From: Candidatus Berkelbacteria bacterium Licking1014_7
GTDB lineage: Bacteria; Patescibacteriota; UBA1384; GWA2-35-9; CG2-30-39-44
Direction: 5' to 3'
NCBI GenBank assembly: GCA_007376535.1
Contig: VMGK01000014.1
Span: forward strand, 1 to 38,027
Length of the DNA stretch: 38,027 bases
This document shows positions 1 through 38,027 of the stretch, piece by piece. The position numbers and the translations under genes were made by a program. A model generated the notes under the pieces. The model did no database searches, was not told where the DNA came from, and saw only the letters and a list, made by a program, of their open reading frames with translations. How positions within the stretch are numbered: position 1 is the first letter of the stretch; each line of letters begins with the position of its first letter.

Positions 1-127
1 GCGAAGCAAGCATCAAAGGAGCGAGGCGAGGACGAGCGAGGAGCCACGCTGGGGCGACGAGCGTGCCGAGAAGCGATTATCCAAGAAAATATAACATAAG
101 GTAATTTTGCCTAAGTCGTATAATTAG
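1..127 (+). repeat. Dispersed repeat D, copy 1
   Basis: The first 66 bases recur as an exact reverse complement at 29020-29085. Bases 25-92 also match the reverse complement of 19578-19645 with a few changes, and the match resumes near the GCCTAAGTCGT motif at about 111-121. A short partial copy lies at 37779-37800. It is GC-rich in an AT-rich setting and lies between genes. The window begins inside it, so its left edge is unknown. Confidence 0.85.
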
Positions 128-257
128 GATTATTCTATCTTCTTAAATCTTTTAATGTTTTGCGACTTGAGATTATATTAATAAATATCTGTTCGCAATA
201 AAAGTCCAATATGTTATGGATGGGCGCAGGATGCTTTTCTTAATTAGATAAATAAAG

Positions 258-263
258 TATAAT
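258..263 (+). promoter_or_regulatory. Likely -10 box of the pilin operon
   Basis: A perfect TATAAT ends nine bases before the ATG at 273, so transcripts from it would start at or very near the start codon. No convincing -35 box or Shine-Dalgarno sequence is visible. This favours leaderless translation of the first pilin gene. Confidence 0.5.
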
Positions 264-272
264 GATATTAGT

Positions 273-809
273 ATGAAAAAAGGTTTTACCCCGTTTAGAA
301 ATATTCAAACAATTATGGCAAAATTTTTTAAAGTCGGCAGGGTAGATAGCAGATTGAATTTATCTCAAAAGTCAAATAAATTTCTAACGGGGTTTACCTT
401 GCTGGAAATATTATTAGTGGTGGCGATTATATCTATATTATCGGTGGTTATAGTTGTCTCGGTTAATCCTGCCCGTCAGTTTAAGAATTCAAGAAATAGT
501 CAGAGAAAAGCGGATGTTCACAAAATTCTTAACGGAGTGTATAATTATTATGTAGATAATAATGCTTTTCCGAGTACCATAACAACTACTTCCACTGAGA
601 TTTGCAAAACCGGAAGTAGCGTGTGCGCTGGATTAGTTGTTTTGGACGATCTCACTGCGACTCAGACCTATTTAATAGAAATTCCGATTGATCCATTAGG
701 TGGTATTAACGAAAATGGCGTTGGCTATAAAATATATAAAAATGCGAACAATCGGATTTTTATAAGCGCCACACGGGCAGAAGATGAGACCATTGAAATA
801 TCAATATGA
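273..809 (+). CDS. Type IV pilin-like protein (prepilin N-terminal motif)
   Basis: This is a type IV pilin or pseudopilin, a subunit of a surface fibre assembled at the inner membrane and used for adhesion, motility or DNA uptake. The prepilin peptidase site and hydrophobic helix are clear: G40 followed by FTLLEILLVVAII, with the conserved Glu at position +5. The leader before the cleavage site is 40 residues from the ATG at 273, or 26 from an internal ATG at 315. Both are far longer than the usual 6-10. The C-terminal half carries a Cys pair (EIC...VC), a P-x-DP motif and GYKIYK. All of these are shared with the two following genes, so the three are paralogues. The stop codon overlaps the next start (ATGA), which implies translational coupling. 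Confidence 0.85.
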   Translation: MKKGFTPFRNIQTIMAKFFKVGRVDSRLNLSQKSNKFLTGFTLLEILLVVAIISILSVVIVVSVNPARQFKNSRNSQRKADVHKILNGVYNYYVDNNAFPSTITTTSTEICKTGSSVCAGLVVLDDLTATQTYLIEIPIDPLGGINENGVGYKIYKNANNRIFISATRAEDETIEISI

Positions 810-1225
810 GATTAATTATTGATAATATATTTTTAATAACTGTCAGTGTATTTATGGCTATATTTGGATATTTATGGTATTTTTCCCTTAATTATTTGCC
901 CAAAGCGCGAAACGCGGCAAGATTTATGGCGATCAGCAGTATTATTGACGCAATTTATATTTATGAATATCAAGGCAATGACATTAGTGATTTAATTGGG
1001 CGCGAAGAGTCAGAAATTTGCGATTCAAGACAAGGTGAATGCGGTTTAGGCGGTCTAGATATTTCTGCGGTTTATGGTTTCAATGTTAATGCGCCCAGAG
1101 ATCCTTTTACTAACAATGCGAATGTGGGGAAAACGGGATTTTATATTAAAAAAGAGAATAACGGTCGACTAATGGTAACTGCGCCATTAGCAGAAAAAAA
1201 CGCAGTTATACAAATAATAAAATAA
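806..1225 (+). CDS. Pilin-like paralogue without a prepilin cleavage motif
   Basis: A 139-residue protein overlapping the upstream pilin by 4 bp. It has a hydrophobic N-terminal segment (about residues 4-30) but no G-F-T-L-x-E motif, so it should stay as an uncleaved single-pass membrane protein. The globular part follows its neighbours' plan: ARNAARFMAISSIIDAIY resembles the pilin helix, then a Cys pair (EIC...EC), GGLD, PRDP and GFYIKK. It is therefore a diverged pilin paralogue, perhaps a minor or assembly-assisting subunit. That role is inference; the family resemblance is seen directly in the conserved motif order. Confidence 0.7.
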   Translation: MRLIIDNIFLITVSVFMAIFGYLWYFSLNYLPKARNAARFMAISSIIDAIYIYEYQGNDISDLIGREESEICDSRQGECGLGGLDISAVYGFNVNAPRDPFTNNANVGKTGFYIKKENNGRLMVTAPLAEKNAVIQIIK

Positions 1226-1239
1226 TTTGGAGTTAAAAT

Positions 1240-1680
1240 ATGAAAAGATTTCAAAAAGGTTTTACATTGCTTGAAATTTTATTAGTGCTGGCAATTATCG
1301 CTATTTTGGCAGCAGTGGTGATTGTGGCAATTAATCCTACCAAACAGTTAAATACGACCAGAGATGCGCAAAGAGCGTCAGATATTTCAACCATTGCCAG
1401 CGGTATTGGTTTGGGGATTGTTGACGGGAAAACAAAACCAACAGTTACAGCCACCACCGAAGCCACAGCGCAAGATATTTGCAAAAAAGCTCAAGTATGC
1501 ACAGGCGGCGTGATTTTGGATACTGTTACCGTTGATTCACTACCACAGGGTGTACCTTTTGATCCAACCGCATCTACGACGACAACGACAGGGTATAAAA
1601 TCTATACGACCGCTACTGAGTCAGCATATACCATTGTGGCGACGAAATCCGACGGTACCACGATTTCAATTACGAAGTAA
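1240..1680 (+). CDS. Type IV pilin, major-pilin-like
   Basis: A 146-residue pilin with a canonical short leader MKRFQKG, cleaved before FTLLEILLVLAIIAIL, with Glu at +5. The helix continues into AINPTKQLNTTRDAQRASDI. The C-terminal domain is rich in Thr and contains the Cys pair of QDICKKAQVC, the V-P-F-DP motif and GYKIYTT shared with the two upstream paralogues. It lies 14 bp downstream of the second gene, with a weak GGAG (TTTGGAGTT) before the ATG. Its compact leader and Thr-rich low-complexity loops make it the best candidate for the main fibre subunit of this cluster (inference). A terminator follows at 1784. Confidence 0.88.
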   Translation: MKRFQKGFTLLEILLVLAIIAILAAVVIVAINPTKQLNTTRDAQRASDISTIASGIGLGIVDGKTKPTVTATTEATAQDICKKAQVCTGGVILDTVTVDSLPQGVPFDPTASTTTTTGYKIYTTATESAYTIVATKSDGTTISITK

Positions 1681-1690
1681 AGCATCCGAA

Positions 1691-1745
1691 GTAAACCCCC
1701 AACACCCCGCGTTGAAACACGGGGCTTTCTGGGTGTGGGGGTAAA
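1691..1745 (+). repeat. GTAAACCCCC palindromic element, copy A
   Basis: It begins GTAAACCCCCAACACC and ends CTTTCTGGGTGTGGGGGTAAA (two halves). The arms CCCCCAaCACC/GGTGTGGGGG pair, an inner CCCCG/CGGGG hairpin sits between them, and GTAAA flanks both sides in direct orientation. Related copies are at 16673-16758 and 31352-31464. This copy lies just after the last pilin stop codon. Confidence 0.8.
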
Positions 1746-1783
1746 GAATCCGACTCTTGTAATAATTCTTGTTAGTTAAGTTT

Positions 1784-1829
1784 CTCAAACAAAGAGTTGT
1801 TTACCAGCAACTCTTTGTTTGAGTTAATT
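1784..1829 (+). terminator. Strong terminator of the pilin cluster
   Basis: A 16-bp perfect stem (CTCAAACAAAGAGTTG paired with CAACTCTTTGTTTGAG) with an 8-base loop is followed by TTAATTTTT. It fits a Rho-independent terminator for the three pilin genes. Confidence 0.8.
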
Positions 1830-1846
1830 TTTATTATAAGAGGGTG

Positions 1847-1947
1847 TTACAAGAGGGCGACCTGCCCGCTAATACCTGAGCATAGCGATGGCGGGCGGGA
1901 GCCCATTACCTCAAGCGTAACAAAGAATGCCAGCCGGATTCTTTATT
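1847..1947 (-). repeat. AAAGAATCC hairpin element, inverted copy
   Basis: Read on the minus strand it starts with the AAAGAATCC..GGCATTCTTT hairpin, continues TTACGC and TAATGGGC, and ends CGCCCTCTTGTAA. The same order is found in the tandem copies at 13861-13920 and 13921-14000. In this copy a CCTGCCCGC-type palindrome interrupts the second half. Confidence 0.7.
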
Positions 1948-2017
1948 TCTAATTTGTTTTAATTGGTTTGCAAAATTTTTCGTCTTTCGTTAAAATTGAA
2001 TTTGATAAGTTTTTAAT

Positions 2018-2088
2018 GCGGGCGTAGTATAGTGGTAATATATCACCCTTCCAAGGTGAAGTCGTGGGTTCGACTCCCATCGCCCGCA
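2018..2088 (+). tRNA. tRNA-Gly (TCC anticodon)
   Basis: Acceptor arms GCGGGCG (2018-2024) and CGCCCGC (2081-2087) pair, the anticodon loop is CTTCCAA giving TCC, and the T-arm contains GGGTTCGACTCCC. Discriminator A is followed by an encoded CCA (2089-2091). An inverted repeat begins in the last bases of the gene, and the minus-strand recombinase frame reads through it. Confidence 0.95.
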
Positions 2089-2184
2089 CCAAATCGGAAA
2101 TGTCAAATTTTGGGGGTTTGCGCCACCTGCGGCGGCGACCAAATTGTAGGGAATTTTTGCTTCAAATTGCCACTTTCGATTCTG
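2086..2184 (+). repeat. Inverted repeat IR-A, left arm
   Basis: It starts in the last bases of tRNA-Gly (GCACCA) and is repeated in inverted orientation, identical by eye over 99 bp, at 3587-3685. It contains AAATTTTGGGGG and a CGCC/GGCG-rich hairpin. The recombinase lies between the two arms and its 3' end is within this arm. Confidence 0.9.
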
Positions 2185-3586
2185 TAAATAATGGTTCGAG
2201 CCGATATTTTTGAGAAATGTTAAAATTTCTGGATAATCTCCTGAATTTTTTATTTCATCAGCTTTTTTGAGGTTAAGAACAAATTCTCTGGCTGGTTCGA
2301 GCCAAGACGATTCTTTTTGTTCAAAATCTTTTATTTTGTCTTGCAAATCCATTTTTTGATTGATGAGTTTTTGTTTTCGCAAAGTATATTCTTCGGTCGT
2401 AATGACTTCGCTCAAATAGACATCGAGCAGTTTTTCGAGTTGTTTTTCAACTTCGCCGAGTTTTATTTTGAGATTTTGAACAGTTGATTTTGCTTGTTCT
2501 TTAGCTTCAGTTTCTTCTTTCTCTAGCTCAAACAAAACTTTTTCAGTGTCTTGGCTCGACAAAGAAACTTTTTGTAGATAATTTTTCATTTGCTCGACTA
2601 AACTTTCTTCTCGCAAATAATGCTTTTCTTGGCAAAGCCCTTTTTTCTTGGTGCAACGGTAATAGTTGTGTCCTTTTTGTCTCTCGGCGGTAATTGAGCA
2701 ACCGCAGCTTTTACATTTCATCAGCCCAAGAAAAGCAAAATGGTTTTTTCTAACTTCTTGAACTTTGCCTCGTTTGCCCAAAACTTCCTGGCAAGTATCA
2801 AAAAGTTTCTTTGAGATTATCGGTTTATGTTTTCCTTCGTGGATTTCGCTGTTATATTTCATCAGTCCAATATAGAAAATATTTTGTAGAATTTTGTGAA
2901 TTCCACCGACTCGCAGGTCTTTGTCGTTGTTGCTCTTCAATTTATTTTTTTTGCACCAATTTGCGAGAGAATAAAGTGTCTGATCGCCTTTGGCGTAAAG
3001 TTCAAAAAGTTTTCTGACTTTCGGTGCCTTCTTTTCATCAACATCAATCGCTCTGGTTCGCGGGTTGTTGACATAACCGACCGGCGCCCAGCCGGGCCAA
3101 ACGCCATTTCGTATTTTTTGTCTTAAACCTCTTTTTACATTCTCTCGCAAATTATCTACAAAATATTTTGATTGACCAAACGCAATATTGAGCAAAACAA
3201 ACCCTGCGGTGTCGGCTCAAACCAGAACGAAGGAAAACGCAGGGATTTTATAAAACCACAATCAACCATGTGGATAATTTTGCCACCATCAACGCTATTT
3301 CTCGCCAACCTATCTGGGTGCCAACTCAAAATCCCTTCCGCTCTCCCCTTTTCGATAAATTCCAACATTTGCGCGAATTTCATTCGCCCAGGTTCTTTGG
3401 CAGTTTTGGCTTCGCAAAGCGAAGCGACAATTTCAAGTTTTTCTTTTGCGGCAAATTCTTTCAATTCAGTAATTTGGGCTTCAATACTCAACACCTGTCG
3501 ATCATCTTCTTCGGTACTTTTTCTCGCATAAAGTACATACCTCATAATTTCCTCCTTTATTTATAAAAATTTTCTTTTAATTGATT

Positions 3587-3685
3587 CAGAATCGAAAGTG
3601 GCAATTTGAAGCAAAAATTCCCTACAATTTGGTCGCCGCCGCAGGTGGCGCAAACCCCCAAAATTTGACATTTCCGATTTGGTGC
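3587..3685 (-). repeat. Inverted repeat IR-A, right arm
   Basis: This is the reverse complement of 2086-2184. It sits just upstream of the recombinase start and ends in TGGTGC, the complement of the tRNA-Gly 3' end. It directly abuts the left arm of the second inverted repeat, IR-B. Confidence 0.9.
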
Positions 3686-3775
3686 AGGATAATTAGGATA
3701 GTTCGAACGCATTTCGCCGCCTGTGGCGGCGAGAACGGTAAGCCCCCAAAATTTGAGCGACTTCGCCGCGAACTT
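3684..3775 (+). repeat. Inverted repeat IR-B, left arm
   Basis: Matches 4591-4682 in inverted orientation at about 90 of 92 positions by eye. It contains CGCCGCCTGTGGCGGCG and CCCCCAAAATTTGAGCG, related to but distinct from IR-A. A 19-bp inverted match of the recombinase 3' end (2193-2211) follows at 3798-3816. Confidence 0.88.
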
Positions 3776-3912
3776 AAAAACTGCCAAATAACCTGATAAA
3801 AATATCGGCTCGAACCACATTTTGTAAAAGAAAATTTTTTCATAATTTAATAAAATAAAAGAATATATTTTAATTAAGTGGTCGATTAATGTTAAAATAT
3901 ATAATACAAGTT

Positions 3913-3921
3913 TGATATAAT
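3913..3921 (+). promoter_or_regulatory. Extended -10 box of the orphan gene at 3952
   Basis: TGATATAAT (a TGn-TATAAT extended -10) would start transcription near 3928. That leaves a leader of about 24 nt carrying the Shine-Dalgarno sequence GAAAGGAG before the ATG at 3952. Confidence 0.5.
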
Positions 3922-3951
3922 TACAAAATCTATTTAAAGAAAGGAGAAAAT

Positions 3952-4497
3952 ATGACCGAAAAATTTGAAGGCGGTACGCCACCAGAAAATCTTGACCAAG
4001 AGAATCCGATTAAATTTTATAATGATCCCCCTGATACTCCTAAAATTACTCACGATGCCAGGCTTAACGAATGGTGGGTAGGCAGTGAAAGGCATTTTTC
4101 TACTGAAGTAGAGGCCGAGAAATACCTTAATTCGCGACCTCAACCAAAGCACAAGCAAGAGTTTTCAATAAATGATGGGGCTTTAATGGATATGAATGAT
4201 GAGGAATTGGGAAAACTTCGTGCAGTTGGTGTTAAAATAGTTGATCATAATAATCTTGGAATGTATTCTTGGCACTATGATATTGATGGTGTACGCTTAC
4301 GCAGACATTTCCATGACTACGGGAGCGGTGAATCATATGATGAACGGAGATCTGCCGATACACATGAAGCAAGAAGACCTGACATATTTGAAATTCATGG
4401 TCCGGAGGGAAAACCATCCGGGGTTTTTGCACGTCTTACTGGAAATCACCTTGAAGTAATACACCTTCCGGAAGCATTGAAGAAAACAATGGACTAA
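3952..4497 (+). CDS. Hypothetical protein, orphan in inverted-repeat cassette
   Basis: A 181-residue, soluble, highly charged protein that I do not recognise. The start is well supported by AAAGAAAGGAGAAAAT directly before the ATG, a leader nearly identical to that of the gene at 22072. No signal peptide or membrane segment is visible. The N-terminal 30 residues are rich in Pro, Glu and Asn. Around residue 38 there is a WWVGSERHFSTEVEAEKYLNS stretch that could be a small substrate- or cargo-binding motif, and the middle has an HYDIDGVRLRRHFHDYG segment. The gene is bounded by the IR-B arms and lies between tRNA-Gly and tRNA-Arg, so it may be cargo of a mobile cassette (inference). Confidence 0.7.
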   Translation: MTEKFEGGTPPENLDQENPIKFYNDPPDTPKITHDARLNEWWVGSERHFSTEVEAEKYLNSRPQPKHKQEFSINDGALMDMNDEELGKLRAVGVKIVDHNNLGMYSWHYDIDGVRLRRHFHDYGSGESYDERRSADTHEARRPDIFEIHGPEGKPSGVFARLTGNHLEVIHLPEALKKTMD

Positions 4498-4590
4498 TGC
4501 CTTGTAAGAATACATGATTCACGCATTTTTGTGATCGGAATTTATCAATCATAATATTAGCTAACTCAGTAGAAAAACTTGAAATTGTCA

Positions 4591-4682
4591 AAGATCGCGG
4601 CGAAGCCGCTCAAATTTTGGGGGCTTACCGTTCTCGCCGCCACAGGCGGCGAAATGCGTTCGAACTATCCTAATTATCCTGC
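4591..4682 (-). repeat. Inverted repeat IR-B, right arm
   Basis: Reverse complement of 3684-3775 with two mismatches by eye. Together the two arms enclose the orphan gene at 3952-4497. The outer edge ends about 100 bp before tRNA-Arg. Confidence 0.88.
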
Positions 4683-4780
4683 TCCACCTCCACTCGCTCG
4701 AAATAGCAATGCGATTATTGTGAATTGAAGCGGGATTTTTTATTTGAAATGTTGGGTGTTTTGTGGTAAAATTTTTCTAT

Positions 4781-4853
4781 GCCCTTGTAGCTCAATGGAT
4801 AGAGCAACACCCTTCTAAGGTGGAGGTTGCACGTTCGACTCGTGCCAAGGGCA
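4781..4853 (+). tRNA. tRNA-Arg (TCT anticodon)
   Basis: Acceptor GCCCTTG pairs with CAAGGGC, the D-arm is GCTCAATGGATAGAGC, the anticodon loop CTTCTAA gives TCT, and the T-arm GCACG-TTCGACT-CGTGC is intact. The first anticodon-stem pair is an A-G mismatch. CCA is not encoded. Confidence 0.93.
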
Positions 4854-4910
4854 AATATATTTGAATTTTGAATTTGAGCGAAATCCCGCTTGGCGGGATG
4901 AAGCGATTAT

Positions 4911-4982
4911 GGCGGTCGTAGCTCAATGGTAGAGCGCCAGTTTGTGGAACTGGTAACGAGGGTTCGATTCCCTTCGATCGCC
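4911..4982 (+). tRNA. tRNA-His (GTG anticodon)
   Basis: The anticodon loop TTGTGGA gives GTG. The extra 5' G (G-1) pairs with C73 as in bacterial tRNA-His. Acceptor GCGGTCG pairs with CGATCGC with one G-T wobble, and CCA is encoded at 4983-4985. Confidence 0.95.
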
Positions 4983-5106
4983 CCATTATCTGGTCGTAAG
5001 TTTTAAATCAATCCCAATATTTAGAGATGCGAGGGGTTGATTTTTTGTTAGGAATGATATAAAATGGCTATTATATAGAACCTTGACAATCGGGAGGAAG
5101 CCAATT

Positions 5107-5697
5107 ATGTCAGAGACAAAACTAATTGATGCGACGAAAGAGATATCCCGAGATGAAGCAAATGAACTATTACGAAGAATTTCTGGCGCGCCAGTATCCT
5201 TGGCTTTAGTCGATTTGTTTGTCCGCGCCTCTGCGCCCGACACATTAAGAAGGTCAACATCTGATGAACGGTTAGTAAATGAGGTATGTACTCTTTTTTC
5301 TGATGCTTTACCGGAAGAAGTTAGGGTCACTGTAATGTTGAAACAGCAAAGAATTGCCAACTCCGATCCGAATCTCGCCCAGGAAATGGGTACTACTTTG
5401 AGTTTTTACAAAGGAAAGATAACAGATCTCCCGGTTAATCCAGGGTCTAGTGAGCTGGTTACACTTTATGGGGGACCTCAAAGAATGGGAGTATGGATGT
5501 ATGGCAGAGGCAATGCCATGACTTATGATATTGTTTTGAGAACGCCATCTCTCGCCGGGCTTTTTCTGCTTAGTCCAGCCGGCAGATGGATTTTGGAAAT
5601 GCTGGGTCATCTTGCCAAAACGGTTTCCGAATTTCATCTTAAGCAAGAAGAACAACTAATGTTTTATCAGGGGGATACAGAGGAACCTGATCATTAG
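5107..5697 (+). CDS. Hypothetical protein (196 aa)
   Basis: Unrecognised. The start at 5107 is chosen because GGGAGG lies about 10 bases upstream; an earlier TTG in frame at 5083 lies ahead of that site. The leader TTGACAATC-GGGAGG is almost the same as that before the orphan gene at 16925. The N-terminal third is helical and charged (ISRDEANELLRRI), followed by a mixed alpha/beta region (YGGPQRMGVWMYG) and a hydrophobic patch (SLAGLFLLSPAGRWILEMLG, about residues 149-168). That patch could be a membrane-associating helix or a buried core helix. A terminator follows. It sits in the tRNA-rich accessory segment, with no functional neighbours. Confidence 0.7.
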   Translation: MSETKLIDATKEISRDEANELLRRISGAPVSLALVDLFVRASAPDTLRRSTSDERLVNEVCTLFSDALPEEVRVTVMLKQQRIANSDPNLAQEMGTTLSFYKGKITDLPVNPGSSELVTLYGGPQRMGVWMYGRGNAMTYDIVLRTPSLAGLFLLSPAGRWILEMLGHLAKTVSEFHLKQEEQLMFYQGDTEEPDH

Positions 5698-5722
5698 GCA
5701 CAATTACCAGTTAGATTCATTG

Positions 5723-5756
5723 AGCGCTGGAGTTTTATACTTCAAGCGCTTTTTTT
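5723..5756 (+). terminator. Rho-independent terminator
   Basis: Stem AGCGCTgGAG / TTCaAGCGCT with a short AT loop is followed by seven T residues, 25 bp after the stop codon of the preceding gene. Confidence 0.75.
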
Positions 5757-5779
5757 GATTTTAGGAAAATTTTTTTTGG

Positions 5780-5854
5780 TAGCCCCAACGGGATTCGAAC
5801 CCGTGTTTTCAGATTGAAAATCTGATGTCCTAGACCGGGCTAGACGATAGGGCC
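5780..5854 (-). tRNA. tRNA-Glu (TTC anticodon)
   Basis: Minus strand: acceptor GGCCCTA, a long D-loop, anticodon loop TTTTCAA giving TTC, T-arm CGGGTTCGAATCCCG, discriminator A and an encoded CCA (complement of 5777-5779). The first acceptor pair is a G-T wobble. Confidence 0.93.
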
Positions 5855-5890
5855 ATTGCGCAATAATTTGTCAATCAACGAATAATTCTA

Positions 5891-5920
5891 AGGACCGCCC
5901 GGATTTGAACCCAGAACAAA
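5891..5920 (-). pseudogene. tRNA 3'-half remnant
   Basis: On the minus strand the text resembles a T-arm plus acceptor 3' strand (GGGTTCAAATCC, then GGGCGGTCCT), but there is no D-arm or anticodon arm upstream and the T-stem has a mismatch. It reads as the leftover 3' end of a tRNA gene between two intact tRNA genes, as expected of a former attachment site or a decayed gene. Confidence 0.5.
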
Positions 5921-5947
5921 TATCTTCCTGCCTGCTATCGCCCATAA

Positions 5948-6017
5948 GAGCCCGGTGGGGATCGAACCCACGCACAAAGCTTAAGAGGCTTCTGCTCTAC
6001 CACTGAGCTACGGGCTC
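5948..6017 (-). tRNA. tRNA-Lys (CTT anticodon)
   Basis: Minus strand: acceptor GAGCCCG pairs with CGGGCTC, the D-arm is GCTCAGTGGTAGAGC, the anticodon loop CTCTTAA gives CTT and the T-arm GTGGGTTCGATCCCCAC is good. The base after the acceptor (5947) would make the discriminator U, which is unusual. CCA is not encoded. Confidence 0.85.
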
Positions 6018-6421
6018 AGGCAATGGCGGGCAGGTCTTCTCAAAGTAGATTTTCCGCCAGAGGCGCCCGCCTGCCGGACAGGCAGGGATCTGCCTTTGGC
6101 ACGACATTACGATGGGCAGGCAAAACCACAGCGTAAAACTTAAAACAATTTTTGATAAAAAATTATTCTAATTGACCTAATTGATCTAATCAATGACCAA
6201 GCGCCAATGTCCAATGACTAAAATTTTGATAATTGGGATTTGATTAGAAATTAGGAATTAAAAATTAGAAATTAATTTTATTTTGCCTGCTCAGTTTTGC
6301 GAGATGAGTTAATTATAACTTATTGCAGAAAAATGAATTCAAAAATTTTCTGATTTGATTCGCAATGATTTTTGTAATAATTCGTAATTGCGATAACTGA
6401 CCATCTATCTTTTTTTTCCAC
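6018..6421. other. Gene-free stretch with GC-rich hairpin debris
   Basis: No convincing gene. It contains a CGCCTGCCGGACAGGCAGG palindrome near 6070 and AT-rich degenerate text around 6180-6290. The weak minus-strand frame at 6320-6586 runs through the MITE and looks spurious. Confidence 0.5.
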
Positions 6422-6600
6422 TATTATAGAGGTCGTTGAAGAATACGCTTTTGTAGCGTCCCGATATACATCGGGATAGGCGAGACAAGATAAAAATTTT
6501 GAAGCATATACAAAGTATACGATGAAAAATTTATTATGAAGTCGCAGCCAAAATTTAATAATTGCAGTAAAAATGGTATTCTTCAACGACCTCTATAATA
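6422..6600. mobile_element. MITE-like element with 25-bp perfect terminal inverted repeats
   Basis: The 25 bases from 6422 (TATTATAGAGGTCGTTG...) recur perfectly inverted at 6576-6600, giving a 179-bp element with no coding capacity. The termini resemble those of some IS5- or IS1182-type elements, but this is not certain. Inside are a TCCCGAT/ATCGGGA hairpin (6459-6476) and the GCAGCCAAAAT core (about 6543-6553) shared with the elements at 33981 and inside rnpB. Confidence 0.75.
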
Positions 6601-6681
6601 ACTACTCAGTATGATAGTGGCAATATGACAGCAGTACTATAATAATGAAAAATTTTCTTTTCCAAGCAAAGTCAGTTTTGG

Positions 6682-6753
6682 TGCCCTCGAAGGGATTCGA
6701 ACCCCCAACAACAGGTCCGAAGCCTGTCATGATATCCATTTCACCACGAGGGC
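6682..6753 (-). tRNA. tRNA-Arg (TCG anticodon)
   Basis: Minus strand: acceptor GCCCTCG pairs with CGAGGGC, the D-arm is GGTGAAATGGATATC, the anticodon loop CTTCGGA gives TCG, T-arm GGGGGTTCGAATCCCTT, discriminator A, and CCA encoded (complement of 6679-6681). Confidence 0.93.
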
Positions 6754-6788
6754 AAATTTTTACCCGCCACATTTGAATATTATATCAT

Positions 6789-6810
6789 CTTGAATTACGA
6801 AATTCAAGAC
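6789..6810. repeat. CTTGAATTAC/G palindrome, copy 1
   Basis: The palindrome CTTGAATTAC/GAAATTCAAG is found again, slightly longer, at 12227-12248, 25459-25480 (variant) and 35053-35074. It always lies between genes or over a stop codon. Confidence 0.7.
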
Positions 6811-6840
6811 GTATCAAAAAACATAAATTAAATCCAGCGC

Positions 6841-6877
6841 AAAAAAAAAGAAAGGCGCCCGCAGAGAGCGACCTTTC
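6841..6877 (-). terminator. Terminator of the two membrane-protein genes
   Basis: On the minus strand GAAAGG...CCTTTC forms a stem with a GC-rich interior, followed by nine T residues. The stem begins at the stop codon of the gene that ends at 6876. Confidence 0.75.
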
Positions 6878-7379
6878 AGTGATTTGGATTTTGATCTAAT
6901 TCTTTTTTGTTATTAGCTACAGGAATTGAAGCCAAAAAACCTACAATTGATAATAAAATAAATACTATCGAAAAAACAAATGCCATTTTGAGACGAATGC
7001 CGAGTATCTCGGTTTTTGTCGTGTCAAATGTTCCTATGGCAAACGCAACCCAAAAAGTCAAACTTAAACCGGAAAGTATCCCAACGAGAGTTTGAATAAT
7101 GGTTGGCTCGATTTCTGCCTTATGGTAATCGCTGAATACTGCTGGGTCGTAAAACCGCGAATTAATGTTAGTAGTATTCACAAACACAAATATTGAAATA
7201 ACCATAAGAACGATAAATCCGCTAAGCCAGCTTGCAGCCATGAGGATTGCTACAGAATGAAAACCATGTGCGTTAAATTGGTCAATAAAATTGTCAATCC
7301 CGCCAAGAAGACAGAGAAAAGACAGAACATAAAATGCTGATCTCGCAAATCTGCTTCTTGCGTTCCACTTCATCTTCAT
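6876..7379 (-). CDS. Hypothetical four-helix membrane protein
   Basis: A 167-residue integral membrane protein with four predicted transmembrane segments at about residues 15-30, 42-66, 93-113 and 131-152. The N terminus is basic (KMKWNARSRFARS) and the C terminus is a short charged tail. I do not recognise a family. The start overlaps the stop of the upstream gene by 4 bp (ATGA) and GGTGGAGAG precedes it, so the two genes form an operon ending at the terminator at 6841. Confidence 0.7.
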   Translation of the reverse strand: MKMKWNARSRFARSAFYVLSFLCLLGGIDNFIDQFNAHGFHSVAILMAASWLSGFIVLMVISIFVFVNTTNINSRFYDPAVFSDYHKAEIEPTIIQTLVGILSGLSLTFWVAFAIGTFDTTKTEILGIRLKMAFVFSIVFILLSIVGFLASIPVANNKKELDQNPNH

Positions 7380-7666
7380 CTCTCCACCTCCGTGTCGTTT
7401 GGCTCGGTTTTTTTACATGATAGATTGCCTAGAAATTCTACTATCGCCATGGCGGCAAATGGAATTAATGCGAAAAATATCAAAAAACCTAAGCCGCTAA
7501 TCTTATTTCCTTCAGATAATTTAAAGAGTAATTTAAAACATCCAAAAACAAATAAACAAGGCAAAGATATCATTAAACAACAAGGGATGAGATTAGATAT
7601 TATCTTTTTTATTGTAAACCAATGCCAACAGTAAAAGCGACTGATTGACTTTATACCTTTTCGCAT
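7376..7666 (-). CDS. Hypothetical small membrane protein
   Basis: A 96-residue protein with two hydrophobic segments (about residues 24-48 and 57-80), a basic N terminus and a short acidic tail. AGGTAGAGAG lies directly before the ATG. It is the first gene of a two-gene operon with the four-helix protein at 6876, overlapping it by 4 bp. Function unknown. Small paired membrane proteins of this kind in accessory regions are sometimes immunity or holin-like proteins, but nothing here shows that. Confidence 0.65.
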   Translation of the reverse strand: MRKGIKSISRFYCWHWFTIKKIISNLIPCCLMISLPCLFVFGCFKLLFKLSEGNKISGLGFLIFFALIPFAAMAIVEFLGNLSCKKTEPNDTEVER

Positions 7667-8027
7667 CTCTCTACCTCGTTTTCAATAAACAAATACTTGC
7701 ATTCAGTATAGACATTTGAGAAACTGATGTCAATAGCAAGTGTCCGACACATTCTATTTGGCGCGAGGCGCTGGACAAAAAGCCAAAAGTTTGCTAAGGT
7801 TAAAATGTTTGATAATCAGCACATTGACAAAGCGATTAAGCAAAAACATATAGAGATGAAGCAGGCAGAGACGAAGCAAGCCGCCACAGCGATTTAGAAT
7901 TTGAATTAGCAGAGAGTGGTGGCGCGATGAAATTAATGTTTTGTTTGTTTATCGCATAGAATCAGAAAATCGTCGCATATTATATTTGAATCCGAATCTA
8001 CGGCCGAATCTACGAGGAGGAAAAGAG
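7667..8027. other. Gene-poor stretch
   Basis: Mostly without clear features. A 56-codon frame at 7727-7897 (plus strand) is open but has a repetitive KQAETKQAA tail and no ribosome binding site, so I do not call it. CGAATCTACG is duplicated just before the ribosome binding site of the next gene (about 7992-8014). Confidence 0.4.
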
Positions 8028-8348
8028 ATGCCAGATAGCGAACGACTTTGTTGGCAGGACGAAAATGTGCCGGTATCCTTGATTATTCGGTGCACCGGGT
8101 GCGATGCCTGGCTAAGATATGCATTGAGACCACCGTTAAATAATATGTTAGATGCCGTTGAGCAACTGAAAGAATTACAGGAATATGTGCAAGAAAGCGA
8201 AACCAAAGCAGAAGAGATGTTTTCTGCTTGGCATTCAAGTTCTCAACCAAGTTCTCAACCAAGTTTTCAACCAGATTCTCAACCTGATTGCCAGTCAGGG
8301 TTTACTGTTTTGCTTGATCAGAAACCGATTCGCCAAATTGCAGATTAG
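8028..8348 (+). CDS. Hypothetical protein with Ser-Gln-Pro tandem repeat
   Basis: A 106-residue protein with its start set by GAGGAGGAAAAGAG directly before the ATG at 8028. The N-terminal half contains a Cys pair (RCTGCDAW) that could bind a metal or form a disulfide, then a helix (DAVEQLKELQEYVQESE). A tandem SQPS-type repeat follows (SSQPSSQPSFQPDSQP), encoded by a 12-base DNA repeat unit that could slip in length. The family is unknown. A terminator follows at 8407. Confidence 0.65.
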   Translation: MPDSERLCWQDENVPVSLIIRCTGCDAWLRYALRPPLNNMLDAVEQLKELQEYVQESETKAEEMFSAWHSSSQPSSQPSFQPDSQPDCQSGFTVLLDQKPIRQIAD

Positions 8349-8406
8349 AGTTTATTGGCTAACATTGATATGTCAAGACCATTTTACACTTAGGTTTTAG
8401 GTATGT

Positions 8407-8434
8407 GGCGTCGTGAAAAAGGCGCCCTTTTTTT
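8407..8434 (+). terminator. Rho-independent terminator
   Basis: GGCGTC (8407-8412) pairs with GGCGCC (8421-8426) with one G-T wobble and an 8-base loop, followed by CTTTTTTT. Confidence 0.65.
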
Positions 8435-8435
8435 G

Positions 8436-8515
8436 TCTAATCATTGGACTTCTTCCGCAACAACCTTTTTAGGGTCCCAAATTAGGGCCACCAAATTAGG
8501 GCCAGGCCCTACAAA
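8436..8515. repeat. Repeat debris: CCGCAA end plus AAATTAGGGCC repeats
   Basis: The stretch GACTTCTTCCGCAACAACC is the near complement of 34089-34110 (CTTCTTCCGCAATAACC there). It is followed by two close copies of CCAAATTAGGGCC. These look like fragments of small mobile elements. Confidence 0.55.
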
Positions 8516-8534
8516 ACTACAAAAACAAAACGTT

Positions 8535-8562
8535 AAAAAAGCAATACGATGTCGTATTGCTT
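8535..8562 (-). terminator. Terminator of the orphan gene at 8642
   Basis: A perfect 10-bp stem AAGCAATACG/CGTATTGCTT with a 4-base loop. On the minus strand it is followed by a run of T, 80 bp downstream of the stop of the minus-strand gene. Confidence 0.7.
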
Positions 8563-8641
8563 GAGGGAAAAGGAAATTACGAATTCCAATGAGGTGAAGT
8601 CATCGCTGCGGGGAGTAATTCATACGGGAACAAACCGGGTC

Positions 8642-9025
8642 CTACTTCTCGGAAAAAATACCATTTAAGAAAAATCTTTTGGGCTTTCTCTCTTTAACAT
8701 ATTGTTTAGCCAGCGCCGAAGGCGCTGTTCTGGGTTGAGTACTAACTGGTTTTCCATTTTTTTCTCCATTTGAGAAATTGGCGGTAATAATCATTGTTGC
8801 TTCGACATCGTGTATTGCGAGCAAGACCTCATATCGAAATAATACAGAATCAAGAAGATCAGGAGTAATATTATCAACTTTGATTTGATCACCTTCAACA
8901 GTTATATTTACATCTGGGTTAGTTGAAGATAATTCTCGCGCTTCATCAAGGCATTGGTCCACATTTTCTGGCAGTCCTTCAAGTGACGAAAGACCGATCT
9001 CGCATACTGTTGGTTTCATTGTCAT
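8642..9025 (-). CDS. Hypothetical protein (127 aa)
   Basis: Unrecognised soluble protein. The start at 9025 is supported by AGGAGG nine bases upstream; an ATG two codons later is also possible. The first 85 residues look like a compact alpha/beta domain (VDQCLDEARELS, then alternating strands VNITVEGDQIKVDNI). The C-terminal 35 residues are basic and probably disordered (TQPRTAPSALAKQYVKERKPKR), which could contact nucleic acid. No neighbours suggest a role. It has its own terminator. Confidence 0.65.
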   Translation of the reverse strand: MTMKPTVCEIGLSSLEGLPENVDQCLDEARELSSTNPDVNITVEGDQIKVDNITPDLLDSVLFRYEVLLAIHDVEATMIITANFSNGEKNGKPVSTQPRTAPSALAKQYVKERKPKRFFLNGIFSEK

Positions 9026-9311
9026 TGGTGGTTTCCTCCTGTTGGTTGATGAGATAAGTTGAGTTGCAAGTTCCGTTTTGTGTTGTTAATGTGCTATCTT
9101 GTTTAATTCTTCTATAATTCATTTTATTTTATCAAACCCCAATACCTTGTCAAATTTTTGACTTTTTTTGCCAAATGAAATACAATGAAATTGTCAATTA
9201 AATTATTAAATTTAACAGCAGATAAAAATTTCAAGATGAAAATTATCGCACGATCAACATCAGACAATCAGGGACAAAACAGATTTTTTGTATCTGCGCG
9301 AGGGTTTTATT

Positions 9312-10814
9312 ATGGATTTATTAGTATTTTGGATTGTTGCCTCAGGTATTGTCGGGGTTGGAGCCGGGGCAGTGGGGGGAAACATTGTTCGCAAGCGCTG
9401 GATTAGTCAGAAAGAAGAAAAGATCTTGACGCGACAAAAAGAAATCATCTTAAAAGCCAAAGATGAAGCGCTTCAGATACAAGAAAAAGCCAAGGATGAG
9501 GAAGAAAAGCGGAGAAAAAATTCAGATGAAATTGAAAATCGTTTGCGCGATCGCGAGATAATGGTTGACAAGCGATTGGACGATTTGGACGCGCAACGGA
9601 AGGATTTGGAAAATCGCCGCCGGGACATTAGTAGAATTCGTCGGGAAATTGACGAAATTCGTTCTAAGCATTTAGAGACCTTAGAAAAAGTCGCTGGAAT
9701 GAAAAAGGACGAGGCGCGGATAGATTTACTCAATCAGGTTGAAAAAGAATACAGCGCGGATTTGGTTAAAAAAATTAAAGAATATAAGCAGGCGCTGAAA
9801 GAAGATAGCGAGCGCGAAGCGCGTAAAATTTTATCCACTTCCCTTGAGCGAATTGCTGGCGAATTCACTGCTGAACATACTTCTTACACTGTGGCGCTTC
9901 CGTCAGAAGAACTAAAAGGCAGAATTATTGGCAAAGAAGGCAGAAATGTTCAGGCGTTTGAGAAAATGACTGGCGTTGATGTAATTATTGACGACACGCC
10001 CGATGTGGTTCAAGTATCTTCTTTTGATCCGGTCCGTCGCTATATTGGAAAATTGACTTTGGAAAAATTGGTGGAAGACGGCAGAATTCAGCCGACTCGC
10101 ATTGAAGAAGTTTTCAAAAAGACCACTGAAGAAGTTAATAAACAAATTAAAGAAGAAGGCGAGCAAGCGGCGTACGATGCTGGAGTTCCGGGGTTGCATC
10201 CGGACTTGATTAAAATTTTAGGTCGGCTAAAATTTCGCACTTCTTATGGTCAAAATCAGTTAAAGCACGGTTTGGAGGTTTCAACGATTGCCGGGATTTT
10301 GGCGCAAGAATTAGGCGCAGATGTCAATGTGGCAAAAAAAGCCGGACTTTTACACGACATTGGCAAAGCGATTGATCACGAAGTTGAAGGCGCGCACCAT
10401 CATATTTCAATGGATATTGCCCGAAAGTATGGTTTGTCTGAGGTGGTGGTGAATGCGATCGGCGCGCATCATGATGACATCGATCCCAAGACAGTTGAGG
10501 CGGTTTTAGTGCGCGCGGCAGACGCGATTTCCGGCGCGCGACCGGGCGCCAGACGGGAATCAGTTGAACATTATATGAAACGGTTGACCGAACTGGAAAA
10601 TGTGACAAATAATTTCAAAGGTGTGGAAAAGTCATTTGCCATCCAAGCCGGTCGCGAAGTGCGAATTTTGGTTAAACCAGAAGAAATTGACGATTTGGCG
10701 TCGCTTAAACTTGCCAAAGACATCGCGCAAAAGATTGAACGGGACTTGCAATATCCGGGCACGATCAAGGTAAATGTCATTCGTGAAACCCGGGCGATCG
10801 AGTATGCGAAGTAA
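9312..10814 (+). CDS. rny: Ribonuclease Y
   Basis: RNase Y is a membrane-anchored endoribonuclease that starts mRNA decay. The domain order is complete: an N-terminal transmembrane helix (residues 2-24), a long basic-acidic coiled coil (about 30-175), a KH RNA-binding domain with [10 protein letters not shown] at residue 203, and an HD phosphohydrolase domain with the metal-binding HD pair at H348-D349 ([10 protein letters not shown]). The 500-residue length is typical. The ATG at 9312 is chosen because it begins right before the membrane helix; AGGG lies 8-11 bases upstream. ruvB follows after 58 bp with its own promoter-like -10 box. Confidence 0.97.
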
Positions 10815-10857
10815 GGGTCGGATTACAAGAGAGCGCCGCCCATTATTAAATTTTTTG

Positions 10858-10866
10858 TGCTATATT
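10858..10866 (+). promoter_or_regulatory. Extended -10 box of ruvB
   Basis: TGCTATATT is placed 6 bases before the ruvB ATG, the same geometry as TGCTATAAT before mltG. Transcription would begin at about the start codon, giving a leaderless mRNA. Confidence 0.55.
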
Positions 10867-10872
10867 GATTTT

Positions 10873-11850
10873 ATGAAAAAAGAAAATAATGTGATAGACG
10901 AAACATTGCGTCCGCAAGCGCTTGACGAATATATTGGACAGAAAAAAATCAAGCATTCTTTGATGATATATATGCAGGCAGCCAAAGCGCGCCAAGAGCC
11001 ATTGCCTCATACTTTAGTCCATGGCGGTCCGGGGTTGGGAAAAACCACATTAGCCAATATTATTGCGCGCGAGATGGCGACTGGATTAAAAGTTACTTCT
11101 GGTCCAGCAATTGAGCGCACTGGCGATTTGGCGTCAATCCTTACCAATTTACAGCCCGGCGACATTTTGTTTGTAGATGAAATTCATCGGCTTAATCGTA
11201 ATATTGAGGAAGTGTTATATCCGGCTTTGGAGGACTTTGCGCTTGATTTAGTGGTGGGAAAAGGACCAAGCGCCAAGACCCTGCGACTGGAACTGCCGCC
11301 TTTTACTCTTGTGGGCGCGACGACTAAAATTGGTTCGCTTTCATCTCCGCTTCGCGATCGCTTTGGTGTGGTTTATCATTTGGACTTTTACACGCAAGAA
11401 GATATTGAACAAATTTTAAAGCGGAGCGCGCGAATTATCAAAATAAAATTGGATGAAGACGCAAAGGCGGAAATTGCCAAAAGAAGTCGGCATACGCCAC
11501 GGGTGGCAAATCGACTTTTGGCGCGGCTTCGCGATTTTGCGCAAGTGAAAAAACAAAAAAATATTGACAAAATATCTGCCCTACAGGCGCTGGATGTGCT
11601 TGAAATTGACGGGCTCGGATTAGATCAAAGCGATCGCCGGATTTTAGAAATTATTGCTACAAAATTTAGCGGTGGTCCAGTTGGTTTGTCAACCATCGCT
11701 GCCGCGACTCATGAAGAAAAAGAAACGATTGAAGAAGTGATTGAGCCATATTTGATTCAATTGGGATTTCTGGAGCGAACGCCCAAAGGTCGGCGACTTA
11801 CCCCGGCCGCTTTTCGCCATCTTGGCTTAACGTCCAAAGGTTTGATATGA
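10873..11850 (+). CDS. ruvB: Holliday junction ATP-dependent helicase RuvB
   Basis: RuvB is the AAA+ motor that drives branch migration of Holliday junctions together with RuvA and before RuvC cleavage. It has the expected N-terminal [13 protein letters not shown], Walker A GGPGLGKT at residues 51-58, Walker B FVDEIHRL with D102-E103, sensor 1 GATTK, an arginine finger in RDRFG, and the C-terminal winged helix ([17 protein letters not shown]). The 325-residue length is normal. The in-frame region upstream of 10873 overlaps rny and is not conserved in style, so the ATG at 10873 is the start. No ruvA or ruvC is present in the window. Confidence 0.97.
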
Positions 11851-11855
11851 TATAT

Positions 11856-12026
11856 TAAATCAAAAAGCAAAGAGTAAAAGTTAAATGTCAAAATCCAAAT
11901 TGTTCCCCCGAAAGCTATCGCAACGGGGATATTTGAGCTTTGGAATTAAAAACCCTGCCCCGTAATCCCGCCAAGGCGGGTGTTCGGGGTCATTTTGATT
12001 TTTAATGTTTGATATTTGATTTATTA
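11856..12026. repeat. TAAATCAAA-terminated element, copy 1
   Basis: It begins TAAATCAAAAAGCAAAGAG and ends GATATTTGATTTA, so the ends are short inverted repeats (TAAATCAAA/TTTGATTTA). A shorter copy with the same ends forms the C-terminal codons of tsaE at 16247-16326. The interior holds a CCCCGTAAT..GTTCGGGG hairpin. It lies between ruvB and the next gene. Confidence 0.6.
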
Positions 12027-12028
12027 AT

Positions 12029-12232
12029 ATGTTTGATATAATATCAGTTGCAATTTATACTTTATTTTTAATAATTTTTGGGGGTTTGAGTTGGTATTTT
12101 ACTCAGCGGGTCTTAGATATGCGATTTAAGGGAGATAAAAGCGTTTTAGCGGTAAGAATTTATGCGTTTTCTTTGGTTATAATATTTGCGCTAACATTAA
12201 TTTTTTTATTGATAAACAATTTAATACCTTGA
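12029..12232 (+). CDS. Small two-helix membrane protein
   Basis: A 67-residue protein made of two transmembrane segments (about residues 5-25 and 43-64) joined by a short charged loop (TQRVLDMRFKGDKS). The family is not recognised. Its stop codon lies inside the CTTGAATTAC palindrome. It directly precedes the PH-domain membrane protein, and the two may be co-transcribed. The gene has no clear Shine-Dalgarno sequence and begins just after the TAAATCAAA element. Confidence 0.6.
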   Translation: MFDIISVAIYTLFLIIFGGLSWYFTQRVLDMRFKGDKSVLAVRIYAFSLVIIFALTLIFLLINNLIP

Positions 12233-12248
12233 ATTACGAAATTCAAGG
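12227..12248. repeat. CTTGAATTAC/G palindrome, copy 2
   Basis: The palindrome CCTTGAATTAC/GAAATTCAAGG overlaps the stop codon of the small membrane protein. It is identical in sequence to the copy at 35053. Confidence 0.75.
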
Positions 12249-12260
12249 TTAAGATAATTT

Positions 12261-12908
12261 ATGCAAGAAGAAAGAAAAGACCTTCACCGGGAGTATTACT
12301 TTTCAACGCCAGAGCATGAAATTAAAGGCGAGGAAATCGTTATTTTTAGCCGTCCGCACATTTTATCCTTTCTGCCCACGGTTTTATTTTTGATTGTTTT
12401 GGGTCTGGCGCCGCTTTTGTTACTTTTGATTTTGATAATTGTGTCTAATAGCAACGAGAATATTTTTTTGCAAGACAAGCAAATGGTAAATATCTTTATT
12501 TTAAGTTCAAGCGCCTACTATTTGGGTTTGGCTTTTTTGTCGCTTAGCGAGTGGATAAATTATTATTACGATGTGTTGATTGTAACACCAAATCATTTAA
12601 TCGATGTTAATCAAAGAACCATATTTAGTCGTGAAATCAGTCAGTTGCATTTAACGCAAGTTGAAGATGTGCGTTCGCAGATAAAAGGCATTTTTCCAAC
12701 TTTTTTTGCCTATGGTAATGTAATCGTTCAGACAGCCGGGGCGCTGGAAAATACTTTGATTAAAAATATTCCCAGTCCGCAAAAAGTTTCTTCAAAAATA
12801 ATGCAACTTCATAGCGGCGCGATCGCGCGCAGAGCGCGACCAGTAGAATTTTCGCCAGTTGATATCGCTAAACTTTTCGCGCAGGGAGAAAAGCAAAATG
12901 GCAAATAA
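12261..12908 (+). CDS. Bacterial PH-domain membrane protein
   Basis: A 215-residue protein of the bacterial pleckstrin-homology (bPH2, YdbS/YdbT-like) type. The order is a charged N terminus with EIVIFSRPHILSF, two transmembrane helices (about residues 37-62 and 75-100), then the PH-like domain: YDVLIVTPNHLIDVNQRTIFSREISQLHLTQVEDV and GNVIVQTAG. Proteins of this type are membrane-associated scaffolds of mostly unknown function. The last 11 bases overlap the archease-like gene, so the two are translated together. Confidence 0.85.
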   Translation: MQEERKDLHREYYFSTPEHEIKGEEIVIFSRPHILSFLPTVLFLIVLGLAPLLLLLILIIVSNSNENIFLQDKQMVNIFILSSSAYYLGLAFLSLSEWINYYYDVLIVTPNHLIDVNQRTIFSREISQLHLTQVEDVRSQIKGIFPTFFAYGNVIVQTAGALENTLIKNIPSPQKVSSKIMQLHSGAIARRARPVEFSPVDIAKLFAQGEKQNGK

Positions 12909-13269
12909 AATTGAGGTTAGGGCTAAAAATTTAAGCGAGTTGTTTGAAACAATGACGTTTACATTATTTGAAAATTGTCTGGGAGAAACCGTGACGCAAA
13001 AGACAACAGAAGAGCGAGAGATAAAGGTCCACGCAGTGGATGAAAATTCTTTGCTTTATGAATGGCTGAACGCCTTTTTGAAAATTGCTGACGAGCAGGG
13101 GTTAGTGCCTCAGGAAATCAATGTCTTAGAAATGAACGATCGGGAGATTGTGGCGCAGGTCAAACTGAAAAAAGAGGAAAAAATTTCTTGTTTTCCATCA
13201 GCAATTTCGGCTGATATTTCAATTAAAAAAACTCGTAGTGGATTTTTGGCGCGCGTGCAATGGGAATAA
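12898..13269 (+). CDS. Archease-like protein
   Basis: Archease stimulates the RNA ligase RtcB, which joins 2',3'-cyclic phosphate ends during RNA repair and tRNA splicing. This 123-residue protein shows the family's core: IEVRAKNLSELFETM, then a middle strand-helix unit with DENSLLYEWLNAFLKIADEQGL, and the C-terminal strands. The usual N-terminal His-x-Ala-Asp segment is absent or very short, so a metal ligand may be missing. The ATG at 12898 overlaps the PH-protein gene by 11 bp. No rtcB is visible in the window, so the pairing with RtcB is an inference from the family. Confidence 0.75.
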   Translation: MANKIEVRAKNLSELFETMTFTLFENCLGETVTQKTTEEREIKVHAVDENSLLYEWLNAFLKIADEQGLVPQEINVLEMNDREIVAQVKLKKEEKISCFPSAISADISIKKTRSGFLARVQWE

Positions 13270-13292
13270 AGAATGCCAGCCGGATTCTTTAT
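13265..13292. repeat. AAAGAATGCC hairpin, single copy
   Basis: ATAAAGAATGCC..GGATTCTTTAT forms a hairpin over the archease stop codon. It is the same hairpin as in the longer elements at 1847, 13861 and 13921, and as at 27631. It may serve as a terminator. Confidence 0.7.
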
Positions 13293-13375
13293 CCGTCTGA
13301 TACTTTAATTCGAACAGGCAGGGAAAAGATAGAGAACGACAGAATTAAAAATCCCTTTACTTGTTTATTGATTGT

Positions 13376-13747
13376 TTATTGAGTAGTAAAGGGAGAATGG
13401 AATTCGCGCTGGAGAGAGAAGGTAAGGTGCATTTTATCAGGATCTTTTTTAAGCAGTGTTGCAATGTATTCCTGATTCTCACTGCCATAGTATACAATTT
13501 CGTGAAGATCCTCTTGGTTATTGTGAATGTGCTCGGGAATAAGCGAATGCGGGACAAAGCCCGGGTAGACGATTTCTTGTTGGCTTAAGACCGTTACCAC
13601 GATGCCTTGTTGGCGACTTGGGTCGGGGTTTTCTCTGGTGCCCTGAATGTAAGATTGAGCGCGGACAATATATTCTACTCCTTCCCGAAAAGATTCATTG
13701 AAGTCCTTTGGGGTTTGCCGCTGGATGAATCTAGGTTTTTTTCGCAT
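13376..13747 (-). CDS. Hypothetical protein (123 aa)
   Basis: Unrecognised soluble protein. The start at 13747 is chosen because GAGGTGGGAAAG precedes it; the open frame extends further upstream without support. It has a basic N terminus (MRKKPRFIQRQTPKDF), a helix (REGVEYIVRAQSYIQG), then strand-rich sequence (GIVVTVLSQQEIVYPG) and a His-rich turn (HIHNNQEDLHEIVYYG) that could bind a metal. It lies alone between two hairpin-element clusters. Confidence 0.6.
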   Translation of the reverse strand: MRKKPRFIQRQTPKDFNESFREGVEYIVRAQSYIQGTRENPDPSRQQGIVVTVLSQQEIVYPGFVPHSLIPEHIHNNQEDLHEIVYYGSENQEYIATLLKKDPDKMHLTFSLQREFHSPFTTQ

Positions 13748-13829
13748 CTTTCCCACCTCGCTAATCTTTTGCCTGAGCATACGACAAAATTGAATAAAAA
13801 TCAATAGCCAAGAAATGTTGGATTAATTC

Positions 13830-13838
13830 TGGTATAAT
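13830..13838 (+). promoter_or_regulatory. Extended -10 box before the lamin-tail gene
   Basis: TGGTATAAT is a consensus extended -10. It precedes an ATG (13840) by only one base and is followed by two tandem hairpin elements, then by the interrupted 5' end of the lamin-tail gene. It was probably the promoter of that gene before the elements arrived (inference). Confidence 0.5.
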
Positions 13839-13860
13839 TATGGACAAGACCCATTGCGAA

Positions 13861-13920
13861 ATAAAGAATCCTGCTGGCATTCTTTTTTACGCTAATTGTA
13901 ATGGGCTGCGCCCTCTTGTA
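13861..13920 (+). repeat. AAAGAATCC hairpin element, tandem copy 1
   Basis: The order is ATAAAGAATCC hairpin, TTTTTTACGCTA, TAATGGGC, then GCGCCCTCTTGTA. The next copy starts immediately afterwards. Confidence 0.75.
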
Positions 13921-14000
13921 ATAAAGAATCCGCAGGAGCGGCATTCTTTTTTACGCTATCCGCCAGCTGGCGGAGTAATGGGATTTTACTGCGCCTCGCT
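13921..14000 (+). repeat. AAAGAATCC hairpin element, tandem copy 2
   Basis: Same order as copy 1, with an extra CCGCCAGCTGGCGG palindrome after TTTTTTACGC and an ATTTTACT insertion after TAATGGG. Its end merges with the presumed signal-peptide codons of the lamin-tail gene. Confidence 0.65.
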
Positions 14001-14074
14001 CTTTCTTCTGAAAGGGCGCGCTGGCAGACGAAACACCCCCGCCGATTATTATTTCAGAAATTTTACCGAATCCA

Positions 14075-15856
14075 GTGGGCAAAGATGAAGACGGAGAATT
14101 TATTGAGATTTATAATAATTTTACTGAGGAAATGGACTTGACTGGCTGGAGTTTGGACGATAAAATTGACGCGGGTAGCAGCCCGTATTTTTTAAGCGGA
14201 AAAATTTTAGCCCATGAATATCAGGTTTTTTATTATTCAGAGACAAAAATTATTTTAAATAATGATGCTGACGAAGTGAATTTGATCAATCCGCAAGGCG
14301 AGATTATTAGTTCTGTAAAATATACTAATGCGCCCGAAGGGAAATCCTGGGGTCTTTTGGCGGATAAATATCAATGGTTGGATAATCTAACGCCCGGGGC
14401 AAAGAATACTTCCCCGCCTAAAATTGTTGATTTTCAAGCGAGCCGAAATTTTATTGCGTATAATAAAGACGCGGAGATTGATTTCAAAGTGGAAGCGATC
14501 GCTTTTGACGCGCAAATTGAAAAAATTGAAATTTCTCTCCCCTACCCTTTTCCCCAAAAAATTTTAGTCGGAGAGGAATGGCAATATTTAGAAAATCAAA
14601 TTAATGCGCCGCAAGAAATGCAAATTGAGGTCTTGGTAACAGATAGCGACGATCAAGTTGCGATCGCAAAAATTTCACTATATTTCTATGAAGATTTTAG
14701 TTCGATTGTGATGAACGAAATTTATCCTAATCCAGAAAATGGAGAAGAATTTATTGAAATTTTTAATCAATCGTCTTTATCAAAAAATCTGGCTTATTAT
14801 CAACTTGATGACGGAATGGGCGGCAGTAAACCATTTATATTTTCAAAAGAACAAACTATTCCCGCTTGGGGGTATTTGGTTGGGTATAAAAGTCAAACAA
14901 ATATCATTCTTAACAATGATACAGACAGCGCGCGCTTCATTGATCCTTTGGGCAAAGTGGTTGCTGAAATTAATTATACTAAAACGGAAAGAGGAAAATC
15001 ATACAATTTATTTATTGATAATTTTGAAAAAAAATGGTCGTGGAGCGCGCTTAAAACGCCCGGAGCCAAAAATGAAAAAATTGTTTATTCGCAAGCAATT
15101 TATATTTCAGAAATTTTGCCAAACCCGATTGGCAAAGACGAAGATGGAGAATTTATTGAAATTTATAATAGTTCAAATTTTATAATTGACTTAAGCGGTT
15201 GGGCGTTGGACGATGAAATTGGCGCGGGTAGCAATCAATACATTTTTAAGGATACAATAATTTTGCCGAAATCGTTTTTATACATATTGCGATCGCAAAA
15301 TAATATCATATTAAATAATGATCGCGACAGTGTTAATTTAATTGATCCAGATGGAAAAGTTGTTTCAAGTATAAATTATAGCGCCACTGGCAAAGAGGGC
15401 TGGAGTTATAGTTTGATTTTAGGCAATTTTTTTTGGACTTTGGAGCCGACGCCCGGGAAAGAAAATGTTTTGATACAAATAGAAAAAAAAGCGATCGCAA
15501 CTGTCAATCCGGCAAATTCAATTTTAAACATTAGTCAATCAGAAGAAAATACTATTATAATCAATGATAGTAGTAAGATTATTACTGAAAAGATTATCGT
15601 AGTCAAACAGTCAACCAATAAAATTTTGCAGATTACTGGAGATATTGTTGATTATTTTATTGAACCATTTTTGCCAAAAACCGCTTTTGCAAGCGAGCAG
15701 GATAAATCGATTTTGGGCGCGCAAACCCAAAAACACTTTTCAAACTCAAGAAGATTTAGTATAGTGAGATATGTTATTTTATCTTTATTTTTAATTGGAA
15801 TTATAAATTTATGCAAAAATTTATTGTTTCTAATTCGGCTGACGCGCAAAGAATAG
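14075..15856 (+). CDS. Lamin-tail-domain surface protein, 5' end disrupted
   Basis: A secreted or membrane-anchored protein with three lamin-tail (LTD) domains, a fold common in CPR surface proteins. The units are around 14050-14400, 14700-15060 and 15105-15470. Each has ISEILPNP or NEIYPNP, GEFIEIYN, an LxGWxLDD or LDDGMG turn, and an IILNND..DSVNLIDP strand pair. A transmembrane helix (IVRYVILSLFLIGIINL) lies near the C terminus. The GTG start at 14075 is inside the first domain. The frame is open back to 14012, encoding KGALADETPPPIIISEILPNP, which looks like the end of a signal peptide. The matching hydrophobic part (MGFYCASLFLL) is in another frame, so one extra G near 14014 probably breaks the gene. 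It overlaps tsaE by 46 bp. Confidence 0.85.
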   Translation: MGKDEDGEFIEIYNNFTEEMDLTGWSLDDKIDAGSSPYFLSGKILAHEYQVFYYSETKIILNNDADEVNLINPQGEIISSVKYTNAPEGKSWGLLADKYQWLDNLTPGAKNTSPPKIVDFQASRNFIAYNKDAEIDFKVEAIAFDAQIEKIEISLPYPFPQKILVGEEWQYLENQINAPQEMQIEVLVTDSDDQVAIAKISLYFYEDFSSIVMNEIYPNPENGEEFIEIFNQSSLSKNLAYYQLDDGMGGSKPFIFSKEQTIPAWGYLVGYKSQTNIILNNDTDSARFIDPLGKVVAEINYTKTERGKSYNLFIDNFEKKWSWSALKTPGAKNEKIVYSQAIYISEILPNPIGKDEDGEFIEIYNSSNFIIDLSGWALDDEIGAGSNQYIFKDTIILPKSFLYILRSQNNIILNNDRDSVNLIDPDGKVVSSINYSATGKEGWSYSLILGNFFWTLEPTPGKENVLIQIEKKAIATVNPANSILNISQSEENTIIINDSSKIITEKIIVVKQSTNKILQITGDIVDYFIEPFLPKTAFASEQDKSILGAQTQKHFSNSRRFSIVRYVILSLFLIGIINLCKNLLFLIRLTRKE

Positions 15857-16314
15857 CCAAAAAATTTCAGGCAAAAATTTTAAGAGCGCAATTGATTTTT
15901 TTACGAGGTGATCTGGGGAGCGGAAAAACGCATTTTGTCAAATGTTTGGCAAAGGTTTTGGGCATAGAAGAAGTGGTAATTTCTCCGAGTTTTCAGCTTG
16001 CCAAGGAGTATAAAATTTCAGTAAAATCGCCAAAGAAAAAATTGGTTCATATTGATCTTTACCGTTTGCCAGAATTAAAATCGTCAATTGATTTTCCAGA
16101 ATTGTTTGATTATTTAAGCGATCGCAAAAATTTAGTTATTGTTGAATGGGGGGAACGGGCAAAAAATGTGGTGGCGCCAGATTTAATTTTTGAATTTGAA
16201 AATCATCAACGGGAGTTTAGTATAAGTTGTTCAAACACAATTGAATTAAATCAAAAAGCAAAGAGTAAAAAGCAAAAACAAATATTAAAATGTAAAAATA
16301 TTTTTAATTTTTGA
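15811..16314 (+). CDS. tsaE: tRNA t6A biosynthesis ATPase TsaE
   Basis: TsaE is the P-loop ATPase that cycles the TsaB-TsaD complex during synthesis of the universal t6A37 modification of ANN-decoding tRNAs. Visible motifs are Walker A GDLGSGKT at residues 33-40, SPSF, the HIDLYRL strand-loop and IVEWGERA. The ATG at 15811 lies inside the end of the lamin-tail gene. The last 22 or so residues (from LNQKAKSKKQ) are encoded by a dispersed element that has the same ends as the one at 11856, so the native C terminus was replaced or extended by that element. tsaB follows, and tsaD is not in the window. Confidence 0.95.
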   Translation: MQKFIVSNSADAQRIAKKFQAKILRAQLIFLRGDLGSGKTHFVKCLAKVLGIEEVVISPSFQLAKEYKISVKSPKKKLVHIDLYRLPELKSSIDFPELFDYLSDRKNLVIVEWGERAKNVVAPDLIFEFENHQREFSISCSNTIELNQKAKSKKQKQILKCKNIFNF

Positions 16315-16326
16315 TATTTGATTTAT
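16247..16326. repeat. TAAATCAAA-terminated element, copy 2, in tsaE
   Basis: Starts with the same 23 bases as 11857-11879 and ends GATATTTGATTTA. It supplies the last codons and the stop of tsaE. Confidence 0.65.
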
Positions 16327-16395
16327 TTAGAATGAATATCTGTCCGCGATTGTTGAAAGTATGATATACCATAAAAGAGGTATTAAATTATATTA

Positions 16396-16824
16396 ATGAC
16401 ATCTAAAATGAAAATTATTCAAATCAATACTTGTGAAAATCCGGCGTCAATAAAATTAGTGGTAGATGGCAAGGTGGTAAAAAAAATTATTTGGCAACAG
16501 GGGAAAGGCAAAGCGGAAAAATTGCTCAAAAATATTGACTTTTTGCTTTCAAAAAATCGACTATCTGTTTTGCGAGTAGACAGTTTTGAGGTAGGCGCGC
16601 ATTGTGAGGCAGGATCATATACTGGGCACAGAATTGGCGTGGCAGTGGCAAATGCGATTAATTTTGTTTTGGGTAAACCCCCACACCTTTACAGCCGTGC
16701 CCCCACCACCAATACATTAGTGTGGGGGCGTGGCTTTCTGCAAAGGTGTGGGGGTAAAAAGGTAAAAATGATTATTCCAACTTATGGCAAGGCGCCCAAG
16801 ATAACTAAGAAAATTCCTAATTAA
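16396..16824 (+). CDS. tsaB: TsaB-like t6A protein with an in-frame palindromic insert
   Basis: TsaB is the inactive ASKHA-fold partner that binds TsaD in the t6A synthase. This copy is short, as in other CPR bacteria. It has the N-terminal strand MKIIQINTC with KLVVDGKVV, and the family signature FEVGAHCEAGSYTGHRIGVAVANAI, equivalent to the GPGSFTGLRIG motif of other TsaB. It ends with IIPTYGKAPKIT, a typical C terminus. Between LGK and KVKMIIPTYG lies a 27-residue insert that exactly matches a GTAAACCCCC palindromic element. Removing the 81 bases restores LGK-KVKM in frame. Start 16396 or, four codons later, 16408. It follows tsaE by 81 bp. Confidence 0.85.
   Translation: MTSKMKIIQINTCENPASIKLVVDGKVVKKIIWQQGKGKAEKLLKNIDFLLSKNRLSVLRVDSFEVGAHCEAGSYTGHRIGVAVANAINFVLGKPPHLYSRAPTTNTLVWGRGFLQRCGGKKVKMIIPTYGKAPKITKKIPN
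16673..16758 (+). repeat. GTAAACCCCC palindromic element, copy B, inside tsaB
   Basis: Arms CCCCCACACCTTT and AAAGGTGTGGGGG pair, with a second inner CCCCCAC/GTGGGGG hairpin and the conserved CTTTCTG on the 3' side. GTAAA is present on both sides in direct orientation. The net insertion is 81 bp and keeps the tsaB frame open. Confidence 0.85.
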
Positions 16825-16924
16825 ATCCCAATTCCCAAATCCCAATCCGAAGTAATGACCATGGTATTGATTTTTTGGCGCAAAAATGTTTTAATATCTA
16901 TATTGACAATCAGGAGGTGCTAAA

Positions 16925-17344
16925 ATGGAAATAAACCAATGGGTAATCAAGGTTAATCTTAAAGAGCCTAGCTACCAATGCGATGATTTAGAAAAAGAAT
17001 ACTTACATTCTGGGGACAGCGAAAATATGCATCGTTTTCGTATTAAGTTTCCTAAGCCCAATACCCAACGTGATCAATATGTGTCAATGAGGTACTTCTG
17101 CTGTTCGGATGGAATTGAGGATGCGGTAGCGCTTCACTTGTATTGTGGCAAGATTGTGTACGGTTGGGTTTGGGAAAAAGTCCCAACAGGACTAGGGCAT
17201 CCCGTAGATCACGTTGTATATAATGTTCATGAGCTAGCAAACAAATTCCCTGATGCAGTTGCCTTTCTTCGTCAAGAAGGAATTTTGGAAAAAACCTGGC
17301 TACAAAAAATCTTAGCATATCTCATCTCAATCTTTGCCAGATAA
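16925..17344 (+). CDS. Hypothetical protein (139 aa)
   Basis: Unrecognised. The start is clear from CAGGAGG seven bases upstream of the ATG; the leader TTGACAATC-AGGAGG resembles that of the gene at 5107. It is mostly hydrophilic, with aromatic strands (VSMRYFCCSDGIEDAVALHLYCGKI, split by a Cys pair) and a C-terminal hydrophobic helix (WLQKILAYLISIFAR) that could attach it to a membrane. A terminator follows at once. It sits between tsaB and the LCP gene without evident functional links. Confidence 0.7.
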   Translation: MEINQWVIKVNLKEPSYQCDDLEKEYLHSGDSENMHRFRIKFPKPNTQRDQYVSMRYFCCSDGIEDAVALHLYCGKIVYGWVWEKVPTGLGHPVDHVVYNVHELANKFPDAVAFLRQEGILEKTWLQKILAYLISIFAR

Positions 17345-17370
17345 CAGAACAATAAGTTATCTGGTTTTTT
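17337..17370 (+). terminator. Rho-independent terminator
   Basis: CCAGATAAC (17337-17345) pairs with GTTATCTGG (17356-17364), followed by six T residues. The stem includes the stop codon of the upstream gene. Confidence 0.85.
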
Positions 17371-17527
17371 AATGTTGCGTAACAAATTTTATTCCAAGAC
17401 GGGACTTGCCCTGATGATAATTTTTTTCTTCACATTGCTTGCCTAAAAAATTTGGCAAAATTCTAACCTCTAACATCTATCATCCAACCTCTAGTTCCTG
17501 AACAATTTGCCCAATCCAAATTGATTA

Positions 17528-17536
17528 TGCTACAAT
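17528..17536 (+). promoter_or_regulatory. Extended -10 box of the LCP gene
   Basis: TGCTACAAT ends 7 bases before the ATG at 17544. There is no Shine-Dalgarno sequence, so a leaderless mRNA is likely. Confidence 0.5.
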
Positions 17537-17543
17537 AGTTTTA

Positions 17544-18956
17544 ATGAATTCAAAAGAACAAAAGATTGAGGGCAAGGAGCAGAGCGAACAAAGCCAGCCT
17601 CAAAAAGTTATTCGTGTTAAAAAGCCAAAGCCCTGGCAAAGGTTTTTGTTGATTTTTATTATTATTTTGGTTTTGGCGGGTATTGTTTGGTTGGCGCGAG
17701 TTTTTAGTTTGGTTTCAAGTATTTCGCAAAGTTCATCAGACAAAACCGGGATTTTTAATTTTCCCTTTTCTCAAAAGTCAGGATTAAAAGGAGAAAATGA
17801 AGGAAGAATTAATTTACTGTTTTTTGGTATAGGCGGCGCGACCCACCCCAAAGGTGGCAATTTGACCGATTCAATGATTTTGGTAAGTATTGACACGACC
17901 AGCGATCAGAAAAAACTGGCGATGATCAGCATTCCGCGCGACTTGTTGGTCAAAATGCCCAGACCGCTTACTGGCGAGCAAAAGATTAACGCTGTCTATG
18001 AGTTGGCGCAGCAGCAAAAAGATAAGACCAAAATGGACGGCGCGCAAGCATTGCAATCTGTGATGCGGGAAATATCAGGTCAGGATATTCATTACTGGGT
18101 CAAGATTGATTTTGTGGGTTTTGAAAAATTGATCGACAGTTTGGGCGGAATTACGGTTGATGTTTTGGAAGATATATACGATTCAAGTTTTCCAGCAGAT
18201 AATTTAGAGGATTACGCGCCGTTTTCTATCAAAGCGGGCGAGCGCAAAATGAATGGCGAGGTGGCTTTGAAATACGCCCGTTCTCGTTATACCACTTCTG
18301 ATTTTGACAGAAGCAAGCGCCAGCAACAGATTATTACCGCAGTTAAAGACGAGTTTGAAAACAAGGGTTATATTTATCGTCCGGATAAGATTTTAGAAAT
18401 TATGTCAATTTTAAGCAAGAATTTGAAAACCAATTTTGCGCCGCAGGAAATCAGTCAGGTATATAAAATTATTAAAGATATTCCCGATGACAAGATATAT
18501 AATTTAGTGCTTGATAATACTATTGATGGTCCGTTCAAGACCGTATCAAACGGCGGCTATTATTTGACTCCCAAGACCGGTAATTGGAAAGAATTGCAAG
18601 AAAAAATAAAAGGAGTTTTTAATTTGTCAATCAGCCAAAAGGATCAGGCGAAAATTGAAGTGCAAGATGGAACAAAGGCAAAAATTGCCGCTAAAAAACT
18701 GACGCAAGATTTGCAAGCGATTGGTTTTGATGCGGTCCACACCGGCGCCGCTGAAAGGATCTATCCGGTGTCGCAAATTTATGATTTTTCCAATGGAGAA
18801 AAGCAGGACACCATCAACTTTCTGCAAAAAAAATTGGCAAGCAATAAATTGTCAACCGGAACTTTATCAATGCTTCAATCAAAAAATTCCCCATCTGTCC
18901 ATATTCTAATTATAATCGGCGAAGATTATGTTAAAGCAGAAAACAACAACGAATAA
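17544..18956 (+). CDS. LCP-family (LytR-CpsA-Psr) cell-wall ligase with LytR_C domain
   Basis: LCP enzymes transfer lipid-linked glycopolymers onto peptidoglycan outside the membrane. The protein has a charged cytoplasmic N terminus, one transmembrane helix (about residues 33-52), then the LCP domain: LLFFGIGG, NLTDSMILVSID with the metal/pyrophosphate Asp, ISIPRDLLVKMP, KINAVYEL and ALKYARSRYTTSDFDRSKRQQQ with the conserved Arg residues. Near residues 363-460 a LytR_C domain follows (KIEVQDGTKAKIAAKKLTQDLQAIGF). The 470-residue length is usual for the two-domain form. The next gene starts 29 bp before its stop. Confidence 0.94.
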   Translation: MNSKEQKIEGKEQSEQSQPQKVIRVKKPKPWQRFLLIFIIILVLAGIVWLARVFSLVSSISQSSSDKTGIFNFPFSQKSGLKGENEGRINLLFFGIGGATHPKGGNLTDSMILVSIDTTSDQKKLAMISIPRDLLVKMPRPLTGEQKINAVYELAQQQKDKTKMDGAQALQSVMREISGQDIHYWVKIDFVGFEKLIDSLGGITVDVLEDIYDSSFPADNLEDYAPFSIKAGERKMNGEVALKYARSRYTTSDFDRSKRQQQIITAVKDEFENKGYIYRPDKILEIMSILSKNLKTNFAPQEISQVYKIIKDIPDDKIYNLVLDNTIDGPFKTVSNGGYYLTPKTGNWKELQEKIKGVFNLSISQKDQAKIEVQDGTKAKIAAKKLTQDLQAIGFDAVHTGAAERIYPVSQIYDFSNGEKQDTINFLQKKLASNKLSTGTLSMLQSKNSPSVHILIIIGEDYVKAENNNE

Positions 18957-19515
18957 GATTAAAAAATATCTGCAATTTTTGTTGTTGGTGTTTTTTGTCG
19001 CTAATTTCGCGCTGTTTATTCAGATTGAAACCTTTATTTTATTAAAAGTCGTTCTGACATTTTTGTCAATTTGGTTTTTGGCGCTGTTTTTCAAAAACGA
19101 TTGGGATTTTTTAATTATTTTAGAAAATTTTTTATTAGCGACAATTCTTTTTTATTTCCTAGACACGGGATTGCTGTCACACGTGTGGGCGTATTTGATT
19201 TTTGTGGTTTTAAGTTTGTTTTATTTTTTCGCCATTCATTGGAACAAAAGCGAAATTGATGATTACAAAAAACATATTATTTATATTGGTCTATTGTCGC
19301 TATTGATGACAGAGGCATTTGCGTTTTTGAAATTTCTTCCGATTGACAGTAAAAATCGCGCGATTATTTTGGTCTTGATCTTTTGGTATTTTGATCAAAT
19401 ATATTTTTACTATCGCGCCAAGACGATTAATAAAATGATTGTATTTAATCTTACGGCGATTTTTCTGATAATTTTTGTTATAATAATATCAACATTAGAA
19501 TTGTTGGGAAGATAA
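18928..19515 (+). CDS. Hypothetical polytopic membrane protein
   Basis: A 195-residue membrane protein with about six hydrophobic segments and only a short charged linker near residues 105-115 (HWNKSEIDDYKKH). It overlaps the LCP gene by 29 bp, so translation is probably coupled and a role at the cell envelope is likely (inference). No family is recognised. Confidence 0.8.
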   Translation: MLKQKTTTNKIKKYLQFLLLVFFVANFALFIQIETFILLKVVLTFLSIWFLALFFKNDWDFLIILENFLLATILFYFLDTGLLSHVWAYLIFVVLSLFYFFAIHWNKSEIDDYKKHIIYIGLLSLLMTEAFAFLKFLPIDSKNRAIILVLIFWYFDQIYFYYRAKTINKMIVFNLTAIFLIIFVIIISTLELLGR

Positions 19516-19540
19516 CCTACTGAAGGTAGGAAATGTCAAC

Positions 19541-19650
19541 TAACACGACTTAGGCAAAGGCGTAAATTTAGTCCTTTTATATTTTCTTGGATAATCGCTT
19601 CTCGGCACGCTCCTCGCCCCAGCGGGCTCGTCGCTCGTCCTCGCCTTCCC
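19541..19650 (-). repeat. Dispersed repeat D, copy 2
   Basis: Inverted relative to 1-127. It matches the GC-rich part and the flanking ATTATCCAAGAAAATATAA and GCCTAAGTCG segments with a few differences. It lies between a membrane-protein gene and the prolyl isomerase gene, whose start is unclear. Confidence 0.8.
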
Positions 19651-19772
19651 GATAAATTCCTTTCTGTAAAATAGATTACATTCTATTATTACAGAAGCGT
19701 CATTAACGGGACGCGGCGCTCGGGTGCCTCTTTAGCGGATTTTTAAATATTACGATCAAAAAGTTTCAAAAT

Positions 19773-20681
19773 TTGCTAAAAACCGTTCAAGGCGGAATTA
19801 AAAAATTTAAAGATAAAAATAAAAATGACTTGATTAAAACGCCCTGGTTTCTAATAATAGTGATTCTGATTATTTATTTGATGGGCACGATTGGCACCGG
19901 AGCGGTGATTTATGGATATAAAACAAATTCGCCAACGTCGCGCGCGTTTTTAATTATCTTTCCTTTACCAGCGGTTATTTTTGATTCAAGCGCGGTATCG
20001 GTTTCAGAGGTCTTTGAGAGAATGAATTATTCAATAAATTTTAATCGCGCTAACAAACGGGCGGACGAGCCAGAAAAGGATTTGCGAAAAAGGGTAGTTG
20101 AGCAGTTGATTGAAGATCGTTTGTATTTACTCGGCGCGTCGCGGATTAATGTCGTGGTTACTTCTGACGAAGTTCAGCAGGCGTTTGATAAAGTGGCGCA
20201 GGAAAACGGCGGAGTGGAAGAAGTTAAAAACGCGCTTTTAAGTTTGTATGGAATGAACGAAGCGGGCTTTAAGAAACTTATCAAAGCGCAGGTTTTAAAA
20301 GATAAAGTGCGCGACGAGGCATTTGAGCAGGTAAAATTAAAACATATTTTAGTGGCAGACGAGGAAACCGCCAAAAAAGTTATCGCAGAAATTCAGGCAG
20401 GCAAGAAATTTGAAGACGCGGCGCGGGAATTTTCTAAAGACGAAACCAGCCGCGATAAGGGTGGAGAAGTTGGCTGGGTAAGGCGCGGTCAATACGACGA
20501 AAAATTAGACGAGGTGATTTTTAATATTGAGACGGGAAAATTATCCGAAACTCCGGTTCAGAGCAATTACGGCTGGCAGATTATTTTAGTGGAAGAGAAA
20601 AAAGGGAGTATTGCGGTTTCGCTGGAAAAGTGGCTGGAGGATTTGAAAAGCCAAACGCGGGTGTGGCGGCTGTTGAAGTAG
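19773..20681 (+). CDS. Membrane-anchored parvulin-type peptidyl-prolyl isomerase
   Basis: A PrsA/SurA-like foldase that helps exported proteins fold outside the membrane. It has a transmembrane helix (about residues 25-50), an N-terminal chaperone-like helical region (SVSEVFERMNYSINF ... LYLLGASRINVVVTSDEV), and a parvulin domain from KLKHILVADEETA through GGEVGWVRRGQYDEKLDEVIF to NYGWQIILVEE. The start is uncertain: the TTG at 19773 has no ribosome binding site, and repeat D lies about 120 bp upstream, so the original 5' end may have been lost or altered. Confidence 0.88.
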   Translation: MLKTVQGGIKKFKDKNKNDLIKTPWFLIIVILIIYLMGTIGTGAVIYGYKTNSPTSRAFLIIFPLPAVIFDSSAVSVSEVFERMNYSINFNRANKRADEPEKDLRKRVVEQLIEDRLYLLGASRINVVVTSDEVQQAFDKVAQENGGVEEVKNALLSLYGMNEAGFKKLIKAQVLKDKVRDEAFEQVKLKHILVADEETAKKVIAEIQAGKKFEDAAREFSKDETSRDKGGEVGWVRRGQYDEKLDEVIFNIETGKLSETPVQSNYGWQIILVEEKKGSIAVSLEKWLEDLKSQTRVWRLLK

Positions 20682-20705
20682 ATGTTAATCTTTAAAGTAT
20701 TAAAT

Positions 20706-20737
20706 TTGACAAAATTCAGAATTTCTGATATTCTGAA
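20706..20737 (+). promoter_or_regulatory. Promoter and operator of the AbrB/PIN module
   Basis: TTGACA (20706-20711), a 17-base spacer and TATTCT (20729-20734) form a good promoter. An inverted repeat TTCAGAAT (20715-20722) / ATTCTGAA (20730-20737) covers the spacer and the -10 box and fits an operator for the AbrB-type antitoxin, as usual for autoregulated toxin-antitoxin operons. Confidence 0.7.
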
Positions 20738-20759
20738 AATCAGAAAATAATTAAAAAAT

Positions 20760-20996
20760 ATGACACAAGTTAGAGTTAGGGAACGAGGGGAGATAACTAT
20801 TCCTCAAAAAATTAGGGAAAAATATAAAATTGAAGCCAACGATATGATCTATGTCTATCCAATGGGTGATGGCATTTATTTACGCACAAAAGAATCGATT
20901 GTTGAGAAAGCGCAAGAAATTGGAGAACAAATGCTAAAAAAAGCCGGATTAACCGTTAAAGATCTGCTCAAAGACTTAGACGATAATGAAGCTTAA
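20760..20996 (+). CDS. AbrB/MazE-type antitoxin
   Basis: A 78-residue swapped-hairpin AbrB-family DNA-binding protein. The core is VRVRERGEITIPQKIREKYKIEANDMIYVYPMGDGIYL, followed by a helical tail that would wrap and inhibit the toxin. The gene overlaps the PIN toxin gene by 11 bp, and an inverted-repeat operator covers its promoter. It is expected to neutralise the PIN ribonuclease and repress the operon. Confidence 0.88.
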   Translation: MTQVRVRERGEITIPQKIREKYKIEANDMIYVYPMGDGIYLRTKESIVEKAQEIGEQMLKKAGLTVKDLLKDLDDNEA

Positions 20997-21426
20997 GATT
21001 TTTTTAGACAGCAATATATTTATCGCTGGGCTAGGATCAAAAATCGGTGCTTCGGCTGAGGTTTTAAAGTTGATCCAATCTGTACATATTGAAACATGTA
21101 CATCAAAATTAGTGGTTGAAGAAGTTAAGCGGAACTTGACAAGAAAGTTACCTCAATATTTACCGATATATTTTCAAGTATTGTCAAAAACCGGTATCAA
21201 TATATATTCGAACGCCAGAATAACAAATAATCGCATTTCCAAGACGATACCAAAACATTCTGATGTTATTATTTTTAATACAGCACAAAAATTACATATT
21301 GATTATTTTATCACTCTAAACCGTAAGCATTTTCATCAAAAAGAAGTAAAAAAAATTGCCAATTTTAAAATTATCACACCAGCAGAATTCTTAGCAATTT
21401 TCCGCAAAAACTTTTTCAAAAATTGA
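20986..21426 (+). CDS. PIN-domain ribonuclease toxin
   Basis: A 146-residue PIN-fold nuclease, the toxin partner of the AbrB-type antitoxin. Acidic active-site candidates are D8 (FLDSNIF), E45/E46 (VVEEVKRN) and D93 (KHSDVIIFNTA). The last canonical position is in the LNRKHF stretch (Asn rather than Asp). Members of this class cleave RNA, often tRNA or mRNA, when freed from the antitoxin. Its frame overlaps the antitoxin gene. tRNA-Asp lies 34 bp downstream. Confidence 0.85.
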   Translation: MKLKIFLDSNIFIAGLGSKIGASAEVLKLIQSVHIETCTSKLVVEEVKRNLTRKLPQYLPIYFQVLSKTGINIYSNARITNNRISKTIPKHSDVIIFNTAQKLHIDYFITLNRKHFHQKEVKKIANFKIITPAEFLAIFRKNFFKN

Positions 21427-21460
21427 TTTTTAAGATAAAATTTGGTAAAATTTCATTGAT

Positions 21461-21535
21461 GGGCGTGTAGCTTAGCTGGTTTAAAGCACCACACTGTCAC
21501 TGTGGAGATCGCCGGTTCGAATCCGGTCGCGCCCG
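21461..21535 (+). tRNA. tRNA-Asp (GTC anticodon)
   Basis: Acceptor GGGCGTG pairs with CGCGCCC (one wobble), the anticodon loop CTGTCAC gives GTC, T-arm GCCGGTTCGAATCCGGT, discriminator G, and CCA encoded at 21536-21538. Confidence 0.95.
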
Positions 21536-21549
21536 CCAGTCCGAACAAA

Positions 21550-21861
21550 ATGACAAAATTAGACGCAATAAAAATAGGTAAAAATTACAAAACAGAATTG
21601 GAAAAAAATAATATTCCAGTTTCAGCAATGTATTTATTTGGTTCTTTCGCGCGTGGAAAGCAAAGAGAAGGTAGTGATATTGATTTTTGCGTGGTTTCGA
21701 ATAATTTTGGGAAGAATGATTTTGAAGAAATGGTGGCAATCAATCAAATTGGTAAAAAAGTATCTCCATTTATTGAAGCTTTTCCAGTTTCAGAGAAAGA
21801 TTTTTTAGATGGCTCAAATCCTATTGGGGTAGAAGCTAAAAAAACCGGAAAAAAGTTCTAA
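21550..21861 (+). CDS. Minimal nucleotidyltransferase (MNT family)
   Basis: A 103-residue protein of the polymerase-beta-type nucleotidyltransferase superfamily. The signature is FGSFARGKQREGSDIDFCVV: G31-S32 and the metal ligands D43 and D45. Stand-alone MNT proteins often act as antitoxins that AMPylate a HEPN toxin. No HEPN gene is adjacent here, so it may be orphaned. The ATG at 21550 is preferred; the frame runs back into tRNA-Asp. Confidence 0.85.
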   Translation: MTKLDAIKIGKNYKTELEKNNIPVSAMYLFGSFARGKQREGSDIDFCVVSNNFGKNDFEEMVAINQIGKKVSPFIEAFPVSEKDFLDGSNPIGVEAKKTGKKF

Positions 21862-22071
21862 CAAAAAATACCGTGCAGGGCGTAGAAAAATAAAACCTTA
21901 ATATCCAAATCTAATTTTGGTTCCAATATCGTTCACTAAGCCCCGATTTTTAAATCCTAAATCCTAAGCTCTAAATCCTAAACAAATTCCAAAGCTCTAA
22001 ATTCTAAAACTCCGCCATCCTTGAATTTTGAGTCAGGATATTTTAGTATTAAATAAAGAAAGGAGAAGAAT
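21862..22071. repeat. AT-rich degenerate text and direct repeat DR1
   Basis: Contains DR1 (21920-21945), a 26-bp direct repeat seen again with one mismatch at 22892-22917. It also has a low-complexity run of AAATCCTAA and CTCTAAATTC-type words (about 21950-22010). Confidence 0.6.
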
Positions 22072-22845
22072 ATGGGAGAATTTGGCGAACCAGGGTTTTC
22101 ACTTAAAAATGAACAAACGCGTAGATGTGCATTAATTGAGCATTACTACCAAGATTTGCTTAACCAATACGGCCATATAAAAGGTGGTAATTTAAAAGAA
22201 TATTTAGAGTCTTGGAATAATTTTCAAAATTATGAAGAGAAAAATCAACCCAACCAACATGATGTAGTGCACTATGATATTGGAAGGAGATTTAATATTG
22301 ATGCGCTATTAAATGATGAGGGTAAAATAAGCGAAGAAGAACAGGCGTATATAAGAGATTTTTTTCTGTCAAAAACACTCCCATTTTATAATTCTCTTGA
22401 AGCTAACGATGAAGATATCCAGTCTTTCATACAAAATTACCCGAATAAAGAATCAATGGTTAACTCTTTAATATTTTTATACAGAAAAGCGCGCAAACAA
22501 ATGCTTATTATAGGGCTAATATGGATTTGGGATGAGGTTTTAATAGACAAACACCCCCCTCAAAAAGAGGGACAGAAATATGAGGATTGGTATCGTCATG
22601 ATTATATACCGGCATTCAAAAGTTGGCGGGAGTTCGTTCTGAATCATAATAATGAATATGGGGAACTTATATCAGTATCAAGCGTCTATACTGATGCCAC
22701 CACTAATTCTACTCTTTGTGACCCTTTGCGCAAACTAATTAAGAGGGCCACCGAAAACAAGGTTAATTTTGAAATGCCTCAACAAGAGCTACTCGAAGAA
22801 GCAAAACATGATTTGGGTGTTGATTTTGGGTTAATGCCAAATTAA
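22072..22845 (+). CDS. Hypothetical protein flanked by direct repeats
   Basis: A 257-residue, soluble, mostly helical protein, unrecognised. AAAGAAAGGAGAAGAAT precedes the ATG, nearly the leader of the orphan gene at 3952. It has many aromatic and acidic residues, HYDIGRRFNIDALL near residue 68, a hydrophobic helix (MLIIGLIWIWDEVLI, about 144-158) and EDWYRHDYIPAFKSWREF. It lies between two copies of a 26-bp direct repeat and has no functional neighbours, so it may be acquired cargo (inference). Confidence 0.7.
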   Translation: MGEFGEPGFSLKNEQTRRCALIEHYYQDLLNQYGHIKGGNLKEYLESWNNFQNYEEKNQPNQHDVVHYDIGRRFNIDALLNDEGKISEEEQAYIRDFFLSKTLPFYNSLEANDEDIQSFIQNYPNKESMVNSLIFLYRKARKQMLIIGLIWIWDEVLIDKHPPQKEGQKYEDWYRHDYIPAFKSWREFVLNHNNEYGELISVSSVYTDATTNSTLCDPLRKLIKRATENKVNFEMPQQELLEEAKHDLGVDFGLMPN

Positions 22846-22891
22846 AATATTATAACTTCTCTAAACACAGGCTACCCACTTCCAATTTCCA

Positions 22892-22917
22892 GTTCCAACA
22901 TCGTTCACTAAGCCCCG
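22892..22917 (+). repeat. Direct repeat DR1, second copy
   Basis: Same sequence as 21920-21945 except for one C/T difference. The two copies bracket the orphan gene at 22072. Confidence 0.75.
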
Positions 22918-22946
22918 CCAGTCGGAATGAATTGACGATAGACTCT

Positions 22947-22974
22947 TTGATTTTTTTCAAATTCGGTTTATAAT
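22947..22974 (+). promoter_or_regulatory. Promoter of the EF-Tu-like gene
   Basis: TTGATT, a 16-base spacer and TATAAT. The expected transcript has a short leader with AAGGAGA before the ATG at 23002. Confidence 0.6.
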
Positions 22975-23001
22975 AAAATCAAGCAATCTAAGGAGAATAA
23001 A

Positions 23002-23313
23002 ATGGTCGAAGAAAAGGAAGACAAAAAGGATCAACCCAAGACTGAACCCAAGGCTGATAAACAGCCAGAAGGCAAAGCCATCGGCAAGATTTCCCACTAT
23101 TTTGGCAAGCTGGGAGTGGGCATAGTTGAGCTGACAGGCGGACTAAAGGTCGGAGATAAAATCGCCATTTTGGGCGCGACCACCGACATAGAGCAGACGG
23201 TTGAGAGCTTGGAGCTTGATCATAAATCGGTGGAAGAAGCCAAGAGCGGTGACGCGATCGGTCTGAAAGTTAAGGATAAAACGAGAGAAGGGGATACGGT
23301 CTACAAGCTTTAG
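23002..23313 (+). CDS. EF-Tu domain-II-like protein
   Basis: A 103-residue member of the small translation-elongation-factor-like family common in CPR bacteria and archaea. A charged Lys/Glu/Pro-rich N-terminal tail (about 25 residues) is followed by the beta-barrel: IGKISHYFGKLGVGIVELTGGLKVGDKIAI, a VESLELDHKSVEEAKSGDAIGLKV strand pair and GDTVYKL. There is no GTPase domain. It probably binds RNA or the ribosome, but its exact job is unknown. CTAAGGAG gives a clear ribosome binding site. Confidence 0.85.
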   Translation: MVEEKEDKKDQPKTEPKADKQPEGKAIGKISHYFGKLGVGIVELTGGLKVGDKIAILGATTDIEQTVESLELDHKSVEEAKSGDAIGLKVKDKTREGDTVYKL

Positions 23314-23346
23314 GCTTGACATTCCGCGCCCCAAAACTTACTGCCT

Positions 23347-23775
23347 CTATCGCGTCAAGTGCCGGCGTTTTTTGAGTTCTAAAATTTTTAGCTGGGCAAG
23401 CGAACGTTCTAAAATAGCAGTGGCGTCGGCGCTGGAAACAGCGTCGCGCGCCGTTCGGCGCGCAACCAGCGCCTGTTGATGAGCCTCTTTGATTTTTAAT
23501 TCATTCAAATCTTCCGCCCGATCGGCGCTGTCGGATAATATCCGGACTTTTTTACCGGTAATTTCAGCCAAGCCGCCGCTGACCGCCAAATGATCCAAAT
23601 TACCGTCTGCCTCCCCTGGCTTATTTCTGATTGAAATGACTCCGGGAGTGAGCTGAGTAATCAGCGGAATATGTCCGGGCAAGACGGCAATTTGCCCGCT
23701 GGTGTTCGGCAAGATTATCTCGTACGCTTCCTGTTCAAACATTTTTTTATCTTGAGTAATAAGTTCTAAAATCAT
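23347..23775 (-). CDS. atpC: ATP synthase F1 epsilon subunit
   Basis: The epsilon subunit couples the F1 catalytic head to the c-ring and can inhibit hydrolysis. The N-terminal beta-sandwich is intact (LELITQDKKMFEQEAYEIILPNTSGQ, IAVLPGHIPLITQL, LAVSGGLAEITGKKVRIL), followed by the C-terminal helical hairpin (LKIKEAHQQALVARRT). At 142 residues it is full length. It lies downstream of a truncated atpD on the same strand, with a palindromic insertion between them. Confidence 0.94.
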   Translation of the reverse strand: MILELITQDKKMFEQEAYEIILPNTSGQIAVLPGHIPLITQLTPGVISIRNKPGEADGNLDHLAVSGGLAEITGKKVRILSDSADRAEDLNELKIKEAHQQALVARRTARDAVSSADATAILERSLAQLKILELKKRRHLTR

Positions 23776-23811
23776 ATATTTGGAAATTTATTCTGATTAT
23801 TTGAGCATTCG

Positions 23812-23928
23812 TAAATTACTAAATACCTATTTCTTCATCCCCTCGGCTATCTTTTTCTGCTGAAAAAGCGCCTCTCGCGCGCCAGTCGCGCTTACGAGAG
23901 GGTCTTCAGAAATAGTATTTCGTAATTC
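23812..23928. repeat. Palindromic insertion between atpD and atpC
   Basis: Imperfect terminal inverted repeats (AATTACTAAATACC-TATTTCT and its complement) enclose a GC-rich hairpin (CCTCTCG..CGAGAG). This explains the unusually wide atpD-atpC gap of about 175 bp. Confidence 0.6.
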
Positions 23929-23950
23929 ACGGTTTAGAGTAAGACACTCC

Positions 23951-24741
<791 letters not shown>

Positions 24742-25452
24742 ATGCCGACATTAATTTTTGACATTGAGACAATCGGGGAGGATTTTGACCGGTTTGATAA
24801 AACCTCGCAAGAAGTTTTGACGAGATGGATTAAACGGGAAACCAACAGTGAAAGCGAATACAAAAAAGAATTAGACCAACTTAAAGATGGTTTGGGATTT
24901 TCTCCGCTCACTGGTGAAATTGTGGTGATAGGCGCGTTGGATTACGAAAAGGATAAAGGGGTTGTTTATTTTCAATGTCCTGATAAAAAAATCAGAGAGA
25001 CCGAAGAAAAAAATATTAAATACAAGCCCGCCACTGAAAAAGAAATGCTGGAAAAATTTTGGCGGGGCGCGCAGGAATATGATACTTTTGTTAGTTTTTA
25101 CGGCGGATCGTTTGACCTGCCTTTTATTCTGATTAGATCCGCGATTCACAAAATCAGACCGACAAAAAATTTATTGTCACATCGCTATCTAAATAGTCAA
25201 TGGCAAGGCGCCAAGCATATTGACCTTTTGGATCAATTTACATTTTACGGTTCAGTAAGAAGGCGGCATAGTTTGCATTTGCATTGTCGCGCGTTTGGCA
25301 TAAAAAGTCCCAAAGCGCAAGGTATAAGCGGCGAGAATATCAAAGAATATTTTCAGACAAAAAAATATTTGGAAATTGCCCGCTATAATGCCGGCGATCT
25401 TTTTGCCACTAAAAAATTATACGAATATTGGAGAGATTATTTGATGTCTTGA
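24742..25452 (+). CDS. Predicted 3'-5' DEDD exonuclease (PolB-exonuclease-like)
   Basis: A 236-residue RNase H-fold exonuclease of the predicted PolB-associated type. The motifs are FDIET with D7 and E9, FYGGSFDLPFI (exo II) and YNAGDLFATKKLY (exo III with the final Asp). Such proteins trim 3' ends of DNA or RNA, and the substrate is unknown. The ATG at 24742 fits the family's usual start just before the first motif. It lies 9 bases after a TGGTATAAA box (24724-24732), so the mRNA is nearly leaderless. Earlier in-frame starts (24691, 24709) are possible. Confidence 0.85.
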   Translation: MPTLIFDIETIGEDFDRFDKTSQEVLTRWIKRETNSESEYKKELDQLKDGLGFSPLTGEIVVIGALDYEKDKGVVYFQCPDKKIRETEEKNIKYKPATEKEMLEKFWRGAQEYDTFVSFYGGSFDLPFILIRSAIHKIRPTKNLLSHRYLNSQWQGAKHIDLLDQFTFYGSVRRRHSLHLHCRAFGIKSPKAQGISGENIKEYFQTKKYLEIARYNAGDLFATKKLYEYWRDYLMS

Positions 25453-25458
25453 TTATAA

Positions 25459-25480
25459 CCTTGAATTACGTAACTCAAGG
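25459..25480. repeat. CTTGAATTAC palindrome, variant copy
   Basis: CCTTGAATTAC/GTAACTCAAGG, a variant of the palindrome at 12227 and 35053 with compensating changes near the centre, located just after the exonuclease gene. Confidence 0.65.
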
Positions 25481-25528
25481 TTTCAATTAAGAAACCGATA
25501 AAGAATTTTCGGTTGCACTACTGTTTTG

Positions 25529-25537
25529 TGCTATAAT
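25529..25537 (+). promoter_or_regulatory. Extended -10 box of mltG
   Basis: TGCTATAAT ends 6 bases before the mltG ATG, with no ribosome binding site between them. Confidence 0.6.
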
Positions 25538-25543
25538 GAGAAA

Positions 25544-26524
25544 ATGTCAGATGTAAAAAAGAAAAGATTTTGGGTGGGGTTGGTGGGCGTGATTGTTTTA
25601 GCAATTGCTATTGTATCTGGCGCGTTTTATCGGGAAATTTTTTTAAGTCGGGCAGGCGGAACAAGTTCTCAAAAAATTTTTGTTGAAATTGATTCAGGTC
25701 AAAGCACTCGGCAAATCGCGCAGACACTCAAAGAGAAAGATATTATTTCGAGACGAAATGTTTTTTTGCTTTATGTAAAACTTAAACGGTCGCCGTTACG
25801 CGCCGGACTTTATTATTTTTCTTCGTCGCAGACGATCGCGCAAATTGCAAAAATTTTACAAAAAGGCGAGGTGTCTGAAAATTCTATTACAATTCCCGAG
25901 GGTTGGCGGAGGGAGCAAATTGCTCAATATTTAAGCGATCGCAAAATAACAACGTCCGATGATTTTTTAAGCGCGAGCGAAGGCAGGGAGGGTTATCTTT
26001 TTCCAGATACCTATCGTTTGGCAGTCAGCGCGACAGCCGAACAAATTGTCGAAAAAATGACAGAAAATTTTGCCAAAAGAATTGAAGGACTAAATATTTT
26101 ACGTAATGATTTGATCTTGGCGTCAATTATTGAACGAGAAGCCAAGCGCGACGACGAGCGGCTGAAAATCGCCGGAGTGTATAAAAATCGTTTGGCGCTG
26201 GGAATGAAACTTGAAGCCGACCCCACCGTCCAGTATGCCAGGGATAATGAAAAATCCAAAAGCGATTCTCAAAATTATTCCTGGTGGCAGATAATCACCA
26301 GGTCTGATTATTTGAGCGAGCCATCCAATTTTAATACTTATTTGCATTCAGGATTGCCGCCCGCGCCGATTTGTAGCCCGGGGTTAAAAAGTATTCAAGC
26401 CGTTAAAAATCCTGAAAAACACAACTACTATTATTTTTTTCATTTGAAAGATGGTACTGCGATATTTTCTAAGACCCTGAGTGAACATAATGAAAATCTC
26501 GCCAAGTATGTTTCCGAGAGATAA
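25544..26524 (+). CDS. mltG: Endolytic murein transglycosylase MltG
   Basis: MltG cuts nascent glycan strands at the membrane and so sets peptidoglycan chain length. It has one N-terminal transmembrane helix (about residues 9-27), a LysM-like segment (IFVEIDSGQSTRQIAQTLKEKDII), and the YceG catalytic domain with ASIIEREA, where E197 is the predicted catalytic acid, GYLFPDTYRL, ADPTVQYA and SNFNTYLHSGLPPAPICSPG. The 326-residue length is normal. It is the first gene of the mre/PBP2 cell-shape block. Confidence 0.95.
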   Translation: MSDVKKKRFWVGLVGVIVLAIAIVSGAFYREIFLSRAGGTSSQKIFVEIDSGQSTRQIAQTLKEKDIISRRNVFLLYVKLKRSPLRAGLYYFSSSQTIAQIAKILQKGEVSENSITIPEGWRREQIAQYLSDRKITTSDDFLSASEGREGYLFPDTYRLAVSATAEQIVEKMTENFAKRIEGLNILRNDLILASIIEREAKRDDERLKIAGVYKNRLALGMKLEADPTVQYARDNEKSKSDSQNYSWWQIITRSDYLSEPSNFNTYLHSGLPPAPICSPGLKSIQAVKNPEKHNYYYFFHLKDGTAIFSKTLSEHNENLAKYVSER

Positions 26525-26556
26525 TTTTTTGACATTTTCAGTTTTTTGTTCTATGA

Positions 26557-26693
26557 CTTATAAAGGGGATTAACCCGCATTTTCAAATATTCCATATCAA
26601 TTTTCAATGACACAATTTTCAAACATTCCTGTTTGTTACATTGAAACATTGTAAATTCAATGTAAATTGAGAATTGTAAATTGAAAATTCAAT
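26557..26693 (+). repeat. TATAAAGGGGATTAA repeat at the broken 5' end of mreB
   Basis: The segment 26558-26627 recurs inverted at 37810-37890 (shared TATAAAGGGGATTAA and AAATATTCCATATCAATTTTC). It continues as AT-rich text made of ATTGAAAATT-type words up to the first mreB codon. Confidence 0.8.
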
Positions 26694-27635
26694 GTGGCGC
26701 TCAACAAACGTACCAAGCAAATTTTAGCGATCGGAAAAGAGGCGCAGAGAATGGTTGGCAAAACGCCCAGTTATATTGTGGCAATGCGACCCTTAGTAGA
26801 TGGCGTGGTGTCGGATTTTGAAATTACTCAGGAAATGCTGAGATTTTTTATTACCAAAGTGCATCGGGAGAAATTCACATTATTTCCGCGACCGCGCGTG
26901 CTCATCGGTATTCCGTATGGCGTCACCGAAGTTGAACGGCGGGCGGTTGAAGAAGTGACGATCAATGCCGGCAGTCGCGAAGTATATTTGATAGAAGAGC
27001 CGATTGCCGCGGCCATCGGCGCAAAATTGCCGATTCAAGAACCGGGCGGGTCATTTATCGTGGATATTGGCGGCGGCACGACTGAAGTGGCGGTAATTTC
27101 GTTAGGCGGGATTGTTACCAGTCGGAGCGTGCGCGTGGCAGGCGACGAAATGAATCAGGATATAATCAATTGGGCGCGAGACAAACACAATCTTTTGTTA
27201 GGAGAAAGAACGGCGGAAGAAATTAAAATTGAGTTTGGTTCCGCCCTGCCTCTCAAAAAAGATAAAGACATTAAGAACACGGTAAAAATGCGTGGCAGAG
27301 ATTTGGTTTTGGGCTTGCCCAAAGAAATTGAAGTGCCGCAACTTGAAATATACGAAGCGCTAAAAAAATCGGTTAAAATAATTGTTTCGGCTGTCAAGGA
27401 TACTATTGAGGAGACACCGCCTGAGTTAGTGGCTGACATTATGGAGAGAGGAATATATTTGACAGGCGGCGGCGCTTATCTTAAGGGCTTGGATAAATTA
27501 TTATTTCAGGCAACCAAAACCAAAATAATAGTGGTTGACGATCCGCTTACCGCTGTGGTGCGCGGCGGCGGAATGGTATTGGAGGACTTAGATAATTTAT
27601 CCGAAATTCTACTGCCGAGCGAGTTTAGTAAATAA
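26694..27635 (+). CDS. mreB: Rod-shape protein MreB, N-terminally truncated
   Basis: MreB is the bacterial actin that guides the elongasome. The sequence matches the family from VALNKRTKQILAIGKEAQ onward, through DGVVSDFEITQEML, the phosphate-2 motif IVDIGGGTTEVAVI, GDEMNQDIINW and the adenosine motif LTGGGAYLKGL. The first 40 or so residues of MreB, including the phosphate-1 IGIDLGT loop and NEPSVVA, are absent. The match starts abruptly at a GTG directly joined to a dispersed repeat. The protein may be inactive or the region may be misassembled. mreC, mreD and PBP2 follow intact. Confidence 0.9.
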   Translation: MALNKRTKQILAIGKEAQRMVGKTPSYIVAMRPLVDGVVSDFEITQEMLRFFITKVHREKFTLFPRPRVLIGIPYGVTEVERRAVEEVTINAGSREVYLIEEPIAAAIGAKLPIQEPGGSFIVDIGGGTTEVAVISLGGIVTSRSVRVAGDEMNQDIINWARDKHNLLLGERTAEEIKIEFGSALPLKKDKDIKNTVKMRGRDLVLGLPKEIEVPQLEIYEALKKSVKIIVSAVKDTIEETPPELVADIMERGIYLTGGGAYLKGLDKLLFQATKTKIIVVDDPLTAVVRGGGMVLEDLDNLSEILLPSEFSK

Positions 27636-27663
27636 AGAATGCCGCTCATGCGGATTCTTTATT
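27631..27663. repeat. AAAGAATGCC hairpin over the mreB stop codon
   Basis: AATAAAGAATGCC..GCGGATTCTTTATT is the hairpin of the AAAGAATCC family. It carries the mreB stop codon and lies between mreB and mreC. Confidence 0.75.
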
Positions 27664-27698
27664 TGTCTGATGATGGGCTTATTCGTCCCCTTATTTAT

Positions 27699-28487
27699 AT
27701 GTCTAAATATAAAATTTCTTTTGGTTTTGTTTTGTTGGCGATTTTTGGTCTTGTTTCTAATGAATTTCATTTTTTTAGAAATACCGTGGTCTTGACTCGG
27801 CAAATTTTGTCGCCATTTTCAACGCGCGCCATTAGTCGTTCGCAATCACTTCCTAATTTTTTTAACAACATTTTGGAAATTGGAAAATTAATTAACGAGA
27901 ACGAAAAATTAAAAAATGAAAATTATGATTTATTGGGAGAAGTGGCTCGCCTCAAAGAAGTGGAAAAAGAAAATCAAACATTGAAGCAAGAAATGCAAAT
28001 TAAAATAGATCCTCACGGTCGCGGTTTGATAGTGGCTAAAATTGTGGCGAAAAGTCCGTCAAGTTTTAATCAAACAATCTTTTTAAGCGCGGGCGAAAAG
28101 CAGGGCGTGAAAGTTAATGATCCAGTCATCGGGCGATCGCATTTAATTGGTAAAATTGAAAAAGTAAATCAGAATTCATCACAAGCGATTTTAATCAATA
28201 ATCATCGATTTTTAATGCCAGTAATTTTGTCGGAAAGTCGCGCGTTGGGTTTAATGCGGGGCGGGCTGGATGGCGTGGTGGTTGAACAAATTCCCGCTGA
28301 TCAGGAAATTAACATTGGCGAACAGATTATTACTTCAGGAATAAGCGAGGATTTTCCGTATAGTTTTTTAGTTGGATCAGTGGCTGAGAAAATTTCCGGC
28401 GATTCGGAAATTTCTCAAACTGTTTTGGTGAGCCAGCCCATTAAAATTAATGAATTGGAAACCGTCTTTGTTTTAGGAGAAAAATGA
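27699..28487 (+). CDS. mreC: Rod-shape protein MreC
   Basis: MreC is the periplasmic/extracytoplasmic scaffold linking MreB to the PBP2-RodA synthase. It has an N-terminal transmembrane helix (about residues 5-24), a coiled coil (about 55-95, LINENEKLKNENYDLLGEVARLKEVEKENQ in two heptad runs), and the beta domain (IVAKIVAKSPSSFNQTIFLSAG, GLMRGGLDGVV, ITSGISEDFPYSFLVGSV). The ATG at 27699 is chosen because the upstream part of the frame is a hairpin repeat. The stop overlaps mreD by 4 bp. Confidence 0.93.
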   Translation: MSKYKISFGFVLLAIFGLVSNEFHFFRNTVVLTRQILSPFSTRAISRSQSLPNFFNNILEIGKLINENEKLKNENYDLLGEVARLKEVEKENQTLKQEMQIKIDPHGRGLIVAKIVAKSPSSFNQTIFLSAGEKQGVKVNDPVIGRSHLIGKIEKVNQNSSQAILINNHRFLMPVILSESRALGLMRGGLDGVVVEQIPADQEINIGEQIITSGISEDFPYSFLVGSVAEKISGDSEISQTVLVSQPIKINELETVFVLGEK

Positions 28488-28924
28488 AGCAAATTATTAT
28501 TTTATTATTGGCGTTTGTCGCGATTATGACGCAGGTGTCAGTATTTTCTCGTTTGAGTATTTTGAGCAATATTAATATTTTTCTTTTGACAATGATATTT
28601 TTGATTTTCTTAAAAAAAGAAAATCAAGCACTGTGGTGGGCGGGTTTTGGCGGAGTTTTTTTAGACATTTTTTCCGGGCTTCGTTTTGGTATTTATACTT
28701 TAATTATGATTTGTCTTTGGTGGCTGGCGATGATTTTAAGAAATAAATATTTTAGTCAAAATCTTTTATCAATTATTTGGATAATATTTTTAGCGCAAAT
28801 AATTTTTTCTGTACCGACTTTTATTTTAGATATATCGTGGTGGGTATTTTTAGAAACGATTTTTGTGAACATTGCGATCGCAATATTATTGTATTTAATT
28901 TTTTCAAAAAAAATTAACCAATAA
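28484..28924 (+). CDS. mreD: Rod-shape membrane protein MreD
   Basis: A 146-residue polytopic membrane protein with about five hydrophobic helices and the typical motif GGVFLDIFSGLRFGIYTL. Its location, directly after mreC with a 4-bp overlap and ahead of PBP2, supports the assignment. MreD is part of the elongasome core with MreC and RodA. Confidence 0.9.
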   Translation: MKQIIILLLAFVAIMTQVSVFSRLSILSNINIFLLTMIFLIFLKKENQALWWAGFGGVFLDIFSGLRFGIYTLIMICLWWLAMILRNKYFSQNLLSIIWIIFLAQIIFSVPTFILDISWWVFLETIFVNIAIAILLYLIFSKKINQ

Positions 28925-29019
28925 TTCAATTTGTATAAGTTACGTAACTCGTATAATTTTCGGCTTGTCAATTGTCTCAAAGTAATCTATTTCTATTTTT
29001 GAGGTATAATTGATTTTCA

Positions 29020-29085
29020 GCACGCTCGTCGCCCCAGCGTGGCTCCTCGCTCGTCCTCGCCTCGCTCCTTTGATGCTTGCTTCGC
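29020..29085 (-). repeat. Dispersed repeat D, copy 3
   Basis: Exact reverse complement of bases 1-66. It follows a TATAAT box (29005-29010) in the mreD-PBP2 gap and may have pushed the original promoter away from PBP2. The gap of 299 bp also has a TAAGTTACGTAACT palindrome near 28937. Confidence 0.88.
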
Positions 29086-29157
29086 AAGATCAAAGACCTG
29101 CCCGCTCGGCTGTGGATGGCTTCAAATCAACAATACCTCAAAAAGTTAAAATATATT

Positions 29158-29163
29158 TATAAT
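29158..29163 (+). promoter_or_regulatory. -10 box for the leader ORF and PBP2
   Basis: TATAAT ends 10 bases before an ATG (29174) that begins a 17-codon open frame ending on the PBP2 start codon. Confidence 0.4.
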
Positions 29164-29173
29164 ACGATTTACT

Positions 29174-29227
29174 ATGAGTCAACTGACTTCACCTCAAATT
29201 ATTTTATTTAAACAAATTAACCAATGA
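29174..29227 (+). CDS. Possible 17-residue leader peptide coupled to PBP2
   Basis: MSQLTSPQIILFKQINQ, then TGA overlapping the PBP2 ATG (ATGA). PBP2 itself has no Shine-Dalgarno sequence, so re-initiation after this short frame could be how it is translated. It may also be chance. Confidence 0.3.
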   Translation: MSQLTSPQIILFKQINQ

Positions 29228-31083
29228 AAATTTTTGTTGATTCTCAGACCAACTTAAAAGTGAACATTAAAGAGCGGGCGGATTTTTCTTTTATCTTAAA
29301 AGATAAAGGAAAGATGGATATTCGGGATCAAAGCAATAATAAAATTAATTTGCTTTTGGCGCTTTGCGTGATTATATTTGGCGCGTTTTTTTTTCGTCTG
29401 ACAAATTTGCAAATTGCGCAAGGTTCTCAAAATCTTTATATGGCGGAAGGCAATCGAGTAAGATTGCAAAGAATTTTAGCGCCTCGGGGATTAGTGCTGG
29501 ATAAAAACGGAATTGGTCTTACAAAAAATATTATTCGTTATGATTTGGAAGTAATTTCCGGACTTCTTCCCGAGAAGATTGATGATAGACAAAAGGTCTT
29601 TGATGAGGTTTCTCGCATTGCCGGTCAAGATTTTTCCGACAAATTAAAACCCAATGTGCCTTCAGAGTTTGATCCAATTGTCTTAAAAGAAGACATTCCG
29701 CATCAGCAGGCAATCAAGTGGCAAGTGGAATCAGATGGTTTGTCTGGCGTAAAAATAGTTCAAAAGCCGCTTAGACAATACGAGCATGGCTTTGCCTTGT
29801 CGCATATTTTGGGTTATATCGGAAAAATTTCCAAAGATGAGTATCAAAAAAATAAGGATTATTTTTTTGATGACTGGATTGGCAAGACGGGCTTGGAAAA
29901 TATTTATGAAAAGCAATTGCGCGGTAAAGACGGTTTTAGAAAAGTTGAAGTGAACGCATTAGGCAGATTACAAAGATTAATTGGTGAAGTCCAGCCAGCA
30001 AAAGGCAATGACATTAAACTTTTTTTGGATTTAAATTTGCAAAAAAAGACGTATGAGGCATTACAAAAAAAAGTTGAGGAAAGCGGAAATGGAAAAGGCG
30101 CTGCGATCGCAATGAATCCGCAAAATGGCGGTATTATTGCAATGGTTTCTTTGCCTGATTATGACAATAATGTTTTTGTGCGATCGCAAAAAAATGATGA
30201 AGTGTATAAACTTTTTTCCGATGTCAATACGCCGCTTGTCAATCGCGCGATTGCTGGCGTGTACCCGATTGGTTCGACAATTAAGCCATTGGTAGCATCA
30301 ATCGCTTTGCAAAATAATGTGGTAAATGAAAATTATCGGGTGGATACGCCACCAGAAATTTCTATTGGCGATTTTCATTTTCCCGATTGGAAAGATCATG
30401 GTTTGACTGATATTCGGCGCGCGATCGCTGAATCAAATAATATTTTTTTCTATATGTTGGGCGGTGGTTGGGCTTACATAAAAGGGCTGGGGGTGGATAG
30501 GTTGTCTCGCGGTTTGCAGGAATTTGGATTGGACGAATTAACCGGCATTGATTTGGTTGGCGAGCAAAAAGGATTAGTGCCAAACGCCGAGTGGAAGAAA
30601 AAAGTAAAAGGCGAAAGATGGTATTTGGGCGATACCTATCATTTGAGTATTGGTCAGGGGGACTTGCTGGCAACGCCGATGCAGCTGCTTTCAGCGATCG
30701 CTTCAATTGCAAATTTAGGCAAACAATACGAGCCGCGTCTGGTTGACGATGGAAAGGTAAAAATCAAAAAGCAGGGTTTTATTGACAAAAAAAATTTGCA
30801 AATTGTAAAAGAGGGTATGGCGCAGGCGGTTGAGTATGGGTCAGCGCGCGCTTTGCAGGGGATAAAAGACAGTCAGGGACAGGAGGTCCAAATTGGCGCC
30901 AAAACTGGCACTGCCCAGACAGGCGACAAAGATAAAACTCACGGCTGGCTCACTGCGTTTGCGCCGTTTGACAATCCGGAAATTGCGGTAATCGTGTTGG
31001 TGGAAGAAGGCGGCGAGGGTTATCAATCCGCTCTGCCAGCGGCGCGCGATATTTTGCAGGAATATTTTAGGACTAAGAATTAA
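29224..31083 (+). CDS. mrdA: Penicillin-binding protein 2 (peptidoglycan transpeptidase)
   Basis: This is the class B PBP that crosslinks peptidoglycan during elongation. It has an N-terminal transmembrane helix (about residues 42-62), the dimerisation domain (NRVRLQRILAPRGLVLDKNG, GYIGKISKDEY, GKTGLENIYEKQLRG), and the transpeptidase domain with GSTIKP (S351, K354), SNN at 404-406 and KTGTAQ at 560. The N terminus carries an extra 35 residues ahead of the membrane helix. A start closer to the helix (for example MDIRDQ, residue 31) is possible. The length of 619 is usual. Confidence 0.95.
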   Translation: MKIFVDSQTNLKVNIKERADFSFILKDKGKMDIRDQSNNKINLLLALCVIIFGAFFFRLTNLQIAQGSQNLYMAEGNRVRLQRILAPRGLVLDKNGIGLTKNIIRYDLEVISGLLPEKIDDRQKVFDEVSRIAGQDFSDKLKPNVPSEFDPIVLKEDIPHQQAIKWQVESDGLSGVKIVQKPLRQYEHGFALSHILGYIGKISKDEYQKNKDYFFDDWIGKTGLENIYEKQLRGKDGFRKVEVNALGRLQRLIGEVQPAKGNDIKLFLDLNLQKKTYEALQKKVEESGNGKGAAIAMNPQNGGIIAMVSLPDYDNNVFVRSQKNDEVYKLFSDVNTPLVNRAIAGVYPIGSTIKPLVASIALQNNVVNENYRVDTPPEISIGDFHFPDWKDHGLTDIRRAIAESNNIFFYMLGGGWAYIKGLGVDRLSRGLQEFGLDELTGIDLVGEQKGLVPNAEWKKKVKGERWYLGDTYHLSIGQGDLLATPMQLLSAIASIANLGKQYEPRLVDDGKVKIKKQGFIDKKNLQIVKEGMAQAVEYGSARALQGIKDSQGQEVQIGAKTGTAQTGDKDKTHGWLTAFAPFDNPEIAVIVLVEEGGEGYQSALPAARDILQEYFRTKN

Positions 31084-31491
31084 AATTACTAATTTCCCCG
31101 AACTCGCTTCCTGCCCGCTCGTGCCTCGCAGAGGCAGGCGGGCGCGAAACCGGGCAGGCAGATTTGTTACCGATGTGCCCTGCCTGGACACCTCGTAGCC
31201 CCTGAAAGTGTACATTTACGAAATGGGATTTTTAACAGGTTGGGGCTGTTTGAAATTGGTTATTTGATTTTTGATTTATTTTATCCAATTGGGTTCTAAG
31301 TAATTAAGGACCTATAAACTTGATTTAATTTTTATAAAATGTTATGCTTTCGTAAACCCCCACGTCCTAACGGGTGTGGCATTGGCTGTTTCTCGCTTTG
31401 CGAGCTTCCAAGATCCCATTCATCCATAACAGGACGGATGCGACCTTCTGGGTGTGGGGGTAAATTATCGTTGTAAAATATTACATCAACA
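31084..31491. other. Intergenic region with repeat elements
   Basis: It contains CCTGCCCGC/GCGGGCAGG-type palindromes (31110-31165) common in this window, and element copy C at 31352. I see no gene in it. A TAAAAT box near 31475 may serve uvrA. Confidence 0.5.
31352..31464 (+). repeat. GTAAACCCCC palindromic element, copy C
   Basis: Starts GTAAACCCCCACGTCCT and ends with CTTCTGGGTGTGGGGGTAAA; the CCCCCAC/GTGGGGG and GTCCT/AGGAC arms pair. At 113 bp it is the longest of the three copies and lies 27 bp upstream of uvrA. Confidence 0.8.
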
Positions 31492-33966
31492 ATGGAAAAA
31501 CAACATTTGGATTACATAACAATCCGCGGTGCACGGGTGAATAATTTAAAAAATATCAACTGTAAAATTCCGCGCGACAAACTAACAGTCATTACTGGTC
31601 TCTCGGGTTCGGGAAAATCATCATTGGCATTTGACACAATTTTTGCCGAAGGGCAGAGGCGCTATGTCCAGTCAATGTCATCTTATGCCAGACAATTTTT
31701 AGGCACGATGGAAAAACCAGATGTTGACGAAATAAAGGGCTTATCCCCGGCGCTTTCAATTGACCAAAAGACCTCTGCTCGTTCTCCTCGTTCAACTGTT
31801 GGTACTATGAGCGAAATTTACGACTATTTACGATTAATGTTCATGCATATTGGTATTTTCCGTTGCGATTGCCCAAGTAAGCAAAAAATTTTTTCTAGTA
31901 AAAACAAAAATGCCACTGTTCAAAAATGCCACCAATGTCAACAGATTTTTACCAGACCCACTATGTCCTCTTTTTCTTTCAACAGCCCGGAAGGAGCGTG
32001 CCTTGAATGTCAGGGCTTGGGCGTAAAATTAGAAATTGATCCTAACTTAGTTATTCCGAACACAAAACTTACCTTAAATGAAGGCGCTGTCCGTCCTTGG
32101 CAAAGAATGCTTTCTGGTTGGCAATGGCAGAAAAAAGAAATGCAAAATTTTAGTAAAGACAACAAATTTTCTTTTAACACCCCGATAAATAAACTTTCCC
32201 CCAGAATCATTAAATCAATTATTTTTGGCGACGAAAACACCAACTTTTTAGGCATCTTGTCAATGATTAAAAAAAAATATCGTGAGACCAATTCTGAATA
32301 CACCAAAAAAGAAATTGAAAAGTATATGATTAAAAAAATCTGTCCGATTTGCCAGGGCGCGCGACTTAAAAAAGAAACTCTAATGGTAAAAATTAAAAAT
32401 AAAAATATTTACCAGTATTGCCAAATGGATCTTGAAAAACTACTCATAGAAATCCGGATGTTAACTTACGCAAAAATTTTATCGCCAGAAGAATGTGAAA
32501 TCATCAAGCCAATTTTAGATGAAATTGAAAAAAGAATCCAGTTTATGATTGATGTTGGTCTGTCCTATCTCGCGCTTGAGCGAAATTCCGACACATTGGC
32601 AGGCGGAGAAGCGCAAAGAATTCGGCTGGCCACTCAACTGGGCTCCGGACTAATGGGTGTCATATATATCTTAGACGAACCGACAATTGGACTGCACCCC
32701 AAAGATCAACAACAACTCATAAACGCGCTCATCACCCTACGCGATCTTGGCAACACTATCATTGTAGTTGAACACGAATCATCAATCATAAAAAAAGCGG
32801 ATTACATTTTAGATATCGGACCAGGCGCTGGTAAATACGGCGGAGAAATCGTCGCGCAGGGAAATCTTTCTCAAATCATTTCAAGTCCGAAATCCCTTAC
32901 TGGCAAATACTTATCAGGTAAAGTAAAGGTCTCAATTAAAAAGACCTATCAGCCCGATTTTAAGGACTTCATCACGATTGAAAAAGCAGCGCAATTTAAT
33001 CTCAAAAATATCACTGTCAAAATTCCGCTTTCTGCTTTTACTTGCGTTTCAGGCGTTTCAGGATCAGGTAAATCAACACTGATTAACAATATACTTGTAA
33101 GGCATTTAAAAAAACTTTTTTATCAAGCCAAAACAGAGCCGGGAAAGTTTGCTAAAATCAGCGGGGCGGATAAAATTAATAAAATCATCAATATCAATCA
33201 AGCGCCTATCGGTAGAAATGTCAGGTCAAATCCCGCCACTTATACCGGACTCTTTACTCTGTTGAGGGGGCTTTTTGCTAATCAAGAAAGCGCTAAGATA
33301 AAAAGATTTTTGCCCGCTCATTTTAGTTTTAACTTGAAATTGGGTCGTTGCGAACATTGCCGCGGCGACGGGGTCTTAAAATTTGAAATGCACTTTATGC
33401 CTGATGTTTTTATTATGTGCAGCAAATGTCATGGTAAACGATACAAAGACGAAATCCTCAACATAAAATATCAGGGAAAACATATTTTTGATGTATTAAA
33501 TTTATCAGTAAATGAAGCGATAAACTTTTTTAAAAATGAAAAACAAATAGTGACGAAATTATTGGTTTTGCAAAAAGTCGGCTTGGGCTATATAAAATTA
33601 GGACAAAACGCCACTGACTTGTCAGGAGGCGAGGCGCAAAGGGTAAAACTCGCGTCCGAACTGTCAAGAAGCTCAACCGGCAAAACGGTTTATGTTTTAG
33701 ACGAACCAACCTCAGGACTTCATTTTGACGATATCAAAAAATTGTTGGCTGTGCTTTTAGAATTAATTAAAAATGGCAACACCGTCATTGTGGTTGAGCA
33801 CAATTTAGATGTTATCAAAAACGCCGACTGGATAATTGATCTTGGTCCTGACGGCGGAGAAAAAGGCGGACGGTTGATTTTTCAAGGAACGGCTGACAAA
33901 ATAACAAAATGTCAAAAATCCTATACCGGAAGTTTTTTAAAAAATACTAGACTTCTCCCGGAATAA
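31492..33966 (+). CDS. uvrA: UvrA-type excinuclease subunit without UvrB-binding domain
   Basis: A twin-ABC ATPase of the UvrA family, which recognises bulky DNA lesions in nucleotide excision repair. It has Walker A GLSGSGKS at residues 36-43 and GVSGSGKST at 521-529, signature motifs [11 protein letters not shown] and [11 protein letters not shown], Walker [12 protein letters not shown] and [11 protein letters not shown], and zinc modules CPICQG, CLECQG and CEHCRG...CSKCHG. Between the first Walker A half and the GACLEC motif only about 45 residues separate [10 protein letters not shown] from [10 protein letters not shown]. The usual UvrB-binding domain of about 110 residues is missing. At 824 residues it resembles UvrA2/DrrC-type paralogues. 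Whether it works with UvrB is doubtful. Confidence 0.9.
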
Positions 33967-33980
33967 TTTTTCGTAGCGAA

Positions 33981-34113
33981 ACATAAAGCATTTTGAGCGA
34001 AAATTGTGAAGAACGAGGAAAGGTATATGGAATATCCATTGACGAGCTATGAACAATTTGCAGCCAAAATTGTTATGTTGTAGTAGAAAAGGTTATTGCG
34101 GAAGAAGTCTAAT
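33981..34113 (+). ncRNA. Candidate structured element with GCAGCCAA core, free copy
   Basis: The arms are nested helices: AACAT/ATGTT, then ATTTTG/CAAAAT, then AAATTGT/ACAATTT, with the strand GCAGC as a conserved internal loop, around an inner hairpin flanked by CGAGGAAAG and TTGACGAG. The same plan, with base changes that keep pairing, occurs inside rnpB (34209-34428) and in the MITE at 6422. Whether it is transcribed is unknown. Confidence 0.5.
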
Positions 34114-34156
34114 ATGTAGCGATTTGCAGGACAATATCAATGTCTGAAATTTTTTT

Positions 34157-34694
34157 GATTTTGAGTAACCGGTAAGCCGGGTTCTGTTTTGGACCACTAT
34201 CTATCTCAAGAGCCTGTTTAATAACTACATCCGATAGCTACGAATGGCTCATCTTGGCTGCAAAATGCGAATTACTCGTCAAGGTAGCTTGGGCTATCTT
34301 TCCTCGCAATTCACATTTTTCCTGCCCGCAATGCTTCGCATAGCGTTGCAGGCGGGCGCCTAAAATAATCTCATTCTCCCTGCCTGGCTGGCAGGCAGGG
34401 CTTCAGGAGCAGTGATTAAACAGGCTCTAAGCGTTGGAACTTGGTATTTTCTGGCGAGCATCCATTAAACAAAATACCAAGTCAGTCCAACTTGCGCCAG
34501 TATATGTTTGCACTGATGCCGATTACCCGACAAAAGGGTAAAAATTTACCGTTTCGCCATCACGAAGATGTTTGTTTTCTGTTGCACTTGATCTAAGGTC
34601 GCCCTTGCCTGGCTTGCGCCAGGATACCTGCTCGTGGCGCCCGGACTTTCCTCCCCCGCCAAAGCGAAGGCAGTGGTCTCGATTACTCAAAATC
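34157..34694 (-). ncRNA. rnpB: RNase P RNA (class A type) with a large insert in P18
   Basis: This is the catalytic RNA of RNase P, which removes tRNA 5' leaders. Conserved parts on the minus strand are GAGGAAAGTCCGGGC near the 5' end, GTGCAACAGAAA, GATGGCGAAACGG, a P15-like stem, AGATAGATAGTGG and ACAGAACCCGGCTTAC near the 3' end. The ends form a long P1 helix (34157-34171 with 34680-34694). The position of helix P18 is extended into a hairpin of about 220 bases by an element related to 33981. The overall length of about 538 nt is long for a CPR rnpB. Confidence 0.92.
34209..34428 (-). repeat. Palindromic insertion forming P18 of RNase P RNA
   Basis: The ends AGAGCCTGTTTAAT (34209-34222) and the perfect complement (34415-34428) form the P18 helix. 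Inside are a CCCTGCCTG/CAGGCAGGG hairpin, a CCGCCTGC/GCGGGCAGG-type palindrome, and the GCAGCCAA core with its helices. Confidence 0.8.
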
Positions 34695-34753
34695 ATCTAA
34701 ATTGTATCAAGTATATATGAAAATGTCAAGAGACGATGTTCCATCGGCTCGCA

Positions 34754-34823
34754 GACCCCGTGGCAAGGCACTGCCATTAGGGTGCGGGATTCGTTTGGCA
34801 ATAAGGTGTCTATATACGGGGTC
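34754..34823. repeat. GACCCCGT palindrome
   Basis: Short inverted ends GACCCCGT/ACGGGGTC around about 54 bp, of the kind associated with REP-type elements. It lies between rnpB and tRNA-Gln. Confidence 0.5.
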
Positions 34824-34911
34824 AAATTTGTTTTTTTGATAAATTTATGTTTTAATACGAATATCAGTTGGGTGGACGCGAATCTTTGAAAAATTTATTT
34901 AAGAATAATAT

Positions 34912-34982
34912 TCCCGGTTCGTCTAATGGCAGGACGTCAGGTTTTGGTCCTGAAAATCGGGGTTCGAGTCCCTGACCGGGAA
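34912..34982 (+). tRNA. tRNA-Gln (TTG anticodon)
   Basis: Acceptor TCCCGGT pairs with ACCGGGA, the anticodon loop TTTTGGT gives TTG, the T-arm GGGGTTCGAGTCCC is good, discriminator A, and CCA encoded at 34983-34985. Confidence 0.94.
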
Positions 34983-35052
34983 CCAAATTGTAATTATTCT
35001 CAATTAAATTTTTCCAGTATGAATTAAAATGTAAATAATTAAATATTTTTAA

Positions 35053-35074
35053 CCTTGAATTACGAAATTCAAGG
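35053..35074. repeat. CTTGAATTAC/G palindrome, copy 4
   Basis: Identical to the copy at 12227-12248. It lies just upstream of the ribosome binding site of the next gene. Confidence 0.75.
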
Positions 35075-35093
35075 TTTTAAAGAAAGGAAATTT

Positions 35094-35408
35094 ATGAACG
35101 GAAAAGAACCGATTTCAGACAATGAAGCGATTTCAGACAATGAAGCGATTCAAATAAGAAACGAATCTATTAAAAAATTAGTGCTTGGGGAACTCAAAGA
35201 AGATGGTATTGAAATGACTGATAGCGAATGGAAAGAATTTTTGCTTGGTTATAAAGATCAGGCACTTATGGGATATAGCGAGGAAGAAGTTGCTGAAATG
35301 TCGCCAGAAGAAATAGAAGAAACAATGCATAATTGTGTATATTTTCAATATGTTGTTGTTGAGAAAGGCGATATATTGAGTTATTTTGAAAAAAGGAGTA
35401 AAAAATGA
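35094..35408 (+). CDS. Hypothetical acidic protein with a 7-residue tandem duplication
   Basis: A 104-residue acidic, soluble protein, unrecognised. AAAGAAAGGAAATTT precedes the ATG at 35094, the leader style of the orphan genes at 3952 and 22072. A 21-bp tandem duplication encodes ISDNEAI twice near the N terminus. The C-terminal half is helical and Glu-rich (YSEEEVAEMSPEEIEETM). It overlaps the next gene by 4 bp, so the two form an operon. Confidence 0.65.
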   Translation: MNGKEPISDNEAISDNEAIQIRNESIKKLVLGELKEDGIEMTDSEWKEFLLGYKDQALMGYSEEEVAEMSPEEIEETMHNCVYFQYVVVEKGDILSYFEKRSKK

Positions 35409-35875
35409 CTATTGAAGAAAATGGCGCAAACAGGGAAACACAAAAAGAACAACAACTAAGCCCACAAGATATTGATAGAGAGGCGCAGTTAGCTATGGAC
35501 AGTTACGAAAATTTTTTGCGATCGCTAAAAAATGCCACACTGATACTTCAAACAAAATATGATTCGGCGCCGGCAATAGAAAAATTAGAACAAGGTACAG
35601 ACGAACTAGAAACAGTGTTCAATGAACTTAAAATAGAAATCTCTGAGCATAAAAAACAAAATCAACCAGAAGAGAATAACGAAGAATCAATTAAACAATA
35701 TCGCCAAGAAATTTTTTCAAAAATTGCCCACAAGATAAATAATGCTTTAACCGGAATTTATGGTTATATTGAATTGGCTCAAATGCAGTTTCCCGATGAT
35801 GAAACAATAAAACAGATTTATGCCGAAAGAACAAAACTTTTTATTTACCAACCATTTTCTCTGAAGAGAACTTAA
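35405..35875 (+). CDS. Histidine-kinase dimerisation-domain fragment
   Basis: A 156-residue protein with an N-terminal charged coiled-coil region (about residues 20-100) and a C-terminal H-box of the HisKA type: FSKIAHKINNALTGIYGYIEL, in which the His would be the phosphoacceptor. No CA/HATPase domain follows. The frame ends after about 15 more residues in sequence that overlaps the converging iscU gene by 35 bp. It looks like a kinase cut after the dimerisation helices, by rearrangement next to iscU, or a stand-alone phosphotransfer protein. It is coupled to the upstream gene (ATGA overlap). Confidence 0.65.
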   Translation: MTIEENGANRETQKEQQLSPQDIDREAQLAMDSYENFLRSLKNATLILQTKYDSAPAIEKLEQGTDELETVFNELKIEISEHKKQNQPEENNEESIKQYRQEIFSKIAHKINNALTGIYGYIELAQMQFPDDETIKQIYAERTKLFIYQPFSLKRT

Positions 35876-36290
35876 AATAATCTGCGATCGCATTTTTTAA
35901 CGCGCGATCGCCCAAAACCGAGCAATGAACTTTTTTTATCGGCAAGTCGCCTAATCGATCTAAAATATCAGTCGGAGTGATTTTAAGCGCGTCGTTAATT
36001 TTCATACCGCCATTTTCAAGCAACATTTCTGACAGTATTGATGTTGATGCGATCGCGCTGGCGCAGCCATAAGTTTTCCAGCCAAAACGGTTAATTTTTT
36101 GCGATCGCTTATCAACAAAAATCCAGTTTCTCATCACATCGCCGCACGCCGCAGATCCGCTTTCGCCATAACCATTAAATTTCCAACGGGGTGAATCGCC
36201 TCTGATGAAATTTTTGGGATGAAAAAAATGCTTCTTGACTGTTTCAGAATATACCCACCCTTGACTATTTTTGACAATATCGTATTTCAT
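35841..36290 (-). CDS. iscU: Iron-sulfur cluster scaffold protein IscU/NifU-like
   Basis: IscU-type proteins build [2Fe-2S] clusters on three cysteines using sulfur from IscS. The ligands are C49 (SAACGDVM), C76 (YGCASAIA) and C123 (HCSVLGDRAL), with D51 after the first Cys. The gene overlaps iscS by 4 bp (ATGA) and follows it on the minus strand. The N terminus has an unusual 30-residue stretch (SETVKKHFFHPKNF). The 149-residue length is a little more than E. coli IscU. Confidence 0.94.
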   Translation of the reverse strand: MKYDIVKNSQGWVYSETVKKHFFHPKNFIRGDSPRWKFNGYGESGSAACGDVMRNWIFVDKRSQKINRFGWKTYGCASAIASTSILSEMLLENGGMKINDALKITPTDILDRLGDLPIKKVHCSVLGDRALKNAIADYFKFSSEKMVGK

Positions 36291-37474
36291 AAAAATTCTG
36301 TAATCGCGCTGATTTGTTTTAATTTTTTATATACTTTTTCTAATGATATCAAAAAATAATCTAAGTCTTTTTTGGTGGTGGAGCGTCCCATCGTAATCCG
36401 AATTGACGAATGCGCCAATTCGTCAGAAATTCCCAGCGCTGTCAAAACATGCGACGGTTTTAAATCGCTTGACGCGCAGGCAGATCCAGTTGCCACCATC
36501 ACGGCTTCTTCATCTAACATTAATGAAAGCGCTTCGCCCTCAACTGCCGGAACCGATATATTGACATTAGCCGCAATCCTTTTTTTCTCGTCGCCGTTTA
36601 AGATAATATTCGGAAATTTTTGTCGCAATTTTTTCATCAAATAATTTTGCAATTTCGCCAATCGTTTATTTTCTTTTTCTCTTAAATTTTCTACCAGTTC
36701 AATCGCCTTAGCCAGCCCAACATAAAGCGCCACTGGCTGAGTGCCTGGTCTCAAACCGAGTTCTTGATCGCCGCCAAAAAAAAGCGGCGCCAGCGGCGTC
36801 TTTTGACGAACAAATAAAATTCCCGCGCCTTTTGGTCCGTAAATTTTTGAACCATTTAAGGAAAGTAAATCGGCTGTAATTTTTTTGAAATCAATTTTAA
36901 TATAAAGACCGGCTTGGCAGGCATCGGTATGAAAATAAATTTTTTTCTGGGCGCGCGCAATTCTTTGCTGATTAATTCTTTCAAGCATGCGGGAAATTTT
37001 TTTAATCGGTTGGATCGTGCCAATTTCATTATTCACCCACATTACTGAAATTAGAAATGTTTTGTCGCAAATGGCGTCTTTAATTTTTTGCGGATCTATA
37101 ATCCCATTTTTTTCTGGTTTGACAATTGTAAGATCAAATCCCTGCCTTTTTAAGTAATTCGCGCTATTCAGTACGGCGTGATGCTCAATAGCGGAAATAA
37201 TAATATGACCTTGGGGAAAATTGCGCGCCAATCCTTGAAGCGCGAGGTTGCACGATTCAGTGCCGCCAGAAGTAAAAATTATTTCTTCACTCAGACAATT
37301 TAAATTTTTAGCGATTGAATCGCGGGACTTTTCTAAGGCGGAAAATGCCTGCCTGCCGATCTCATATAGATTAGACGGATTGCCAAAAATATCAGTCCAA
37401 TACGGCGCCATCGCTTTTACAACTTGCGGATCAACCGATGTGGTTGAGGCAAAATCAAGGTATATATTAAACAT
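36287..37474 (-). CDS. iscS: Cysteine desulfurase IscS/NifS-like
   Basis: A PLP enzyme that takes sulfur from cysteine and hands it to IscU. Seen: H98-H99 (IEHHAV), D184 (FHTDACQ), the PLP lysine K210 in NGSKIYGPKG (SxK replaces the common SxHK), and the catalytic C333 in ATGSACASSDL. At 395 residues it is full length. It is the first of the iscS-iscU pair and is preceded by a short overlapping reading frame with a strong ribosome binding site. Confidence 0.95.
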   Translation of the reverse strand: MFNIYLDFASTTSVDPQVVKAMAPYWTDIFGNPSNLYEIGRQAFSALEKSRDSIAKNLNCLSEEIIFTSGGTESCNLALQGLARNFPQGHIIISAIEHHAVLNSANYLKRQGFDLTIVKPEKNGIIDPQKIKDAICDKTFLISVMWVNNEIGTIQPIKKISRMLERINQQRIARAQKKIYFHTDACQAGLYIKIDFKKITADLLSLNGSKIYGPKGAGILFVRQKTPLAPLFFGGDQELGLRPGTQPVALYVGLAKAIELVENLREKENKRLAKLQNYLMKKLRQKFPNIILNGDEKKRIAANVNISVPAVEGEALSLMLDEEAVMVATGSACASSDLKPSHVLTALGISDELAHSSIRITMGRSTTKKDLDYFLISLEKVYKKLKQISAITEFL

Positions 37475-37538
37475 TTAATGGTTTTAATGAACCCAGACCT
37501 AATTTGGTTAAAATTTCAGCCGACTTTGGGGTAATCAT
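37467..37538 (-). CDS. Possible 23-residue peptide overlapping the iscS start
   Basis: A frame begins MITPKSAEIL with AAAGGAGG seven bases before its ATG. It overlaps the stop of the antitoxin-like gene (ATGA) and the iscS start codon. iscS has no ribosome binding site of its own, so this short frame may couple its translation. Confidence 0.35.
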   Translation of the reverse strand: MITPKSAEILTKLGLGSLKPLNV

Positions 37539-37768
37539 TTACCTCCTTTACAAAATTGACAAATGAAACTTTTACCTTGTTCTAAATCAGTTAAATTGAT
37601 AATCGCCACTTTGGGTTGGCTATAGCGCAAAACCTTGTAAAACACTCCGCCTTTTTCAACTTTTTTGATAATTTGAGAGATATTGCTTTGGCAAAAATAG
37701 GTGGAAACAATTTCCTCTTTGATGGGCAAATTTTTTGATTTAGATAATTTTGAATTTTTGTTAATCAT
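37535..37768 (-). CDS. Phd/YefM-like antitoxin-type protein
   Basis: A 77-residue protein with the Phd/YefM fold pattern: a short strand (EIVSTYF), helix (SNISQIIKKVEKGG), strands (VFYKVLRYSQPKVAIINL) and a short tail with a CxxC pair (FICQFCKG), which is unusual for an antitoxin. No toxin gene is next to it. It lies upstream of iscS and may also sense metal or clusters through the Cys pair (speculative). There is no clear Shine-Dalgarno sequence at its ATG. Confidence 0.5.
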   Translation of the reverse strand: MINKNSKLSKSKNLPIKEEIVSTYFCQSNISQIIKKVEKGGVFYKVLRYSQPKVAIINLTDLEQGKSFICQFCKGGK

Positions 37769-37778
37769 TATTTTATTT

Positions 37779-37892
37779 CAACGAGCGAGGAGCGCGTGGA
37801 CGATTATCAATGTTTGAAAATTGAAACATTGAAAATTGATATGGAATATTTGAATCCGCCACTGGCGGAGCGGTTTAATCCCCTTTATAATA
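37779..37892 (-). repeat. Repeat D fragment and TATAAAGGGG repeat
   Basis: 37779-37800 matches part of dispersed repeat D, and 37810-37890 is the inverted copy of the repeat that abuts truncated mreB. Confidence 0.7.
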
Positions 37893-37930
37893 AAATGTTA
37901 TATAACTTTTGTCAAGTAAAAATTTTAATG

Positions 37931-38027
37931 TGTCAGCGCAATATAGTAATGTCACATTAATTGCAAAATAGAAATGTCACATTCTTTCCACTAAGATAAA
38001 GAAAAAATAACTTAGTTGGGAGGATAA
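37931..38027 (+). mobile_element. Left end of an insertion sequence (IS21-like)
   Basis: Starts TGTCAGCGCAATATAG and has repeated AATGTCACATT units (37950, 37974), as in the terminal repeats of IS21-type elements. It runs to a GGGAGG ribosome binding site at the window edge, presumably of a transposase gene outside the window. Confidence 0.5.

What the first reader, a model, noticed from the sequence alone, without database searches (positions are those of the whole stretch)
33981..34428. Mobile structured element family with covarying helices and a GCAGCCAA core
Three copies share the same plan: outer helix, ATTTTG/CAAAAT-type helix, conserved GCAGC internal loop, inner helix, and terminal hairpin. 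The copies are at 33981-34113, in rnpB (34209-34428) and in the MITE (6422-6600). Outer helix: AACAT/ATGTT, GAATG/CATTC, or the 25-bp MITE ends. Inner helix: AAATTGT/ACAATTT or AAAATGTGAATT paired with its partner. The bases change but pairing is kept. Copies in rnpB and the MITE also carry a different extra hairpin at the same loop (after AGCG or GGCG). This suggests selection on a folded RNA or DNA.
Basis: partly seen in the sequence, partly recalled or inferred. Interest (0 to 1): 0.8.

Follow-up and report, generated by a model that had tools for sequence, protein, structure and literature searches.

The report
Mobile folded repeats in CPR bacteria
Ultra-small uncultured (CPR) bacteria carry a widespread, previously unlisted family of ~160-base jumping repeats that appear to be moved by IS5-type transposases borrowed from other elements and whose one strand is under selection to fold into a long rod with the same odd-paired joints everywhere, although their sequences differ.

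Summary
The 33981-34113 element is really a 160-nt inverted-repeat unit at 33950-34109. The rnpB insert (34210-34427) and the 6429-6593 repeat are further, more divergent members. A covariance model finds 32 copies (E<0.01) in this genome and copies in 20 of 54 genera of relatives. A loop-only pattern finds at least 109 stretches in GTDB genomes, nearly all CPR/Patescibacteria, and none in viral contigs. In 44 distinct copies chosen by loops alone, 90% of helix positions pair, against 62% when arms are shuffled. On the sense strand G-U outnumbers A-C mismatches (55:14 and 33:12), so one strand is selected to fold as a single strand. Orientation to neighbouring genes is random (43:42), so the fold probably serves the element rather than host transcripts. 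Young copies have 3-bp TNA target duplications (15/19). Their ends match IS5-family insertion sequences in the same genome (G062) or in relatives (G024, G012), but their interiors do not. Best reading: MITE-like, non-autonomous IS5-type elements with a conserved single-strand rod fold. Whether the folded strand is RNA or ssDNA, and what it does, is not settled. No Rfam family matched.

The parts
33950..34109 (+). Complete 160-nt element A (sense strand = strand with GCGA...GCAGC)
   Evidence: ends shared with other genome copies; R1 hit 33989-34073 at 90 bits
33950..33966 (+). left terminal inverted repeat GACTTCTCCCGGAATAA
   Evidence: IS5-type ends TAGACTT(G/A)TTACGAA(A/T)TAA in L296/L292
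34093..34109 (+). right terminal inverted repeat TTATTGCGGAAGAAGTC
   Evidence: (I15)
33947..33949 (.). left flank CTA (possible TA or degraded 3-bp target duplication; right flank 34110-34112 TAA)
   Evidence: sequence; intact TNA duplications seen in other genomes
33973..33979 (+). outer loop, 5' strand GTAGCGA (faces 34080-34086 GTAGTAG)
33996..34000 (+). loop 1, 5' strand AGCGA (faces 34060-34064 GCAGC)
34001..34014 (+). 14-position helix, 5' strand (pairs with 34046-34059), with tandem G.A in the middle in most copies
34015..34019 (+). loop 2, 5' strand GAGGA (faces 34041-34045 GACGA); the central pair is G-C in some copies and C-G in others
34060..34065 (+). loop 1, 3' strand GCAGCC
34210..34427 (-). 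element B inside the RNase P RNA gene at the P18 position, sense to rnpB, with two extra side hairpins
34157..34690 (-). rnpB, bacterial class A RNase P RNA
   Evidence: RF00010, 141.9 bits
6429..6593 (+). element C, divergent member with long perfect ends GAGGTCGTTGAAGAATAC
   Evidence: (I11)
6459..6476 (+). extra hairpin TCCCGATATACATCGGGA after GTAGCG; hairpins of the same TCCCGA..TCGGGA type at the same place in L007, L027 and L076
   Evidence: L076
31492..33966 (+). uvrA; its last six codons and stop (TRLLPE*) overlap or lie inside the left end of element A
   Evidence: Pfam; sequence

Best explanation
This is a CPR-wide family of non-autonomous, MITE-like elements, usually 150-180 nt. 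Shown: each has ~18-bp terminal inverted repeats; young copies are flanked by 3-bp TNA target duplications; the ends match those of IS5-family insertion sequences, but the interior does not. Shown: one strand (sense = GCGA...GYAGC) forms a rod of fixed geometry in which helix sequences change freely while pairing is kept, and non-canonical joints (GCGA/GYAGC, tandem G.A, GAGGA/GACGA) stay constant. Shown: G-U is tolerated much more than A-C on that strand, so the unit under selection is that strand folded as a single strand. Inferred: IS5-type transposases supplied in trans (or formerly present) cut and paste the element. Inferred: because orientation to genes is random, the fold serves the element's own cycle (stability of, or protein binding to, its own transcript or ssDNA) rather than host mRNA. 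RNA is slightly favoured over ssDNA (about 55:45).
For: Copies: 32 in the own genome at E<0.01, 21 of 61 relative genomes, 28 of 240 across the phylum sample, at least 109 GTDB stretches. Covariation: (90.0% paired vs 62.2% shuffled, maximum 68.2% in 2000 shuffles, in 44 distinct copies selected by loops only). Strand asymmetry: GU 55 vs AC 14 (p 7e-7), fixed-geometry GU 33 vs AC 12 (p 0.002), ends GU 40 vs AC 21 (p 0.02); sense fold more stable than antisense in 41/44. Orientation 43 sense vs 42 antisense, 15 convergent vs 18 divergent. Target duplications TTA/TAA/TCA in 15 of 19. Partners: G062:C5:18692-19380 with ends GAACCTGTTCAAAATCTT, TTA duplication and decayed DUF4096 + DDE_Tnp_1, in the same genome as structured elements ending GARCCTGTTCAAAATCTC; L296 and L292, DDE_Tnp_4 ISs with ends TAGACTTGTTACGAAATAA and TAGACTTATTACGAATTAA, against own-genome elements TAGACTTATTACGAAATAA. 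Similarity to these ISs is essentially confined to the ends.
Against: The own genome and several copy-rich relatives (G000, G002, G014, G018) hold no detectable DDE_Tnp_1 transposase, and there is no association between carrying one and carrying elements (4 of the 8 DDE_Tnp_1 genomes have elements). The G-U excess is not significant in the outer stem (GU 41, AC about 31 after correcting a counting collision). Sequences are related, so p-values are optimistic. No transcript or ssDNA has been observed. No function of the fold has been tested.
Confidence: 0.62

Rival explanations
1. Ordinary double-stranded MITEs whose palindrome is kept by template-switch repair between the arms. The pairing then has no function, and the constant mismatched positions are double-stranded protein binding sites.
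For: Terminal repeats, target duplications and IS5-like ends are all MITE features; nested insertions and decayed copies are common.
Against: Arm-to-arm correction is strand-symmetric and should give equal G-U and A-C intermediates; observed 55:14 and 33:12. It should also erase the mismatched loops, which are instead the most constant part. The loop-2 centre swaps G-C for C-G while staying paired.
Confidence: 0.15
2. The folded strand is single-stranded DNA, not RNA: a hairpin that forms during replication or DNA uptake and is recognised by a transposase or recombinase, much as attC sites or IS200/IS605 ends are.
For: Pairing and a G-U(T) excess reach into the outermost ends, which a transcript would include only if it started outside the element; orientation to genes is random; the DNA energy model also favours the sense strand (42/44).
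Against: TNA duplications and inverted-repeat ends point to double-strand cut-and-paste by DDE enzymes, and the IS5-type partners do not carry the rod. No Y1/HUH or integrase partner was looked for systematically.
Confidence: 0.3
3. The element has been taken over by its hosts as a regulatory or stabilising RNA part of mRNAs, as proposed for ERIC or bcr elements.
For: rnpB carries a copy in sense orientation; element A follows uvrA in sense; ERIC and bcr repeats have been reported in transcripts (PMC2267715, PMC3446304).
Against: Across 118 scorable places orientation is random: 43 sense vs 42 antisense between co-directional genes, 18 between divergent and 15 between convergent genes. Distribution among genera is patchy.
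Confidence: 0.08

Closest known systems
MITEs of IS5-family insertion sequences
   Same: short, no gene, terminal inverted repeats, TNA target duplications, many copies, end sequences shared with an IS5-family IS
   Different: the interior is not a deletion derivative of the IS (similarity essentially limited to ~19-bp ends); fixed-geometry rod with conserved non-canonical joints, kept across a phylum-level radiation
ERIC / YPAL / Correia (NEMIS) and Bacillus bcr repeats (PMC2267715, PMC3446304)
   Same: intergenic ~100-170 nt palindromic repeats that fold as long hairpins
   Different: those are confined to a species or genus group and conserved in sequence; here helices covary while loops are constant across many CPR lineages
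REP/BIME elements with RAYT transposases (PMC3733652)
   Same: GTAG occurs in some loops; imperfect hairpins
   Different: REPs are 20-40 bp, without terminal repeats; here 150-180 nt with terminal inverted repeats and TNA duplications
IS110 bridge RNAs / TIGR arrays (PMC12045711)
   Same: structured RNA linked to mobile systems, some in CPR
   Different: no guide or spacer, no Nop or IS110 protein alongside; the helices here pair internally

Membership tests
IS5-type MITE | short gene-less unit with terminal inverted repeats | tested here: met
   151-182 nt in G061-G063, 160 nt here; longest stop-free stretch about 50 codons
IS5-type MITE | target duplication typical of IS5/IS1031-like elements (TNA) | tested here: met
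   15 of 19 complete copies; copies in the window are degraded (TA only)
IS5-type MITE | ends shared with an autonomous IS5-family element | tested here: met
   L266 in the same genome as structured copies; L296/L292 in relatives
IS5-type MITE | interior derived from the autonomous element by deletion | tested here: not met
   BLAST finds little beyond the ends
IS5-type MITE | autonomous partner in the same genome | tested here: inconclusive
   found (decayed) in G062; absent by DDE_Tnp_1 and L296 searches in G000, genome 94% complete
REP/RAYT | 20-40 bp unit with 5' GTAG tag and no terminal inverted repeats | tested here: not met
   size, ends and TNA duplications
Any Rfam 15 family | score above gathering threshold | tested here: not met
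   only tRNA and RNase P in the window and 12 element-bearing loci
RNase P class A (for the rnpB copy) | RF00010 match with conserved core | tested here: met
   141.9 bits with a 204-nt insert at P18
IS200/IS605-type ssDNA transposon | subterminal hairpins, no terminal inverted repeats, no target duplication | tested here: not met
   terminal inverted repeats and TNA duplications

The most novel reading that the evidence does not exclude
A selfish structured RNA that spreads through the whole CPR by wearing the ends of whichever IS5-type transposase is available. The rod, not the ends, is the conserved identity of the element, and its RNA takes part in its own transposition or persistence.
Probability: 0.3. 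Interest if true: 0.9.

Novelty: new variant of a known kind. Interest (0 to 1): 0.74.

Why it matters
CPR genomes are small, poorly annotated and largely uncultured, and I found no described family of this sort in Rfam or the open literature searched. A short element that keeps fold and loop chemistry constant across the radiation while changing almost all its helix sequence and its ends would be an unusually clear case of a mobile element selected for single-strand structure. It also gives a directly testable question (RNA or ssDNA, and what binds it), explains an enlarged RNase P RNA, and offers a marker for gene flow between CPR lineages.

Tried and rejected
(1) A gene recurring beside the copies: none. 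(2) The IS982-like IS beside a copy in G051: it has its own ends CCGTGAATCCGG, so it is not the partner. (3) C/D-box or TIGR guide RNA: weak cmscan hits below threshold and no dual-repeat array (PMC12045711). (4) Integron attC sites: from the sequences, copies occur in mixed orientations and as repeated near-identical copies with TNA duplications; not tested further. (5) Empty sites in same-genus genomes: flanks of G003 found no counterpart in G001. (6) Outer-stem G-U vs A-C with fixed geometry: not significant; the script's per-position A-C counts collided with a pair label and were corrected by hand to about 31. (8) The IS5 fragment of G062 found nothing in relatives, which alone proves little. 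(9) Replication-strand preference: opposite orientations 2 kb apart in G180 argue against a strict one; not pursued.

Full report
Check of the observation. The window is contig C17 of an 806-kb, 41-contig genome. Rfam finds RNase P RNA (minus strand, 34690-34157) with a 204-nt insert at P18, tRNAs, and nothing on the repeats themselves. BLAST of 33981-34113 gives 47 places in the own genome at E<=1, many of them only the ends. Comparison of copies shows the real unit is 33950-34109, 160 nt, with inverted ends GACTTCTCCCGGAATAA / TTATTGCGGAAGAAGTC. The rnpB insert (34210-34427) and 6429-6593 are further members. The rnpB copy has its own close relatives elsewhere in the genome (L019, about 90% identical).

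Anatomy. On the sense strand the rod reads, from outside in: terminal repeat (about 18 bp); an outer loop (GUAGCGA or AAGCGAG facing GCAGYA or GCAGCUA); a helix; loop 1 (AGCGA or GGCGA facing UGYAGC); exactly 14 positions, often with a tandem G.A/A.G in the middle (26 and 23 of 44 copies, otherwise mostly Watson-Crick); loop 2 (GAGGA facing GACGA, a G-C or C-G pair between two tandem G.A steps); and an apical hairpin. Loop spacing is fixed while helix sequence varies.

Not chance. A 15-copy alignment gave 84.8% paired cells, 64 cells changed on both sides against 23.4 when shuffled (0/500), and 37-48% paired when slid. This alignment was used to build model R1, so a blind test was added: copies were picked from GTDB only by their loops (pattern GCGAA N13 GAGGA N16-26 GACGA N13 TGYAGCC). 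In 44 distinct copies the helix between the loops is 90.0% paired, against 62.2% (maximum 68.2%) when 3' arms are exchanged, with several different pair types at most positions.

Distribution. R1 finds 32 copies at E<0.01 in the own genome, copies in 21 of 61 relatives (20 of 54 genera) and 28 of 240 genomes sampled across the phylum at E<=1e-5. Presence is patchy and copy numbers run up to 16 in other genomes. Of the 80 records listed, most carry CPR names (Falkow-, Kerfeld-, Magasanik-, Moran-, Berkel-, Sung-, Saccharibacteria, Peregrini-, Uhr-, Kuenen-, Kaiser-, Taylor-, Lloydbacteria and others), about 18 are unnamed bacteria, and three carry other names. Of these three, L214 lacks the rod and looks like chance; L205 and L235 are contig-end copies that may be mis-binned, which was not tested. 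The same pattern found nothing in viral contigs.

One strand is selected. If the palindrome were maintained as double-stranded DNA, G-U and A-C mismatches would be equally common on the sense strand. In deduplicated model-aligned copies they are 55:14 (p 7e-7), in fixed-geometry copies 33:12 (p 0.002), and in the terminal repeats 40:21 (p 0.02). The outer stem is not significant. The sense strand folds better than the antisense in 41 of 44 (RNA) and 42 of 44 (DNA parameters). Copies are related, so these p-values are optimistic.

Not through host transcripts. Between co-directional genes 43 copies lie in sense and 42 in antisense; 15 lie between convergent and 18 between divergent genes (simple ORF calls). 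Selection for the fold is therefore most likely exercised in the element's own cycle. This is inference.

Mobility. In three genomes with young copies (G061-G063) elements are 151-182 nt long and 15 of 19 are flanked by identical 3-bp TTA, TAA or TCA. In G062 a 689-bp unit with the ends GAACCTGTTCAAAATCTT and a TTA duplication carries a decayed transposase with DUF4096 and DDE_Tnp_1 domains, while structured copies in the same genome end in GARCCTGTTCAAAATCTC. In G024 and G012, insertion sequences of about 1.07 kb with DDE_Tnp_4 transposases (80% identical between different families) have ends TAGACTTGTTACGAAATAA and TAGACTTATTACGAATTAA. Structured elements of the own genome and of G001 end in TAGACTTATTACGAAATAA. 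Similarity to these ISs is essentially limited to the ends. The own genome has no detectable DDE_Tnp_1 or L296-like transposase, and in relatives such a gene and the elements do not go together. Mobilisation in trans by IS5-type enzymes, present now or formerly, is therefore well supported in kind but not shown for this genome.

The rnpB copy. RNase P RNAs of relatives mostly read ..CGCTTAGATAGATG.. without P18. Here the sequence is CGCTTA-[GAGCCTG...CAGGCTC]-TTGAGATAG, consistent with insertion at a TNA site with a changed TTA/TTG duplication, and the copy lies in sense orientation. It is tolerated where a hairpin is normally optional; whether the enzyme is affected is unknown.

Comparison and verdict. 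By ends and duplications the element works like an IS5-type MITE, but it fails the usual MITE feature of an interior derived from its IS, and it differs from ERIC, bcr, NEMIS and REP repeats (PMC2267715, PMC3446304, PMC3733652) in its phylum-wide fold conservation with free helix sequences. No Rfam family matched, and open-literature searches found no description. Absence from that library is not proof of novelty. I file it as a new variant of a known kind, with an open and testable question about what the folded strand does.

Noticed in passing
window 33950-33966: The left end of element A supplies the stop codon of uvrA (protein ends ..LKNTRLLPE*, with TRLLPE* overlapping or inside the element).
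   Followed up: partly
L024:1840-2060, L024:7450-7170, L009:3305-3565, L012:2020-2260, L013:2130-2395: Second class of repeats in this genome with the same ends and outer loop (TTTTTCGTAGCGAAA / GGTAGAAAAGG) but unrelated interiors, often with nested small hairpins and the string GAATGACGGCAGGTAGAAAAGG.
   Followed up: no
L276-L282 (G062, G063): A 173-182-nt subtype has a third hairpin of variable sequence on the 3' arm (..GGCAAGC[variable]GCGGTGAGAT..), making a three-way junction.
   Followed up: partly
window 6459-6476; L007, L027:1848-1866, L076: A small hairpin TCCCGA..TCGGGA sits directly after GTAGCG or ATAGCG in several copies, also in another genome (G001), so it is inherited or a recurrent insertion.
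   Followed up: partly
L113-L136: RNase P RNAs of most relatives in this class lack P18; several others are enlarged at other places (for example G017, 693 nt).
   Followed up: no
L021:2722-3258 and L062:421-1017: Homologous proteins, LAGLIDADG homing endonuclease in L021, lie within about 1 kb of elements in two genera.
   Followed up: no
window 1912, 13258, 13861, 13920, 27631: Another short palindromic repeat (AATAAAGAATGCC..GGATTCTTTATT) occurs several times in the window.
   Followed up: no
window 6782, 12221, 25453, 35047: Four copies of a palindrome AACCTTGAATTACGAAATTCAAGGTT, probably a further repeat family.
   Followed up: no
L205 (Nitrospirae MAG) and L235 (Negativicutes MAG): Real copies at contig ends in bins labelled outside CPR; mis-binning or transfer not tested.
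   Followed up: no
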